NCBI GenBank assembly: GCA_006226495.1
Contig: SBGU01000052.1
Location: 1-64,000, forward strand
Source of the DNA: Alphaproteobacteria bacterium
GTDB taxonomy: Bacteria; Pseudomonadota; Alphaproteobacteria; Sphingomonadales; Kordiimonadaceae
Direction of reading: 5' to 3'
DNA length: 64,000 nt
Made by a program: the position numbers and the translations under genes. Positions 1 to 64,000 of this stretch are shown in pieces. Numbering within the stretch: position 1 is the first letter of the stretch; every line of letters starts with the position of its first letter. Below the pieces are notes generated by a model. It was not told the origin of the DNA and did not search any database. It saw only the letters and a program-made list of their open reading frames with translations.

Positions 1-4
1 CGTT

Positions 5-38
5 GTTGCACTTTATGCGTCGCCAGTTGCACTTTATG
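5..38. repeat. Two direct copies of a 13-base repeat at the window edge
   Basis: GTTGCACTTTATG occurs at 5-17 and again at 26-38, a 21-base period, about 25 bases beyond the end of gyrB. Closely spaced direct repeats of this sort occur in the multiple-terminal-repeat ends of some insertion sequences, for example the IS21 family, but no transposase is visible because the window starts here. An iterated protein-binding site is the alternative. Confidence 0.35.
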
Positions 39-62
39 TGTCACACGACACGACAAACAGCG

Positions 63-2516
<2,454 letters not shown>

Positions 2517-3698
2517 TTACCCGTGCGACGGCCTTACATGCCCGTCCGCCACGTCAAAAAACTCCGCACGACCCTCAAGCCCCTGAAACAGGGCCCGGTC
2601 CGTGCCTGTCAGCCAGCACTGGCCGCCCAGACCGGCAAGCGCTTCAAAAAGCGCCGACCGCCGGTCGGTATCCAGATGCGCCGCCACTTCATCCATCAGA
2701 AGCAGCGGTGCCTGGCGCCTGAGCGCGGCCTGCAGCCTTGCGTTCGCAAGGATCAGCGCGATCAGGAGCGCCTTCTGCTCGCCGGTCGAGCATAAATCCG
2801 CGCGCATCGCCTTCGGGGCGTGGGTGACCACAAGATCGGTCTTGTGCACACCCCCGGTTGCGCGCCCCGCCGCCGCATCGCGCTTGCGCGCGGCCGCGAG
2901 CTTTTCTTTCAGTGCCGCCTCGGCGTCCGAGGCCGGCGTACCGTCGGCCAGCACCTGTTCAAGCCAGCCATCGAGCGCCAGTTCGGCGCGCGGGAACGGC
3001 CCCTCAGCCGCCTCGGCCAGTTGCCCGGCCAGTTGGCCCGCAAAATCCAGCCGCGCGACCGCCACCGCGACCGCATGTTCGGCCATCCGGGCTTCCAAGG
3101 CCGCAAGCCAGGCCCGGTCTGCACCCGGGCCCTTGTCCGACAACAGGCGATTGCGTTCCCGCATCACCCGCTCGTAGGCCCCGACCTGGCGGCTGTGGTC
3201 CGGGTACAGGCCCAGGACCAGCCGGTCCAGGAACCGCCGCCGGCTGGACGCCCCCTCGATGAACAGGCGGTCCATCTGGGGCGTGAGCCACACCACCGAC
3301 CAGCGTTCTCCCAGCACATTGCTGTTGGCAACCGCATTGCCGTCCAGCCGCACCAGGCGCCGCCCGCCAACCTCGCGACCATCCGGCCGACCATCCGGGT
3401 CAAGCCCGGTGCCGACCTTCACCTCGTCGCCCGCGACCTGCAGGCTGGCCGCCACGGCCCAGGGGCCATCTGCATCCAGCCTTGTCACTTCACCCAGGCC
3501 CGCCCGGCGCAGGCCGCGGCCCGGGGCCAGGTAGCTCAGCGCCTCAAGCACGTTGGTCTTGCCGGCGCCGTTTTCCCCTGTCAGTACCACCAGCGGGTGG
3601 TTGCAGTCGGGGGTCATCCGCATGCGGGCGTAGGAGCGAAAGTCCGTCAGGGTCAGGCTTGAAACAAAAACACCCCCGACGCCGGGACCATCAGGCAT
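2517..3698 (-). CDS. recF: DNA replication and repair protein RecF
   Basis: SMC-like ATPase that acts with RecO and RecR to load RecA at gapped DNA. The 393-residue product has the Walker A motif GENGAGKTN at residues 41-49, the ABC-type signature region around TGEQKALL (about 308), and Walker B LLLMDEVAAHLD near 335. It starts TLTDFRSY, the usual RecF beginning, preceded by about 14 extra residues, so the true start may be slightly internal; no strong ribosome-binding site settles this. It sits between dnaN and gyrB on the same strand, as in many bacteria. Confidence 0.94.
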   Translation of the reverse strand: MPDGPGVGGVFVSSLTLTDFRSYARMRMTPDCNHPLVVLTGENGAGKTNVLEALSYLAPGRGLRRAGLGEVTRLDADGPWAVAASLQVAGDEVKVGTGLDPDGRPDGREVGGRRLVRLDGNAVANSNVLGERWSVVWLTPQMDRLFIEGASSRRRFLDRLVLGLYPDHSRQVGAYERVMRERNRLLSDKGPGADRAWLAALEARMAEHAVAVAVARLDFAGQLAGQLAEAAEGPFPRAELALDGWLEQVLADGTPASDAEAALKEKLAAARKRDAAAGRATGGVHKTDLVVTHAPKAMRADLCSTGEQKALLIALILANARLQAALRRQAPLLLMDEVAAHLDTDRRSALFEALAGLGGQCWLTGTDRALFQGLEGRAEFFDVADGHVRPSHG

Positions 3699-3781
3699 TG
3701 CCCGGCCCCGGACCGTTTGTCACACCGGATGTCATTTGTTCAGACACGGCCAGATCGCCCGCCCATTGTGCCGGTTCGGGC

Positions 3782-4897
3782 CTAGACCCGCATCGGCATC
3801 AGTACATACAGGGCGCCATCGTCAACCATGTCGCGCAGCACCGTGGGTGCGGACGGGTCGGCAAGGTAAACCTGCACGGTTTCGCCTTCAACCTGCGCCA
3901 GGATATCGAGGAGGTAACGGCTGTTGAAGCCGATCTCCAGCGGGTCGGCGTCATAGGCTGCGGCCAGTTCCTCGGTTGCGGTACCGCTGTCGGGGCTGTT
4001 GACCGACAGGGTCAGCGTATCCTTGCCCAGCGACAGTTTGACCGAACGGGTCTTGTCCGAGCTGATGGTCGACACCCGGTCCGTCGCTTCGGCGAACAGG
4101 CGGCAATCCATCTCCAGCATCTTGTCGTTGCCCTTCGGGATTACGCGGCTGTAGTCCGGGAAGGTGCCATCGATCAGCTTCGAGGTGATCACGGCACCAT
4201 TGAAGCTGAAGCGGATCTTGGTGTCCGACAGGGCCACCTGCACGGCGCCCTCGAACTCGTCGATCAGCTTGCGCACTTCGGCCACGGTTTTGCGCGGCAC
4301 GATCACGCCGGGCATGCCGGCGGCGCCTTCGGGCACTTCCTGTTCCACCTGCGCCAGGCGGTGGCCGTCGGTGGCAACCGCGCGCAGCATGGCGCCGTCT
4401 TCCCCGTTGGCAACATGCAGGTAGATACCGTTCAGATAGTAACGGGTTTCTTCGGTCGAAATGGCGAAGCGGGCCTTGTCGATCAGGCGCTTCAGCTCGG
4501 CGGCGGCAACCTCGAACCGGTGCGGCAGGTCGCCCTGGCTCATGACCGGGAAGTCTTCCTTGTCGAGGCAGGCGAGCGTGAAGCGCGACCGGCCGGCTTT
4601 CACCACCAGGCGTTCGCCGTCTTCGAGGCTTAGCTCGACCTCGGACCCGTCGGGCAGCTTGCGCACGATGTCAAACAGGGTGTGGGCCGGGATCGTGGTC
4701 GCGCCGGGCGCAACCACATTGGCGCCCGTCTGTTCGACGATGGCGATATCCAAGTCGGTTGCGGTCATCGCCACGGTGTCGCCATCGGCCTCGAACATCA
4801 CATTCGACAGGATGGGGATCGTATTGCGCCGTTCAACGACCGACTGCACATGCCCCAGTGTCTTCAAAAGGGAATTCCGCTCGATAGTGACTTTCAT
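3782..4897 (-). CDS. dnaN: DNA polymerase III beta subunit (sliding clamp)
   Basis: Ring-shaped processivity clamp of the replicative polymerase. The chosen start gives 371 residues beginning MKVTIERNSLLKTLGHVQSVVERRNTIP cut to its first segment MKVTIERNSLL, the canonical DnaN N-terminus. The reading frame stays open 57 codons further upstream, but that stretch is not DnaN-like. The C-terminus ends YVLMPMRV, the usual clamp ending that closes the dimer. The length matches the family. It lies between dnaA (upstream, after a terminator) and recF. Confidence 0.96.
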   Translation of the reverse strand: MKVTIERNSLLKTLGHVQSVVERRNTIPILSNVMFEADGDTVAMTATDLDIAIVEQTGANVVAPGATTIPAHTLFDIVRKLPDGSEVELSLEDGERLVVKAGRSRFTLACLDKEDFPVMSQGDLPHRFEVAAAELKRLIDKARFAISTEETRYYLNGIYLHVANGEDGAMLRAVATDGHRLAQVEQEVPEGAAGMPGVIVPRKTVAEVRKLIDEFEGAVQVALSDTKIRFSFNGAVITSKLIDGTFPDYSRVIPKGNDKMLEMDCRLFAEATDRVSTISSDKTRSVKLSLGKDTLTLSVNSPDSGTATEELAAAYDADPLEIGFNSRYLLDILAQVEGETVQVYLADPSAPTVLRDMVDDGALYVLMPMRV

Positions 4898-5204
4898 GGA
4901 TATATTCTTCTTGTCTGCTGTGTAGCTGTTGGCTCCGGACCCCACCGACATCCGCGCGTAACCACTTGCTGTGACGACTGGCGGCACCAGGAGTCCCCCT
5001 CCCAGGGTAAGGCCGTCAGCAGGCGCCGCGCGCCTGAAATCGATGAGGTTCTGTGTCTGGTCAAACAATAGCGATTTTTGCCCTCAAACCAAACGAAAAA
5101 GCGCCAAAAAGGCGCTTTTTTTTGGGGGACCAAAGGCAAGGATTCCTGCCGAGTCGCAGGGCAGGAATCTCGTTGGCGCACAGGCGTCCGCCAGAGCGCG
5201 GAAA
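4898..5204. other. dnaA-dnaN intergenic region
   Basis: A 307-base gap between the end of dnaA and the start of dnaN. It holds a strong hairpin (5096-5120) followed by the leader of dnaN. I see no convincing DnaA box (TTATCCACA type) and no additional gene. The promoter for dnaN-recF-gyrB presumably lies to the left of the hairpin. Confidence 0.6.
5096..5123 (-). terminator. Hairpin terminator after dnaA
   Basis: A perfect 10-bp stem (AAAAAGCGCC / GGCGCTTTTT) with a five-base AAAAA loop, flanked by A and T runs on both sides, so it could work in either direction. Its place 80 bases beyond the dnaA stop suggests it ends the dnaA transcript and separates it from dnaN. Confidence 0.75.
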
Positions 5205-6614
5205 TCAGCCTTCCAGGAGCCGGGTCAGCCGGGTCAGGTCGTCGTCCAACTGGCTGTCGTCGCGCCTGAGGTCCTCGATCTTGCGGACCGCATGCATGAC
5301 CGTGGTATGGTCGCGCCCGCCGAAGCGGCGCCCGATCTCGGGCAGGCTGCGGCTGGTCATCTGCTTCGCCAGATACATGGCGATCTGGCGTGGCCGCGCG
5401 ATGTTGCGGGCGCGGCGTTCGGACAGCATCTCGGAAAGCCTGAGGTTGAAATAATCGGCCACGGCACGCTGGATCTCGTCGATCGTCAGCTTGCGGTCGT
5501 TGGCGCGGATCAGGTCCTGCAGCACGTCGCGGGTCATATCCATGGTGATGGGGCGGCCCACAAGGGTCGCATAGGCCATGACACGGTTGAGCGCGCCTTC
5601 GAGCTCGCGCACGTTCGAGGTGATACGGCGCGCGAGGAATTCAAGCACCTCGGCCGGCACGATCACGCCCGACGCCTGCTCGGCCTTCGACTGCAGGATA
5701 CCGAGACGCAGTTCATAGTCGGTCGGGTGGATATCGGCCACCAGGCCCCAGCCCAGGCGGCTGATGATGCGTTCTTCGATGCCCTCGAGGTCGGTGGGCG
5801 AACGGTCGGCGGTGATCACCACCTGGCAGCGGTTGTCCACGAGCGCGTTGAAGGTATGGAAAAACTCTTCCTGCGTGCTGTCCTTGTTGGCGATGAACTG
5901 CACGTCATCGACCATAAGGAGGTCGACAGTGCGGAACTTCTGCTTGAAGGCATGGGTGTCCTTGAAGCGCAAGGCGGCGATGAATTCGAACATGAATTTT
6001 TCGGCCGACACATAAACCACGCGCTTCTGCGGATTGCGGCGCCGGACTTCCCAGGCGATGGCATGCATCAGGTGGGTTTTACCCAGGCCGACACCACCAT
6101 GCAGGAACAGGGGGTTGAAGGACACTTCGTCGGTTTCGGCAATGCGTTTGGCGGCGGCATAGGCGAGCTCGTTCGATTTGCCGACGACAAAACTGTCGAA
6201 CGTGTATTTGGGATCAAGCGCCGAGCTTTCTTCGGCGGCCACGGCTTCCGCCTGAGCGGCAGCAGCTTCAGCCGCGGTCGGCTGTACGGCAACCATTTCG
6301 GGCCGGCGGGCAGCAATCCTGATGCTGAGGGACTTGATGCGCGGGTTTTCAGCCTGGAAGAAATCCAGGAGCCGCGCAGCATAGTTGCGTTGAATCCAGT
6401 CGCGGACGAACTTGGTCGGCGCGGTCAGCTCAGCCGTGCTGCCGTCGATGCCTTCATAGCCAAGTTGGCCCAGCCAAGTATTGTAGGCATGCTGCCCAAA
6501 CTCTTGCTTGAATTTGTCCGAGACGCGGTGCCATGGCGTCAGATCAAAGTCAGAACTCAGTTTGGATGCGACCCCCCCGGTAGCCCCCATATTTTCCAAC
6601 TCCCTATCACCCAT
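5205..6614 (-). CDS. dnaA: Chromosomal replication initiator protein DnaA
   Basis: AAA+ initiator that binds DnaA boxes at oriC and opens the duplex. Domain I begins around TPWHRVSDKFKQEFG; an alanine/glutamate-rich linker follows, then Walker A GGVGLGKTHL, Walker B LMVDDVQFI, and the domain IV DNA-binding signature GGRDHTTVMHAVRKIEDL at the C-terminus. The chosen ATG (MGDRELENM, 469 residues) has AGGAG about 11 bases upstream. The frame is open 13 codons further, to an ATG at 6653 with no visible ribosome-binding site. It is followed by a terminator and then dnaN. Confidence 0.95.
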   Translation of the reverse strand: MGDRELENMGATGGVASKLSSDFDLTPWHRVSDKFKQEFGQHAYNTWLGQLGYEGIDGSTAELTAPTKFVRDWIQRNYAARLLDFFQAENPRIKSLSIRIAARRPEMVAVQPTAAEAAAAQAEAVAAEESSALDPKYTFDSFVVGKSNELAYAAAKRIAETDEVSFNPLFLHGGVGLGKTHLMHAIAWEVRRRNPQKRVVYVSAEKFMFEFIAALRFKDTHAFKQKFRTVDLLMVDDVQFIANKDSTQEEFFHTFNALVDNRCQVVITADRSPTDLEGIEERIISRLGWGLVADIHPTDYELRLGILQSKAEQASGVIVPAEVLEFLARRITSNVRELEGALNRVMAYATLVGRPITMDMTRDVLQDLIRANDRKLTIDEIQRAVADYFNLRLSEMLSERRARNIARPRQIAMYLAKQMTSRSLPEIGRRFGGRDHTTVMHAVRKIEDLRRDDSQLDDDLTRLTRLLEG

Positions 6615-7051
6615 CGGGTTCACTGCTCCTGGACCGCCCCCTGAGGGCGGCATGCCCGATGCGCGGACCTTGCTCCCGGTGCGCCCGCCAAAACGGGCGC
6701 ATCTTCACCGGTCATGTGCCTTCACCGAAAAGGAAGCCACGCGCCAGTCAGGTCGCTTCGGTCCCGATCTCTTTTTCAAAAACGGCGGCGTGATCCCAGC
6801 TCTTTCTGCCGAAGGCCTGAACCACTTGCGGGCAGCTCCCTCATGGGGATGGATGGTTACCCGTAGGCCCGCCGCGTAAGGTCGGAAGATACATCCGCAC
6901 CCCCCGGCCAGCAACTGATTCTATGCTCATTAACCAAGAATCTCGGTATCCCTATGGGCAGTTTCCGGCCCTTCCACAAGATGTTGATTCACTGGTCAGG
7001 ACGCCTTCGGCATGTGCGCGCTTTGTTCCGCACCACCTGTGCCAAAATGAC
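6615..7051. other. Non-coding region between rpsT and dnaA, no clear origin
   Basis: About 430 bases between dnaA and the rpsT terminator. This is one place where an origin could sit, but no cluster of TTATCCACA-like boxes is visible by eye; the nearest resemblance is a single CCTTCCACA near 6970. No credible gene is seen on either strand. It probably carries the dnaA promoter. Confidence 0.5.
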
Positions 7052-7080
7052 AAAGGCCGCGCCCGACGGGCACAGCCTTT
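7052..7080 (-). terminator. Rho-independent terminator of rpsT
   Basis: On the minus strand, a 13-bp stem (AAAGGCTGTGCCC pairing with GGGCGCGGCCTTT, including two G-U pairs) closes on a GTC loop and is followed by TTTGTCATTTT. It lies about 40 bases past the rpsT stop. Confidence 0.8.
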
Positions 7081-7122
7081 TCAATTTTCGTCCGCCCACA
7101 GGGGCGAATCGGCAGCGTGTGA

Positions 7123-7386
7123 TCAGGCGAGAGCCTTAACGCGCGAAGCCAGACGCGACACCTTGCGGGACGCGGTTTTCTTGTGCAGGACGCCCTTGGT
7201 GGCACCGCGCATGATTTCCGGCTGGGCAGCCTCGAAAGCAGCCGTTGCAACGGACTTGTCACCGGAAGCGATTGCTTCTTCAACCTTGCGCACGAACGTG
7301 CGGATACGGCTTACGCGGGACTTGTTGATAACCGCGCGGCGAGCGTTACGACGAATGCGTTTTTCGGCCTGGGGTGAATTTGCCAT
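7123..7386 (-). CDS. rpsT: 30S ribosomal protein S20
   Basis: Binds 16S rRNA in the body of the small subunit. The 87-residue product starts [17 protein letters not shown], the typical S20 N-terminus, is very rich in Arg, Lys and Ala, and ends [12 protein letters not shown]. The frame is open 36 codons upstream, but the conserved MANSPQA start is clear. It is a single-gene unit followed by a strong terminator; its position beside dnaA is typical of alphaproteobacteria. Confidence 0.96.
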
Positions 7387-7546
7387 GTCTTTCAACCTTC
7401 TGCGGGCAGCGCACCTAAAGTTCCGTCCGGCGCCGGGCCCTATCCTTTTTCTATCTCTACACGGTGTCGCAAGCCAGAGACTCGCGGCCACCAATCAATT
7501 CGAGGTCGGGTCTATATACCGCCAGAACCACCCCGTCAATAACAAA

Positions 7547-7562
7547 CGCCGGAATTCCGGCG
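7547..7562 (-). terminator. Palindromic terminator after the crotonase gene
   Basis: The perfect palindrome CGCCGGAATTCCGGCG can fold as a six-bp GC-rich stem with an AATT loop. On the minus strand it is followed by TTTGTTATT. It lies 13 bases beyond the stop of the upstream crotonase gene. Confidence 0.6.
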
Positions 7563-7575
7563 CTTTCTTGCGGCA

Positions 7576-8352
7576 TCAGCAGTTTTTGAACTGCGGCTGC
7601 CGCTTTTCGATGAAGGCGCTCATGCCTTCCTTCTGGTCTTCGGTCGCAAAAAGCGAGTGGAAGGCCCGGCGTTCGAACAGCAGGCCTTCAGCCAGGGTCG
7701 TTTCCATAGCCCGGTTGGTGGCCTCTTTCGCGAGCGCCACCGCGGGCGCCGAAAGCCCGGCAATACCCGCCGCGATTTCAAGGGCACCATCCAGCATGTC
7801 TTCGGTCGGCAGGATTCGGCTGACGAGGCCCGAACGTTCTGCCTCGACCGCGTCCATCATGCGGCCGGTCAACATCATGTCCATCGCCTTGGATTTGCCG
7901 ACAAGGCGGGTCAGGCGCTGGGAACCGCCGATGCCGGGAATCACCCCGAGCTTGATTTCGGGCTGGCCGAACTTGGCGTTTTCCGCAGCCACGACAAAGT
8001 CGCAGGCCATGGCAATTTCGCAGCCGCCACCGAGCGCATAGCCCGAAACGGCGGCAATGACCGGCTTGCGCACACGCGCAAACACATTGTTGATGCCGCC
8101 GAACATGTCGGATTTCAGTACATCGGCAAACGACAGACCGGACATCTGCTTGATGTCGGCACCGGCCGCAAAGGCCTTTTCGCTGCCGGTGATGACAATG
8201 GCGCCGATCTCTTCATCCGCGTCAAGCGCGAGCAGAGCTTCGCCGAGCTCGGCCAGAAGTTCGGCGTTCAGGGCATTGAGCGCCTCGGGACGGTTGAGCG
8301 TGATCAGGCCCACGCCGTCGTTCTTGTCGAGCAATATGGTTTCAAAAGTCAT
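7576..8352 (-). CDS. Enoyl-CoA hydratase (crotonase family)
   Basis: Likely hydrates 2-trans-enoyl-CoA in beta-oxidation. The 258-residue product has the CoA-binding and oxyanion-hole segment [11 protein letters not shown] (about 60-70). Both catalytic glutamates of true hydratases are present, in [15 protein letters not shown] and [14 protein letters not shown]. The C-terminus [11 protein letters not shown] is typical. The same gene sits between rpsT and mutM in many alphaproteobacteria. Substrate chain length cannot be inferred. Unlike the second crotonase in this window (41173-41982), it keeps the full hydratase active site. Confidence 0.9.
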
Positions 8353-8470
8353 GAATCAGCCTTTTCATGGTCCGACTTTGCGAGCGTGAGTCCTACTTTG
8401 CCCTGTGCCGTTTGAAAAGGACTTTATCGCGCGCGAGAGGCAACCGGCACCTCCCGGGGGGGCCGAATAC

Positions 8471-8845
8471 TCAGGCCACCGGCTCGAGCCGGAGCACGAT
8501 AATGCCCCTGTTTTCGCCCGGATTGGCATCGAAGAATACCAGCTTGTCATTTTCGCGCCGGCAACTGAGCGTGCGGCCATCGCGGTCGCAGGCCCAGCCC
8601 AGGACCGGAAGATCGCTGGAATAATCGTCAATTACCGCGGCTGCCGGCCGGTCGGCCAGCAGGGTCGTTTCCGCCACAGTGCCCGACGGCGTGTCGAACA
8701 CGGTGCGGTCGTCCGGGTTTTCATTCAGGCCCGGCAGCAGCGGTACATCGGGGAACCCGTCGATGAAACTGTCGCTGTCCGCCATCGCGGACACGGTGGC
8801 AAACAGGGCTATTGAAAGGGCCTTCAGGGGCATGCGTATCCTCAT
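8471..8845 (-). CDS. Hypothetical secreted protein coupled to mutM
   Basis: Not recognised. The 124-residue product has a signal peptide: a basic MRIRMPLK start, a hydrophobic [12 protein letters not shown] core and probable cleavage near AMA-DS. Mature protein is acidic and contains two cysteines in [15 protein letters not shown], possibly a disulfide. The start ATG overlaps the mutM stop as ATGA, so the two are probably translationally coupled. Codon use is like its neighbours and it looks like a real gene. A small periplasmic protein is the safest description. Confidence 0.65.
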
Positions 8846-9678
8846 TTCTGGCACGTCGCACAAAAGAAACTGGACCGATTCGATTGCACGATGCGCTCGA
8901 TCCTACCACCGCAGCCCGGTTTTTGACAGGGTTCCCCCTCGCGGCCATAGGCCTGGAAGCGGTGCTGGAAATAGCCGAGCTCGCCATCCACCTGTGCATA
9001 GTCGCGCAAGGTGGAGCCGCCGGCGGCGATGGCTTCCGTCAGCACATCACGAATGATCGGCACCAGTTTTTCGGCCTCTGTCCCCACGACCGTATGGGCC
9101 GGCCGGGCCGGATGGATGCCCGCGCGCCACAGCGCCTCGCACACATAGATATTGCCAAGGCCGGCCACCAGGGTCTGGTCCAGAAGTGCGGCCTTGATCG
9201 GGGACTTGCGGCCCACAAGGCCGGCGTTCAGCACATCAACATTGAAGGCATTGCCCAAGGGTTCGGGCCCGATTCCCTTGATGAGCGGATGGTCGGCTAC
9301 GGCGTCCCGGTCGGTGAACAGCCACAGGCCGAAGCGCCGCGCGTCATTATAGACAATGCGCGCCCCCGTTTCGGTTTCGAGGACAACATGGTCATGTTTC
9401 TGCACATCCGGCGCCGGCAGGCCGGGCGCCGTGATGCTGATACGGCCCGACATGCCCAGATGCATGATGACCACCAGCCCGTCCGCACATTCGATCAGGA
9501 TATATTTGGACCGGCGCGTCAGTCGTTCGACCCGGTTGCCGGTCAGCCGCTTGGAAAAGTCCGCTGGCAGGTCGAACCTGAGCTTCGGCACCCTTGCTTC
9601 CGCATGCCGGATGCTTGCCCCCTCGAGCACGGGGGCAAGGCCACGGCGTACAGTTTCCACCTCGGGCAGTTCGGGCAT
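8842..9678 (-). CDS. mutM: Formamidopyrimidine-DNA glycosylase
   Basis: Bifunctional glycosylase/AP lyase that removes 8-oxoguanine and formamidopyrimidines. The 278-residue product begins [14 protein letters not shown] with the catalytic proline (residue 2 before Met removal) and glutamate. Lys and Asn in the GDG-like core and helix-two-turn-helix ([13 protein letters not shown]) are present. The C-terminal zinc finger has four cysteines (CQKPGC...FFCATCQK). It is divergent from ubiE and overlaps the downstream small secreted gene by four bases. Confidence 0.96.
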
Positions 9679-9770
9679 ATTGTCGCGGGCCTTTCTGTCA
9701 TTATAAAGGAGGCTGGTATCGGCCCCCCGGCTGGGCTATGGTCCGGCCCAAACTGACAGGGCACACGAGC

Positions 9771-10550
9771 ATGATGTCAAGCGACAAAAACGAATCCGCC
9801 ACTTCGGGCACAGACACCACCACCCACTTCGGTTTCCGCACCGTTGCCGAAAGCGAAAAGGCGGGCATGGTGAAGGGTGTCTTCAATTCGGTCGCCGACC
9901 GTTATGACGTGATGAATGATTTCATGAGCGCGGGCGTACACCGTTTGTGGAAGGATTCGCTGATCAACAGCCTGAACCCGCGTGCCGGCATGCAGCTTCT
10001 GGACGTGGCCGGCGGCACAGGTGATATCGCCTTCCGTTTCCTCGAGGCATCTGACGGCGGCCATGTCACGGTCTGCGACATCAATGCCGAGATGCTCAGG
10101 GTCGGCAAGGGCCGGGCCGAAGCCAAAGGTTATGCCGACCGGGCTGACTTCGTGTGCGGCGACGCGCAGAAACTGCCGTTCGAAAACCGGTCGATGGATG
10201 CCTATACCATCGCCTTCGGCATCCGGAACGTCACCCGCGTGCATGAAGCGCTCGCAGAAGCCTACCGCGTGCTGAAGCCCAGCGGGCGGTTCCTGTGCCT
10301 GGAATTCAGCCCGGTTGTGGTGCCGATCCTGCAAAAGGCCTATGACGCCTACAGCTTTAACGTGATCCCGAAGATGGGTGGCATCATCACCAAGGATGAA
10401 GAAAGCTACCAGTATCTGGTCGAATCGATCCGCCGCTTCCCGGCCCCGCAGAAATTTGCGGAGATGATCTCGGAAGCCGGCTTCTCGCGCGTTGGCTGGC
10501 GCAGCATGTCGGCGGGCGTGGTGGCGCTGCATACGGGCGTCAGGATCTAG
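9771..10550 (+). CDS. ubiE: Ubiquinone/menaquinone C-methyltransferase UbiE
   Basis: SAM-dependent C-methylation of the benzoquinol ring in ubiquinone synthesis (UbiE/COQ5). The 259-residue product has the SAM motif [14 protein letters not shown] near residue 71 and the family signature [22 protein letters not shown]. The chosen start is the ATG-ATG pair preceding SSDKNES; the frame is open upstream without homology. Six bases separate it from ubiB, so the two are an operon. Shared ubiE-ubiB order supports a ubiquinone role. Confidence 0.95.
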
Positions 10551-10555
10551 GCCCG

Positions 10556-12085
10556 GTGTTCCGCACCCTCAAAAATCTGCTGCAACTGTTCCAGATTGCA
10601 GCCGGGCTTCGGCGCTACGGCGCCATCCGGGCCTTGGCGTCGATCACCCTGATCCCCGATTGGGCGCCCAGGCTGTTGCGCGCCTTCACCTTCTATATCC
10701 CGCACCGGACCGGGCTGCCGAAAGCACCGGGCGAGCGGCTGGCGCTCGCGCTCGCCGCCATGGGGCCGGCCTATATCAAGCTTGGCCAGACCCTGGCCAC
10801 CCGCCCTGACCTTGTGGGCCGCCCGATCGCAGAGGGCCTGACCACGTTGCAGGACAGCCTGCCGCCCTTTGCCTTCAAGAAGGCCCGCGCGATCATCGAG
10901 GCCGAGCTGGGTGGCGCGCTGGGGGATCATTACCAGGCCTTCGACGAAACGGCGATTGCCGCCGCGTCGATCGCGCAGGTCCACAAGGCCGTCACCACGG
11001 ACGGCAAACCGGTGGCTGTGAAGGTGCTCAGGCCCGATATCCAGCGCCGGTTTGCGCGTGACCTGGCGCTGTTCGACTGGCTCGCCACATTGGCCGAGCG
11101 CCACACCCGGGAGGGCAAGCGCCTCCGGCTCACCAAAGTGGTGGCCAAGGTGCGTGAAACCGTGCTCCGGGAAATGGACCTGCGGCTTGAAGCCGCCGCC
11201 GCCGCCGAGCTGGCCGACAATATGAACGGTGAAGCCGGCTACCGCCTGCCGGCCATCGACTGGGACCGCACGGCAGAACGAGTCATGACCCTTGAATGGG
11301 TCGATGGTATCCGCCTGGCCGACAAGGACGCGCTGGTGGCCGCGGGCCACGACCTGACGGCCCTGGGCGAGCGTGTGGTGCAGGTGTTCCTCAAACAGGC
11401 GCTTCGGGACGGCTATTTCCATGCCGATCTGCATCAGGGCAACCTGATTGTCGAACCGACGGGCACCATTGTCGCCATCGACTTCGGCATCATGGGCCGC
11501 CTGTCCAAGCCGGAACGGCGTTTCCTGGCCGAAATCCTGTATGGTTTCATCCGGCGCGACTATATCCGGGTGGCGCAGATCCATTTTGATGCGGGTTATG
11601 TGCCCAAGGGCCAGTCCCTTGAGGAATTTGCCCAGGCGCTACGCTCAATTGCGGACCCGATCATGGACCTGCCGGTGGCGGAAATCTCTGCGGGCAAGCT
11701 GCTGGCCCAACTGTTCGCCACCACCGAACGTTTTGCCATGCAGACCCAGCCGCAATTGCTGCTGCTGCAGCGCACGATGGTCATGGCCGAAGGCATGGCC
11801 CTGCATCTGAACCCCGAATCCAATATGTGGCAGATTTCCGAACCGGTGATCGAAGCCTGGATCAGGGACAACCTGAGCCCCGAAGCCCGCCTTGCCGAAG
11901 CCCTGCAGGCCCTGCCCCGGCTGATCGAGCGCCTGCCCATGCGGCTGGAGCGCTGGCTGATGGAAGACGAGGAAGCGGCCCCGGAGCCCGAACCGGCCCC
12001 ACCCGCGCCGCGCCCCGCTGCCCTGTGGCCCTTCGCCCTTGGCCTGGTCACCGGCGCCATCCTCCTGAAGATCCTGATCGCCTGA
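10556..12085 (+). CDS. ubiB: Ubiquinone biosynthesis protein UbiB (atypical kinase, ADCK family)
   Basis: ABC1/ADCK/UbiB ATPase required for ubiquinone synthesis. The 509-residue product has the diagnostic KxGQ-type motif YIKLGQTLATRPDLVG near residue 80 in place of a normal kinase N-lobe. It also has a catalytic-loop-like FHADLHQGNLIV, a metal-binding IDFGIMG and a C-terminal hydrophobic membrane segment (ALWPFALGLVTGAILLKILIA). It starts with GTG five bases after ubiE. An acidic, proline-rich linker (EDEEAAPEPEPAPPAP) precedes the membrane anchor. Confidence 0.95.
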   Translation: MFRTLKNLLQLFQIAAGLRRYGAIRALASITLIPDWAPRLLRAFTFYIPHRTGLPKAPGERLALALAAMGPAYIKLGQTLATRPDLVGRPIAEGLTTLQDSLPPFAFKKARAIIEAELGGALGDHYQAFDETAIAAASIAQVHKAVTTDGKPVAVKVLRPDIQRRFARDLALFDWLATLAERHTREGKRLRLTKVVAKVRETVLREMDLRLEAAAAAELADNMNGEAGYRLPAIDWDRTAERVMTLEWVDGIRLADKDALVAAGHDLTALGERVVQVFLKQALRDGYFHADLHQGNLIVEPTGTIVAIDFGIMGRLSKPERRFLAEILYGFIRRDYIRVAQIHFDAGYVPKGQSLEEFAQALRSIADPIMDLPVAEISAGKLLAQLFATTERFAMQTQPQLLLLQRTMVMAEGMALHLNPESNMWQISEPVIEAWIRDNLSPEARLAEALQALPRLIERLPMRLERWLMEDEEAAPEPEPAPPAPRPAALWPFALGLVTGAILLKILIA

Positions 12086-12184
12086 TAGGGGCTTGCCTGC
12101 GCGTCCGCTTTGGCGGAAACTCGCGCCCGGAATATGCGCCACCGTTGCACGGGCCATATGCCGGGGGAAATTAAGGATACTGCC

Positions 12185-12595
12185 ATGGACCTCACCAATC
12201 GCCTGCCGGCTTTTGCCGGCCTTCTGGGACGCATTCTCTTGTCGCTGATCTTCATTTTCACGGGCCTTGGCAAGATCGCCGGGGGGTCGGCGGAGACCAT
12301 CGCCTATATGCAGGCCCATGGCCTCAGCCCCATGCTGTTCTGGCCTTCCGCCCTGTTCGAATTCCTGGCCGGCATCGCCATATTGCTGGGGGTCGGCACG
12401 CGCGGCGTGGCGCTGCTGCTCGCCGGTTTCTGCCTGTTGACCGCCTTCTGGTTCCACCGGGATTTCACCGACCAGATGCAGATGGTCCTGTTCATGAAGA
12501 ACCTGGGCCTGGCCGGCGGTTTCCTGATGCTGGTGCGCTGCGGCGCCGGGGAATACAGCATCGATGCCTGGAAATTCCGGGAGAGCGACCGCTAG
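12185..12595 (+). CDS. DoxX family membrane protein
   Basis: The 136-residue product has four hydrophobic helices and the DoxX-family opening GRILLSLIFIFTGLGKI followed by MQAHGLSP. Members are small inner-membrane proteins, some linked to redox or thiosulfate metabolism; no specific role can be assigned here. The ATG used starts MDLTNRLPAF; the frame extends 25 codons upstream into non-homologous sequence. It lies 100 bases after ubiB and ends 91 bases before coaBC on the same strand. Confidence 0.85.
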   Translation: MDLTNRLPAFAGLLGRILLSLIFIFTGLGKIAGGSAETIAYMQAHGLSPMLFWPSALFEFLAGIAILLGVGTRGVALLLAGFCLLTAFWFHRDFTDQMQMVLFMKNLGLAGGFLMLVRCGAGEYSIDAWKFRESDR

Positions 12596-12686
12596 GCGGC
12601 CCCACCCATCACGGGACTGTTTCATTGCGGCGGGCGGCAAAGCCCACTATATCTTCGGCAGACAATCAAACGGGACCGGACACGGC

Positions 12687-13892
12687 ATGCTTCAGGGCAA
12701 ACGCATACTTCTGATCATCTCGGGCGGGGTTGCCGCCTACAAGGCGCTCGATCTCGCGCGCCGGCTGATGGAACGCGGCGCCGATGTACGCGGTGTGCTG
12801 ACCGCAGGCGGCGCCGAGTTCATCACACCCATGGCGGTCGCCAGCCTGACCGGCAATCCCTGCTTCACCGACCTGTTTTCGCTGAAGGACGAGGCCGAGA
12901 TGGGCCATATCCGCCTGAGCCGCGAAGCCGACCTGATCCTGATCGCGCCCGCCAGCGCCGACCTGATGGCCAAGATGGCGGCAGGCCTTGCGAACGACCT
13001 GGCGTCCACGGTGCTTTTGGCCACCGACAAGCCGGTGCTGGCGGCGCCTGCCATGAATGCCCAGATGTGGGCGCACCCGGCCACCAAACGCAATATCACG
13101 GCCCTGAAGGCCGACGGCATCCGGTTCATCGAACCCGCAAGCGGCATGCTGGCCTGCGGCGAGGTCGGCCCGGGCCGGCTGGCGGACGTGATGGATATCG
13201 TCGCCGCCGTCGAGGACTTTTTTGGTGGTTCGGCCAAGCCGCTTGCCGGTAAACGCGCGGTCGTGACCGCCGGCCCGACCCATGAACCCATCGACCCCGT
13301 GCGCTATATCGCCAACCGCTCGTCCGGCAAGCAGGGCTTTGCCATCGCGGGGGCGCTCGCCGCCCTCGGCGCCGATGTCACGCTGGTGGCCGGCCCGACC
13401 GCCGAACCCACACCCGCGGGGGTAACCCGTGTCGATGTCGAAACCGCGCTTCAGATGCAGGCGGCGGTCGAGGCCGCGCTGCCCGCCGATGTGGCGGTGT
13501 GTGTGGCCGCCGTGGCCGACTGGCGCGTGGCCAATGGCGGCGCCCAAAAGCTCAAGAAATCAAAAGACGGTATTCCCGCACTCGAACTCAGCGAAAATCC
13601 GGACATTCTGGCCGGCCTTGCCAAACGTACCGAGGGCCGCCCCGCGCTGGTGGTCGGGTTTGCCGCCGAAACCGAAAATATTGTTGCCTATGCAACACAA
13701 AAACGCGCCCGCAAGGGCTGCGACCTGATTGTCGCCAACGACGTGTCGGCCGGCACCGGCATCATGGGCGGCACCGCCAATCAGGTGCATCTGATCAGCG
13801 AATCCGGCCATGAAAGCTGGCCCAGCCTCGACAAAAGCGAAGTCGCACGCCGGCTTGCCGCCAAAATCTCCGAACTGCTCTCCAATTCCTGA
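12687..13892 (+). CDS. coaBC: Bifunctional phosphopantothenoylcysteine decarboxylase / phosphopantothenate-cysteine ligase
   Basis: Two successive steps of coenzyme A synthesis in one 401-residue protein. The N-terminal CoaC flavoprotein domain shows GGVAAYKALDLARRL, ASADLMAKMAAGLANDL, PAMNAQMW and the active-site cysteine in GMLACGEVGPGR. The CoaB domain starts near residue 190 with TAGPTHEPIDPVRYI and NRSSGKQG, then AVADWR and SENPDIL. The start ATG gives the usual MLQGKRILLIISGG beginning. It is 12 bases before dut, a conserved pair. Confidence 0.96.
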   Translation: MLQGKRILLIISGGVAAYKALDLARRLMERGADVRGVLTAGGAEFITPMAVASLTGNPCFTDLFSLKDEAEMGHIRLSREADLILIAPASADLMAKMAAGLANDLASTVLLATDKPVLAAPAMNAQMWAHPATKRNITALKADGIRFIEPASGMLACGEVGPGRLADVMDIVAAVEDFFGGSAKPLAGKRAVVTAGPTHEPIDPVRYIANRSSGKQGFAIAGALAALGADVTLVAGPTAEPTPAGVTRVDVETALQMQAAVEAALPADVAVCVAAVADWRVANGGAQKLKKSKDGIPALELSENPDILAGLAKRTEGRPALVVGFAAETENIVAYATQKRARKGCDLIVANDVSAGTGIMGGTANQVHLISESGHESWPSLDKSEVARRLAAKISELLSNS

Positions 13893-13904
13893 AAGGTAAA
13901 ATCT

Positions 13905-14369
13905 ATGCGGGACACCAAGGTCGCCATCGAAGTCGTTCGTCTGCCGCACGGCGAGGGCCTGCCGCTGCCAAAATATGAAACCGCGCAAAGCGCCGGCATG
14001 GACCTGTATGCCGCACTGGCGGACGGCGAGACCGTGACGATCGGCGCCCTGGAGCGCGCCATGGTGCCCACGGGCCTTGCGATGGCGCTGCCGGCGGGTT
14101 TTGAGGCCCAGGTGCGCCCGCGTTCGGGCCTTGCCGCCAAAAACGGCGTCACCGTTCTGAACACCCCCGGCACCATCGACGCCGATTACCGGGGCGAAGT
14201 GAAGGTGATCCTCGTGAACCTGTCGAACCAGCCCTTCACCATCGAACGCGGCATGCGCATCGCCCAGATGATCATCGCCCCCGTCACCCAGGGCGCCTGG
14301 ACCGAGGTCGAGGTACTGGGCGAAACCGAACGCGGCACCGGCGGCTTCGGCTCCACCGGCACGCACTAG
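13905..14369 (+). CDS. dut: Deoxyuridine 5'-triphosphate nucleotidohydrolase
   Basis: Homotrimeric dUTPase that hydrolyses dUTP to dUMP, keeping uracil out of DNA and feeding dTMP synthesis. All five motifs are visible in the 154-residue product: [35 protein letters not shown] and the C-terminal [10 protein letters not shown] arm. Start and length match the family. The stop codon overlaps the next small gene by one base. Confidence 0.96.
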
Positions 14370-14635
14370 TGTTTCCGCAAACGATAAAATGGATTGTTGG
14401 CGCGGCGGCATTCAGCTTCGCTCTGTCGACGATCGTATTACTCGTTTGCAGCGCGGTCGGCCTGGATATCGAGCTGTATTATCTCGTTGCCCTGACCGTT
14501 GCACCCGGCACCACATTCGCCTTGGTTGGCATGAAGAACCGACTGGCGGCTTGGGCGAGCTTGCCAATCAACCTGGCCGTCGCATTGTACATGGCGTTCT
14601 GGGGCGTCTGCGCCTTGTGGGGCAATTGCCTTTAG
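14369..14635 (+). CDS. Small hydrophobic membrane protein
   Basis: Not recognised. The 88-residue product has three hydrophobic segments (about 8-30, 36-54 and 62-86), separated by a short basic loop (MKNRLAAW). It starts with GTG that overlaps the dut stop, suggesting translational coupling. Codon use is less GC-extreme than in dut. It may be a genuine small inner-membrane protein; no function can be given. Confidence 0.5.
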   Translation: MFPQTIKWIVGAAAFSFALSTIVLLVCSAVGLDIELYYLVALTVAPGTTFALVGMKNRLAAWASLPINLAVALYMAFWGVCALWGNCL

Positions 14636-14662
14636 GCACGTCCTCAATACCTCACACTCTTG

Positions 14663-14685
14663 TATGGGCCCCACGCGGGCCCATA
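14663..14685 (+). terminator. Stem-loop after the dut transcript
   Basis: A perfect nine-bp stem (TATGGGCCC / GGGCCCATA) with a CACGC loop lies 28 bases past the small membrane gene. The following tract TATCATTCT is only partly T-rich, so termination is plausible rather than certain. Confidence 0.45.
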
Positions 14686-14725
14686 TATCATTCTGATATA
14701 ACAAGAGAGCAGTGAGGACCTGATC

Positions 14726-14932
14726 ATGAGCAAACGCTGGGCCTGCCCGAAATGTGGCTGCACGCATTATGAAGTGGATGAAATCACCTCCACCGGTGCG
14801 GGGCTGACCAAATTCTTCAATATCCAGAACCGGAAATACACGGCAGTGACCTGCCGCGACTGCAGCTATACCGAGTTCTACAAGGGCGAAACCAGCACCC
14901 TTGGCAACGTGCTCGACTTTTTCGGCAACTGA
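14726..14932 (+). CDS. Zinc-ribbon protein, possibly nucleic-acid-binding
   Basis: The 68-residue product carries CPKCGC near the N-terminus and CRDC near residue 47, a four-cysteine zinc ribbon, followed by YTEFYKG and a hydrophobic end LGNVLDFFGN. The architecture matches the small Zn-ribbon family formerly called DUF2082, annotated as possibly nucleic-acid-binding. Function is unknown. It stands alone between the dut hairpin and the E1-like gene. Confidence 0.8.
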   Translation: MSKRWACPKCGCTHYEVDEITSTGAGLTKFFNIQNRKYTAVTCRDCSYTEFYKGETSTLGNVLDFFGN

Positions 14933-15038
14933 TTCTCTGCATTAGCCCACCGAAGGGGGTTCGCGGACCCGGTCTATTGCGCTATGGATGCGGAAGCAGG
15001 CGACATGTGCCTGTATCCGCAAACAAGATAGCGACCTT

Positions 15039-15803
15039 ATGGACCTGACCGACGACCAGCTTGAACGATATGCCCGGCACATCATCCTGCGTGATGTGGG
15101 TGGTGCGGGGCAGATTGCGCTTTTGAAGGCCAGGGTGCTGGTGGTGGGCGCCGGCGGCCTGGGCGCGCCCCTCCTTATGTATCTGGCCGCCGCGGGTGTT
15201 GGCACCATCGGTATTGTCGATAATGACGTGGTGGAGCTGTCGAACCTGCAGCGGCAGGTGATCCACACCACAGCAGACGTCGGCCGGCCCAAGGTGGTGA
15301 GTGCCGCCGAAAAGATTGCCGCCCTGAACCCGGACGTGACCGTGGTGCCCCACCCGGAACGGCTGACCGCCGAAAACGCCGCCGCCATCATCGGCCAGTA
15401 TGACATCGTCGCCGACGGCACCGACAATTTCGCCACCCGGCATCTGGTGAACGACACCTGTGTGGCGCTTCGTAAAACCCTCGTGTCCGCAGCACTTGGC
15501 CCCTATGAGGGGCAGGTGGCCACCTTCAAGCCGCATGCGGGTGACGGCCTGCCCTGTTACCGCTGTTTCCTGCCCGATGAGCCGGGCCCGGATGCCCAGC
15601 GCACCTGTTCCGATTTCGGCATCCTGGGGGCGGTGGCCGGCATGGTCGGCACCATGCAGGCCCTTGAGGTCCTCAAGGAAATCACCGGAGTTGGCGACAG
15701 CCTCGCCGGCAGGCTCTTGCTTGTCGACGCCCTATCCATGAACAGCCGCAAACTGAAGCTGCCGGCCGATCCGGCCTGCAAGACCTGCGGCCACAAGGAC
15801 TGA
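15039..15803 (+). CDS. HesA/MoeB/ThiF family adenylyltransferase
   Basis: E1-like enzyme that adenylates the C-terminal glycine of a sulfur-carrier protein (MoaD or ThiS) for molybdopterin or thiamine synthesis. The 254-residue product has the nucleotide-binding GAGGLGAP and DNDVVELSNLQRQ motifs, a conserved TCSDFGILG cysteine, and zinc-binding pairs CYRC and CKTC. The ATG gives the typical MDLTDDQLERYARHI start. No rhodanese domain. MoeB and ThiF cannot be told apart from sequence alone, so no symbol is given. The next gene follows by 14 bases. Confidence 0.88.
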   Translation: MDLTDDQLERYARHIILRDVGGAGQIALLKARVLVVGAGGLGAPLLMYLAAAGVGTIGIVDNDVVELSNLQRQVIHTTADVGRPKVVSAAEKIAALNPDVTVVPHPERLTAENAAAIIGQYDIVADGTDNFATRHLVNDTCVALRKTLVSAALGPYEGQVATFKPHAGDGLPCYRCFLPDEPGPDAQRTCSDFGILGAVAGMVGTMQALEVLKEITGVGDSLAGRLLLVDALSMNSRKLKLPADPACKTCGHKD

Positions 15804-15817
15804 CCCGAGGACCCCTT

Positions 15818-16237
15818 ATGGCCAAGAAACCGACACGCCGCCCCATGACCCTCCTGGTGATCAGCCCCGTGGCCGACCGTATCCATATGGCGCTGATGAC
15901 CGGCGCCACCGCCGCCGCCATGGGCCGGCCCGTGACCTATTTTTTCTCGAAAGGCGCCGTGAAGTTCCTGACCGAAGACGGCCGCGCCGGCCTTGTGGCC
16001 AGCGACACGCGCGGCATGGCGGCGATGGATGCCGCACTGGATGAAAAAGGCGTGGCCGACACCGGCCTTCTGCTCGATGGCCTGGCCGCCATGGAAGTGC
16101 GTTTCATCGCCTGCGAAAGCGGCATGCGCGAACATGATATCGACCCCGCGAGCCTGATCCTGCGCCCGGCCATCGAAATCGGTGGCCTCGCCGCCATCCT
16201 TGAGGACGGCGAAGGCGGCGACTGGCTGACCTTCTGA
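15818..16237 (+). CDS. DsrE/DsrF-like family protein
   Basis: The 139-residue product has a Rossmann-like DsrE fold pattern: a beta-strand TLLVISPVADRIHMALMTGATAAAMGRPV, here shortened as LLVISP, then FFSKGAVKF, and a C-terminal cysteine in RFIACESGM. That cysteine lies where other family members carry the sulfur-relay cysteine. It follows the E1-like gene by 14 bases, so both may belong to a sulfur-transfer function; this is inferred from context. Confidence 0.7.
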   Translation: MAKKPTRRPMTLLVISPVADRIHMALMTGATAAAMGRPVTYFFSKGAVKFLTEDGRAGLVASDTRGMAAMDAALDEKGVADTGLLLDGLAAMEVRFIACESGMREHDIDPASLILRPAIEIGGLAAILEDGEGGDWLTF

Positions 16238-16241
16238 GGCC

Positions 16242-17027
16242 CTAACCCCCCTCGCCCGCACCATCCGCCTGCTGCGCCGCATTCTTGTCGGTGAAGTTTG
16301 TCACCTCGATGCTGTAGACCTCCTGCAGGAACAGATACAGGAACCCGAGCGACAGGAAGAGCACGGTGATGCCGGTCGCCGCCGACTGGAACTGGATCTT
16401 TTCAGGGCTGAAGGTAATGGAATGCAGCGGCTGTGCCGCAGGTGCCGCGACCGGTCCTGCCGCAATAGCCGCTTGCGGTGGCGCATCCGGTGCGCCGCCC
16501 GCAGGATGGCCCGGCTGCACACCCTTCTGGCGGGTCGCCGCAGCTTCGATGCTGTGCATCACATTGCCGGCACGGTACAGCTCGTACCCTGAAAACAGGA
16601 TGCCGCAACCACAAATGCCGACCACCACGATCAGCAGGATATCAGCCGCCTTGCGCTGGAAGGTAAGCAGCCGGACATTATGGTCCCATATCTTGGCAAG
16701 GGCCTGGTTCTGCGCACCGATCGCGAGATAATAGTCGCGGCGCGCGCTCCTGGCGGCCTTCCATTCCGCCTGTTCAAGCGATGCGGCCTGGGCCTGCAAT
16801 TCTTTTATCTGTGTGTCCTGCTGGGTCATCAACTGGGACCGCACATCAATTTCCTGTTTCGCGGCTGAAAGCTGTGCCGCCAGGCTTTCGATACAGGCAT
16901 CAGGCGTCTGCCCTTCGGCGCAGGTGCCGGCGCCATCGGCGCCCTGTACACCTTGTGCGCCAACCATCAGCAAGACCACAAACGACAGCCGCACCAGCAG
17001 GTCAAGCCCTGTACGCCCGGCCTTCAT
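16242..17027 (-). CDS. Uncharacterised coiled-coil inner-membrane protein
   Basis: Not recognised. The 261-residue product has a signal-like N-terminal helix (LLVRLSFVVLLMVGAQGVQG), a periplasmic part with two cysteines (GTCAEGQTPDACI), a coiled coil of about 50 residues rich in Gln, Ala and Lys, and a membrane helix (ILLIVVVGICGCGILFSGY). An Ala/Pro/Gly linker and a second helix (GITVLFLSLGFLYLFLQEVY) near the C-terminus follow. The start overlaps the upstream gene stop as ATGA, so the two are translated together. The tail VYSIEVTNF ends outside the helix. Confidence 0.65.
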   Translation of the reverse strand: MKAGRTGLDLLVRLSFVVLLMVGAQGVQGADGAGTCAEGQTPDACIESLAAQLSAAKQEIDVRSQLMTQQDTQIKELQAQAASLEQAEWKAARSARRDYYLAIGAQNQALAKIWDHNVRLLTFQRKAADILLIVVVGICGCGILFSGYELYRAGNVMHSIEAAATRQKGVQPGHPAGGAPDAPPQAAIAAGPVAAPAAQPLHSITFSPEKIQFQSAATGITVLFLSLGFLYLFLQEVYSIEVTNFTDKNAAQQADGAGEGG

Positions 17028-17515
17028 TGTGTCGCCCCCTTGCATTCGGGCAGGTTCTTGCCGAGGTCGGTATAACAATATAGGGGGAGTTTCGGCTCTA
17101 TGATGACACCGCCACCCTGACCGCCGCCCTGACCGCCACCTTGGCCGCCACCAGTCCCTCCTCCTGTGCCGTCCGGTAGTCCGGGCAACACCGGTGTCCC
17201 CGTGCCACCGGTCGACTTTTCGGTACCATGGCCCAATGACCGCGCCAGGGCGTCAAAATCCAGAACCGCTTTAGGCAAGCCATACATTGTGCGCAGCTTG
17301 TCCAATTTCTCGTCCGATTGGCGTTGCAACTGGTACTTTTCCAATGGCGTCGGCGCCAGCCTGGCTTTCTCGTTCAGGAGTTTGGCCTGTTGCAACAGAC
17401 CAATGGCTTCGGCCTGGTCCGGCAGGGCAGGCAAGGCTTCGTCGGATGCGTAAGCAGGCGTGACACCAGCCAGCGCCATGAGCACGGCGCCCAAAATCAG
17501 AATGCGGTTCATCAT
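17024..17515 (-). CDS. Uncharacterised secreted protein with Gly/Gln repeat
   Basis: Not recognised. The 163-residue product has a clear signal peptide (ILILGAVLMALAGVTPAYA-SD) and an alpha-helical middle with Leu, Gln and Lys. A low-complexity stretch follows (TGGGTGGGQGGGQGGGQGGG, about 115-135), then a short end with two cysteines (LYCYTDLGKNLPEC). The repeat would be extended and flexible. It is the first gene of a two-gene unit with the coiled-coil membrane protein, suggesting a joint envelope role. Confidence 0.65.
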   Translation of the reverse strand: MMNRILILGAVLMALAGVTPAYASDEALPALPDQAEAIGLLQQAKLLNEKARLAPTPLEKYQLQRQSDEKLDKLRTMYGLPKAVLDFDALARSLGHGTEKSTGGTGTPVLPGLPDGTGGGTGGGQGGGQGGGQGGGVIIEPKLPLYCYTDLGKNLPECKGATQ

Positions 17516-17595
17516 AGCCCCCTATGAATTGCAATCAGCGGGTGCAGTGTACCGGAAAAATTCGTTTTTTGATAGCTGTGGCCGGGGCGTGCGGC

Positions 17596-18294
17596 TCAGG
17601 CCTCGGCAAGCGCCATGCGCACGGCGGCTTCGGCATGGATGGCGGTCGTGTCGAGAAGCGGCATATCGGTGTCCCGGGGCCCGACCAGCATGGTGATCTC
17701 GGTGCAGCCCAGGATGACGGCCTCGGCGCCTGCGGCCTTCAGTTTGTTGATGACGCGCAAATAGCCGGCCCGGGATACATCGCTGATGGCGCCAAGGCAC
17801 AGTTCGTCATAAATGACCCGGTTCACGAAAGACTGCCCGTCCGTGTCCGGTACCAGCACATCAATGCCGAACCGGTCCCTGAGGCGACCCTTGTAGAAAT
17901 CCTGTTCCATGGTGAAGCGTGTGCCCAGAAGGCCGACTTTCCGGATACCCCGGGCCCGGATCACCTCGGCGGTGGCGTCCGCCAGATGCACTACGGGGAT
18001 GGAGATGGCAGCGGCAATCTCGTCCACCACCTTGTGCATGGTATTGGTGCAGATCAGCAGGAAATCGGCGCCTGCGGCCTCCACCTGCCGCGCGGCGGCG
18101 GCCAGTTCATCAGCGGCACCCGCCCAGTCGTCCGCATACTGGCGCGCCTTGATGCCTTCGAAATCGACACTGACCATGGCGATCTTTGCCGAATGGTGGC
18201 CGCCCAGCGCCTTCTGGATGCCCCGGTTGATCGCAGCATAATAAAGTGCTGTCGATTCCCAGCTCATGCCACCCAGAAGGCCGATGGTTTTCAT
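17596..18294 (-). CDS. Aspartate/glutamate racemase family protein
   Basis: PLP-independent racemase family using two cysteines as acid/base pair. The 232-residue product begins MKTIGLLGGMSWEST, typical of the aspartate racemase group. The two catalytic cysteines are C82 in ICTNTMHK and C197 in LGCTEI. It is the second gene of a pair with pheA (10-base gap). D-aspartate production is the usual assignment for this subfamily, but substrate specificity cannot be read from the sequence. Confidence 0.88.
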   Translation of the reverse strand: MKTIGLLGGMSWESTALYYAAINRGIQKALGGHHSAKIAMVSVDFEGIKARQYADDWAGAADELAAAARQVEAAGADFLLICTNTMHKVVDEIAAAISIPVVHLADATAEVIRARGIRKVGLLGTRFTMEQDFYKGRLRDRFGIDVLVPDTDGQSFVNRVIYDELCLGAISDVSRAGYLRVINKLKAAGAEAVILGCTEITMLVGPRDTDMPLLDTTAIHAEAAVRMALAEA

Positions 18295-18304
18295 TTTTCC
18301 TGCC

Positions 18305-19165
18305 TCAGCTCAGGCCGCGCGGGCGTTCCTGCAGATAGGTGCCCAGCACGCGCACCCGTTTGGCATGGAAACGCAGTTCTTCCATCGCACGGGCCACATT
18401 GGCCATGCCTTCATGGCCTTCGATGTCGGCATAAAATTCGGACGCGGTGAAACTGTCCGATTCGTAATAGCTTTCCAGCTTGGTCATGTTCACCTGGTTG
18501 GTGGCAAATCCGCCCAGGGCTTTATAAAGTGCGGCCGGAATGTTGCGCACCTCGAAGGTGAAGCTGGTCATGGTCGGGCCGGCCATTTCGGCAACATCGG
18601 CCCGGTGGCGCGACAGCACCACAAAGCGCGTGGTATTATGGCCTTCATCCTGGATATCGGCCTTCAGTATCTTGAGGCCATAAACTTCGGCCGCAAGCCG
18701 GCTGGCAATGGCGGCCACTGTCTTGTCGCCCTTTTCCGCCACATACCGCGCCGAGCCCGCCGTATCGGCGAACGGCAGGCGGTCGAGGCCCATATCGCGC
18801 AGGGTGCGGCGGCACTGGCCCAGCGCCTGCACATGGCTGGTAACGGACGTGATGGTGCTTTCATCGGCATCGGCTGTCACGAGAAGGCAGTGGCGGATGG
18901 TTTCGAAATGTTCACCGATGATGAACAGTCCGCTGCCCGGCAACAGCAGGTGAATATCGGCCACCCGGCCGGCGGTCGAGTTTTCGATGGGAATCATCGC
19001 CAGGCGCGCATCGCCCTTGCTGACCGCGGCAAGCGCGTCCTCAAAGCTCGGGCAGGGCAGAACCTCCATATCCGGAAACTTCGCCTGGCAGGCCATATGC
19101 GAATAGGCGCCAAGCTCGCCCTGGAAGGCGATCATGTTCTGGGGGTCTGTCTTTTGCCCGGTCAT
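18305..19165 (-). CDS. pheA: Prephenate dehydratase
   Basis: Converts prephenate to phenylpyruvate in phenylalanine synthesis. The 286-residue product starts MTGQKTDPQNMIAFQGELGAYS, trimmed here to MIAFQGELGAYS. It carries the catalytic-domain motif TTRFVVLSRH near 185 and a C-terminal ACT domain (FTFEVRNIPAALYKALGGF, then KLESY) that normally binds phenylalanine for feedback control. There is no chorismate mutase domain. The frame is open 64 codons upstream without homology. Divergent from the cytochrome c gene, a common alphaproteobacterial arrangement. Confidence 0.94.
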   Translation of the reverse strand: MTGQKTDPQNMIAFQGELGAYSHMACQAKFPDMEVLPCPSFEDALAAVSKGDARLAMIPIENSTAGRVADIHLLLPGSGLFIIGEHFETIRHCLLVTADADESTITSVTSHVQALGQCRRTLRDMGLDRLPFADTAGSARYVAEKGDKTVAAIASRLAAEVYGLKILKADIQDEGHNTTRFVVLSRHRADVAEMAGPTMTSFTFEVRNIPAALYKALGGFATNQVNMTKLESYYESDSFTASEFYADIEGHEGMANVARAMEELRFHAKRVRVLGTYLQERPRGLS

Positions 19166-19445
19166 TGTCTGAAATCCTGAGAAAATAAATGGTTTGGGGA
19201 CAGCATTAGTGCCGATGCGCCTGCCCCAAGTCAACGCGCCAGATGCTTTCTTTGTTGATGCGCCTGCCCCTGCGCGCATGTGTCGCGCCAAAAAAATATG
19301 AAAATGTGCCCGAACTGTGTAAAAAGCTGCAAATGACGTCTTGAAGTTCGGGGGCATCAGCGGCTATTGTCGCGCGCGAACTGGCCAGCCTGTCAGGGGT
19401 TCTGGCCGCGAGAATTTTGGTGCTCGCCTTGAAGGAGAAGAGCCT

Positions 19446-20057
19446 GTGGATTCCTTTGAGTGGAATAAAATCTTTGCCGGTGTCATTGGCACCGCGCTTC
19501 TGATCATGGTGATCTCGACCGTTTCCAGTAGCCTATTCCATGAAGGCGAAGGTCATGGCGAAGGTCATGCAAAACCCGCCTTCACCATTGAAGTGGCATC
19601 CGAAGACACCGGTGCAGCCGAAGTGGAAGAAAAGGCAGTGCCGCTGGCTGTGCTGCTGGCAAGCGCCGACCCGGCCAAGGGTGAGCGCCAGTTTGCCAAG
19701 TGCAAAAGCTGCCACACCGCCGACGCCGGCAAAAAAGACGGCACGGGTCCGCACCTCTATGGTGTGCTTGGCCGCGCAGTCGCGGGCGTAGAAGGTTTCG
19801 GTTATTCCGACGACCTGCATGCTGTTGGCGGCGACTGGACCTGGGAAAAGATGGACCACTGGCTGGACAGCCCGAAAGCCATGGCAAAAGGCACCAAGAT
19901 GGCCTTCGCCGGCCTGAAGAAAGCCGATCAGCGCGCCGACCTGCTGGCCTATCTGAACAGCATGTCCGACAATCCGCTGCCGCTGCCGGAAGTTGCTGAC
20001 GAGCCCGCCGCCGAGGAAGCTGCCCCGGCTGAAGCGGAAGAGCATTCCGGTCGCTAG
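19446..20057 (+). CDS. Membrane-anchored class I cytochrome c (CycM type)
   Basis: Electron carrier, probably between the bc1 complex and a terminal oxidase. The product from the GTG start (AAGGAGAAG just upstream) is 203 residues. It has an N-terminal membrane anchor (IFAGVIGTALLIMVISTV), a charged linker with a HEGEGHGEGH stretch, the haem-binding CKSCH (C86, C89, H90) and the probable axial Met152 in GTKMAFAG. The C-terminal tail is Glu/Ala/Pro-rich. It is divergent from pheA. Confidence 0.92.
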   Translation: MDSFEWNKIFAGVIGTALLIMVISTVSSSLFHEGEGHGEGHAKPAFTIEVASEDTGAAEVEEKAVPLAVLLASADPAKGERQFAKCKSCHTADAGKKDGTGPHLYGVLGRAVAGVEGFGYSDDLHAVGGDWTWEKMDHWLDSPKAMAKGTKMAFAGLKKADQRADLLAYLNSMSDNPLPLPEVADEPAAEEAAPAEAEEHSGR

Positions 20058-20089
20058 GACTTCGCCCGATCGGGCAAGGGAGCAGGAAG

Positions 20090-20118
20090 CGGCGGGCCTT
20101 ACGGGGTCCGCCGTTTCT
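20090..20118 (+). terminator. Terminator after the cytochrome c gene
   Basis: A nine-bp stem (CGGCGGGCC / GGTCCGCCG, one G-U pair) with a six-base loop and a following TTTCT lies about 30 bases after the cytochrome c stop, before the convergent NlpC/P60 gene. Confidence 0.6.
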
Positions 20119-20137
20119 CATTTCAGGGGTCGTCAGA

Positions 20138-21010
20138 TCAATCAGCGAGCCGGCGGAAGCCCAGGAACGCCGGTTTGCCCGGCCTGTCGCCCATCTGGGC
20201 CGCAACCCAGCCGGTGACATCCTCGACGGGGTCGATGGTCACGGCCATGTGGGTCGCGTTGGCGTGCAACAGGTGCACGGCATCAATCATCCAGCCAACA
20301 TGGCCGGGGAAAAAGGCAAGGTCGCCGCGCGCCGGGCTTTCGCCAGCCTCCAAAGGCCGGCCAAGGGTCGCAAGCTGGGGACCGCTGTCGCGGTGGACGC
20401 GGTAGCCGGCGCGCGCGAGCGCGAGCTGCACGAGCCCGCTGCAATCGATCCCGAACGCCGACCGGCCGCCCCAAAGGTAGGGCGCGCCAATGAAGGCTTC
20501 GGCCTGATCCACCGGATCGGCCTTTTCGCTGCCGACGGCCACCAGGTGTTTTGCATACAGCCAGCCGCCTTCTTCCATGGGCAGGAACCCGTTCTCGGCG
20601 GGGGCGACCATGCGCACAAACGATCCCATGGGCAACAGGGCGGCCGGCGCCGATTTCAGGTCGGGCTCGCTGTAGCGGTGGCTCAGCGGCACGGCGACAC
20701 GGTGGGTCGGCACACCGCCATAGGGCGCGACCGCATCCGACACCACCCAGCCGGTATAATGGTCGATATGGCTGAGCACGCGGCACCAGGCGCCCCGGTC
20801 TTCCAGAAGCTGCAGCGGTTCACCGAACAATATGGTGCTGAGCGCGCGGGCCTCATAGGCCGGCTCAGCCAGCAAGGGCGTGAAGGACGCAACACAGGTC
20901 AGGTGGATATGGTCGCCGACCATAAGACCGGGTCGGCTGTCGCTCAGGTTTTCGGGGTCATGAAGCGGCGGCAGTCCAAACGGTGTCAGCAGATGCCGGC
21001 GTTCAGACAT
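20138..21010 (-). CDS. NlpC/P60 family peptidase with SH3-like domain (C40)
   Basis: Probable cell-wall gamma-D-glutamyl-diamino-acid endopeptidase. The 290-residue product has an SH3b-like N-terminal half (about 30-160) and a C40 catalytic domain. Cys190 lies in GIDCSGLVQLALARAGY and His237 in FFPGHVGWMID, with a following HANATHMAV strand. No signal peptide is visible, as in many alphaproteobacterial relatives. It overlaps the upstream MarR gene by eight bases and lies downstream of the M17 aminopeptidase, suggesting a peptidoglycan-peptide recycling unit. Confidence 0.9.
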   Translation of the reverse strand: MSERRHLLTPFGLPPLHDPENLSDSRPGLMVGDHIHLTCVASFTPLLAEPAYEARALSTILFGEPLQLLEDRGAWCRVLSHIDHYTGWVVSDAVAPYGGVPTHRVAVPLSHRYSEPDLKSAPAALLPMGSFVRMVAPAENGFLPMEEGGWLYAKHLVAVGSEKADPVDQAEAFIGAPYLWGGRSAFGIDCSGLVQLALARAGYRVHRDSGPQLATLGRPLEAGESPARGDLAFFPGHVGWMIDAVHLLHANATHMAVTIDPVEDVTGWVAAQMGDRPGKPAFLGFRRLAD

Positions 21011-21362
21011 AATCGTCGTCGTCGACGGATTTTTCTGCCTCGACGATCCGGTCGGAAAGCTCGCTCAGGTACACCGCACCCTTGACGGTGCGCTGGATCA
21101 GCACGTTGCGGCGGTCACCCTCGTCGCGCTTGCGTTTGATCAGGCCCTTGCGGCTCAGGGTATCCAGCGCGCGGGTGATCACCGGTTTGGTAACCCGCAT
21201 CAGGCCGGCAAGGCCGCGCACGGTATGGGGATCGGGGGTCATATAGACGGTCAGAAGCACGGTCATCTGGCGCATGGTCAGGTCGGCTTCCGACGTCTGG
21301 ACCCGTGTCAGGTTGGCCTTGTGCCAAATTTTCAGCATGCGCGGACTGGTTTTTTCCGTCAC
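21003..21362 (-). CDS. MarR family transcriptional regulator
   Basis: The 119-residue product has a winged helix: TMRQMTVLLTVYM, recognition helix KPVITRALDTLSRKGLI, and wing KRDEGDRRNVLIQRT. It lacks the long N-terminal dimerisation helix of classical MarR proteins and ends with an acidic DDDDYV tail. It overlaps the NlpC/P60 gene by eight bases and follows the aminopeptidase, so it probably belongs to one transcript. Its target is unknown. Confidence 0.8.
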   Translation of the reverse strand: MTEKTSPRMLKIWHKANLTRVQTSEADLTMRQMTVLLTVYMTPDPHTVRGLAGLMRVTKPVITRALDTLSRKGLIKRKRDEGDRRNVLIQRTVKGAVYLSELSDRIVEAEKSVDDDDYV

Positions 21363-21429
21363 TGTCCCATCCTAAGGCGCTGCGCAGATGCCCCTCTCTG
21401 CCGTTAACTATAGTGTGTCGTCACCGCCG

Positions 21430-22821
21430 TTACCCGTCAAGCGACAAGAAACTTTTAATTGCAGCAAAACTTGTACGCAGGCCCTGCGCTTCCCCTCCTT
21501 TGGGGCGACCGGGTTTCGGCTTCGGTGTCCAGGCGAACACATCAAAATGCACCCAGGGGATGCCGGCGCCGACAAATTTCTGCAAATAAAGCGCCGCGGT
21601 GATCGAACCGGCGAAGCCGCCTTCAGCCGTATTGTTCATATCGGCGATCGGGCTTTTGAGGTCGTCGGCATAGGGCGCCCACAGGGGCATGCGCCAGATC
21701 GGGTCCTGTGCGGTGCGGGCTGCCGCCTCGAACGCGTCCCACAGGCCGTCGTCGTTGGCGAAGGTGGCCGGCAGGTCGGGACCCAGCGCCACACGCGCGG
21801 CACCGGTGAGGGTGGCAAAATCCACCAGCAGCGCCGGGTTTTCTTCGCTCGCCAGCGCCAGCGCGTCACAGAGCACGACCCGGCCTTCGGCATCGGTATT
21901 GCCGATCTCGACCGAGAGGCCCGCGCGGGTGGCCAGCACGTCGCCGGGGCGGTAGGCATTGCCGTCGATGGCATTTTCAACCGCCGGGATCAGCACCCGA
22001 AGCCGCACCTTCAGGCCCGTGGCCATGATCAGGCGCGCGAGGCCCAGCGCGTGCGCAGCACCGCCCATGTCCTTTTTCATGATCAGCATGCCGGACGCGG
22101 GTTTGATATCCAGGCCGCCGCTGTCGAAACACACACCCTTGCCCACGAGGGTCAGTCTGGGCGCGGCCTCGTCGCCCCACTGAAGGTCAATCAGGCGCGG
22201 TTCGCGGCCTTCGGCGGCGGCGCGGCCCACGGCATGGATGGCGGGGAAATTTTCATCCAGAAGGTCGTCGCCGACAATGGTGGCGATTGAACCGCCAAAT
22301 TCTTCGGCCAGCGCTTCGGCCACATCCTGCAGGTGCGCGGGGCCCATGTCTTCGGCCGGTGTGTTCACAAGGTCCCGAACGAGCGCGACAGACGACAGAA
22401 GTGCGAGAATCGCGTCCATGTCGGTACCGGCGGGCAGAACCAGAAGGCGGGCCGCCGGCGCGTCCGCCGACAGGTAACGGTCGAACCGGTACTGGGCCAA
22501 GGCCCAGCCATAGGCCAGCCGCGCCGCATCGACCGCCGTCACGCCCTCAAGTCGGTAACTGCCGGCGGGCAGGTTTTGGGCCGCAGCCGCCAGCGACCAG
22601 GGTGTGTGCGCCGCGGCAACACCGCACAGCGCCACCGGGCCATGGTCGGTCGGCACCAGAAGGCTGCTGTCCGGCTTGCCGGTGAAATCGTGCCGCCCGG
22701 CCCAGGCCTGCCCCGCCGCGCCAAGCCCCGGCACGTCCGCCAGCCCGCCTTCGGGCACCAGATGCAGGTGCAGGGCATCGTCGGGGCAATCGAGGGTCAG
22801 GAACTGGGTGGCATCGAACAT
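21430..22821 (-). CDS. Leucyl aminopeptidase (M17 family)
   Basis: Dinuclear-metal cytosolic aminopeptidase. The 463-residue product has the metal-binding GKGVCFDSGGLDIKPASGM and the signature NTDAEGRVVLCDAL, with the catalytic Lys/Arg region intact. The N-terminal domain is shorter than in PepA. In many alphaproteobacteria this shorter M17 enzyme sits beside a C40 peptidase; here a MarR gene lies between the two. Probable role is hydrolysis of short peptides including cell-wall derived ones. Confidence 0.9.
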   Translation of the reverse strand: MFDATQFLTLDCPDDALHLHLVPEGGLADVPGLGAAGQAWAGRHDFTGKPDSSLLVPTDHGPVALCGVAAAHTPWSLAAAAQNLPAGSYRLEGVTAVDAARLAYGWALAQYRFDRYLSADAPAARLLVLPAGTDMDAILALLSSVALVRDLVNTPAEDMGPAHLQDVAEALAEEFGGSIATIVGDDLLDENFPAIHAVGRAAAEGREPRLIDLQWGDEAAPRLTLVGKGVCFDSGGLDIKPASGMLIMKKDMGGAAHALGLARLIMATGLKVRLRVLIPAVENAIDGNAYRPGDVLATRAGLSVEIGNTDAEGRVVLCDALALASEENPALLVDFATLTGAARVALGPDLPATFANDDGLWDAFEAAARTAQDPIWRMPLWAPYADDLKSPIADMNNTAEGGFAGSITAALYLQKFVGAGIPWVHFDVFAWTPKPKPGRPKGGEAQGLRTSFAAIKSFLSLDG

Positions 22822-22878
22822 GGTGTTACTCCGGGGACTGGGTTTCGGGTGCGGACGGACAGGCAGGCCGGGAACAGA

Positions 22879-23199
22879 TCAGGATTCCGGCGCGATCGTC
22901 ACCTTCAGGCCGTCCATGCCTTCATCGACCTCGATCTGGCAGGAAAGGCGCGAACTGTCGCCCTTATAGTGCGGGCTGTCTTCAAGGAGATATTGTTCAT
23001 CGTCCTCGCGGCACGGCAGCTTGTCCATCCAGCCGTCTGCCACATAAACATGGCAGGTGCAGCAACTGCAACAGCCGCCGCAGATGGCGGCCAGGTCGTC
23101 GAAATCGTTATTGCGGATATTTTCCATCAGCGAGAGGCCGGCTTCGGCATCGATATCGCGCGAAGCGCCGGACGTGTCGGTGACTGAAATCTTTACCAT
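22879..23199 (-). CDS. [2Fe-2S] ferredoxin, adrenodoxin type, unusually cysteine-rich
   Basis: Electron-transfer protein of 106 residues starting MVKISVTDTSG. The expected cluster ligands C40, C46, C49 and C87 are present (CGGCCSCCTC block, and RLSCQIEV). Additional cysteines sit at 43, 44, 47 and 63; position 44 is cysteine in some relatives, while 43 and 47 are usually not. The frame is open 79 codons upstream through a terminator, so the internal ATG is the start. It is followed on the same strand, after 57 bases, by the aminopeptidase gene. Confidence 0.9.
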   Translation of the reverse strand: MVKISVTDTSGASRDIDAEAGLSLMENIRNNDFDDLAAICGGCCSCCTCHVYVADGWMDKLPCREDDEQYLLEDSPHYKGDSSRLSCQIEVDEGMDGLKVTIAPES

Positions 23200-23273
23200 G
23201 GACTGTTTCCTGTATCTGGTCGGATTTTTTGGCTCACTGGGGTTTTCGCTGATCCCGGCACGCCGCACAACAG

Positions 23274-23303
23274 AAAAAAGGCCGATCCCCATCGGGATCG
23301 GCC
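23274..23303 (-). terminator. Rho-independent terminator downstream of malate synthase
   Basis: On the minus strand a perfect 10-bp stem (GGCCGATCCC / GGGATCGGCC) with a four-base GATG loop is followed by TTTTTT. It lies 190 bases beyond the malate synthase stop and 39 bases beyond a small frame (23343-23459), and just upstream of the ferredoxin gene. Confidence 0.9.
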
Positions 23304-23342
23304 AAGGACATCTGCATTGTGGGCAGATGTGAGGGACAAACT

Positions 23343-23459
23343 TTATCCTCCAGCCTGGAGCCGGTCGGTTTCGACCGGTGAAACCCTGTCGGGACGTTCC
23401 CTGGTGTTGAAACGATCCTTCGGCAGATTGGGGCACTGCATCTCGAACGTCTCACGCAT
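23343..23459 (-). CDS. Possible small protein (38 residues) between malate synthase and its terminator
   Basis: An ATG-initiated frame encoding 38 residues (starting MRETFEMQCPNLPKD, ending RLQAGG). It lies 34 bases after the malate synthase stop and stops 39 bases before the strong terminator, so it should be on the same mRNA. Third codon positions are mostly G or C, as in neighbouring genes. It is very rich in Arg, Glu and Asp with one cysteine. The upstream ribosome-binding site is weak. A real small protein and a structured 3' untranslated region are both possible. Confidence 0.4.
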   Translation of the reverse strand: MRETFEMQCPNLPKDRFNTRERPDRVSPVETDRLQAGG

Positions 23460-23493
23460 GGTTTCTGTCTTTCGCTATCTCTCCAGGCGAAGG

Positions 23494-25104
23494 TTACTTG
23501 ATGAATTCATAGGCCGGCGTGGTCAGGAACTCGGCCAGCTCGTCCGCGAACACCAGCTCGAGGAACAGGGCGCCGGCCTCTCTCAGGTGACCGGCCCTGA
23601 AGGCATCGGCGCCCAGCGCATGTTCAAGCTTCGCCATTTCGTCGGCATAAAACGCGCGCACCAGGGGTTCGGTGATCGGCCGGTCGTCCGACAGGCTGGC
23701 GCCCAGCCTGAGCTGCTGCCAGAGCTGCGTGCGGCTGATCTCGGCCGTCGCGGCGTCTTCCATCAGGTTGTAAAGCGGCACAGCCCCCCGGCCCGAAAGC
23801 CAGGCAGCCAGATACTGGACACCGACCCGGATATTTTCGCGCACGCCGGCCTCAGTGATGCTGCCCTTGTGGGGCGCGAGCAGGTCCTCGCGGGAAATCG
23901 TCAGATCATTGCGCATACGGTGAAGCTGGTTCCGGCCCGGCATCAGCCGGTCGAACATTTCTTTGGCCACCGGCACCAGGGCGGGGTGCGCCACCCAGGT
24001 ACCGTCGTGCCCGATGCTGGCTTCGCGGTCCTTGTCGGCGCGTACCTTGGCAAACGCCGCCGCGTTGGCGGCTTCGTCGCCCTTCACCGGAATCTGGGCC
24101 GCCATGCCGCCCATGGCGTGGGCGCCTCGCCGGTGGCAGGTTTTGATAAGCAAAAGCGCGTAGGCTTTTAGGAAGGCTTCGCCCATCACAACCTGCGACC
24201 GGTCCGGCAGCAAAAACGCAGGGTTTTTGCCGATCCGCTTGATATAGCTGAAGATATAATCCCAGCGGCCGCAGTTGAGGCCGACGATATGGTCCTTGAG
24301 CGCGAACAGGATTTCATCCATCTCGAACGCCGCCGGCAGGGTTTCGATGAGCACGGTTGCCTTGATGGTGCCATGGGCGAGGCCAAGGGCCTTTTCCGTG
24401 TGTGTGAACACATCGTCCCACAGTTTGGCTTCCCGGTGGCTTTCCATCTTGGGCAGGTAGAAATAGGGGCCTGTGCCGCGCTCAAGAAGCGCCCTGGCAT
24501 TATGGTATATATAGAGCCCAAAATCGAACAGGCTGGCGGAAACCGGCGCGCCGTCCAGTTCTGCATGGGCTTCGAGCATGTGCCAGCCGCGCGGGCGCAC
24601 CTTGAGGACCGCGGTCTTTTCCCCCAAGGCATAGGCCTTGCCCGACACGGGGTCGGTATAGGCGAGTGTGCCGTGCGCATAATCAAACAGGTTGGTCTGG
24701 CCGTCGATCATGTTTTCCCAGGTCGGGGCCGAGGCATCCTCGAAATCCGCCATGAAAACATTGGCGCCCGAATTGAAGGCGTTGATCATCATCTTGCGGT
24801 CGACCGGGCCGGTGATTTCAACCCGCCGGTCCTTGAGGTCCTCGGGTGTACCCAGGATTTTCCAGTCGCTTTCGCGGATGTCGCGGGTCTCAGGCAGGAA
24901 ATCCGGCAATTCACCGGCATCGAAGCGCACCTGGCGTTCGCGGCGTGCCTTGATCAGCTCGCGCCGGCGCGCGCCAAACAGGGTCTCGAGCTCCGCCACA
25001 AAGGCCAGCGCGCCCGGGCTCAGGATGCGTGCGTACCCGTCCTTGACGGGGGCGACGATCTCCAGCCTTTCGGATTCCGGCACACGGCGGGCAGTAGCAG
25101 ACAT
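23494..25104 (-). CDS. aceB: Malate synthase A
   Basis: Condenses glyoxylate with acetyl-CoA to malate in the glyoxylate shunt. The 536-residue length fits isoform A, not the longer GlcB. The family signature KDHIVGLNCGRWDYIF is at about 257-272. The catalytic arginine region VRPRGWHMLEAH and C-terminal FLTTPAYEFIK are typical. No isocitrate lyase gene is in the window. Divergent from an ScfR-type regulator across a 383-base region with putative operators. Confidence 0.95.
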   Translation of the reverse strand: MSATARRVPESERLEIVAPVKDGYARILSPGALAFVAELETLFGARRRELIKARRERQVRFDAGELPDFLPETRDIRESDWKILGTPEDLKDRRVEITGPVDRKMMINAFNSGANVFMADFEDASAPTWENMIDGQTNLFDYAHGTLAYTDPVSGKAYALGEKTAVLKVRPRGWHMLEAHAELDGAPVSASLFDFGLYIYHNARALLERGTGPYFYLPKMESHREAKLWDDVFTHTEKALGLAHGTIKATVLIETLPAAFEMDEILFALKDHIVGLNCGRWDYIFSYIKRIGKNPAFLLPDRSQVVMGEAFLKAYALLLIKTCHRRGAHAMGGMAAQIPVKGDEAANAAAFAKVRADKDREASIGHDGTWVAHPALVPVAKEMFDRLMPGRNQLHRMRNDLTISREDLLAPHKGSITEAGVRENIRVGVQYLAAWLSGRGAVPLYNLMEDAATAEISRTQLWQQLRLGASLSDDRPITEPLVRAFYADEMAKLEHALGADAFRAGHLREAGALFLELVFADELAEFLTTPAYEFIK

Positions 25105-25220
25105 TTCGAGCCCTTCCTCAAACTCTGTGAAATTTTATTGCGACCTTCGCAGCCTGTATTTCACGAATCTTTCGGAAGCAAAATATCAATTGATACAAAA
25201 AGTGTTCCAAAGTATGCGTT

Positions 25221-25257
25221 TGTAAATGTCAAATTGTTGATATGTAAATTATGTAAA
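25221..25257. promoter_or_regulatory. Three TGTAAA repeats, candidate operator for the aceB regulator
   Basis: TGTAAA occurs at 25221-25226, 25243-25248 and 25252-25257 in an AT-rich stretch about 120 bases upstream of aceB. Regulators of the RamB/ScfR type bind AT-rich sites near glyoxylate-cycle and short-chain acyl-CoA genes. The assignment is by position only. Confidence 0.4.
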
Positions 25258-25334
25258 CGGCGACAAGTTTGACGTGATGCGTGGGTGAAGGGTAGCAAGC
25301 GTTCTCTCTATACCCTCGTCATTCGCCCTCTATC

Positions 25335-25433
25335 TTCGTCATTCGCCGGCCTGACCGGCGAATCCAGGCGCTCGGTATGTACCGGCCAGCATCGGCGCTG
25401 CTGGACCCGCCGATCCAGTCGGCGGGTGACGAC
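25335..25433. repeat. Extragenic palindromic repeat
   Basis: An imperfect inverted pair: a left arm CGTCATTCGCCGGCCTGACC followed by GGCGAATCCAGG, and a right arm from CTGGACCCGCCGATCCAGTC to GGCGGGTGACG. Each arm is itself a small hairpin. The general pattern (CGTCATTC...GAATCCAGG) resembles extragenic palindromes widespread in alphaproteobacteria. A partial extra copy (CGTCATTCGCC) lies at about 25317-25327. Confidence 0.7.
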
Positions 25434-25487
25434 AATGAGGTAGGTGCATGTACACCGTCCGTCCGATGACAATCTGGGAGAGCCGAC

Positions 25488-26924
25488 ATGGCTGACATGG
25501 CGACCAAAAAGATCTTCGCGGGGCCGCGTATCCGCAGGCTTCGGCGTGAACTGGCGCTGTCCCAGTCGCAGATGGCGTCGGAGCTTGGTTTTTCCACCAG
25601 CTATCTGAACCTGGTGGAGCGCAACCAGCGCCCGGTGTCGGCCCAGTTCCTGCTGCGCCTTGCCGAAGTCTATGATGTCGAACTGACCGCCTTTGCCGGC
25701 ACCGACGAGGCCCGCGCCTTTGCCGACCTCAGTGAAATCCTGGCCGACCCCATGTTCAAAAGCATCGGCCTGGCGCGCGGCGAGGTGCAGGACATGGCCG
25801 ATGCCGCCCCCAAGGCGGTCGAGGCCTTCAGCCTCCTCTATAAGTCCTTCCGGCAGGCACGCCAGAGCGCGACCGAGCTTTCAAGCCAGTTTGTCGAACG
25901 CGACACGGTCGAAATGGATGTCATTTTCCCGGTCGACGAGGTGCGTGACTTCATTCATGAGCGGAAGAATTATTTCGCCGAACTGGATGAAGCGGCGGAA
26001 AGCCTGCATGCGGAAATCGGCCTCAACCGCGATGACGCCTTCATGGTGCTGCAGGCCCGGCTGGACGAGGAACATGGCATCCGGGTGCGCATCATGCCCC
26101 ATGAGGTGATGCCCGAAACCCTGCGCCATTTCGACCTGCACCGGCGGCAACTGCTGATCTCGGAAATGATCGATATGCCGGCGCGGCTGTTCCAGCTCGC
26201 GTTCCAGATCGCCATGCTGGAGATGAAGCCGATCATCGGCCGCATTGGTGACAGCCACACCTTCCAGACCGAAGAAGCACGGCGGCTGGTGCGCATCAGC
26301 CTCGCCAACTATTTCGCGGGCGCGCTTCTGATGCCTTATGGCCGGTTCCTGAAGGACGCCAGGGCGCTGAAGTATGACATCGAACATCTGGGGCGGCGCT
26401 ACGGCGCCAGCTTCGAACAGGTCTGCCACCGGCTGACCACCCTGCAGCGCCCCGGCGAACGCGGCATTCCCTTCTTTTTCATCCGTATCGACAAGGCGGG
26501 CAACGTGTCCAAACGCTATTCCGCCGGGCGCTTCCATTTCTCGCGCTTCGGCGGCACCTGCCCCTTGTGGAGCGTGCATGACACCTTCTCGAACCCCGGC
26601 CGTATCGTCACCCAGATCATCCGCATGCCGGACGAAACCACCTATTTTTCCGTGGCCCGCACGGTCCGGCGCGTCAGCGCCCTGTTTGGCGAACCTGAAC
26701 AGCAACTGGCCATCGGCCTTGGCTGCGACATCGCCTATGCCCGCGATCTGGTGTATGCCAAGGGCCATAATCTCGAAACGCCGGACGCCACACCCATCGG
26801 CCCCAACTGCCGCCTGTGCGAACGCCCCAACTGCGCCCAGCGCGCCCATCCGCCCCTGACCAAAAACATCCTGCTCGACGAACGCTCGCGCGGCCTGTCG
26901 GCCTATCGCTTCAGCCCGGAATAG
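25488..26924 (+). CDS. ScfR/RamB-like helix-turn-helix transcriptional regulator
   Basis: Short-chain fatty-acyl/acetate regulator family. The 478-residue product has an N-terminal Xre-type HTH (IRRLRRELALSQSQMASELG, then NLVERNQRPVS). An M78/IrrE-like middle with ISLANYFAGALLMPYGRF follows, and a C-terminal DUF2083-type domain ends in a cysteine cluster (CRLCERPNCAQRAHPP) that may bind metal. GGGAGAG precedes the ATG. Divergence from aceB suggests control of the glyoxylate shunt by acyl-CoA status, an inference from known RamB-type regulators. Confidence 0.85.
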   Translation: MADMATKKIFAGPRIRRLRRELALSQSQMASELGFSTSYLNLVERNQRPVSAQFLLRLAEVYDVELTAFAGTDEARAFADLSEILADPMFKSIGLARGEVQDMADAAPKAVEAFSLLYKSFRQARQSATELSSQFVERDTVEMDVIFPVDEVRDFIHERKNYFAELDEAAESLHAEIGLNRDDAFMVLQARLDEEHGIRVRIMPHEVMPETLRHFDLHRRQLLISEMIDMPARLFQLAFQIAMLEMKPIIGRIGDSHTFQTEEARRLVRISLANYFAGALLMPYGRFLKDARALKYDIEHLGRRYGASFEQVCHRLTTLQRPGERGIPFFFIRIDKAGNVSKRYSAGRFHFSRFGGTCPLWSVHDTFSNPGRIVTQIIRMPDETTYFSVARTVRRVSALFGEPEQQLAIGLGCDIAYARDLVYAKGHNLETPDATPIGPNCRLCERPNCAQRAHPPLTKNILLDERSRGLSAYRFSPE

Positions 26925-26942
26925 GGCGCAAAATAAGCGCGT

Positions 26943-27004
26943 AATAATATTACCCGGAAATTCCAGCGGTTTTCTGCGGTATTTTTATATTGTATAATAT
27001 TATT
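26943..27004. promoter_or_regulatory. Inverted repeat with TATAAT upstream of sdaA
   Basis: A perfect 10-base inverted pair, AATAATATTA (26943-26952) and TAATATTATT (26995-27004), with near-matching GCGC flanks, is separated by 42 bases. The right arm overlaps a TATAAT (26993-26998), a good -10 box for sdaA 95 bases downstream; a matching -35 is weak. It could be an operator, a looping site or a terminator of the upstream regulator gene. Confidence 0.45.
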
Positions 27005-27093
27005 GCGCAGATTTTGGTGTGAGGCCATTGCCTTCAGGGCACTTCCGGCATAGGTTGGCGGCGACCAAAAACCGCGTCAGGAAGGCCCGTTTC

Positions 27094-28488
<1,395 letters not shown>

Positions 28489-28510
28489 GCTGAATCCGGA
28501 ACTCTCAAAC

Positions 28511-28642
28511 ACCGCTCGCCCTGAGCCTGCCTGTGGGCAGATGGCATGCGACAAACCACCTGAACACCGTTCGGGCTGAGCCTGTCGAAGCCCATGGCCA
28601 CAGCCCGGCATTTTGCCCTTCGACAGGCTCAGGGCGAGCGGT
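28511..28642. repeat. Extragenic palindromic repeat cluster
   Basis: Three related units: ACCGCTCGCCCTGAGCCTGC (28511-28530), ACCGTTCGGGCTGAGCCTGT followed by CGAAGCCC (28566-28593), and the inverted copy GCCCTTCGACAGGCTCAGGG followed by CGAGCGGT (28615-28642). The last two form a long inverted repeat. The unit type CTTCGACAGGCTCAG is common between genes in sphingomonads and relatives. Confidence 0.75.
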
Positions 28643-28681
28643 AGTCTGGTGCCTTGCAGTATTGAGCCTTGGGGAGGGCGT

Positions 28682-30364
28682 ATGGACAGCCATGTGAAAG
28701 GTGCGACCGACGCACCCCTGATCGACATCACCATCGGGCGGCAGCTTGAAGAAACCGCGGCGCGCTTCGGCGGCCATGACGCGGTCATTTTCCGGGAAAG
28801 CTGCACGCGGCTCAGTTACGCCGCCCTGAATGCAGAAGCCGATGCTGTGGCCGCCGGGCTTCTGGCGCTGGGCCTTGAACCGGGTGACCGGGTCGGCGTC
28901 TGGGCGCCCAACCGGCTGGAATGGGTCCTGATGCAGTTCGCGACCGCCAAGGCCGGTCTCATTCAGGTGAATATCAACCCCGCCTACCGGCTGGCCGAGC
29001 TTGAGTATGCGCTGAATTTGGTAGAATGCCGCGCCGTGGTGCTGGCCGAACGTTTCAAGACATCCGACTATACCGGCATGCTGCAGACCCTGGCGCCCGA
29101 ACTGGCGGTCAGCACCCCCGGTGCATTGAAGGCCGAACGGCTGCCAGCCCTGGAGATGGTGATCACCATGGGGGACATCGCGCCCGCCGGTTTCCTGCGC
29201 TTCGCGGACATCAAGGGGCTGGCGACGGATGCCGAGCGCACGCGGCTCGCCAAAATCGGGGCCACGCTCCGGCCCGATGACCCGATCAATATCCAGTTCA
29301 CCTCCGGCACCACGGGTGCGCCGAAGGGCGCCACCCTCAGCCACCGCAATATCCTGAACAATGGCTGGTTCGTCGGCCAGGCCATGGGTTTTTCCGACCG
29401 GGACCGCCTGTGCATTCCCGTGCCGCTGTATCACTGTTTCGGCATGGTGATGTCGGTCCTGACCTCAGTCACCCACGGGGCCGCGATGGTGTTCCCGTCA
29501 GAGGGCTTCGAACCCGAATCGGTGCTGGCGGCGGTGGAGGCCGAAGCCTGCACCGCGCTGCACGGTGTGCCCACCATGTTCATTGCCGAACTGGCGGTGC
29601 CGAACCGGGCGGATTACGACCTCTCCACCCTCAGGACCGGCATCATGGCCGGTGCGCCCTGCCCGATCGAGGTGATGAAACGGGTGATTGCCGACATGAA
29701 CATGCGCGATTGCACCATCGCCTACGGCATGACCGAAACCAGCCCGGTCAGTTTCCAGACCGGCATGGACGACCCCATTGAACGCAAGGTTTCCACAGTC
29801 GGGCGTGTGCAGCCGCATGTGGAAGTGAAGCTGATCGACGAACAGGGCCACACGGTGGAACGCGGCCTGCAGGGCGAGATTTGCACCCGCGGGTACCTGG
29901 TGATGCAGGGCTACTGGAACGACCCCGAACGCACGGCGGAAGCGGTGGATGCGGACGGCTGGATGCACACGGGCGACCTGGGCGTGATCGACGAGGAAGG
30001 CTATTGCAACATCACCGGCCGGCTGAAGGACATGCTGGTGCGCGGCGGCGAGAATGTCTATCCGCGCGAGATCGAGGAATTCCTCTACCGGCATGAAGCC
30101 ATTCGTGACGTGCAGGTGTTCGGTGTGCCCGACGCGCGATTCGGCGAGGAAATCTGTGCCTGGATTGCGCTACATGACGGCGCGGCCCTCTCGGACGAGG
30201 ATATCAGGGCCTTCTGCCAGGGCCAGATCGCCCACTATAAGGTGCCGCGTTATGTGCGATTCGTCGACGAATTCCCCATGACCGTCACCGGCAAGATCCA
30301 GAAATTCATCATGCGCGAGCGCATGATCGCGGAACTCGGCCTTGTTGAGGAAGATACGGCCTGA
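28682..30364 (+). CDS. AMP-binding acyl-CoA synthetase
   Basis: ANL superfamily ligase that activates a carboxylic acid to its CoA thioester through an acyl-adenylate. The 560-residue product has the P-loop [15 protein letters not shown], motif [26 protein letters not shown] and the C-terminal hinge [20 protein letters not shown], ending with the catalytic lysine in VTGKIQK. Medium- to long-chain fatty acids are the likely substrates for this FadD-like subgroup, but specificity is not readable. It is not close to the aryl-CoA ligase at 38.4 kb. Confidence 0.9.
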
Positions 30365-30451
30365 ACGTCCGCCACGCCATGAATCCGCCATGAAGAGCGC
30401 TAGGATGGGGCCCAATCAACAAGGCCCCAACAAGCGCATGAGAGCGAGATC

Positions 30452-31201
30452 ATGACAATTCCCCGGATGGTCCCCCGGTTGGCGCGGATGCAGGCCCCGA
30501 TGTTGCGCCTGATGCTGGGCCTGATGCTGGGCCTGACACTGGCCACCCTTTTTGCCCCCAGCCCGGTTGCCGCTGTCCCCGAAACGGCCGAGGCCGGCAA
30601 CCCCGGCGAAAAGGTGGGGCACCTGTCGGACCTGTTCCCGAAATATGACGACTATCTCGAGCTTGCCGAAGAACAGCAGCTCAGCTTCGCCCCCCTTTAT
30701 CGCCTGTCCTTCAAGGATGGCAGCCCGGCGAGCCTGATGATCAGTTTCGAGTTCGCGGGCCAGCGTTATCATTTTGCGCCATTGCCGGACGGCCTGGTGC
30801 TGTTCCGCCCCAGCCGCGCCATGCTGGCCGAAAACCCCGACCTCTGGGCCCGCGGGCCCGCCGGCAAGCTGAAGCCCGACCTGAAGATGGAAATCCTGGC
30901 CGGGCTCAGGCTACGCTACGACATGAAGGAATTGCACCGGCGCACTCATGACGCCTGGTCGGAGGCCAAGAAGCTGGACGGTTTCCTGTCCTTCTTTTCC
31001 GCGCGCCATTCAAAACTGCTGGTCGTCTTCCCCGACACCTGCCCCGACGCACGCTGGAGCGTGACCGGACGGGACGGCGAAGAGATCGCCGGCGGCAATG
31101 CGGTCGACGCCCGCGCCGAAGTGGACCTCGGCGTAAAGGCGATCCGCAAGGCCCGGGAACTGAGCCTCGCCTGCGTGCCCGAACGGCTGTTGCTCGACTG
31201 A
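30452..31201 (+). CDS. Hypothetical secreted protein
   Basis: Not recognised. The 249-residue product has a long signal peptide with a repeated hydrophobic core (LRLMLGLMLGLTLATLF) and probable cleavage after PVAA. The mature part has three segments: an acidic start (LFPKYDDYLELAEEQQ), a beta-rich middle with ISFEFAGQRYHFAPLPDGLVLF, and an alpha-helical end. Two cysteines (DTC, LAC) could pair. Possible starts are the first ATG or the internal ATG at residue 13 or 17. It precedes the alkyltransferase-like gene by 72 bases. Confidence 0.6.
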   Translation: MTIPRMVPRLARMQAPMLRLMLGLMLGLTLATLFAPSPVAAVPETAEAGNPGEKVGHLSDLFPKYDDYLELAEEQQLSFAPLYRLSFKDGSPASLMISFEFAGQRYHFAPLPDGLVLFRPSRAMLAENPDLWARGPAGKLKPDLKMEILAGLRLRYDMKELHRRTHDAWSEAKKLDGFLSFFSARHSKLLVVFPDTCPDARWSVTGRDGEEIAGGNAVDARAEVDLGVKAIRKARELSLACVPERLLLD

Positions 31202-31273
31202 ACGGCAAGCCCTGTTGCCTTTTGCCGGCCAATCGGGAAATCTGTCGCATATGCAACAAAAGCCTGCACCCAA

Positions 31274-31651
31274 ATGACCCGCAATTACGCCAGTTTTCCG
31301 GCCATCTATGAGCTTGTGCAACAGGTGCCGGAAGGCCAGGTCGCCAGTTATGGCATGATCGCCAGCCTGTTGCCCGGCGTCACCGCCCGCATTGTCGGTT
31401 TCGCCATGGCCGCCACACCGGACGACAGCATCCCCTGGCAGCGCATCATCAACAGCGCCGGCAAGATCAGCGAACGCCCGGGCATGAACCGCCAGCGCGA
31501 GCGGCTGGAAGCCGAAGGCATCAGCTTCAAAAAGTCCGGCGCGGCGGACTGGTCGAAACACCGCTGGCAGGGCCCAGGCGAAGACTGGCTGTCCAAAAAC
31601 GGTATCGAATTCATGGACTTCCTGGCCATACAAGCGCTGTGGCCGGGCTGA
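31274..31651 (+). CDS. Alkyltransferase-like protein (ATL)
   Basis: DNA-binding homologue of O6-alkylguanine-DNA alkyltransferase that flags alkylated guanine for nucleotide-excision repair. The 125-residue product has the HTH and Arg finger (GVTARIVGFAMA, R39), but the active-site PCHR is replaced by PWQR at 54-57, the defining change of ATL proteins. It therefore cannot accept alkyl groups. It ends one base before the convergent stop of the aryl-CoA monooxygenase gene. Confidence 0.9.
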   Translation: MTRNYASFPAIYELVQQVPEGQVASYGMIASLLPGVTARIVGFAMAATPDDSIPWQRIINSAGKISERPGMNRQRERLEAEGISFKKSGAADWSKHRWQGPGEDWLSKNGIEFMDFLAIQALWPG

Positions 31652-31652
31652 G

Positions 31653-33995
31653 CTAACCGGCGGCGCGCTTGTAATGGCGGCGGCTGGGCCTGAGCTTGCG
31701 CGCGGTCTCCAGCGCTTTTTCATTGTCCTTTTCCGCCTCGCGCAACTGCTGGCCTTCACCGGTTTTATACTGGATCGGCCAATGCGGGTCGGCCACACCA
31801 TAATGCGCCGCCGCGCGCCGGGTGAAGGCGGGATCGTTCAGATGCAGGCGCGCGAGCGCCACCAGGTCGGCCCGGCCGGCCGCCAGGATGGTGTTCACCT
31901 GCGCGGGTTCGGTGATGGCGCCGACGGTCATGACCGGCAGGCCCGAGACATGGCGCACATAATCGGCAAACGGCACCTGATACATACGGCCATAAACCGG
32001 CGTCTGGTGGGGCACCGTCTGGCCCGTGGAAACATCAAGCAAATCCACGCCCGCCGCCTTGAAGGCCAGCGCATAGACTTCCAAGTCGTGCCAGCCAACA
32101 CCGCCTGGCGCCCAGTCCCAGGCCGACAGGCGCACCGACATCGGCTTGTGCGCGGGCCATACGGCGCGCATGGCTTCGAACACCTCAACGGGATACCGCA
32201 CGCGGTTTTCGGCGCTGCCGCCATAGGCGTCGGTGCGGCTGTTGGTGAGCGGCGACAGGAAGCTTGCCAGCAGATAGCCGTGGGCGCAGTGCAGTTCGAT
32301 CATGTCGAAACCGGCCCGGTCGGCGCGTATGGTCATATCGACAAATTCATCGCGGATACGGTCCATGCCGTCGCGGTCCAATTCCGCAGGCACCGCATTC
32401 ACGCCATCCCGGAACGGGATGGCCGACGCCGACACCAGGGGCCAGTTGCCTTCGTCCTTCGGCAGGTCGGACCCATGTTTCGGATGTTTGGTCGAGCCCT
32501 TGCGCCCGGCATGGCCCACCTGCAGGCAAACCCTGGTGGCGCCGTTTTCATGGACAAAATCGACAATATCGCGCCAGGCCTGTTCCTGCGCATCGTTCCA
32601 GAGGCCGGGGCAATAGTCGGTGATACGGCCATCGGGCGACGGGCAGGTCATTTCCGTGAACAACAGGCCGGCACCGCCAATGCCGCGCGCGCCCAGATGC
32701 ACCTTGTGCCAGTCGGTCGGCACACCCCGGTCGGCGGAATATTGCGCCATGGGGGCGACCACGACCCTGTTCGTCAGGGTCAGGTCCCGAAGTTTCAGGG
32801 GTGTGAACATCGGCGTGGGCGCCTTGCCGTCAGCCGGGCGGGCATAGTCGGGCAGGCCCGCATAATATTCCTGCTCCACCGCCTTCAGGAAAGAAAAGTC
32901 GCGCAAGCCAACATTATCCCAGGTGATGCTTTTGGAACGCGACATCAATGCGAAAGCGAACTCAAAGCGCGGTTTGGCCATATGGCGGGCCATCTGCTCG
33001 AACCAGCGCAGCGAAACATCCGCCGCATGCTGGATGATCTCAACCGGCGTGCGGCGTGCGGCCTCATACCCCGCCAGCGCCGCGGTCACATCGCCCCTTG
33101 CGGCCACCACCGCATCGGACAGGCCGATCGCACATTCCATGGCCAGCTTGGTGCCGGACCCGATGGACCAGTGTGCCGAAGCCTTGGCGTCGCCCAGAAG
33201 CACCATGTTGCCAACCGACCAGTTTTTGCAGCTCACACGCGGGAACTGGCGCCAGATGGACCGGTTGGTGACAAGGCCATGGCCATCGAGTTCATCCGCG
33301 AACACACCTTCGAGAAAACGCGCGCTTTCATCCTCCGACATGTCCGCAAACCCGCAGGCGGCGAAGGTTTCCGGCGTGCATTCGATCACCCAGGTTGACC
33401 GGCCCGCTTCATATTCATAGGTGTGTGCGCAGAAATGCCCTTCGGGCGTTTCCTTGAAGAAAAAGGTGAAGGCATCCAGAGGCTTTGTGGAACCCATCCA
33501 GGTGAAACGGTTCTTGCGGTTTTCGACCGTGCGGCCAAAGGCTTCGGCATTTGCTTCACGGATGGCGCTGCCGATACCATCGGCGACCACGATCAGGTCG
33601 CGGCCCGGCAGGTCTTCCTGCAGGCGGGCCGGATCGAGCCGTCGCCCGAAGCTGAGTTTCACGCCAACCTCGCGGCAGCGGCGGGTGAGGATATCGAGGA
33701 GCTTGAAGCGCGAACAACCGGCGAAGCCGTTGCCCCCGATGACCGTGCGGTCGCCCCGGTGGCTGACGACAATATCTTCCCAATAGGCGAAATGGCCGCG
33801 GATCAGGTCGTAACTTTCAGGGTCGGCGGCAAAAAATTCGTCGAGGGTTTCGTCCGAAAACACCACGCCGAAGCCGAAGGTATCGCCTTCCCGGTTCTGT
33901 TCGATGACCTCGATATCATAATCGGGGCAGGCTTTTTTGGTCAGAAGCGCAAAATAGAGGCCGCCCGGGCCGCCGCCAACAACGCTGATCTTCAT
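31653..33995 (-). CDS. Bifunctional aryl-CoA monooxygenase/reductase (2-aminobenzoyl-CoA or salicylyl-CoA type)
   Basis: Two-domain flavoenzyme of 780 residues. Residues 1-390 form an FAD monooxygenase (GGGPGGLYFALL at the N-terminus, LLGDAKASAHWSIGSGTKLA near 270). Residues 400-760 form an Old Yellow Enzyme type oxidoreductase (APMAQYSADRGVPTDWH, HCAHGYLLASFLSPLTNSR). This fusion is known from 2-aminobenzoyl-CoA monooxygenase/reductase of Azoarcus and from proteins annotated as salicylyl-CoA 5-hydroxylase. The first hydroxylates and then reduces the ring of an aryl-CoA. RidA overlaps its start by ATGA. Substrate is inferred from family and neighbours. Confidence 0.85.
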   Translation of the reverse strand: MKISVVGGGPGGLYFALLTKKACPDYDIEVIEQNREGDTFGFGVVFSDETLDEFFAADPESYDLIRGHFAYWEDIVVSHRGDRTVIGGNGFAGCSRFKLLDILTRRCREVGVKLSFGRRLDPARLQEDLPGRDLIVVADGIGSAIREANAEAFGRTVENRKNRFTWMGSTKPLDAFTFFFKETPEGHFCAHTYEYEAGRSTWVIECTPETFAACGFADMSEDESARFLEGVFADELDGHGLVTNRSIWRQFPRVSCKNWSVGNMVLLGDAKASAHWSIGSGTKLAMECAIGLSDAVVAARGDVTAALAGYEAARRTPVEIIQHAADVSLRWFEQMARHMAKPRFEFAFALMSRSKSITWDNVGLRDFSFLKAVEQEYYAGLPDYARPADGKAPTPMFTPLKLRDLTLTNRVVVAPMAQYSADRGVPTDWHKVHLGARGIGGAGLLFTEMTCPSPDGRITDYCPGLWNDAQEQAWRDIVDFVHENGATRVCLQVGHAGRKGSTKHPKHGSDLPKDEGNWPLVSASAIPFRDGVNAVPAELDRDGMDRIRDEFVDMTIRADRAGFDMIELHCAHGYLLASFLSPLTNSRTDAYGGSAENRVRYPVEVFEAMRAVWPAHKPMSVRLSAWDWAPGGVGWHDLEVYALAFKAAGVDLLDVSTGQTVPHQTPVYGRMYQVPFADYVRHVSGLPVMTVGAITEPAQVNTILAAGRADLVALARLHLNDPAFTRRAAAHYGVADPHWPIQYKTGEGQQLREAEKDNEKALETARKLRPSRRHYKRAAG

Positions 33996-34396
33996 TGTCC
34001 GGTCTCCATGGGCAGCACCGCCGTGGTTTCGATTTCAACCAGCGCCTTCGCCTCCATGAGCGCCGACACCGCGACACAGGCCATGGCCGGATAGTTTTTC
34101 CCCATCAGCTCGCGCCAGACTGCGCCCATACCCTTGAGGTTGGCGAGATACATGTCGCGATCGGTGACATACCAGGTCATGCGCACGATATGTTCGGGTC
34201 CGGCGCCCGCGGCCTGCAGCACCGCAAGGGTGTTCACGAGGGTCTGCCGAAGCTGGCCCAGGAAATCATCCGCCTCGAACACGCCTTCCGGGGTCCAGCC
34301 GATCTGGCCGGCGACAAACACCATGCGGCCCTCGGCCAGGATGCCGTTGGAATAGCCCGACGGGCGTGGCCAGCCTTCCGGCAGCAGGGTTTTCAT
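33992..34396 (-). CDS. RidA family enamine/imine deaminase-like protein
   Basis: The 134-residue product shows the RidA fold pattern: SNGILAEGRMVFVAGQIGW, QTLVNTLAVLQAAGAGPEHIVRM and YPAMACVAVSALMEAKALVEIE. RidA proteins hydrolyse reactive enamines and imines. Coupling by ATGA on both sides, to the thioesterase upstream and the monooxygenase downstream, suggests it clears the enamine made from an aminobenzoyl-CoA. The canonical catalytic arginine segment appears as MACVAVSAL rather than R-S-C-V, so activity should not be taken for granted. Confidence 0.85.
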   Translation of the reverse strand: MKTLLPEGWPRPSGYSNGILAEGRMVFVAGQIGWTPEGVFEADDFLGQLRQTLVNTLAVLQAAGAGPEHIVRMTWYVTDRDMYLANLKGMGAVWRELMGKNYPAMACVAVSALMEAKALVEIETTAVLPMETGQ

Positions 34397-34827
34397 GGCG
34401 TTATGTCCTTTTCTTCTGTTGCCATCCAGCGGCCCATGGCGGCACGCATATCGTCGGGCCAGGGCAGCGCGGCCCCGCTGGCCATGTCCATATGCACGAT
34501 CACCAGCTTCACCTTCAGCCGGTCTTCGCTATCTGCGCGGGCGGCGACAGCCAGATGGCAACTGGATGCGCCAAGGCGGGTGACCGCAAGGCTGAAGGTC
34601 AGCCTGTCGTGCATACGGCTGGGTTTCAGGAAATCGGCTTCGATATGGGCCGTGGGCACGGCGCGCTGTTCGTCTATGTGCAGGTGTTTGAAATCGAAGC
34701 CCAGGCCTTCGCCGAACCAGTCTTCGACCAGGTCGTTGATCAGCCCGAAATAGCGCGGATAGAACATGATGCCAGCCGCGTCCGTGTGCGCGAATCGGAC
34801 CTGAACCTGTTTTTCAAACGCTGCCAT
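34393..34827 (-). CDS. Hotdog-fold acyl-CoA thioesterase (4-hydroxybenzoyl-CoA thioesterase type)
   Basis: The 144-residue product begins with a strand and the motif FAHTDAAGIMFYPRYFGLIND, with the catalytic aspartate of the 4HBT family in HTDAAGI. SRMHDRLTFSLAVTRLGASS follows. It probably releases a CoA intermediate or rescues trapped CoA in the aryl-CoA pathway. It is the first gene of the block-A operon, 20 bases downstream of the 42-bp palindrome. Confidence 0.85.
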   Translation of the reverse strand: MAAFEKQVQVRFAHTDAAGIMFYPRYFGLINDLVEDWFGEGLGFDFKHLHIDEQRAVPTAHIEADFLKPSRMHDRLTFSLAVTRLGASSCHLAVAARADSEDRLKVKLVIVHMDMASGAALPWPDDMRAAMGRWMATEEKDITP

Positions 34828-34846
34828 TGTGCCTTCCCAGCCCGAA

Positions 34847-34888
34847 TTGTTGAGAAATTATTTTAGCACTAAATTAATTTCTCAACAA
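34847..34888 (-). promoter_or_regulatory. 42-bp palindromic operator upstream of the thioesterase operon
   Basis: Outer arms TTGTTGAGAAATTA and TAATTTCTCAACAA are perfect inverted repeats around the inner palindrome TTTAGCACTAAA; 19 of 21 base pairs match, with both arms centred on the same point. The inner 17 bases recur upstream of the SDR-MarR operon at 43243-43259. It sits directly before the thioesterase start. Likely the binding site of the MarR regulator in block B. Confidence 0.8.
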
Positions 34889-34926
34889 GGCATGTCATCC
34901 CGCTGCCGGAACGGTGTTCAAATAGC

Positions 34927-34959
34927 AAAAAATCCCGGTTTTCGGGGCAAAAACGGGAT
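34927..34959 (-). terminator. Leftward terminator hairpin without a leftward gene upstream
   Basis: On the minus strand the stem ATCCCG / CGGGAT, extended by T-A pairs, closes a GC-rich loop and is followed by TTTTTT. The gene to its right (35065-35685) runs rightward, so nothing seen here needs this terminator. It may insulate the block-A promoter. Confidence 0.55.
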
Positions 34960-35064
34960 CAGGTGAAAAAAGCTTGTGCGGCCCCGATACCATGGTTGTG
35001 CGATAATGCGCCCAGTGGTTGTCTGCCCGCGCGGCGGGCGGAGCCCCCATGGGAGCTATACAAA

Positions 35065-35685
35065 ATGCGTATCCTGATCCTGGTAGCAGCCACCGGCATG
35101 CTGGTAGGGTTCAACTCCAGCCTGCCCGGCCTTCAGCCGGCAGCCAATGCCCAGACCTTAACTGCCGAACAAACCCTTCAGGCCCAGATTTCCGCCCTCG
35201 CCCGCGCCGGCGATACGGCTGGCCTTTCGGCCCTGATCGACCGCGAGGTAACGGCCGGGCGGGCGGACATGCTGGCCAATATCGCCGAAAGTCTCGCGGA
35301 TATGGGCCTGACGATCGCAGGCGCCGACCCTGATGGTGCCACGGCCTTTGAGCTGGCCGCCATTCAGATTACCGGCAATGCCACCGTGCGCAGCCGCAAG
35401 CCCGGCCTGATCGCCACCGTCGGCCGTGCCGCGGGCCAGGTGCAGGCCCGGCTGGCAAGCTCGAGCCCGGCCAATGCAGCGCTGATTGCCGGTGCCGTTG
35501 CAGGCGCCAACCTTTCGGACCTGAGCCTCGCCTACAACCAGGGTGTCACGGCCTATGCCAGCACCAACCAGTCGACTGGTTCGACCGCGGGAGCAGGCAA
35601 TACAAGCAGGAATACCGGCAGTACGTCCGGGAGCGAAACCCCGGTCATCGTGCTCGAGAACCCGGATCAGGCCAGCCCGACCTGA
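35065..35685 (+). CDS. Secreted protein with ENPDQ-SPT tail (paralogue A)
   Basis: Not recognised. The 206-residue product has a signal peptide (ILILVAATGMLVGF...ANA-QT), a helical repeat-like middle (LQAQISALARAGDTAGLSAL, then MLANIAESLADMG and AGADPDG), a Ser/Thr/Gly linker with TGST repeats, and the C-terminal tail PVIVLENPDQASPT. A paralogue at 43442-44101 has the same architecture and a nearly identical tail. It stands upstream of gmd-fcl. The first ATG of the open frame is 34 codons further up but the signal peptide starts at MRILILV. Confidence 0.65.
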   Translation: MRILILVAATGMLVGFNSSLPGLQPAANAQTLTAEQTLQAQISALARAGDTAGLSALIDREVTAGRADMLANIAESLADMGLTIAGADPDGATAFELAAIQITGNATVRSRKPGLIATVGRAAGQVQARLASSSPANAALIAGAVAGANLSDLSLAYNQGVTAYASTNQSTGSTAGAGNTSRNTGSTSGSETPVIVLENPDQASPT

Positions 35686-35851
35686 TATCAGCCCCCGCCG
35701 GCGCCCGATATGCCGGCATGATTTTGGCCTGAACCCCAATGGTTTCGCCCATTTGCAAGTTTATTATTGCGGTGGGCGAAGCCACAGGCTTTATATGGAC
35801 CCGAACCTGATGGGCAGTTTTATTCAAATTCGATAATTTTTGGGGATTTCA

Positions 35852-36916
35852 GTGGCTAAAGTCGCGTTGATAACCGGTGTTACGGGGCAGGATGGGTCCT
35901 ATCTCAGTGAATTGCTTCTGGCGAAGGGCTATGAAGTGCATGGCATCAAACGCCGCTCTTCGTCCTTCAACACCGCACGGGTCGATCATCTCTATAACGA
36001 CCCGCATCTCGGCAAGCCGAATTTCCGCCTGCATTTTGGCGATATGACGGATTCCACCAACCTGATCCGCCTGGTGCAGGAAATCCAGCCGGACGAGATT
36101 TATAACCTTGCCGCCCAAAGCCATGTGCATGTGAGCTTCGAAACCGCGGAATATACCGCGAATGCCGACGGCATCGGCACACTACGGCTTCTGGAAGCCA
36201 TCCGCATGATGAAGCTTGAGGACAAGACCCGCTTCTACCAGGCGTCCACGTCCGAGCTTTATGGCCTGGTGCAGGAAGTGCCGCAACGGGAAACGACCCC
36301 CTTCTATCCGCGTTCGCCTTATGCCGCCGCCAAGCTTTATGCCTACTGGATTACGGTCAACTACCGCGAAGCTTACGGCATGCACGCCTCGAACGGGGTG
36401 CTGTTCAACCATGAAAGCCCGCGCCGGGGTGAAACCTTCGTTACCCGCAAGATCACCCGCGCCGTCGCCGCCATCGAATGCGGCCTGCAGGATACGCTCT
36501 ATCTCGGCAACCTGGATGCCAAGCGCGACTGGGGCCATGCCCGCGACTATGTCGAAGGCATGTGGCGCATCATGCAGACCGACAAGGGCGACGATTATGT
36601 GCTGGCCACGGGCGAAACCCATGCCGTGCGTGAATTTGTCGAACTGGCGTTCGCCGAGGTTGGCCGCACCATCGAATGGCAGGGCACCGGTGTCGATGAA
36701 ATCGGCGTTGACACCAAATCCGGCCAGGCGCTGGTGCGCATCGACCCGCGTTATTTCCGCCCGACCGAGGTGGACCTTTTGCTGGGTGACCCCGCCAAGG
36801 CACACCGCGAACTGGGCTGGAAACACACCACCAGCTTCCAGGACCTGGTGAAGGAAATGGTTGAAGCCGACCTCGCGAACGCCCGCAAGAACAGCAAGCA
36901 GGGCCATTCCGAATGA
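35852..36916 (+). CDS. gmd: GDP-mannose 4,6-dehydratase
   Basis: NADP-dependent conversion of GDP-mannose to GDP-4-keto-6-deoxymannose, the first step towards GDP-L-fucose. The 354-residue product from the GTG start has the Rossmann motif [15 protein letters not shown], the typical [11 protein letters not shown] region, and the catalytic YxxxK in [12 protein letters not shown]. The SELYG serine/threonine segment is also present. The alternative TTG start is four codons upstream. It overlaps fcl by ATGA. Confidence 0.95.
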
Positions 36917-37863
36917 CCCCGCCGATCTACGACCTGGCCGGCAAACGGGTGGTCGTCGCCGGACACCGGGGCATGGTGGGCGCGGCAACCGCCCGCCGGC
37001 TGGCCACTGAAGGCTGCACGGTCATCCCCATGGGGCGCGACCAGGTCGACCTCCGCCGCCAGGCTGAGGTGGACGAATTCCTGAAGGATACAAAGGCAGA
37101 CGCGCTGGTGCTGGCGGCCGCCAAGGTGGGCGGCATCATGGCGAACGCCACCTATCCGGCCGATTTCCTGTATGACAATCTGGCCATCGAGACCAACATC
37201 ATCCATGGCGCGCACCTGGCCGGCATCGGCAAGCTGCTGTTCCTGGGTTCGAGCTGCATCTACCCCAAGCTTGCGCCCCAGCCGATGACCGAAGACGCAC
37301 TGCTGACCGGCCCCCTGGAGCCGACCAACGAATGGTACGCCATTGCCAAGATCGCCGGCATCAAGCTGTGCCAGGCCTACCGGGCGCAATATGGCGCCGA
37401 TTATATCTCGGCCATGCCGACCAACCTGTATGGCCCCGGCGACAATTATAACCTGGAATCGAGCCATGTGATCCCGGCGCTCATTCGCAAGGCGCACATG
37501 GCGCGCGAAAGCGGCGCCAAATCCATGGAAATCTGGGGCACGGGCACGCCGCTTCGGGAATTCCTGCATGCGGACGACTGCGCGGACGCCTTGGTACACC
37601 TGTTGAAACATTATTCCGACGCACCGCATGTGAATGTGGGCTCTGGCTCGGAAATCACCATCGGCGACCTGGCCCGCATGGTCATGGAGGTGGTCGGCTT
37701 CAAGGGCGACCTGGTGTGCGACACCACAAAACCCGACGGCACGCCAAGGAAGCTGATGGACGGCGCGCGCCTTGCCGCCATGGGCTGGCAGCCGAAAATC
37801 GGCCTGCGTGAAGGCCTCGCCCACGCCTACCGCTGTTTCCTTGAGGAACAGGGCCGCCGCTGA
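36913..37863 (+). CDS. fcl: GDP-L-fucose synthase
   Basis: Epimerase/reductase that makes GDP-L-fucose from the Gmd product. The 316-residue product has [13 protein letters not shown] at the N-terminus, the [12 protein letters not shown] segment, and the catalytic tyrosine/lysine pair in [11 protein letters not shown]. It overlaps gmd by four bases. The fucose is presumably used by the polysaccharide locus 7 kb downstream. Confidence 0.95.
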
Positions 37864-38041
37864 GGCGTGCCCAAAACCGGCCCAAAACTGGCCCAACTGG
37901 GCCAGACCATGCCGCCTTTATGGTGCCTTTATGGCGGCGGCATGTGGGTCCAATCGACTTTTCATGCCGCCCGGCCCAGCATCAGCAGGCTAATGACGGG
38001 GTTCAGCAATCAGGCCATGCCCCGAATACGAGGGGCATATC

Positions 38042-38341
38042 ATGAACCGCAGCATCCTTCTGGCAACCGCCGCCTGCCTGGCACTGGGCGCCTGCAACGA
38101 CCTTCCCGACAATCCGGAAAGCAGCTTTGCCGCCATCGGCTCGGGCGAGGCCCTGGGCACACCGATTGCACAGCGACAAGAGGCCACCGCACCCGCGCGC
38201 GCCATCCCGGTCCGGGGTTGTGAACCGGCGCTGATCCAGCAATATGCGGCATCCCTGGGGGTGGCCCCGCGACCGGAGCCCAAAAGGCCTGAACCGGCGC
38301 CGGTTTATGACGGCGCCGGCCCGAGCCGCATGGCGGAATAG
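38042..38341 (+). CDS. Small predicted lipoprotein
   Basis: The 99-residue product has a lipoprotein signal peptide (MNRSILLATAACLALGAC) with lipobox LALG-AC, so Cys18 is the probable lipidation site. The mature part is Ala/Pro/Glu-rich with one further cysteine in RGCEPAL, then a proline-rich end (APRPEPKRPEPAP). Not recognised beyond this. It ends 16 bases before the convergent stop of the aryl-CoA ligase. Confidence 0.65.
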   Translation: MNRSILLATAACLALGACNDLPDNPESSFAAIGSGEALGTPIAQRQEATAPARAIPVRGCEPALIQQYAASLGVAPRPEPKRPEPAPVYDGAGPSRMAE

Positions 38342-38357
38342 GCCATGGCAAACGCCC

Positions 38358-39962
38358 CTATTGCTGGCGCAGCCGGAACCGCTGGATCTTGCCGGTCTGG
38401 GTTTTTGGCAGTTCATCCACGAACGCCACAGCACGCGGGTATTTATAGGGTGCGATGGTCGCCTTCACATGGGCCTGCAAGGCTTCAGCGAGCGCCGGGC
38501 CGGTTTCATGGCCGCTGGTGGCCACCACGAATGCCTTGACGATCTGGCCGCGCGCCGCGTCCGGCACACCGACGACCGCACATTCCGCGACGGCGGGATG
38601 CATCAGGAGCGCCGCCTCCACCTCCGGCCCACCGATATTATAGCCTGACGAGACGATCATATCGTCCGAGCGCGCGATGAAGCTGAAATAGCCGTCGGCG
38701 TCGTGATGATAGGTATCGCCCGTGATGTTCCAGCCATTCTGCACATAGTTTTTCTGCCGCGCGTCCGCCATATAACGACAGCCCGTGGGGCCCTTGACCG
38801 CAAGGCGCCCGGTCGCGGGCGGCGGCAGGATAGTGCCGTCTTCATCCAGCACGCAGGCCTGGTAGCCGGGCACCGGTTTGCCGGTATGGCCGGGGCGTAT
38901 CTCATGGGGTTTGGCGGAGATGAAGATATGGATCATCTCGGTCGCACCGATGCCATCCATCAATTTGAGGCCGGTCTTTTGGAGCCAGGCCTCGAAAATG
39001 GCCGCCGGCAGGGTTTCGCCGGCGGAGATGCAGGCGCGCAGGCTGGTGACATCGGCGCCATCCAGCTTTTCAAGAAGCGCCTTGTAGGCGGTGGGCGCCG
39101 TGAACAGCATGCTGACCCGGTGGCGGGCGATACAATCGAGCATGGCATCGGGGGTCGGCCCGTCCGGCAGCGCCACGGCAGCGCCAAAACGTGCCGGAAA
39201 TACCACGAGTCCACCAAGGCCAAAGGTGAAGGCAATGGGTGGCGAACCGGCAAACACGTCGGTTTCCACAGGGGCCAGAATGTGGCGGGCATAACCGTCC
39301 GCCATAATGAGGATGTCCCGGTGGAAATGCATGCAGGCCTTGGGTTTGCCCGTGGTGCCGGATGTGAAGGCCAGCAAGGCGACATCATCCTGCGCGGTCG
39401 CGACAGGGGCGAAGGCACCGGCCTTGGTGGCCATATGGGCTTCGAGCCCGGCACCGGGGTTGCCAAACCCCAGCACCCGCACGGGGGCCTTTGCCAGCTT
39501 GGCGCCACCCGCCATATCGTCCATCAGGTCGTTTTCCGAGAGCGCGATCGAGATTTCGGCGGCATCCAGGATGGTTGCCAGTTCGCCGGCCCTGAGCATG
39601 GGCATGGTGGTGACCACGACACCACCCGCCAACAGAACACCATACCAGGCCGCGATCATCATCGGTCGGTTGCGGCCCCTGAGAAGCACACGCCCGCCCG
39701 GTACCAGGCCCAGATCGTCCACCAGAACATGAGCTATGCGGCTGGCGGTTGTCTTCAGCTCGGCATAGGTCCAGCCACCACCGGTCCACAGCACCGCAGG
39801 CCGGTCCGGGCGGCCGCTGGCCAGCAAGTCTTCGGCGGCGTTCAGCCGTTCGGGATAGCGGAATTCGGGCAGGTCGAAGCACAGGTCCGGCCAGTCGGCA
39901 ACGTCCGGCAGCCGGTCGCGCGTGAAACTGTCGCTGTGCGCACTTCTGTACATGGTCCCCAC
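38358..39962 (-). CDS. Aryl-CoA ligase (2-aminobenzoate/benzoate-CoA ligase type)
   Basis: ATP-dependent activation of an aromatic acid to its CoA thioester. The 534-residue product has the P-loop TSGTTGKPKACMHFHRDI, motif DGIGATEMIHIFIS typical of the benzoate/2-aminobenzoate-CoA ligase group, SGYNIGGPEVEAAL and the C-terminal catalytic lysine in PKTQTGKIQRF. With the neighbouring genes, 2-aminobenzoate (anthranilate) is the leading candidate substrate. The start may be the ATG three codons in. It is 35 bases after the acyl-CoA dehydrogenase. Confidence 0.85.
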   Translation of the reverse strand: MGTMYRSAHSDSFTRDRLPDVADWPDLCFDLPEFRYPERLNAAEDLLASGRPDRPAVLWTGGGWTYAELKTTASRIAHVLVDDLGLVPGGRVLLRGRNRPMMIAAWYGVLLAGGVVVTTMPMLRAGELATILDAAEISIALSENDLMDDMAGGAKLAKAPVRVLGFGNPGAGLEAHMATKAGAFAPVATAQDDVALLAFTSGTTGKPKACMHFHRDILIMADGYARHILAPVETDVFAGSPPIAFTFGLGGLVVFPARFGAAVALPDGPTPDAMLDCIARHRVSMLFTAPTAYKALLEKLDGADVTSLRACISAGETLPAAIFEAWLQKTGLKLMDGIGATEMIHIFISAKPHEIRPGHTGKPVPGYQACVLDEDGTILPPPATGRLAVKGPTGCRYMADARQKNYVQNGWNITGDTYHHDADGYFSFIARSDDMIVSSGYNIGGPEVEAALLMHPAVAECAVVGVPDAARGQIVKAFVVATSGHETGPALAEALQAHVKATIAPYKYPRAVAFVDELPKTQTGKIQRFRLRQQ

Positions 39963-39997
39963 GTGCCTTTTGGGCCTCCCCGCCCTTCTTGTTGGCC

Positions 39998-41173
39998 TTA
40001 TTCGCTGAGCAGTTGCCGCGCGATCACCAGTTTCTGGACCTCGGACGCGCCTTCATAAATGCGCAGCGCCCTGATCTCGCGGTACAGTTCCTCGACCTTT
40101 TCGCCCCGGGTGACGCCGCGCCCGCCGAACATCTGCACCGCCTTGTCGATGGTGGCCTGCGCCTGGTCGGTGGCATAAAGCTTGGCCATCGCGGCTTCGC
40201 GGGTGACACGCGGCGCCCCGCTGTCCTTGACCCAGGCCGCGCGGTAGATCAGCAGGGCCGAGGCATCGATATCGAGCGCCATTTCAGCAAGCCGTTCCTG
40301 CGTGATCGGCTGTTCGGCCAGCGGTTTGCCAAACAGGCTGCGTTCCCTGGTATGCGCGACCGCTTCATCAAGCGCGCGGCGCGCAAGGCCCAGGGCCGCG
40401 GCGCCGACGGTCGAGCGGAAGATATCAAGGGTGGCCATCGCCAGTTTGAAACCGGCGCCGCGCGTGCCCAGAAGATTGGCTTCCGGCACGGCACAGCCCT
40501 GAAAGAACAGGCGCGCCAGCGGATGCGGCGCCATCACCTCGATGCGTTCCTCAATCTCAAGACCCGGACAATCGGCATCGACCACAATGGCAGACAGGCC
40601 GCGCGCGCCCGCACCTTCGCCCGAGCGCGCAAATACGCAGTAAAAGTCGGCAATGCCGCCGTTCGAGATATAGGTCTTGTGCCCGGACACCAGATATTGG
40701 CCGGCAGGGCCGGCTTCCAGTTTCGTGGCGATCGACGCCACATCCGAGCCTGCTTCGGGTTCGGTGAGCGCGAAGGCCGCGATCCTGTCGCCGCGGGCGA
40801 CTGCCGGCAGGTATTCGGCCTTGATGGCGTCCGACCCCGCAAGCGTGATGGCACCCGAGCCCAGGCCCTGCATGGCAAAAGCGAAGTCGGCGAGGCCCGA
40901 ATGGCGCGCCAGGGTCTCGCGTATCAGGCACAGGCTGCGTACATCGAGCGTATTGAACATGCCGCCATAGGCCTTGGGCACGCAGTAGCGCAGCCAGCCG
41001 CCGGCCCCCAGCGCCTTCACAAGCGCGCGGCAGGTGGCGTCGACATCATCATGCGCGCCCGGTGCATCCACGATACCGGGCAGGGTTGCCGCGGCCCAGG
41101 CGTCCAGATCGGCGGCAAGGCGGCGGTAGCTGTCGTCGAAGAACGGCCAGGAAAGGAAGCTTGTGTCTGTCAT
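39998..41173 (-). CDS. Acyl-CoA dehydrogenase
   Basis: FAD-dependent alpha,beta-dehydrogenation of an acyl-CoA. The 391-residue product has the family segments [15 protein letters not shown] (FAD-binding), [16 protein letters not shown], a C-terminal [11 protein letters not shown] and the catalytic-glutamate loop [19 protein letters not shown]. In this cluster it probably acts on an alicyclic CoA after ring reduction. Its start overlaps the crotonase stop (TGATG). Confidence 0.88.
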
Positions 41174-41982
41174 CAGTCGCCCTCGAACACCGGTTTTTCC
41201 TTGGCAACAAACGCATGGTAGGCGCGTTCGAAATCCTTCGTCTGCATGCAGATGGCCTGCGCCTGGGCTTCCGCCTCGATGGCGGCATCAAGCCCCATGT
41301 CCCATTCCATATTGAGCTGGTTTTTGGTCATGCCGTTCGCGAACGTCGGGCCTGCGGCCAGGCGCGCCGCCAAATCCATGGCTTCAGGCATCAGCCTGGC
41401 CTTGTCGACGATGCGGTTGAAATAACCCCAGCGTTCGCCTTCATCGGCACTCATGGTGCGGCCGGTGAACAGCAGTTCCGACGCCCGGCCCTGGCCGATG
41501 ATACGCGGCAGGATCGCACAGGCGCCCATGTCGCAGCCGGCGAGCCCGACCCGGTTGAACAGAAAGGCTGTTTTGGCCTCAGGCGTCGCGAAGCGAAGAT
41601 CCGACGCCATGGCCATGATCGCGCCCGCACCGACGCTGATGCCGTCCACCGCCGCGATGATCGGCTGGGGCGCGCCGCGCATGGCCTTGACCAGATCGCC
41701 GGTCATGCGGGTGAATTTGAGGAGGCCCGGCATGTCCATGCCCACCAGCGGGCCGATGATTTCATGCACGTCGCCGCCAGACGAGAAATTGCCCCCGGCG
41801 CCCGACAGTACGATCACCTTCACCTCGGGCACATAGACGAGCGCGCGGTACAGGTCCCTGAGCTCTGCATAACTTTCAAACGTCAGCGGGTTCATGCGTT
41901 CCGGGCGATTGAGGGTAATGGTGCCGATCCCCGATTTGAACGACCAGAGGAAATGCTTGGGCTTGTATTTTTTCGGGTCCAT
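41173..41982 (-). CDS. Crotonase-family protein lacking both hydratase glutamates
   Basis: The 269-residue product has a crotonase fold ([12 protein letters not shown], oxyanion-hole region) but replaces the two catalytic glutamates with Ile122 ([12 protein letters not shown]) and Arg144 (LFNRVGLAG). It has Asp151 in [15 protein letters not shown], where MenB and the ring-opening hydrolase BadI carry FDAGYG. A true hydratase is unlikely; ring hydrolysis or another carbanion-type reaction fits the pathway better. The start ATG is [11 protein letters not shown]; the open frame extends 27 codons further. Confidence 0.8.
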
Positions 41983-42001
41983 CGGGGGTCCTTTCAATCC
42001 G

Positions 42002-42460
42002 CTATGAATGGGCGCCGTCGAGCTTGTCGAGGAGCCGGGCCAGGGTCTGCTGTTCGTCGGCATTCAGGCGCCCGAACAGGTTTTCGACCCATGCCGCATG
42101 GTCGGCGGCCATTGTTTCAAACAGGGCATGGCCCTTCGCCGTCAGCCGCGCGGTCGCGACCCGACCGTCGTGCGCGCTGGCGATTCGTTCTGCCAGCCCG
42201 TCTTCAATCAGCGGGCTCAGGACCTGGGTGACATTGCCGTTCGATACCATCAATTGTTTCGACAGGTCGCTGAGCCGGACACCATCGTCCGGCGCACGAT
42301 ACAGGTTCGCCAGTACATCGAAGCGCGACAGGGACAGGCCGTGGCTGGCCTGCAGCCGTGTCTGAAGTACCTTGCGCACCTGGTTCGAACTGCCCAGAAG
42401 CTTCAGCCAGGTGCGGAGTGCCGTCTGCTGACGTGCCGTGATGCCGGGATGCTGGGCCAT
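42002..42460 (-). CDS. MarR family regulator of the aryl-CoA cluster
   Basis: The 152-residue product has a MarR winged helix: [18 protein letters not shown], recognition helix [18 protein letters not shown] and wing [16 protein letters not shown] at MAQHPG overlaps the SDR stop by one base (TAATG). Members next to aromatic-CoA genes usually repress until the CoA thioester binds. The palindromes at 34847-34888 and 43243-43259 are its likely operators. The ligand is unknown. Confidence 0.85.
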
Positions 42461-43224
42461 TACATCACCTCCCCGCAGGCAACGGCAATCGCCTGCCCGT
42501 TGATAGCGGAGGCGGAGGCGCCCGCAAGCCAAAAAACCGTGTCGGCCACTTCTTCGGGGCGCACCAGCCGGCCTTCGGGATTTGTGCGGGTCATGGCAGC
42601 AAGCGCGGCTTCCTCGCTGCGGCCGGTTTTGGCGACGATATTGGCCACCGAATTGCGCACGATGTCAGTATCTGTGAAACCCGGGCAGACGGTGTTGGCC
42701 GTCACACCCGTGCCCGCGAGTTCAAGCGCCAGCGACCGGGTCATGCCCACCACACCATGTTTGGCGGCCGTATAGGCCGCCGTGTAGGCATAGCCTTTCA
42801 GGCCCGCGGTGCTGGCAATGGTGACGATACGGCCAAAACCAGTCCCCGTCATGTGCGGCAGCGCCGCACGCGCACACAGGTAGGCGCCGGTCAGGTTCAC
42901 GGCCAGCATGCGTTGCCAGAGCCCAGTATCGGTCCGCACGAAGGGCGCGGTTTCGGCGGCACCGGCATTATTGACCAGAATGTCGGGCATCCGGCCCGTG
43001 GCCGCCAGTTCCGCAAATCCGGCCCCGACCGAATCTTCGTCGCAGACATCCATCACAAGCGCATGGCTACCCGGCAATCCTGCGGCCGCGTCGCCCAGCC
43101 TGTCGGCCGAGCGGCCCGCAAGGATAACGCCGTATCCGGCCGCATGGAACCGCCGGGCGATTGTATGCCCGATGCCTGAGCCACCGCCGGTTACCAGAAT
43201 ATTCAAGGGTTTGGCTGCCATCAT
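42460..43224 (-). CDS. Short-chain dehydrogenase/reductase
   Basis: NAD(P)-dependent oxidoreductase of 254 residues from MMAAKPLN. It has the Rossmann motif TGGGSGIGHTIARRF, the NNAGAAE segment, and the catalytic triad Ser (IASTAGLKG) and YxxxK (YTAAKHGVVGMTRSLA). It ends GQAIAVACGEVM, a typical SDR tail. It probably oxidises the hydroxyacyl-CoA or a ring alcohol in the aryl-CoA pathway. It is the first gene of the block-B operon and lies 19 bases downstream of the shared operator. Confidence 0.88.
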   Translation of the reverse strand: MMAAKPLNILVTGGGSGIGHTIARRFHAAGYGVILAGRSADRLGDAAAGLPGSHALVMDVCDEDSVGAGFAELAATGRMPDILVNNAGAAETAPFVRTDTGLWQRMLAVNLTGAYLCARAALPHMTGTGFGRIVTIASTAGLKGYAYTAAYTAAKHGVVGMTRSLALELAGTGVTANTVCPGFTDTDIVRNSVANIVAKTGRSEEAALAAMTRTNPEGRLVRPEEVADTVFWLAGASASAINGQAIAVACGEVM

Positions 43225-43242
43225 CTTCTCCCCGCCAAATTG

Positions 43243-43259
43243 TTTTAGCACTAAATTAA
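43243..43259 (-). promoter_or_regulatory. Second copy of the TTTAGCACTAAA operator, upstream of the SDR-MarR operon
   Basis: TTTTAGCACTAAATTAA is identical over 17 bases to 34861-34877. Partial outer symmetry (CAA-TT on the left, AA-TTG on the right) also matches the palindrome design. It sits 19 bases before the SDR start, where a repressor would block the promoter. Confidence 0.78.
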
Positions 43260-43441
43260 ATTGTGTGCAATCGGGCATGGGTCCGGCAAGCTGTGGCAGA
43301 TGGGCCGCACCCTGTGGCGCGAATGCCCTATCAGCCTGAAAAGCCGATTATTTTTTTGACTCAGGGCAGTCTTTATGGGACTTTGGCCTTAACTATGCGC
43401 TGCAGGTGACTGCGGCGGTGATTTTGACATCACGGAGCAAA

Positions 43442-44101
43442 ATGATGCGTTTGGCTATTTTGATTGCAGCTTTCGGCCTTGCGGCCACCGTCCCGGCGCT
43501 TTCGCCGGTATTCGCCCCTGCCGCCCAGGCGCAGGCAGTTTCCTCGCAGGTTGAGCAAAACCAGCTTCAGGCGCAGATCATTGCGCTGGCGCAGGCTGGC
43601 CAGACGGACCAGATCAAAGACCTCGTGGCCCTGAAGATCCGCCAGGGCAAGGCCGGCATGGTTGCGACCGTTGTCAAGGCGATTGCCACCATGGGCGCGA
43701 ACCTTGCGGGCGTGGACCCGACCAATGCGGCCACCCTGGTGAACATCGCCGTCGTCCTGGCAGCCGACCCTGCCGTCAGCGGTGCTGACAGCACCGTGGA
43801 ATCGGTCGTGGGTGACCAGGCCAAGGCCGCGGTTGTGACCCTGCAGACCTCGACCAACCCGAACGCCATTGCCGCATCGGCCTCGATCCAGACCAACGTT
43901 GCGAACAACGGTTCGTCCAGCACGCAGCAGACCTATGTCGCCAGCACCGGCGGCACGACACAAAATACCGGCTCGACCCAGACCACGACCAACCAGAACC
44001 AGCAGGGAAACACCGTGGTTGTGGTGAACGGCAACAATAATAATGTGACCGTTGACCCGGTTATCGTGATCGAGAACCCGGACCAGTCCAGCCCGACCTG
44101 A
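43442..44101 (+). CDS. Secreted protein with ENPDQ-SPT tail (paralogue B)
   Basis: Not recognised. The 219-residue product has a signal peptide (LAILIAAFGLAATV...AQA), a helical middle with LQAQIIALAQAGQTDQIKDL, MVATVVKAIATMG and AGVDPTN, and a Thr/Asn/Gln-rich linker with Gly and Ser (about 150-195). The tail is PVIVIENPDQSSPT. It is a paralogue of 35065-35685, and the tail is identical at 12 of 14 residues. It is the first gene at the left edge of the polysaccharide locus and is followed by a terminator. Confidence 0.65.
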   Translation: MMRLAILIAAFGLAATVPALSPVFAPAAQAQAVSSQVEQNQLQAQIIALAQAGQTDQIKDLVALKIRQGKAGMVATVVKAIATMGANLAGVDPTNAATLVNIAVVLAADPAVSGADSTVESVVGDQAKAAVVTLQTSTNPNAIAASASIQTNVANNGSSSTQQTYVASTGGTTQNTGSTQTTTNQNQQGNTVVVVNGNNNNVTVDPVIVIENPDQSSPT

Positions 44102-44134
44102 TAAGGCCGGCGGCGCTGACCGCAGAATTGCACG

Positions 44135-44166
44135 AAAGGCGAGGGTGATGACCTTCGCCTTTTTTG
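44135..44166 (+). terminator. Terminator after secreted paralogue B
   Basis: AAAGGCGAGG pairs with CCTTCGCCTTT (one-base bulge) around a GTGATGA loop, followed by TTTTTT. It lies 34 bases after the stop. Confidence 0.8.
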
Positions 44167-44201
44167 TTATGATGCGCCCCTGAATGTTACGAGGTGCAAG
44201 G

Positions 44202-45020
44202 TTGAATTTCTGGAAATCGCTTTTTGCCACTGAGGCGAGGCCTGGGCCGCAGGCGCAGGCCAGCCCCGCAGCCATGCCGGCGGCGACCCGGCACAGCCTG
44301 CCGGACGACTGTGTGGTTTATGCGATCGGCGATATCCATGGCCGCCTCGACCTGCTGAATCGCCTTCTGGCCAATATCCGCGAGGACCGCGCGGCGCGGC
44401 CCGAATACTCCCGCTGTTATATCGTGTTCCTGGGTGACTATGTCGACCGGGGTTTCCAGTCGCGCGAGGTGCTTGAACACCTGAACCGGCTGAAAACCGA
44501 ACCGCATGAAGACGGCGTCACCGACTATGTATTCCTGGCCGGCAATCATGAAGACCTGATGCTGGGCTTCCTTGAAGACCCGCTTGAACACCAGTTGTGG
44601 CTGGCGGTCGGCGGTGTGCAGACCCTGGCGAGCTACGGTGTGCCGGCACCGGAAAGCAACAATATCGATTCGCTTGTGCAGGCATCGGATGCCCTGGTGA
44701 AGGCACTGCCACGGCCGCATCGCGAATTTCTGTCCGGTTTGCGCACATGGTGGCGGGCCGGCAGCTACCTGTTCGTTCACGCCGGTGTCCGGCCCGGTGT
44801 ACCGCTGGAAAAACAGCGCCGGCGCGACCTTCTTTGTATTCGCCAGGAATTCACCAATTCCGACGCAGACTTTGGATTCAAGGTTGTTCATGGCCACACC
44901 GGGGTGCCCGATGTGACGGTTCGCGCAAACCGGATCGCGGTCGATACGGGAGCTTTTGCAACCGGGAAACTGAGCGCAATCGCACTGTTTGGCAGCGACC
45001 ATGCGGTCCTGAGCAGTTGA
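44202..45020 (+). CDS. Serine/threonine-type metallophosphatase
   Basis: Calcineurin-like phosphoesterase. The product has GDIHGRLD, GDYVDRG, GNHED and a final VVHGHTGV, the four metal-binding blocks of the PPP-type phosphatase fold. A TTG start with GAGG seven bases upstream gives 272 residues (starting with LNFWKSLF); an ATG six codons earlier has no ribosome-binding site. At the head of the polysaccharide locus it may dephosphorylate the Wzc-type kinase, but typical Wzb enzymes are of a different fold. Confidence 0.85.
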   Translation: MNFWKSLFATEARPGPQAQASPAAMPAATRHSLPDDCVVYAIGDIHGRLDLLNRLLANIREDRAARPEYSRCYIVFLGDYVDRGFQSREVLEHLNRLKTEPHEDGVTDYVFLAGNHEDLMLGFLEDPLEHQLWLAVGGVQTLASYGVPAPESNNIDSLVQASDALVKALPRPHREFLSGLRTWWRAGSYLFVHAGVRPGVPLEKQRRRDLLCIRQEFTNSDADFGFKVVHGHTGVPDVTVRANRIAVDTGAFATGKLSAIALFGSDHAVLSS

Positions 45021-45191
45021 AAAACAGGGTGTTGTTATTCGGCAACATCGGTTAAGATTAATTAAGGACCTGTATATTTTAGGCTCAGCGACAACAGGTC
45101 TGGACATTAAACGTGTGTATAGTCTAAGCAATTTGGCAATTGTGTTTTGGCGGCGTGGGTCTTTCGGGCCCATCAATTCGGGGTAAGTTAC

Positions 45192-46484
45192 ATGAAATTC
45201 CATACGACCAAGATTTTGGCCTCCCTCCTCCTCGGGGGCACAACAATCACTTCTGCAGCTTATGCGCAGGATGCGACGGCAGAAGGCGATGCGGTCAAGT
45301 CGGTTTACGAGCGGTACCGCGCTGACTATGACGCACCGGGCGTGCGCTCGGGCAGCTTCCTTTTCTACCCGAAGGTAGAAGGCGGCATGAAATATGATTC
45401 GAACATCTATGTTCAGGAAAGCAATGTCACCGACGACTTCATCGCGGTGGTAAAGCCTTCTTTCAGCCTGGTGTCCGACTGGAACTCCAGCTATTTTGCC
45501 CTCAAGGGTGGCGCTGACATCGGCCGCTACCTGGACAATGGCACCGAAGATTACGAAGACTTCAACGTTGCCGCAGATGCCCGCAAGGACATCGCCTATG
45601 GCACCGATTTCCATGGCTCGATCGGTTATGCCGACAAACATGAAGACCGTGGTTCACCCGACGTTGTCGGTTCTTCGGCTGAACAGACGACCTACAGCCA
45701 GTTTGATGCCGCTGTCGGTTTCAAGCGCGATGTGTCGATCATGTCCTTCGCCGTTGATGCCAGCTACAAGAAGCTGGACTATAGCGACACCGCGAAAGTC
45801 GGTGGCGGCACCATCAACAACGACGACCGCGACCGCGAGCGTTATGGTGTGACCGCCCGCCTGGGTTACGAACTGGCAGACGGCTACGAAGCCTTCCTGC
45901 GCCTGACCGGCGACCGTATCAAATACGACAACTCCAAGGAAGATGGCGGCCCGCAGCGTAACTCGGACGGCCAGGAAGCCGTTGTCGGTGCAGCCTTCGA
46001 CCTGACCGGCAAGGCCAAAGGCGAATTCTTCGCCGGTTACATGCGCCGCGAATATGATTCCGAAACCCTGGGTACCACCGACGGCTTCAACTTCGGTGCG
46101 TCGCTCCTGTGGAACCCGACCGGCCTGACCTCGGTTATCGGTACGGTCAAGCGTTCAATCGAGGAATCGACCCTCGGCGGACCTGACGACAACGGCGACT
46201 TCGTCTATGCTTCGGGCTATGTTGCGACCCTGTTCTCGCTGCGTTTCGAACATGAACTGCAGCGCAACGTGCTTCTGTCGGCAGGCGGCAGCTATACCCG
46301 CATGGCCTATCAGCGCCTGGCACGTGACGACGACCAGCTTCAGGGCTCGGCCGGTATCAAATACCTGCTGAACCCGAACCTGAACGTGAACGCGAGCTAC
46401 AAGTATGACTATCGCGATTCGTCCATCCAGGGTGCGGATTATTCCCGTCACTCCTTTATGGTTGGCCTGACGGGTCAATGGTAA
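45192..46484 (+). CDS. Outer-membrane beta-barrel protein of the polysaccharide locus
   Basis: The 430-residue product has a signal peptide ending SAAYA-QD, many alternating strands with aromatic residues (KYDSNIYVQES, GYMRREYDSET) and a C-terminal aromatic (VGLTGQW), all typical of a beta-barrel (BBP2-like family found with exopolysaccharide genes). It probably aids polymer passage through the outer membrane. Start at MKFHTTKILA. It is 54 bases before the Wza-like gene. Confidence 0.8.
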   Translation: MKFHTTKILASLLLGGTTITSAAYAQDATAEGDAVKSVYERYRADYDAPGVRSGSFLFYPKVEGGMKYDSNIYVQESNVTDDFIAVVKPSFSLVSDWNSSYFALKGGADIGRYLDNGTEDYEDFNVAADARKDIAYGTDFHGSIGYADKHEDRGSPDVVGSSAEQTTYSQFDAAVGFKRDVSIMSFAVDASYKKLDYSDTAKVGGGTINNDDRDRERYGVTARLGYELADGYEAFLRLTGDRIKYDNSKEDGGPQRNSDGQEAVVGAAFDLTGKAKGEFFAGYMRREYDSETLGTTDGFNFGASLLWNPTGLTSVIGTVKRSIEESTLGGPDDNGDFVYASGYVATLFSLRFEHELQRNVLLSAGGSYTRMAYQRLARDDDQLQGSAGIKYLLNPNLNVNASYKYDYRDSSIQGADYSRHSFMVGLTGQW

Positions 46485-46538
46485 GTATACTCCTCGATCA
46501 AATCCCTGTTGTGCGTACTTAGTGGTTGGTTGAGGTAA

Positions 46539-47099
46539 ATGCTTAAATTCAAGATCATCCTAGTCATGATGCTGGCGAGCCTTTTTGGGCTCGCCACTAC
46601 TGCTTTTGCCCAGGACAGCGTGCCGACGGAACTGGATGCACTGCGCTACCAGCTTGGTTCCGGGGACAAGATCCGGGTTACCGTTTATGGCGAAGAAGAC
46701 CTGTCGGGCGAGTTCGAGCTTGATGGCACCGGCCTCGTGGCCCTGCCGCTGATCGGGCCTATTTCCATTGGTGGCAAGGACTTGGCCGAGGTCGAGACGA
46801 TTGTCAGCGCCAAGCTGGCCGACGGGTACCTGATCAACCCGCGGGTCAGTGTCGAGGTGCTGAACTATCGGCCCTTCTATATCCTTGGTGAGGTGAAGCA
46901 GCCTGGCAGTTACCCGTATGTGAACGGCATGACCGTGTTGAACGCGATCGCGCTGGCGTCCGGTTTTACCTATCGCGCCAACGAAAAGAAGATCGAGATC
47001 ACACGCAAGTTGAACGGCAAGGAACAGAAGCTGTCGGTGGACAATACTACCATCGTCATGCCCGGCGACATCATCCGCGTCCCCGAACGCTTTTTCTGA
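46539..47099 (+). CDS. Polysaccharide export protein (short Wza-like, Poly_export/SLBB)
   Basis: The 186-residue product has a signal peptide (LVMMLASLFGLATTAFA), a Poly_export domain (LGSGDKIRVTVYGEEDLSGEF, LPLIGPISIGGKDL) and an SLBB motif (YILGEVKQPGSYPYVNGMTVL). No lipobox cysteine is seen, so unlike E. coli Wza it may not be a lipoprotein, and it lacks the longer C-terminal pore region. The beta-barrel protein upstream may supply the outer-membrane pore. Confidence 0.92.
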   Translation: MLKFKIILVMMLASLFGLATTAFAQDSVPTELDALRYQLGSGDKIRVTVYGEEDLSGEFELDGTGLVALPLIGPISIGGKDLAEVETIVSAKLADGYLINPRVSVEVLNYRPFYILGEVKQPGSYPYVNGMTVLNAIALASGFTYRANEKKIEITRKLNGKEQKLSVDNTTIVMPGDIIRVPERFF

Positions 47100-47137
47100 T
47101 GACCATGTTGCCGCATTTTTAGGGTATATATAGTGCC

Positions 47138-49402
47138 ATGTATGACAATTATCCCAAACAGGACCCGCGCCCGTCTTCGACCCTGGCGATCCGGTCGGAC
47201 GAAGGCGAGCTCGATATCCGTGCGCTGCTGCAAACCCTTTGGCGGCGGCGTTGGGTTATTGTCAATTCCGCGGCATTCCTGACCGCCCTTGCCATCATTA
47301 TCGTTGTCCAACTGACCCCGCGCTACACCGCGCAGGCGCTGATGGCCATCGAAACCCGCAAAAACAGCGTTGTCGACCTTGAGGCCGTCATGTCCGGCCT
47401 TGGCAACGACCTGGCCGCCCTGAAGACCGAGATCGACGTTATCCAGTCGCGGCGGCTGGTTGGCAAACTTGTCGACAAGCTGAACCTGGTACGCGACCCC
47501 GAATTCAATGGCGCACTGAACGAGAATCGCAGCCTGATCAGCTACCTGAACCCGCTCAGCTACCTGCCGGACGCCTGGACCGACGCCCTTCTCGGCCGCA
47601 ACAAGCAGGCCATGGACGCCCAGGAACAGGCAGATGCCGTCCGCGCAACTGTGGTGGATGCCGTGCTGGCACGCCTGCGTGTCGAAAACCCGTCCCGGTC
47701 CTATACCATCCAACTGGCTTTTGAATCGCAGGACGCCAAAAAATCGGCGCTGGTCGCCAACACCCTGGCCGAACTGTATCTCGTCGATCAGCTTGAGGTG
47801 AAATTCGAAGCGACCGAGCGCGCCAACGAATGGCTGAACAGCCGGGTCTTTGAACTCAGGACAAAAGTCCGCGCGTCCGAACAGGCCGCAGAAAAGTTCC
47901 GTGAGGAAAACCAGCTCGTTCAGACGCACGATTCCGGCACCGTGAACGACCAGCAACTGTCACAGCTCAACACCCAGCTTGTGACCGCCCGCACCGACCT
48001 GGCCCGTGCCCGCGCCCGCCAGCAACAGGTGGAGCAGAATGTCAGGAATGGCGCCGACGATGGCACCGGCATTCTCGAGGTGGTGCAATCACCCCTGATC
48101 CAGCGCCTGAAGGAGCAGGAATCGGAAGTCCAGCGCAAACGCGCCGAACTGGCAACACGTTATGGGCCCAAGCACCCGCGCATGATGAATGTCGAGGCTG
48201 AGCTCGGTAACATCCGCGCCAAGATCGACCTCGAGATCGACAAGATTGTGGCCGCCATCCAGGCCGAAGCCGATGTTGCCGCCATTCGCGTACAGACCCT
48301 GGAACAGAACCTGGATGCCCTGAAGAAAGAAAGCTTCGAAATGGGGCGCGCACAGGTGACCATGCGGGAACTGGACCGCGAAGTGGCCGCCAACCAACTG
48401 CTGCTGCAGACATTCCTGACCCGCTTCAAGGAAACGTCGAGCCAGGACGGCCTGCAGCAGGCAGATGCCCGTGTGGTTTCGAAAGCCGATGTGCCGACCT
48501 ATCCGTCCTATCCGCGCAAGCGTGTGGTGGTGGCCATTGCCCTGTTGGCGGGCCTCGCGGTTGGTGTCGGCCTGGCGTTTCTTCTCGAAGCGCTGGATGA
48601 CGGTTACCGCAACTTCGACCAGATCCGCCATGATTTCGGCCTGCGCGGCCTGGGCATGATCCCACTCATTGGCAAATCCAAGCTGAAGGACAATGGCCCC
48701 GAGGCGTATCTGTTGTCGAAGCCAACCTCGTCTTTCGCGGAAGCCCACCGAAACATCCATGCATCGCTGATGTTTGCCGCCGTCAATGGCGAGGCACCCA
48801 AGGTAATTGGCGTAACCTCGTCGGTGCCGGGTGAAGGCAAATCGACCGCAGCCCTGTGCCTCGCGCACACGCTTGGCAGTTCGGGCCGCAAGGTCCTGGT
48901 CGTCGAGGCTGACATGCGCCGCCCGGTGATGAAGGGTCGCATGCAGCTTGAAGGCCAGAAATTCGTGCGCCTGAACGACGTGCTGGACGGCACCCTGAAA
49001 GAACCGGGCGCCAGTCTTTACGAGGACCCGATGTCGGGTATCCACATCCTGTGGACCGACAAGGAATCCGATCCGCAGCAACTGTTCGAAACCTCGGCGT
49101 TCGACATGTTCCTGCGTGAAGCCCGTGCCGAATATGACTTTGTCATCATCGATACGCCCCCTGCGCTCGCGGTTTCCGACGTCCTGGTCATTTCCAAGAA
49201 GCTGGATGCCCTGATGTTCGTGATCCAGTGGCACAAGACATCGAAAGGCCTGGTGAAAAGTGCGTTGAAGCTCTTGCAGCAGACCGACCGCCATATTGCC
49301 GGCGTCGTGCTGACACAGGTGGACGTCAAGCGCCACCAGGGCTATGGCTATGGTGACCAGGGCTATTATTACGGCACCAAAAGCGGCTATTACAGCAACT
49401 AG
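47138..49402 (+). CDS. Polysaccharide co-polymerase with tyrosine kinase domain (Wzc-like)
   Basis: Controls polymerisation and export. The 754-residue product has an N-terminal Wzz domain with a transmembrane helix near 37-57, a periplasmic coiled coil and a second helix near 460 (VVAIALLAGLAVGVGLAFLL). A BY-kinase domain follows with Walker A SVPGEGKST (about 562), Walker A' VLVVEADMRRP and Walker B FVIIDTPP. The tail GYGYGDQGYYYGTKSGYYSN is the tyrosine cluster that is autophosphorylated in this family. It follows wza-like by 38 bases. Confidence 0.95.
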   Translation: MYDNYPKQDPRPSSTLAIRSDEGELDIRALLQTLWRRRWVIVNSAAFLTALAIIIVVQLTPRYTAQALMAIETRKNSVVDLEAVMSGLGNDLAALKTEIDVIQSRRLVGKLVDKLNLVRDPEFNGALNENRSLISYLNPLSYLPDAWTDALLGRNKQAMDAQEQADAVRATVVDAVLARLRVENPSRSYTIQLAFESQDAKKSALVANTLAELYLVDQLEVKFEATERANEWLNSRVFELRTKVRASEQAAEKFREENQLVQTHDSGTVNDQQLSQLNTQLVTARTDLARARARQQQVEQNVRNGADDGTGILEVVQSPLIQRLKEQESEVQRKRAELATRYGPKHPRMMNVEAELGNIRAKIDLEIDKIVAAIQAEADVAAIRVQTLEQNLDALKKESFEMGRAQVTMRELDREVAANQLLLQTFLTRFKETSSQDGLQQADARVVSKADVPTYPSYPRKRVVVAIALLAGLAVGVGLAFLLEALDDGYRNFDQIRHDFGLRGLGMIPLIGKSKLKDNGPEAYLLSKPTSSFAEAHRNIHASLMFAAVNGEAPKVIGVTSSVPGEGKSTAALCLAHTLGSSGRKVLVVEADMRRPVMKGRMQLEGQKFVRLNDVLDGTLKEPGASLYEDPMSGIHILWTDKESDPQQLFETSAFDMFLREARAEYDFVIIDTPPALAVSDVLVISKKLDALMFVIQWHKTSKGLVKSALKLLQQTDRHIAGVVLTQVDVKRHQGYGYGDQGYYYGTKSGYYSN

Positions 49403-49411
49403 GCTAAAACC

Positions 49412-50083
49412 ATGTCTGCAAGGCCCCTGACCCGATATGCACTGGCTGCCATCTTCGGTGCGGCGGCTGTAATGCTGCTGTGGACGTCGGTGCCGCATTT
49501 CCTTGCGGAACTGGCGCTGGTCCCCGGCACACCGGCAATTGCCAAGCTTGCACGTGGTCGCGACGTGAACCCGGACGACCTGGCGCTTCTGATCGACACA
49601 CGGCAACAGGCGCTTGGGGTTGCACCCGATGCGTCAAGCTATGACGAACTGGCGGTCGGCCTTCTGCAGCAGGCGCAATTCACCGGCGACACCACCGGGC
49701 GCCGGCGATTGGCCCTTGAGGCCGCGGCCGTACTTCGACAGGCGCTGTCGCACGCACCGGCCAGGGTCCGGCTATGGCAACAGCTTGTGAATGCAGAGCT
49801 GGTGGCGGGTGAGCGCACGGAGACCGCGCTTGCAAACTGGCGCCGTTCGCTTGAGCTTGCCACCTTCGACCCCGACCTGCTGATGGCGCGCATTCATCAG
49901 GGAATCATTTTGCTCAGGCTCATGAGGCCGGAAGACCTGGCCCTGCTGGCCGGGCAGGTTGACCTGGCCTACCGCTGGCACAAGGGTATCCTGCACAGAT
50001 ATGCTGTCAGCCACGGAATCATGTCATGGGTGATCTATCTTCTTGAGGACCCGGAAGCAAAAATCTGGATGGCGACACGATGA
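49412..50083 (+). CDS. Hypothetical membrane-anchored helical-repeat protein
   Basis: Not recognised. The 223-residue product has a hydrophobic N-terminus (YALAAIFGAAAVMLLW) and then helical segments with TPR-like spacing (SYDELAVGLLQQAQF, ARVRLWQQLVNAELV, LLMARIHQGIILLRL). It begins nine bases after the wzc-like stop, so it is part of the export operon. A periplasmic or inner-membrane helper of polymer export is the likely setting. Confidence 0.65.
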   Translation: MSARPLTRYALAAIFGAAAVMLLWTSVPHFLAELALVPGTPAIAKLARGRDVNPDDLALLIDTRQQALGVAPDASSYDELAVGLLQQAQFTGDTTGRRRLALEAAAVLRQALSHAPARVRLWQQLVNAELVAGERTETALANWRRSLELATFDPDLLMARIHQGIILLRLMRPEDLALLAGQVDLAYRWHKGILHRYAVSHGIMSWVIYLLEDPEAKIWMATR

Positions 50084-50169
50084 AGGCCCGGTTGCAAACA
50101 GTTGACGCCATGCGGAACGGCTTCTAGGTTGCTGACACGCTTTATAGATAAAAGTTTAGGAATTTGATC

Positions 50170-51138
50170 ATGACAAAAACTGCACTGGTCCTTGGTGCCG
50201 GCGGCTTTATCGGCAGCCATCTGGTGAAGCGGCTGAAGGCTGAAGGTTTCTGGGTACGCGGGGTCGACCTGAAGTTCCCGGAATTCGCCGAAACCGAAGC
50301 TGACGATTTTGTCATCGGCGACCTGCGCGAACAGTCCATCTGCCGTGAAGTCATCGACCGCCGTTTCGACGAGGTTTACCAACTGGCCGCCGACATGGGC
50401 GGCGCCGGTTACATTTTCACCGGCATGCATGATGCCGACATCATGCACAACAGTGCCGTGATCAACCTGAATGTTGCCGATCTGTGCCACAAGCGGAACA
50501 TCAAGCGCATTTTCTACAGCTCGTCGGCCTGCATGTATCCGGCCTATAACCAGGAAGACCCTGACAACCCCAACTGTTCCGAAGATTCGGCCTACCCGGC
50601 CGCGCCCGACAGCGAATATGGCTGGGAAAAGCTGTTCAGCGAACGCCTGTATCTGGCTTACAACCGCAATTTCGGCATGCAGTGCCGGGTGGCGCGTTTC
50701 CACAATATCTTCGGCCCGGAAGGCACCTGGACCGGCGGCAAGGAAAAAGCACCGGCCGCCATCTGCCGCAAAGTTGCATCCGCCAAGGATGGCAGCGAGA
50801 TCGAGATCTGGGGCGACGGCAGCCAGACCCGTTCCTTCCTGTTCATCGACGAATGTATCGAGGGCATCCTGCGCCTGACCCGGTCCGATTTCGAGGGTCC
50901 TGTCAACATCGGCTCCGACGAAATGGTCAGCATCAATCAACTGGTGGATATGGTGTCCCAGATCGCCGGCAAGTCGCTGAAGAAACATCATATCGATGGC
51001 CCGCAAGGTGTGCGCGGTCGCAACTCTGACAACCGGCTGATTGAAGAAAAGCTGGGCTGGCGTCCGAATGCCACCCTCTATTCCGGCCTCGAGAAAACCT
51101 ACGCCTGGATCGAACGCCAGGTGAAGGGCAACAAATAG
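50170..51138 (+). CDS. GDP-mannose 3,5-epimerase-like NAD-dependent epimerase
   Basis: SDR epimerase of 322 residues from the ATG at 50170. It has GAGGFIGSHLVKRL, the motif YQLAADMGGAGYIF and FHNIFGPEGTWTGGKEKAP that mark plant and bacterial GDP-mannose 3,5-epimerases (GDP-L-galactose forming). The catalytic tyrosine/lysine lies in EYGWEKLFSE, and SSSACMYP carries the serine. The product would be an unusual sugar donor for the polymer. Substrate is inferred. Confidence 0.82.
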   Translation: MTKTALVLGAGGFIGSHLVKRLKAEGFWVRGVDLKFPEFAETEADDFVIGDLREQSICREVIDRRFDEVYQLAADMGGAGYIFTGMHDADIMHNSAVINLNVADLCHKRNIKRIFYSSSACMYPAYNQEDPDNPNCSEDSAYPAAPDSEYGWEKLFSERLYLAYNRNFGMQCRVARFHNIFGPEGTWTGGKEKAPAAICRKVASAKDGSEIEIWGDGSQTRSFLFIDECIEGILRLTRSDFEGPVNIGSDEMVSINQLVDMVSQIAGKSLKKHHIDGPQGVRGRNSDNRLIEEKLGWRPNATLYSGLEKTYAWIERQVKGNK

Positions 51139-51246
51139 TCGCAACAACTGCGGCGCCGGCCTTGCCGGTGCCCGCTGCCTGGCCGGTTTCGGCTGCCGGT
51201 GGCGGTGGCCCCCGGGGACACCGCCGGCGACCGAGGGGGGATCGTC

Positions 51247-52425
51247 TTGAAAATATTCCTGCATGACAACAGTGGCCACCCGTTTCAGGTGCAACTGAGC
51301 CGCTCGCTTGCCGCGCGCGGCCATCAGGTCATCCATTCGAGCTTTGCCGAGTTCCAGACACCAAAGGGCAACCTGTCGAAGCAGCCAGGCGACCCCGAAA
51401 CCCTGGAGATCCGGGAATTCAGGCTTAACGAGCCCTTTGCCAAAGCGTCGCTTGTGAAACGCTGGACGCAGGAGCGCAGGCTCGGCAGGAAGCTGGCGGA
51501 TTTCATCAAGGCCGAGCGCCCCGATGTGGTGATCGCCAGCAACACGCCGCTCGACGCCCTTGCACCCATGCAGAAAGCCGCACGCAAAACCGGCGCAAAA
51601 TTCATTTTCTGGGTCCAGGATATCTATAGCGAAGCCATTGGCCGCATCCTTGCCCGCAAATCCGCGGTCGTCGGGGCGCTGGCCGGTGGTTATTACCGCC
51701 GCCTCGAGGCCGGACTGCTGAACCGCAGCGACGATATCGTCGTCATTTCGTCAGACTTTGTCGGCCACCTGGACACCATGGGCGTGGACACAAGCCATAC
51801 CAATGTCATCGAAAACTGGGCGCCGCTCAATGAAATGGTACCCACAAGCCGCGATAACGACTGGTCGGCCAATTTGCCCGACGACAAGTCCTGCCGCTTT
51901 GTCTATGCCGGCACCCTTGGCAAAAAGCACAATCCCGAACTGCTGGTCGGGCTCGCCCGGCTCCAGGACAGCCACCTTTATGTCTTCTCCGAAGGCGAAG
52001 GGGCTGATTACCTGAAAGCCAAGCTGGCCACAGAACCAGACCTCAATATGACGGTCGCGCCATGGGTTCCGTTCGAAACCCTGCCCAAGGTACTTTCAAG
52101 CGCCGATGCACTTGTTTGTATCGTCGAGGAGGAGGCGAGCATTTTCTGCGTGCCTTCCAAGGTGCTGACCTATCTGTGTGTCGGTCGCCCGCTGTTGCTG
52201 GCCGTGCCGGCAAGTAACCTGGCGACCCGCATTGTCGAAGGCGCAGATGCCGGTCTCGTTGCCGGCCCCAACGATATGGATGCCTTCCTTGCGAACGCCC
52301 GTACCTTGGCCGCAGACGCGACCGCACGCGCGCGCATGGGCGACAATGGCCGCCGGTATGCGCTGGAAACCTTCAACATCGACCGAATCACCGACCGGTT
52401 CCTCGATGTGATCAACCGGCGCTAG
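51247..52425 (+). CDS. Glycosyltransferase (GT4-like)
   Basis: The 392-residue product from a TTG start (AGGGGGG six bases upstream) has a GT-B fold pattern: KIFLHDNSGHPFQVQLSRSL at the N-terminus, CRFVYAGTLGKKHNPELLV in the middle, and a C-terminal EEEASIFCVPSKVLTYLCVGRPLL resembling the GT4 EX7E region. It probably adds one sugar of the repeat unit. It follows the epimerase by 108 bases. Confidence 0.82.
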   Translation: MKIFLHDNSGHPFQVQLSRSLAARGHQVIHSSFAEFQTPKGNLSKQPGDPETLEIREFRLNEPFAKASLVKRWTQERRLGRKLADFIKAERPDVVIASNTPLDALAPMQKAARKTGAKFIFWVQDIYSEAIGRILARKSAVVGALAGGYYRRLEAGLLNRSDDIVVISSDFVGHLDTMGVDTSHTNVIENWAPLNEMVPTSRDNDWSANLPDDKSCRFVYAGTLGKKHNPELLVGLARLQDSHLYVFSEGEGADYLKAKLATEPDLNMTVAPWVPFETLPKVLSSADALVCIVEEEASIFCVPSKVLTYLCVGRPLLLAVPASNLATRIVEGADAGLVAGPNDMDAFLANARTLAADATARARMGDNGRRYALETFNIDRITDRFLDVINRR

Positions 52426-52480
52426 GCCCACACTGACCGTCGGTCGCCGTGCGCCGGAAGCCCGTGCCGGCAGTATCAGA

Positions 52481-53722
52481 TCAGGTGTGCGCAGCGGCTG
52501 GCTTCGGTTTCAGCCCGTTGAAGGTTTTGTCCGCAAAGGTCGCCTGGTTGTGCTCTACGGCATAGGCCAGCAGGTTTTCCCGCCAGGCCGGGTCCAGCGG
52601 CTCACAAAGCCGGACCAGCGCGTCAGCAATGGCATCGGGATTACCGGTATCAACCGCAAGACCAAGCCCATTGGTCCGGACCTCATGGCCGATCACCCCG
52701 AACGACTGCGCCAGAACGGGTAGGCCGCTGTGCGCGGCCCAGCCCAGCACGCTGCTGGACCCCCGGTGCCGCTGGTAGGGCATCAGGATCGCGCGCGAAT
52801 GGCGGCACAGCCACAGGATTTCCTCATCATCAACGAACCGGTCCTCAAGCGCAATCACGAGCCCCGGACGCGCGGCGCGCACACGCGCGATCGCTGCATC
52901 CAGCTCAGTACGCACGGGCGCCGGCACCCGGCCCATGAAAGCGACACCGACCGTATCGGCCACAGCCGGGTCAAGGCGCGCGAGCGCGGTCAGAAGAGGG
53001 AAGATACCCTTACGGGCCTCGATTGCACCAAACAGCGCAAATCGCTTGGGCGCCTTGAGCCAGGCGTCAAAACCTTCGGGCTGGCGCTCGATATCCGGGA
53101 TCGGGCCGAAGTCAGGCGTGGGCAACATTTTATAGGCTTTGGCGTGCCCGCCATAATAGCCTGCCACATGTTCATCCAGCGAATGGATCGCGGTCAGGCG
53201 CCGCCAGGACAGGAGCCGTGACACAACCCGCTTTTTCACCCAGGCGAACAGGCGCTCGCCGCGGCTGAGTTCGGACCCGAACATCGCGGCATAATGTTCG
53301 GTCGGACACATATACATGCCGCTAATCGTCACCGGGGTGGGCAGGAAACTGCGCACGAACAGGGCCAGAATCACCGTATCCAGATGCAGAAAATGGATGT
53401 GGCCGCAGCCATGGGTGCGGGCGATGTCCAGCGCATGGCTGATCATCCTCAGGCCACCCGGGATATCCTTGTTGTTGGGTTTCACGAGCCGCGCCGTGGC
53501 ATCCGGAATGGGCACGAGGGTCACGTTGGCGGTTGCAAGCGCCGCCCAGCGCGGGTTCTCCCGCATGCGCGCCACCAAGTCCTCGTGCAGCGCCAGCACA
53601 AACCCCTGCCCCGGCCGCGCCTCCGCCATTCGCATCACGGTTTCCCCATGCAGCAAACGATGGCCTTCCTTGAAGGGATCAATGAAAAGAATTGGAGAGG
53701 ATGCACTTGCTAAGTTTAACAT
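52481..53722 (-). CDS. Glycosyltransferase (GT-B type), reversed within the locus
   Basis: The 413-residue product starts MLNLASASSPILFIDPFKEGH. It has a C-terminal half with FALFGAIEARKGIFPLLTAL, an ALEDRFVDDEEILWLCRHSR region and SSSVLGWAAHSGLPVLAQS, the donor-binding pattern of GT4 glycosyltransferases. It is on the opposite strand to its neighbours, with the divergent AT-rich transferase 153 bases away. The frame is open 23 codons upstream. Confidence 0.8.
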   Translation of the reverse strand: MLNLASASSPILFIDPFKEGHRLLHGETVMRMAEARPGQGFVLALHEDLVARMRENPRWAALATANVTLVPIPDATARLVKPNNKDIPGGLRMISHALDIARTHGCGHIHFLHLDTVILALFVRSFLPTPVTISGMYMCPTEHYAAMFGSELSRGERLFAWVKKRVVSRLLSWRRLTAIHSLDEHVAGYYGGHAKAYKMLPTPDFGPIPDIERQPEGFDAWLKAPKRFALFGAIEARKGIFPLLTALARLDPAVADTVGVAFMGRVPAPVRTELDAAIARVRAARPGLVIALEDRFVDDEEILWLCRHSRAILMPYQRHRGSSSVLGWAAHSGLPVLAQSFGVIGHEVRTNGLGLAVDTGNPDAIADALVRLCEPLDPAWRENLLAYAVEHNQATFADKTFNGLKPKPAAAHT

Positions 53723-53875
53723 TTTTACCCGTACCAAAATAATTGCCCAGAAGGCTTTTAACGCCGCTATATAGGCCCCTTGGTACATCAAGGGATCTAG
53801 GTTTCATGCAATTGACCTTTTGAAATCTAACTGGATAGCGCATAACATCCACAATCCACTGAACGCTTTACAAAC

Positions 53876-54835
53876 TTGAGAAAAATTTTGCTCAGCACCC
53901 CAGTCTACGTATCCATCTGCCTGCCTGTCTATAACCGGGCAAGCCAAATTGAAGCAACAATTCGCTCCGTTTTAGACAACGGATATCCGCATTTTGAACT
54001 GGTCATCGTCGACAATGCTTCAACCGATGGCACTGCAGAACTGATCAATGCGTTTGAGGACCCTCGAATTCGTATTCTTACAAACGCCTCCACCGTACCC
54101 GCTGCACAAAATTGGAATATTGCGCTGCAAAACGCAAAATATGAACTAACAATGCTTTTGCATTCGGACGACCTCTTAAACCGGCAATTCCTATCTAAAG
54201 CGGTCGATGCATACTTACACAGCAACGGCGACGTACCCATCATTATTGGCCAAGCTAAAATTGCCTTAGGGAGCAACCGAAGTAAAATATTCCCAAACTT
54301 TAAAGACGGGGCAACATACGCCGCGGGAGAAGAAGCTTTACTTGCAACAATGCGAGAGTGCCCACACCCATCCGTGCAAATAATAAGAAAATCATGCTAT
54401 GAAAATGTTGGCTACTACGATAGTGGCTATTACGTTGAAAATTTGGCAGAGGAAATATTTGGGCGAATATATACAAATTTTAGCTTTACATTCATTGAAT
54501 TTGTGGCCGTAACACTTGGTACTGACGAAGATGTTTCAAAAACCAAGCAGATTGGATCACGGTCTTGGACCAAGCCATATTTCATTGACCGCTATGCAAG
54601 GATGAAGTGGCAACATTTGGGCCTAATCGAGCTCGATCTCGGAAAAAGAATGCGGCTGTACAAACAATATGTTTCGAGAGCTTGTTCTGGAATTTATTAC
54701 TCCGTATATCAACAGGGTCACCGCGATCTTGCACTACGGTATGCAAGAATTATGTTTGCCTTGAATTGGGTCCATTTTTTTTCCCTGCGGCATACTATTA
54801 AATTACTGATAATCCTGATGAAGATCAAAATTTGA
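53876..54835 (+). CDS. Glycosyltransferase family 2, AT-rich
   Basis: The 319-residue product starts near MRKILLSTP (TTG codon; start uncertain). It has the GT-A GT2 opening VSICLPVYNRASQIEATIRSVL, the VIVDNASTDGT motif and the donor-binding LLHSDDL. The C-terminus has basic and aromatic residues (FALNWVHFFSLRHTIKLLIIL) that may touch the membrane. Base composition is clearly lower in GC than flanking genes, with many AAA, ATA and TTA codons, suggesting recent transfer. Confidence 0.85.
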   Translation: MRKILLSTPVYVSICLPVYNRASQIEATIRSVLDNGYPHFELVIVDNASTDGTAELINAFEDPRIRILTNASTVPAAQNWNIALQNAKYELTMLLHSDDLLNRQFLSKAVDAYLHSNGDVPIIIGQAKIALGSNRSKIFPNFKDGATYAAGEEALLATMRECPHPSVQIIRKSCYENVGYYDSGYYVENLAEEIFGRIYTNFSFTFIEFVAVTLGTDEDVSKTKQIGSRSWTKPYFIDRYARMKWQHLGLIELDLGKRMRLYKQYVSRACSGIYYSVYQQGHRDLALRYARIMFALNWVHFFSLRHTIKLLIILMKIKI

Positions 54836-54850
54836 GGTCTGGGCTCCGCA

Positions 54851-55825
54851 ATGGTCTCGCCTATTTTTATTCTTTCCTTACCCCGTGCCGGGTCCACTTG
54901 GCTTCAGCGGGTGCTATCGGCATCACCTGACATCGCCACTGCGAGTGAGCCATGGGTATTGCTCCCACCTCTACTGCCCTTGATGGAATCAAAAAGTTCG
55001 TTTTCGCTTGTCGGTTTTGACCATATCACGGACGCGATTGAGGATCTGACCCGGAAACTGCCAAACCAAAAGAAATCTTATCTCGACGCGATCAGAGTAT
55101 TCGCTTCACAAATATACAGCGACCTATCTGAAGGTCAGAACACCAAATACTTCTTAGATAAAACTCCGAGATACTACTTCATTTCGGAAGAACTTCTAAA
55201 TATCTTCCCTGACGCGAAGATAATTTACCTGTGGCGCAATCCACTGGCTGTAGCCGCATCCATGTTCGAAACGTGGGCCAGTAGCAGGACCGGTATATCC
55301 AGAAGCAAGGTCGACCTATTCCTAGGCATGGAAAGGTTAATTGCCTCCCATCGGAATATAGGGAAACATTGCATAACTATAAATTACGAAAACACAATTT
55401 GTGATCCTGAGGGTACGCTAACCACCCTAAGCAATTTCCTTGGTGTGGAAATTCCAAAATCGGCCCTAGACAATAGGTCAGCTATTCGAGGCAAAATGGG
55501 CGATCCTCTAGCGTCTTACAATCAAAACAAATCCAGGGAGCAACGCCTTTCAGGTTGGGTAGAATCATTTCGTCCAATATTAAGACGAAAATGGGCTACC
55601 AAATACCTCAACTGGATTGGTGCTGAAAGAATGGCATATATGGGATATGACTACGATGAGACCTTGGCAAACATGAACGCGAAAGAGGCGGTCATTTTTC
55701 GGGGGCTACTTCGTGACATTAGCGCTAGTTGTGGAGGAGCTGCACTGACTTGGCTAGAAACAGATATAATGATCTCAAAGTTCAGGGCCCTGCGAAAGAA
55801 GCACCTGATTCTGCCACATAATTAA
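54851..55825 (+). CDS. Sulfotransferase family protein, AT-rich
   Basis: PAPS-dependent transfer of sulfate to a sugar hydroxyl is the likely reaction. The 324-residue product has the 5'-phosphosulfate loop SLPRAGSTWLQRVLSASP near the N-terminus. It also has the 3'-phosphate site IIYLWRNPLAVAASMFETW near 130. It shares the low GC of the preceding glycosyltransferase and starts 15 bases after it, so both probably came together. It would decorate the polysaccharide; no PAPS-synthesis genes are in the window. Confidence 0.85.
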   Translation: MVSPIFILSLPRAGSTWLQRVLSASPDIATASEPWVLLPPLLPLMESKSSFSLVGFDHITDAIEDLTRKLPNQKKSYLDAIRVFASQIYSDLSEGQNTKYFLDKTPRYYFISEELLNIFPDAKIIYLWRNPLAVAASMFETWASSRTGISRSKVDLFLGMERLIASHRNIGKHCITINYENTICDPEGTLTTLSNFLGVEIPKSALDNRSAIRGKMGDPLASYNQNKSREQRLSGWVESFRPILRRKWATKYLNWIGAERMAYMGYDYDETLANMNAKEAVIFRGLLRDISASCGGAALTWLETDIMISKFRALRKKHLILPHN

Positions 55826-55867
55826 GCGATCAGAATTTTCTTAGCTAATTTTATCGGGAGCAACAAA

Positions 55868-57157
55868 TTGCAACTGCGCAATTCCAGTATAGGCTACTCC
55901 GCAGTTTGCGCAATCGTCCTTGCGGCGAGCATTTTTCTTTGGCCGATACAGTTCCCGCTTTTTGGCTTCACGGGGGTGGGTCTGAATTTTATGATCGCAG
56001 TGCCCCTGGTACTGGGCGTTCGCGAGCTTCCCGCCATTGTTCTCAGGCGGCTGTCCGTGCTGATGCTTTTCCTCGTCCTGCACACGCTTGTCGTCACCGT
56101 CGCCCTGCCTGTGTCGGCGCGGGCATTCAGCACGGTGCTGGCGTTGGCGATCTACATTACCGCCATGTGTGTCGCACTGAATGTATGCCTGCGTGACGAT
56201 TTCCTGCTCTTGCGCAAGGTGATCCTGATTTTCCTGTGCCTCCAGATTTTCCTGCATGTGCTTGAACTGGCCGGTATTTATGACCCGAACGCCAACTGGA
56301 CCCGCCAGCATTATCTGTTCGGTTTTGCCGTGCCCACCGGCTTTTTCCGCGAAGCATCCCATGTTGGCATGTCGCTGGCACCATTGATTTTCCTTTGGCG
56401 CACCCCCTCGCGCCTGAACCGGCAGATTGCGGCCCTGGCCGCCCTGTCGGTGGGGCTGAGCCTGTCGACAACCGGCCTGTCGATCATCGTGGCAATGAGC
56501 CTTGTGTTCATGTTCCGGTCGAACCAGGTTTCGTCGCGTTTCAAGAAGGCCGCGGCACTGGTGCTGGCTGCCTTCGTGCCCTTCCTGGTCCTGTCGGCAG
56601 ATTCCCTGCCAGAAGTCACGGAGCGTTTCATGTCCCTCAGCCGCATCATCGCGGGTGAGGCCGACGGCAGCGAAAACATGTCGTCCCTCATTTACATGAA
56701 TGGCGCCAGCATGGCGCTTGCCGGCCTGAATGACATTGTCGGTGCCGGGGCCGGGCAGATGTTGCGCTATTATGCCGACGCGCCCTATACGATCCTGATC
56801 GAACTGATCAACAGCGGCGAGATGATGAACCGCGACGACGGTGGCTCCACCGTCTTCAAACTGTTGGCCGAGTTCGGCTATTTCGGGCTGGTGTTCCTCG
56901 GCTTTTACCTCGCGTTCGTGGTCCGGATGGTCCGGAAAGGCCTTGACCCCCTCGTGACAATTCTGGCTATGTATTTCATGATCACCATGATCCGCGGCGC
57001 CTCCTATTTTGATGCACCAATCTGTGTGTCGGTTGCGCTGTATCTGTTTTCTCCGCTCCTGTTCGAACGGTTCGGCAGGCGGGCAAGGACACAGGACAGG
57101 CGCCAGGCCTTTGAAAGTGGCCCGACGCTGGCGGCCAAACCGACATCCGGTGCCTGA
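55868..57157 (+). CDS. Polysaccharide polymerase candidate (Wzy-like membrane protein)
   Basis: The 429-residue product is very hydrophobic with about ten membrane helices and a central periplasmic loop (TGFFREASHVGMSL and, further on, MNRDDGGSTVFKLLAEFGYFGL). The pattern matches O-antigen polymerases, which lack strong sequence motifs. It starts with TTG 42 bases after the sulfotransferase, and the base composition returns to normal GC in this gene. Polymerase rather than ligase is judged by the absence of the Wzy_C signature; the ligase-family gene at 60.9 kb is the alternative. Confidence 0.65.
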   Translation: MQLRNSSIGYSAVCAIVLAASIFLWPIQFPLFGFTGVGLNFMIAVPLVLGVRELPAIVLRRLSVLMLFLVLHTLVVTVALPVSARAFSTVLALAIYITAMCVALNVCLRDDFLLLRKVILIFLCLQIFLHVLELAGIYDPNANWTRQHYLFGFAVPTGFFREASHVGMSLAPLIFLWRTPSRLNRQIAALAALSVGLSLSTTGLSIIVAMSLVFMFRSNQVSSRFKKAAALVLAAFVPFLVLSADSLPEVTERFMSLSRIIAGEADGSENMSSLIYMNGASMALAGLNDIVGAGAGQMLRYYADAPYTILIELINSGEMMNRDDGGSTVFKLLAEFGYFGLVFLGFYLAFVVRMVRKGLDPLVTILAMYFMITMIRGASYFDAPICVSVALYLFSPLLFERFGRRARTQDRRQAFESGPTLAAKPTSGA

Positions 57158-57276
57158 ACCCAGCTAAATGGGCGCCAGGGCGGCCCAGGGAATAAAACAG
57201 CGGTCGGATTCCCGACCAATACAGGACTGAACAGTGGCGGCCCACCCGCCCGGCAAGCCAAGCCAGAGGAATTTCA

Positions 57277-58251
57277 ATGACGCACAAGATACTCGTCACC
57301 GGGGGCTCCGGCTTCATCGGCACCAATGCGCTGGCGGCCCTGGAAGCCGACGGCCACACCGTCCTGAACCTGGATATCGAGGCACCACGCAATCCGGCTC
57401 AGAACCATCTGTGGCAGCAGGTCGACATCCGGGACCGCGACGCCCTTGTCGGCGCCACGCAGGCCTTTGCGCCCGATTATGTGCTGCATCTTGCGGCCCG
57501 CACCGATATGGACGGCAAAAGCCTTGCGGAATATGACGCCAACATCGGCGGCGTGCGCAACATGATAGCGGCGGTGAAGGCCACACCCGGCATCCGCCGC
57601 ACGCTCTTTGCCTCAAGCCGGCTTGTGTGCCAGATCGGCTATATGCCGACCTCCGACACAGACTATAATGCAACCACCGTATACGGCCAGTCGAAGGTCG
57701 AAGGCGAAAAGATCGTGCGCGCCGAAGCCGGCGAGCATTTCCCCTGGCTGATCATGCGACCGACCTCAATCTGGGGGCCCTGGTTCGATGTGCCCTACCG
57801 CAATTTTTTCGACGCCCTCAGGCGCGGGATCTATATCCATCCATCCAGCCAGAGGGTCGAAAAATCATACGGCTATGTGGGTAACAGCGTCATGCAGCTC
57901 CGCACCATGCTGATGGCGGCAGGCGACAGCGCCGTTCTGGGCAAGACCTTCTATCTTTGCGACTATCCGCCGCTCGAGGTTCGGGAATGGGCCGACATGA
58001 TCTGCCGGCATCTGGAGGTCAAAAAGGCCCCGTCCGCGCCCTATTGGCTGATCAAGCCTGCGGCCCTGGTCGGCGATATGCTCAAGGCCTGCGGCTGGGC
58101 TTCCGCCCCCATCACCAGCTTCCGGCTCAACAATATCCTGACCGAGATGGTCCATGACACCGATGCCCTGTCGGCGCTGTGCGGGACACTGCCCTACAGC
58201 CTTGAGGACGGTGTCCGCGAAACCTGTGCCTGGCTGAAAAACGGCGCGTGA
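57277..58251 (+). CDS. NAD-dependent epimerase/dehydratase
   Basis: Extended SDR of 324 residues with TGGSGFIGTNALAAL at the N-terminus, HLAARTDMDGKSL, an SSRLVC serine region, and the catalytic YxxxK in VYGQSKVEGEK. It probably converts a nucleotide sugar (UDP- or GDP-linked). Its specificity cannot be told. Its stop overlaps the next gene's GTG start by four bases. Confidence 0.82.
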   Translation: MTHKILVTGGSGFIGTNALAALEADGHTVLNLDIEAPRNPAQNHLWQQVDIRDRDALVGATQAFAPDYVLHLAARTDMDGKSLAEYDANIGGVRNMIAAVKATPGIRRTLFASSRLVCQIGYMPTSDTDYNATTVYGQSKVEGEKIVRAEAGEHFPWLIMRPTSIWGPWFDVPYRNFFDALRRGIYIHPSSQRVEKSYGYVGNSVMQLRTMLMAAGDSAVLGKTFYLCDYPPLEVREWADMICRHLEVKKAPSAPYWLIKPAALVGDMLKACGWASAPITSFRLNNILTEMVHDTDALSALCGTLPYSLEDGVRETCAWLKNGA

Positions 58252-59384
58252 GCGGCAACATGCGCATCCTGCATATTTCCGAAAAACACACGGCCGCGGC
58301 CGGCGGCACCACCAAGGCTGTACACGACCTGGCGGCGGCACTGATGGCGCGCGGCCACGCCGGGTCGATCATCGGGTCAGGCGCTGCGCCGCTGCCCGCA
58401 CCGGCGGGCGTGCGCCTGCATACAACGGCGGCGGAGCACAGCCTGCTGGGCAAACTGTGGCACTATTCGCCGGCATTCCCGGAATTGCTTGAGGGCGAGA
58501 TCGAAGCATTCCGACCCGATATCATCCATCTGCATGGTTTCTGGATGGGGCCACAGTTCGTTGCGGCCGGGATTGCGCGCCGGCATGGCATTCCCACCGT
58601 GCTGTCGGTTCATGGCAGCATGTTCTACCGCCGCTGGCAGAAGGCCTTCCGCCTGTCGCACCTGAAAAAGGGGCTTTATGCCCACATGCTCGCCATACCC
58701 CGGTTTGCCAGGGTGTCCATGGTGCATGCCATTACCGGGCAGGAGCGCGAGCTGCTCGAGGGCCTGTTCCCGAACCGGCCCATGGTAACAATCCCGAACA
58801 GCATTGCACCCGGGCCAAACCCCGGCACGGCCCCCCGGGCAGAAAAACATTTCGCCTTCATTGGTCGTATCTCGCCCGAGAAGAATCTCGAGAACCTGAT
58901 CCTTGCTTTCCTGCAGTCCGGTCTTGGGGCTGACTGGCGGCTCAGCATTGTCGGCCCCGTGGGCGACCAGGCCTATTTCGGACGCCTGCAAGCTGCGGCA
59001 GCCCCCGGTGGCAACCGTGTCATCTTTACCGGCCCGGTTTACGGTGCCGACAAAGACAAGCTTGTAGGCAGCCTTCAGGCCGCAGTTATCCCTTCCTTCA
59101 CCGAGGTCATCAGCCTTGTGAACCTGGAGTGCGCGGCTGCCTGCGTGCCCACCATCACGACACGCGAAACCGGTTTGACGGAATGGGAAGACCATGGCGG
59201 GCTGCTGTCAGGCTGCGACGCCGACGCACTGGCCCGGGCGCTTGAAAAAGCGGCGTCGTGGGACGATGCAGAACGGGCGCAGCGCGGCTGCATGCTGCGC
59301 CGGCATATCGAACGCACCTACAGCAGCGAGGTCGTCACCGACCGCTGGGAAGAGGTTTATTCAGGGCTGCTGTCCGACACCTGA
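58248..59384 (+). CDS. Glycosyltransferase family 4
   Basis: The 378-residue product has the GT4 N-terminal pattern ILHISEKHTAAAGGTTKAVH, a central HGSMFYRR, and the C-terminal domain with FAFIGRISPEKNLENLI and PSFTEVISLVNLECAAACVP (EX7E-like). GTG start overlaps the epimerase stop; an ATG four codons on is possible. Its 3' end overlaps the convergent flippase gene by 28 bases. Confidence 0.88.
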   Translation: MSGNMRILHISEKHTAAAGGTTKAVHDLAAALMARGHAGSIIGSGAAPLPAPAGVRLHTTAAEHSLLGKLWHYSPAFPELLEGEIEAFRPDIIHLHGFWMGPQFVAAGIARRHGIPTVLSVHGSMFYRRWQKAFRLSHLKKGLYAHMLAIPRFARVSMVHAITGQERELLEGLFPNRPMVTIPNSIAPGPNPGTAPRAEKHFAFIGRISPEKNLENLILAFLQSGLGADWRLSIVGPVGDQAYFGRLQAAAAPGGNRVIFTGPVYGADKDKLVGSLQAAVIPSFTEVISLVNLECAAACVPTITTRETGLTEWEDHGGLLSGCDADALARALEKAASWDDAERAQRGCMLRRHIERTYSSEVVTDRWEEVYSGLLSDT

Positions 59385-60868
59385 GCCTGCGGCAGGGCCC
59401 CGCCCGCTGGCTGCGGCAGACGCCGGCGTTGCCGGTGACGCACGATCAGGACGGCAGCCGGCGTGCACAGTGCGCCAAAAACCAGATAGTCCGTGATGTT
59501 GATGGCCAATATACGCATGGGCAATAGCGTGCCCACCTGGTCTGCCACCAGTGCCGCGGCAGCCATGGCAAGGGTGGCCAGCAGCGCATGCGGGTCCGGT
59601 GTCCAGAAACCCAGCTTCACCCGGATATAGAATGTATAGACAATGCGCGGCAGGACAAGCGCCGCGAAGGTGGCAATGGCGGCGCCAATGACCCCGTAGA
59701 TCGGGATCAGGAGCGTGTTGAACACCACATTCAGAAGCACCTGCACGAAGCTGCCCACTACGGTGAAACGCTGGTGATCGACCACGATCAGCAGCTTGCC
59801 CACGGGGCCCGAAAGCGCGGTCACGAACTGACCGGCAACCAGGATCGCGAGCGCGGTGCCAAAACCGGTGAATTCCGGGCCGAACAGCCCCAGGACGCCC
59901 GGAGCCTCCAGCATCAGGGCAACACCTGCACCGCCGGCCACAAACACGCCGATCAGCGAATACCAGCCGTAGGCATCGGCCACACCGGCCCGGTCTCCAC
60001 GCGCATGCGCCGCGGCACACACCGGCATCACCAGCCCGCCCATGGCCGTGACACCAATCTGCATATTGAGCGCCAGTACAGCCACCACATTATAGGCGCC
60101 CACATCGGCCAGCGTGCCCATCTTGGCCAGCATGAAACGGTCCAGGTTGCTCCAGATCAGCCAACTGACATTGGACATCAGGATCGCAAGCGAAAAGCCG
60201 ATCATGCGGCGGGTGTCGTGCCGGTTCAGGAAACCCGGATGGCCTTTCATGTCGCGCACAAGCGGCACAAAGGCCGCCAGAGTGACCAGTATATGGGCCA
60301 CAAGGGTCGCCATGCCGAAATCGGACGGCACCGCCGCCATGAAATGCAGCGGCAGGGTCAGGACCAGCATCAGGGCAACACGTGCGACCAGAATGCCCTG
60401 CTGTGCCGCCACCATCTGGCGGGCCTGCCAGTAGGTCGATACCATCATGATGAAGGTGAACAGGGGCACGGCAGCCATCATCAGCCTGAGGAGGCGGGCA
60501 AAATCGTCGCCGGCATCAAAAAAATGACTGATCGGCGTGGCAAACAGGGCAATCAGCAATGCCACCAGGATATTGAGCAGCACCGCATAGGTGCTGGACG
60601 ACATGAAGATGCGGAAAAACTGCACGCGGTCGCTGTGCGCCAGCGCCACCGCACCATAGCGCACCATGCCTTCTGTGAGCCCGAGGCTCGCAAAAGCCTG
60701 CACCATCAGGAAAAAGGACAGGCCCAGCGCCACGGCACCATAACCTTCAGCACCCAGCGCCTGCGCCAGCACGATATTGGTCACAAGCGCGATCAGTTTC
60801 TGCAGGAGGTTGCCACCAAGCGCAAGCGCGGGGCGGGACAGCGCAAGGGACCAGGCGCGGCGGATCAT
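59357..60868 (-). CDS. Polysaccharide flippase (Wzx/MATE-like)
   Basis: The 503-residue product has about twelve to fourteen membrane helices, opening ALALGGNLLQKLIALVTNIV and ALGAEGYGAVALGLSFF, as in Wzx/RfbX flippases that turn lipid-linked repeat units across the inner membrane. The end is soluble and basic (RQRRRLPQPAGG). It is overlapped at the start by the ligase gene (ATGA) and at the end by the convergent GT4. Confidence 0.85.
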   Translation of the reverse strand: MIRRAWSLALSRPALALGGNLLQKLIALVTNIVLAQALGAEGYGAVALGLSFFLMVQAFASLGLTEGMVRYGAVALAHSDRVQFFRIFMSSSTYAVLLNILVALLIALFATPISHFFDAGDDFARLLRLMMAAVPLFTFIMMVSTYWQARQMVAAQQGILVARVALMLVLTLPLHFMAAVPSDFGMATLVAHILVTLAAFVPLVRDMKGHPGFLNRHDTRRMIGFSLAILMSNVSWLIWSNLDRFMLAKMGTLADVGAYNVVAVLALNMQIGVTAMGGLVMPVCAAAHARGDRAGVADAYGWYSLIGVFVAGGAGVALMLEAPGVLGLFGPEFTGFGTALAILVAGQFVTALSGPVGKLLIVVDHQRFTVVGSFVQVLLNVVFNTLLIPIYGVIGAAIATFAALVLPRIVYTFYIRVKLGFWTPDPHALLATLAMAAAALVADQVGTLLPMRILAINITDYLVFGALCTPAAVLIVRHRQRRRLPQPAGGALPQAQVSDSSPE

Positions 60869-62184
60869 GATGTGGCCTTGCCGGTCTGGCTGGCGGCCAG
60901 CGCAAGCGCGATCATGACCACAAAAAGGAAGGATACGGCCGGCATCTGCAGCGAAAAATCGAGCGCGGAATGAAGGCCAAGCTGCACCATGGCGGCCACG
61001 CCGGTCGCCGCGACGATGCGGATATCATATTTGGGGGCCACAAAGGCGCGCCGGACCAGTTGCATCAGCAACATAACGGGTGCCGCAAGCAACAAAACTG
61101 TCGCAGGAATACCCGCCGTCATGGCCAGTTCGAGATAGTCGCTGTGCCCGCGGTCGAAAAACAGGCGCACCTCCATGCCCCGGAACAACCTGAAAGCATC
61201 CTCGAAGGTGCCAAGGCCAAACCCGGTCAGCGGACGGGCACCGATGGCGTCAAAAATGACGGCATAGGCATGCATACGTTCGGCCGTGCTGTCGTCCGCA
61301 GTTTGAAGCCGGTCATAGAAGGTGTCGCCGCTCAGGGCAAAGACCAGCACACCAACCGCGACAAGCGCAAGCGGCGCCATCAGGCTGCGCAGCCCGCGAC
61401 CGATGCCAAAACACAGATAGACCATGGCGGCCTGTGCGACGAGCGCGGCCACAATGCCGGCGCGCGAGCCGGTCAGCAGAAGCACGGTCAGCAGCAGAAG
61501 CTGCGCGACCAGATAGATCCAGCCACTGCGTGCAATGACTTCACGCAGGTAATCGGACGGCAGCGCCAGCCGCGAGCGCATTTCAGCGACTTTCGTAAAC
61601 ACGATGGCATTGACCGCAACCAGGCCGAGGCCGGCATAGGCCGCATAGCTGTTGCGGTTGATGAAAGTGGCGGTAACCGTGTTGCGGTAGGCGGTCTTTT
61701 CGAACCACAGCACATATTGGTCGCCGCTCATGAACATGACAAAGCCATAGAGGGCGTAGGCGGTGCCGATTGCGGCGATCGCAATCAGAAGCGCACGGCC
61801 GCCGTCACGGCGTTGCCGGATATGCAGGAAGGCAAAAATGAACAGCAACAGATGCGCAAGGAACAGAAGGCAGACTTTCAGGCCGGCATCCGGTTCAAGC
61901 GACAGGGTCGGCAGGCTCGAAAGGCTGGCCGGGCCAGGCCCGAAGGGCGGCAGGATCATCTGCAGCCCTCCCCAGCACAGGAACAGAAGCACGATGGCGA
62001 TGGGCGCGCGCGGCAGGTCCATGAGGGGTGCCGCCCAGCGCCCGCGCCCCCTGAGGGCGAGCCGGCCTGCAAAGGCAAGGGCCCAGACCCCGATGAAGGC
62101 AAGCCAGAACCACTGCCACACGGGCCTGGCGCTGGCGAACGGCAGCGGCGACAGGGCCAGGAGGAAATAGAGGGCGTTGCGCAT
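60865..62184 (-). CDS. O-antigen ligase family membrane protein
   Basis: The 439-residue product is highly hydrophobic with about eleven helices. It carries a Wzy_C-type region (LLLTGSRAGIVAALVAQAAM, then GFGLGTFEDAFRLFRGM and FDRGHSDYLELAMTAGIPAT), the loop common to O-antigen ligases and some polymerases. It may be the real polymerase or attach polymer to lipid. It overlaps the flippase gene by ATGA. Confidence 0.85.
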   Translation of the reverse strand: MRNALYFLLALSPLPFASARPVWQWFWLAFIGVWALAFAGRLALRGRGRWAAPLMDLPRAPIAIVLLFLCWGGLQMILPPFGPGPASLSSLPTLSLEPDAGLKVCLLFLAHLLLFIFAFLHIRQRRDGGRALLIAIAAIGTAYALYGFVMFMSGDQYVLWFEKTAYRNTVTATFINRNSYAAYAGLGLVAVNAIVFTKVAEMRSRLALPSDYLREVIARSGWIYLVAQLLLLTVLLLTGSRAGIVAALVAQAAMVYLCFGIGRGLRSLMAPLALVAVGVLVFALSGDTFYDRLQTADDSTAERMHAYAVIFDAIGARPLTGFGLGTFEDAFRLFRGMEVRLFFDRGHSDYLELAMTAGIPATVLLLAAPVMLLMQLVRRAFVAPKYDIRIVAATGVAAMVQLGLHSALDFSLQMPAVSFLFVVMIALALAASQTGKATS

Positions 62185-62247
62185 GATCGGTCCATCCGTA
62201 TGCCGGCCCGACCGGGCCGGCTTGGCACAATATTCTACGGAAATTGC

Positions 62248-63195
62248 CTATTCTGACAACAGCTTGTCAAAATACTCGATCGTCGGCTTCAGACCTTCTG
62301 CAAGCGGAACCGTCGGCTGCCAGTCCAGCTCGGCCTTGGCGCGGGTCAGGTCCGGGCGGCGCTGTTGCGGGTCGTCGGCGGGCAGCGGCTTGAATTCAAG
62401 CCTGGAAGCAGACCCCGTCAGCTCGATCACCTTCTCGGCCAGTTCACGGATGGTGAATTCGCCGGGGTTGCCGAGGTTGATCGGGCCGGTGACATGATCG
62501 CCTGACGCCATCAGCCGCACAAAACCCTCGATCAGGTCGCTCTGGTAACAGAAGGAGCGGGTCTGCTGACCCTCACCATAAATGGTGATCGGCTGGTTCT
62601 GCAGCGCCTGGACCACGAAGTTGGACACTACACGGCCATCGTTCGGATGCATGCGCGGGCCATAGGTATTGAAGATACGGGCCACCTTGATGCGCAGGTT
62701 ATGCTGGCGGTAATAGTCGAAGAACAGGGTCTCGGCGCAGCGCTTGCCTTCGTCATAGCAGGACCGCGGGCCGATGGGATTCACATTGCCCCAATATTCT
62801 TCATGCTGCGGATGGATGTTCGGATCACCGTAAACTTCGCTGGTGGATGCCTGGAAAATTTTGGCGCCGACACGTTTGGCCAGTCCCAGCATGTTGATGG
62901 CGCCATGCACGCTGGTCTTGGTCGTCTGAACCGGATCGCGCTGATAATGGATCGGCGAGGCCGGGCAGGCCAGGTTATAGATTTCGTCAACTTCCACATA
63001 GAGCGGGAAGGTGACGTCATGGCGCATAAGCTCGAAATTCGGATGGTCCAGAAGATGCGCCACGTTGCGGCGGGTGCCGGTATAGAAATTGTCGACACAC
63101 AGAACCTCATGGCCTTCGGCCAGCAGGCGCTCGGAAAGGTGGGAACCCAGGAAACCGGCGCCCCCGGTGATCAACACACGTCGTACAGTATGCAT
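62248..63195 (-). CDS. UDP-glucuronate decarboxylase (UDP-xylose synthase)
   Basis: NAD-dependent decarboxylation of UDP-glucuronate to UDP-xylose. The 315-residue product shows [18 protein letters not shown], the UXS-typical [16 protein letters not shown], the catalytic tyrosine/lysine in [14 protein letters not shown] and [20 protein letters not shown]. It suggests xylose in the polymer. It lies 63 bases upstream of the ligase-family gene and after the sugar-phosphate transferase on the same strand. Confidence 0.92.
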
Positions 63196-63218
63196 TCAAA
63201 CCCTCAAAAGAAATTCAT

Positions 63219-64000
63219 TCAGTATGCATTTTTGTCGAGCAGGCTGGGCAGGGTCATGAATATGATCCTGAGGTCAAGCCAGACCGACCAATGGTCCACG
63301 TACCATAGATCACATTCGACCCGTTTGGTCATTTTTTCCAATGTTTCGGTTTCGCCCCTGAGACCGTGAATCTGGGCCCAGCCGGTAATGCCGGGCTTCA
63401 TCTTGTGGCGCGCCAGATATTCCTCGACATCGTCCAGGAACTGGTGCGACAGCGCAACCGGGTGCGGGCGCGGCCCCACAAGCGACATGTCGCCCTGGAT
63501 GACGTTCAGGAGCTGCGGCAGTTCGTCGAGGCTGGTGCGCCTCAGGATACGGCCAAGCCTGGTTACCCGCGGGTCATTCTTCACAGCCTGCTTGAAAGCA
63601 TTCTGTTCGGGCGGACGGTTATACATGGTGCGGAACTTGTAGACCCGGAAGGTCGCGTTGGCAAAACCGTGCCGTTGCTGACGGAAAAAAACCGGGCCCG
63701 GGCTGTCGATCTTGATCAGGAACGCGATCAGCAGCAGGACCGGACTGGCCATCAGCAGGAACAGGGAACCAAGGATCAGGTCTTCGGCGCGCTTGAACAT
63801 CTGGTCGGTGCTTGAAAGCGGACGCCGGCCCAGTGTAACCGCTGGCACACCGGCATGCTGGCCAACCGCGCGGCCCGGGAAGGCCGCAGCAACCGGCAGG
63901 ATCGGCGCATGAATTTCGCACGGCAGCACCGAAAGTTTGGCGCGCACATGCTCGATGCTTTGCGGATTGTCCCAGTCAAGCGCCAGCCAGACGCTGTCAT
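63219..64000 (-). CDS. Undecaprenyl-phosphate sugar phosphotransferase (C-terminal part)
   Basis: Initiating transferase that links the first sugar phosphate to undecaprenyl phosphate. The visible C-terminal 260 residues contain a membrane helix ([20 protein letters not shown]), the conserved [11 protein letters not shown] and FRVYKFRTM, and [15 protein letters not shown] with [12 protein letters not shown]. The C-terminus ends [17 protein letters not shown] and LIFMT-like. The frame continues past the right edge, where the N-terminal membrane and Rossmann parts should lie. Glucose- or galactose-1-phosphate is the usual donor. Confidence 0.92.

Follow-up and report, generated by a model that had tools for sequence, protein, structure and literature searches.

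The 17-base sequence TTTTAGCACTAAATTAA, which stands in front of two operons in the window (the whole 64,000-nucleotide stretch of Kordiimonas DNA analyzed here), is very probably the operator of the MarR-family protein encoded in one of them. Judged from the sequence and its context, a MarR dimer would bind there and repress three operons of aerobic 2-aminobenzoyl-CoA (abm) and kynurenine (kyn) metabolism by promoter occlusion until a metabolite releases it. This proposal is built on computed properties of the sites: their identity, their rarity, their conservation, their placement on predicted promoters, and their covariation with the recognition helix of the regulator.

TTTTAGCACTAAATTAA has exactly two matches in the window, compared to none expected from 100 shuffles, which bears out the claim of the first-pass annotation that the 17-mer at one operon recurs exactly at the other (Table 1). 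Its core, TTTAGCACTAAA, is a perfect 5+2+5 inverted repeat (TTTAG-CA-CTAAA), and an alignment of 14 abm/kyn sites extends the palindrome to ATTTAnTTTAGNNCTAAAnTAAAT. The two copies have the same orientation, and each faces a minus-strand operon. Operator A lies 33 bases from the ATG of the thioesterase gene; operator B lies 18 or 21 bases from the SDR gene, depending on whether the start codon is at 43224 or at 43221 (ATGATG), so the earlier placement of the repeat just before the SDR gene stands, and its figure of 19 bases was close.

Table 1. Candidate operators, predicted promoters, and genes of the two window blocks and their neighbors.
Feature	Coordinates	Strand	Remarks
Candidate operator A	34861..34877 (core 34862-34873)	-	upstream of the thioesterase-RidA-monooxygenase operon
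Candidate operator B	43243..43259 (core 43244-43255)	-	upstream of the SDR-MarR-ECH-ACAD-CoA ligase operon
Predicted promoter A	34860..34888	-	-35 TTGTTG (34888-34883), 17 bp, -10 TAAAAT (34865-34860); overlaps operator A
Predicted promoter B	43242..43270	-	-35 TTGCAC (43270-43265), 17 bp, -10 TAAAAC (43247-43242); overlaps operator B
Acyl-CoA thioesterase (4HBT_2)	34393..34827	-	first gene of block 1
RidA-type enamine/imine deaminase family protein	33992..34396	-	block 1
Flavin monooxygenase + old-yellow-enzyme reductase fusion, 2-aminobenzoyl-CoA monooxygenase/reductase type (ACMR)	31653..33995	-	780 residues
SDR dehydrogenase	42460..43224	-	first gene of block 2
MarR-family regulator, proposed repressor	42002..42460	-	start codon overlaps SDR stop (TAATG)
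Enoyl-CoA hydratase family protein	41173..41982	-	NF006107, above cut-off
Acyl-CoA dehydrogenase	39998..41173	-	
Benzoate-CoA-ligase-family ligase, probable 2-aminobenzoate-CoA ligase	38358..39962	-	TIGR02262 365 bits, cut-off 375.25
Secreted-protein paralog beside operator A	35065..35685	+	divergent
Secreted-protein paralog beside operator B	43445..44101	+	divergent

What do the two blocks encode? Their gene content fits the aerobic 2-aminobenzoyl-CoA (anthranilate) pathway, whose abm genes are reportedly the subject of work by Schuhle et al. from 2001. In profile scores, the N-terminal half of the fusion protein is VioD-like and the C-terminal half is Oxidored_FMN. Against NF006101 (salicylyl-CoA 5-hydroxylase), the fusion scores 993.7 bits, under the cut-off of 1078; therefore, its probable substrate is deduced from the arrangement of its domains, from the RidA protein next to it, and from the regulon, and the presence of RidA would fit an enamine intermediate. 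The regulator scores above the cut-offs of two family profiles (MarR_2, 44.4 bits against 27; MarR, 34.4 bits against 24.6), and its predicted model (mean pLDDT 90.3) has a helix at residues 74-86, the predicted recognition helix, within which residue 79 falls, and two strands. The best solved match to the MarR profile is 3boq (108 bits vs. 59 for the next), a MarR-family entry presumably from Silicibacter pomeroyi, for which the Protein Data Bank listing gives neither function nor operator.

How rare is the site? Genome-wide, the exact 12-mer TTTAGCACTAAA is confined to the two window places, with a single further place when one mismatch is tolerated. The palindromic pattern TTTAGNNCTAAA (TTTAG-NN-CTAAA) has four perfect places in the 4.32-Mb genome: the two window sites, C60:61559, and C13:16906. 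The scan that the first-pass annotation had proposed, with many unrelated copies as the outcome that would refute its claim, thus returned four copies only, three of them fronting genes of a single pathway. The fourth (C13:16906), inside a hairpin-like stretch just upstream of a sensor-kinase reading frame, is probably a chance occurrence; it is not a conserved target in the relative HF-Din21, because the only palindromes of that genome are its three abm/kyn ones. At up to one mismatch, the pattern has 12 places in the window genome vs. 74 for a reversed control pattern, and no abm or kyn genes were recognized by eye at the eight one-mismatch places. Six genomes of the same genus that have neither the monooxygenase nor a close MarR relative (G002, G003, G005, G013, G017, and G018) hold 0, 1, 1, 0, 2, and 0 palindromes, i.e., 4 in ~22.8 Mb, or ~0.8 expected per 4.32 Mb; G007 and G008, which have a distant MarR only, hold 6 and 8. 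Counts alone prove little because the control pattern is commoner and because of the copies in G007 and G008: the palindrome is not over-represented as such, and what is non-random is the location of its copies.

The third of these locations, C60:61559, lies 38 bases upstream of a match to kynA (tryptophan 2,3-dioxygenase), downstream of which follow a formamidase-like reading frame (kynB, by reading) and then kynureninase (kynU; C60:58826-59986, above the family cut-off). The kynA-kynB-kynU operon yields anthranilate, on which the window pathway presumably acts; if the window blocks encode an anthranilate pathway, a site at kynABU therefore makes metabolic sense. A perfect repeat is present at kynA, unlinked to marR, in four of the five genomes with an orthologous MarR (the window genome, Kordiimonas marina, K. 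gwangyangensis, and HF-Din21); no palindrome was found at the kynA promoter of the fifth, NORP107 (G001). Nor was a perfect site found at kynA of G003, which is 81% identical and belongs to a genome with no close MarR relative. In G003, which also lacks the monooxygenase, a two-mismatch word, TTTAAGGCCAAA (L097:2367-2378), occupies the position of the relatives' perfect repeat at the kynA promoter and is possibly a decayed site. Control of kyn looks lineage-specific, since at 17 kynA loci in other lineages, in which kynA may not be the first gene, a single upstream region has a perfect TTTAN4TAAA; among the distant MarR loci described below, none of 13 kynA upstream regions has a perfect TTTA-N4-TAAA.

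The relatives compared were K. marina (G011), K. gwangyangensis (G010), K. sediminis, K. laminariae, and several MAGs, including HF-Din21 (G004), NORP107 (G001), and NORP254. K. marina has a single, unsplit SDR-MarR-ECH-ACAD-ligase-TE-RidA-ACMR run with one site, upstream of SDR. In K. gwangyangensis the run is split, and there are three sites, one at SDR, one immediately ahead of marR, and one at TE; HF-Din21 has two, at the SDR and TE promoters; NORP254 has one site, before marR; and in NORP107, the MarR is present and the operon site has one mismatch. The extra operator between SDR and marR in K. gwangyangensis (L167:9958-9969) suggests that marR has a controlled promoter of its own there. 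The five genomes with an orthologous MarR hold perfect palindromes at 21 places in total, and 12 of these are at abm/kyn promoters (3 of 4 in the window genome, 2 of 3 in K. marina, 4 of 7 in K. gwangyangensis, 3 of 3 in HF-Din21, and 0 of 4 in G001). The other nine are, by reading, at gene ends or inside reading frames (five) or upstream of or between non-abm, non-kyn genes (four). Those in the relatives (K. marina 1, K. gwangyangensis 3, G001 4) are divided five to three in the same way. Palindromes outside abm/kyn could be chance occurrences or unrecognized targets. One of them, an exact TTTAGCACTAAA in G001 (L145:2089-2100; G001:C50:24088), lies between divergent unrelated genes, by reading a transporter and a PLP-dependent enzyme, and might be an additional target in this genome, which has no site at kynA.

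If a repressor binds these sites, what would it block? Both window operators overlap predicted promoters (Table 1). A generic promoter scan supports promoter A, although in a register displaced by three (TTGAGA-17-AATAAT), and makes no call at promoter B. The 14-site alignment, made of sites picked because they precede abm (10) or kyn (4) genes, includes the one-mismatch G001 site and leaves out eight extra perfect palindromes of the relatives; within this selection, TTG stands exactly 15 bases upstream of the repeat in 9 of the 10 abm sites (9 of 14 overall; shuffled mean 0.22), the exception being K. gwangyangensis SDR, with TGG in its place. In these nine abm sites, TAAAAT, TAAAGT, or TAAAAC is found 17 bp past the TTG hexamer, within the right half-site; this -10-like TAAAAT is not independent evidence because it is part of the conserved operator. 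All four kynA sites have a TTGnnn-17-TAnnnT promoter at -37, and the repeat falls on the start-site region, after the predicted -10. Both arrangements would be those of a polymerase-excluding repressor.

Each window operator also has a secreted-protein paralog on its other side. The two paralogs are 32% identical and signal-peptide-like, with low-complexity tails ending in ENPDQxSPT; only two copies of the family were found in the genome, each ~186 bp from one operator, and such a neighbor adjoins 8 of 10 abm operators in the genus (NORP254 judged by eye). Does the repeat, then, belong to the promoters of these divergent genes and not to the abm operons? G007 lends this idea a further example, in which a perfect TTTAGCCCTAAA (L279:5253-5264; G007:C1:2776252) precedes a secreted paralog by 67 bp in a neighborhood devoid of abm genes; the abm MarR of G007 has the Gly-type helix described below. 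We nevertheless consider it very improbable: the marR site of K. gwangyangensis and the SDR site of HF-Din21 have no adjoining paralog, the kynA sites likewise yielded none, and in G009, which does have a paralog, the 12 kb fetched contain no TTTAN4TAAA. Moreover, the window sites lie 18-33 bases from the abm starts but ~186 bases away from the paralogs, and the predicted promoters that they overlap are directed at abm. Control of the secreted paralogs alone was rejected, given sites without a paralog and a paralog without the word; dual control of the abm operons and the secreted paralogs is possible.

The flanking paralogs raise another question: are the two identical sites functionless leftovers of a segment duplication? 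The paralogs do suggest a duplicated piece carrying one gene, but a good alignment of the two window intergenic regions is limited to 26 bp surrounding the operator (24 of 26, E 8e-8; the next best is 9 bp), the remainder having diverged, and relatives keep the site at both promoters, which makes the idea of a functionless remnant hardly credible. That the window has two sites is probably the outcome of an operon split in which the operator was retained: the blocks were probably once a single operon, whose second half kept or gained an operator. In the window, the ligase and thioesterase genes are separated by ~3.5 kb (34828-38357) holding plus-strand genes, and in K. marina the two matches are ~10 bp apart. 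By reading, the genes in the window gap are GDP-mannose dehydratase-like, fucose synthase-like, and a small lipoprotein; the K. gwangyangensis gap holds different genes, hemerythrin-like and S41 peptidase-like, also by reading. In the simplest story, the divergent gene would have been duplicated together with the operator into the operon, splitting it while leaving its second half in the regulon, and K. marina would either never have had the insertion or have lost it.

Does the association extend to more distant bacteria? Among the best 80 of 86 genome loci with a MarR relative, the gene order ACMR-SDR-MarR-ECH is found in 47 and SDR-MarR-ECH-ACAD in 58. A word with at most two mismatches from TTTAG-NN-CTAAA is present in 64 of 143 upstream regions vs. 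9.5 expected. With the five core loci excluded, a perfect TTTA-N4-TAAA is present in 40 of 137 distant upstream regions (0.62 expected, first-order Markov) and missing from 97; six control words of matched composition or wrong spacing occur in 0-3 of the 137. Some of these words are counted from both sides of divergent pairs, and they represent 38 distinct places in 29 of 73 loci; the ACMR upstream regions of the distant loci carry the perfect word in 23 of 59 cases. Four abm clusters (L203, L204, L209, and L174) have two TTTAN4TAAA words between divergent genes, 15-31 bp apart start to start, which suggests paired dimer sites. Where both the recognition helix is readable and a perfect word is present, Gln after NGNVT goes with G5+C8 operators in five of five pairings, and Gly in none of 26. 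This covariation would link the MarR protein to the site; the Gln form is a single clade and hence one event.

Could a different protein read the repeat? Another regulator, e.g., a global or kynurenine-specific one, might use it as an operator, with the operon MarR reading something else: the kynA sites are unlinked to marR, the tie between the MarR and the site is a sequence-based one, and G007 and G008, with their distant MarR only, are rich in palindromes. This explanation is nonetheless unlikely. Each of the six genomes of the genus that lack both the monooxygenase and a close MarR relative has just 0-2 copies of the palindrome, and in G003, one of these six, a similar kynA has no perfect site in front of it; the helix residue covaries with the operator bases, and the word family goes with MarR clusters in other lineages. 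Finally, the reading frames listed from the fetched stretch, inspected by eye, include no evident regulator next to kynA. The view of the first-pass annotation, that the two blocks form one regulon with autoregulation by the MarR, is thus supported: three of the four genome copies front genes of one pathway, the operator is conserved at orthologous promoters, including the one directly before marR in K. gwangyangensis, and the operator and the recognition helix appear to change together. Missing from that annotation were the third target kynABU, the promoter geometry, and the finding that both blocks are one operon in a relative.

From these observations we infer binding, repression, the ligand, the substrate, and the history of the regulon. 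With MarR as the repressor, its dimer would bind the palindrome ATTTAnTTTAGNNCTAAAnTAAAT and cover the spacer and the -10 at both abm promoters and, at that of kynABU, the start-site region; RNA polymerase would be excluded from all of them. In the presence of tryptophan or anthranilate, the repressor would be released by a metabolite of the pathway, and three operons would open together: kynABU, SDR-marR-ECH-ACAD-CoA ligase, and thioesterase-RidA-monooxygenase. The SDR operon includes marR; therefore, the regulator would also control its own synthesis. By likeness to BadR (see below), the ligand is most likely 2-aminobenzoyl-CoA, with anthranilate second. A broader scheme, which we regard as conceivable and rather doubtful as a whole, would have (i) one MarR sensing 2-aminobenzoyl-CoA, a CoA thioester far down the pathway, and controlling the entire route that starts at tryptophan, passes through kynurenine and anthranilate, and ends with the attack on the ring; (ii) an operator code readable across Proteobacteria, with Gln accompanying G5/C8 and Gly going without; and (iii) an operator that spread within the genus when a segment with a divergent promoter was duplicated, an event that split the operon but left the two halves under common control.

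Among systems already worked out, BadR comes closest. According to the accessible part of its description, BadR of Rhodopseudomonas/Aromatoleum is a MarR repressor of cyclohexanecarboxylate degradation whose effector is the first CoA thioester of its pathway (PMC9795900). The two systems share a short inverted repeat with a 2-bp spacer and, on the reading proposed here, a MarR-type repressor of a CoA-thioester ring-degradation cluster; the BadR repeat overlaps predicted -35 boxes (same part of PMC9795900). They differ in the operator, CAATnnATTG in that account vs. TTTAGnnCTAAA here, and in the pathway; in the present case, the predicted targets also include an upstream pathway encoded at an unlinked locus. 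The abm genes of the aerobic 2-aminobenzoyl-CoA pathway are described in Azoarcus evansii, Arthrobacter, and Cupriavidus, in which a 2-aminobenzoyl-CoA monooxygenase/reductase is accompanied by an anthranilate-CoA ligase, as is probably the case here; in the accessible parts of these sources, no operator for the pathway was found (PMC3534580, PMC8879955). Another parallel, again from the accessible text, is HmgS, a predicted MarR regulator of hmgAB in Alteromonadales and Pseudoalteromonadales: it too heads a MarR regulon for aromatic amino-acid breakdown deduced by comparative genomics, but acts on the tyrosine pathway and not on the tryptophan-anthranilate route (PMC5343134). The main text of that survey of proteobacterial regulons has no match to "kynureni" or "anthranil." MarR control of auxin breakdown is the subject of PMC9613470, insofar as its text is accessible. 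In the literature searched, which covered few subscription journals, no described regulator or operator for an abm cluster was recognized. The proposed regulon would thus be new and of a type already known; the abm enzymes themselves are already known.

For a catabolic cluster common to many Proteobacteria, the analysis puts forward a candidate regulator together with its operator and the class of its ligand. The proposed three-operon regulon is directly testable and probably exemplifies an operator that survived the splitting of its operon, and its MarR could act as a sensor for anthranilate metabolism.
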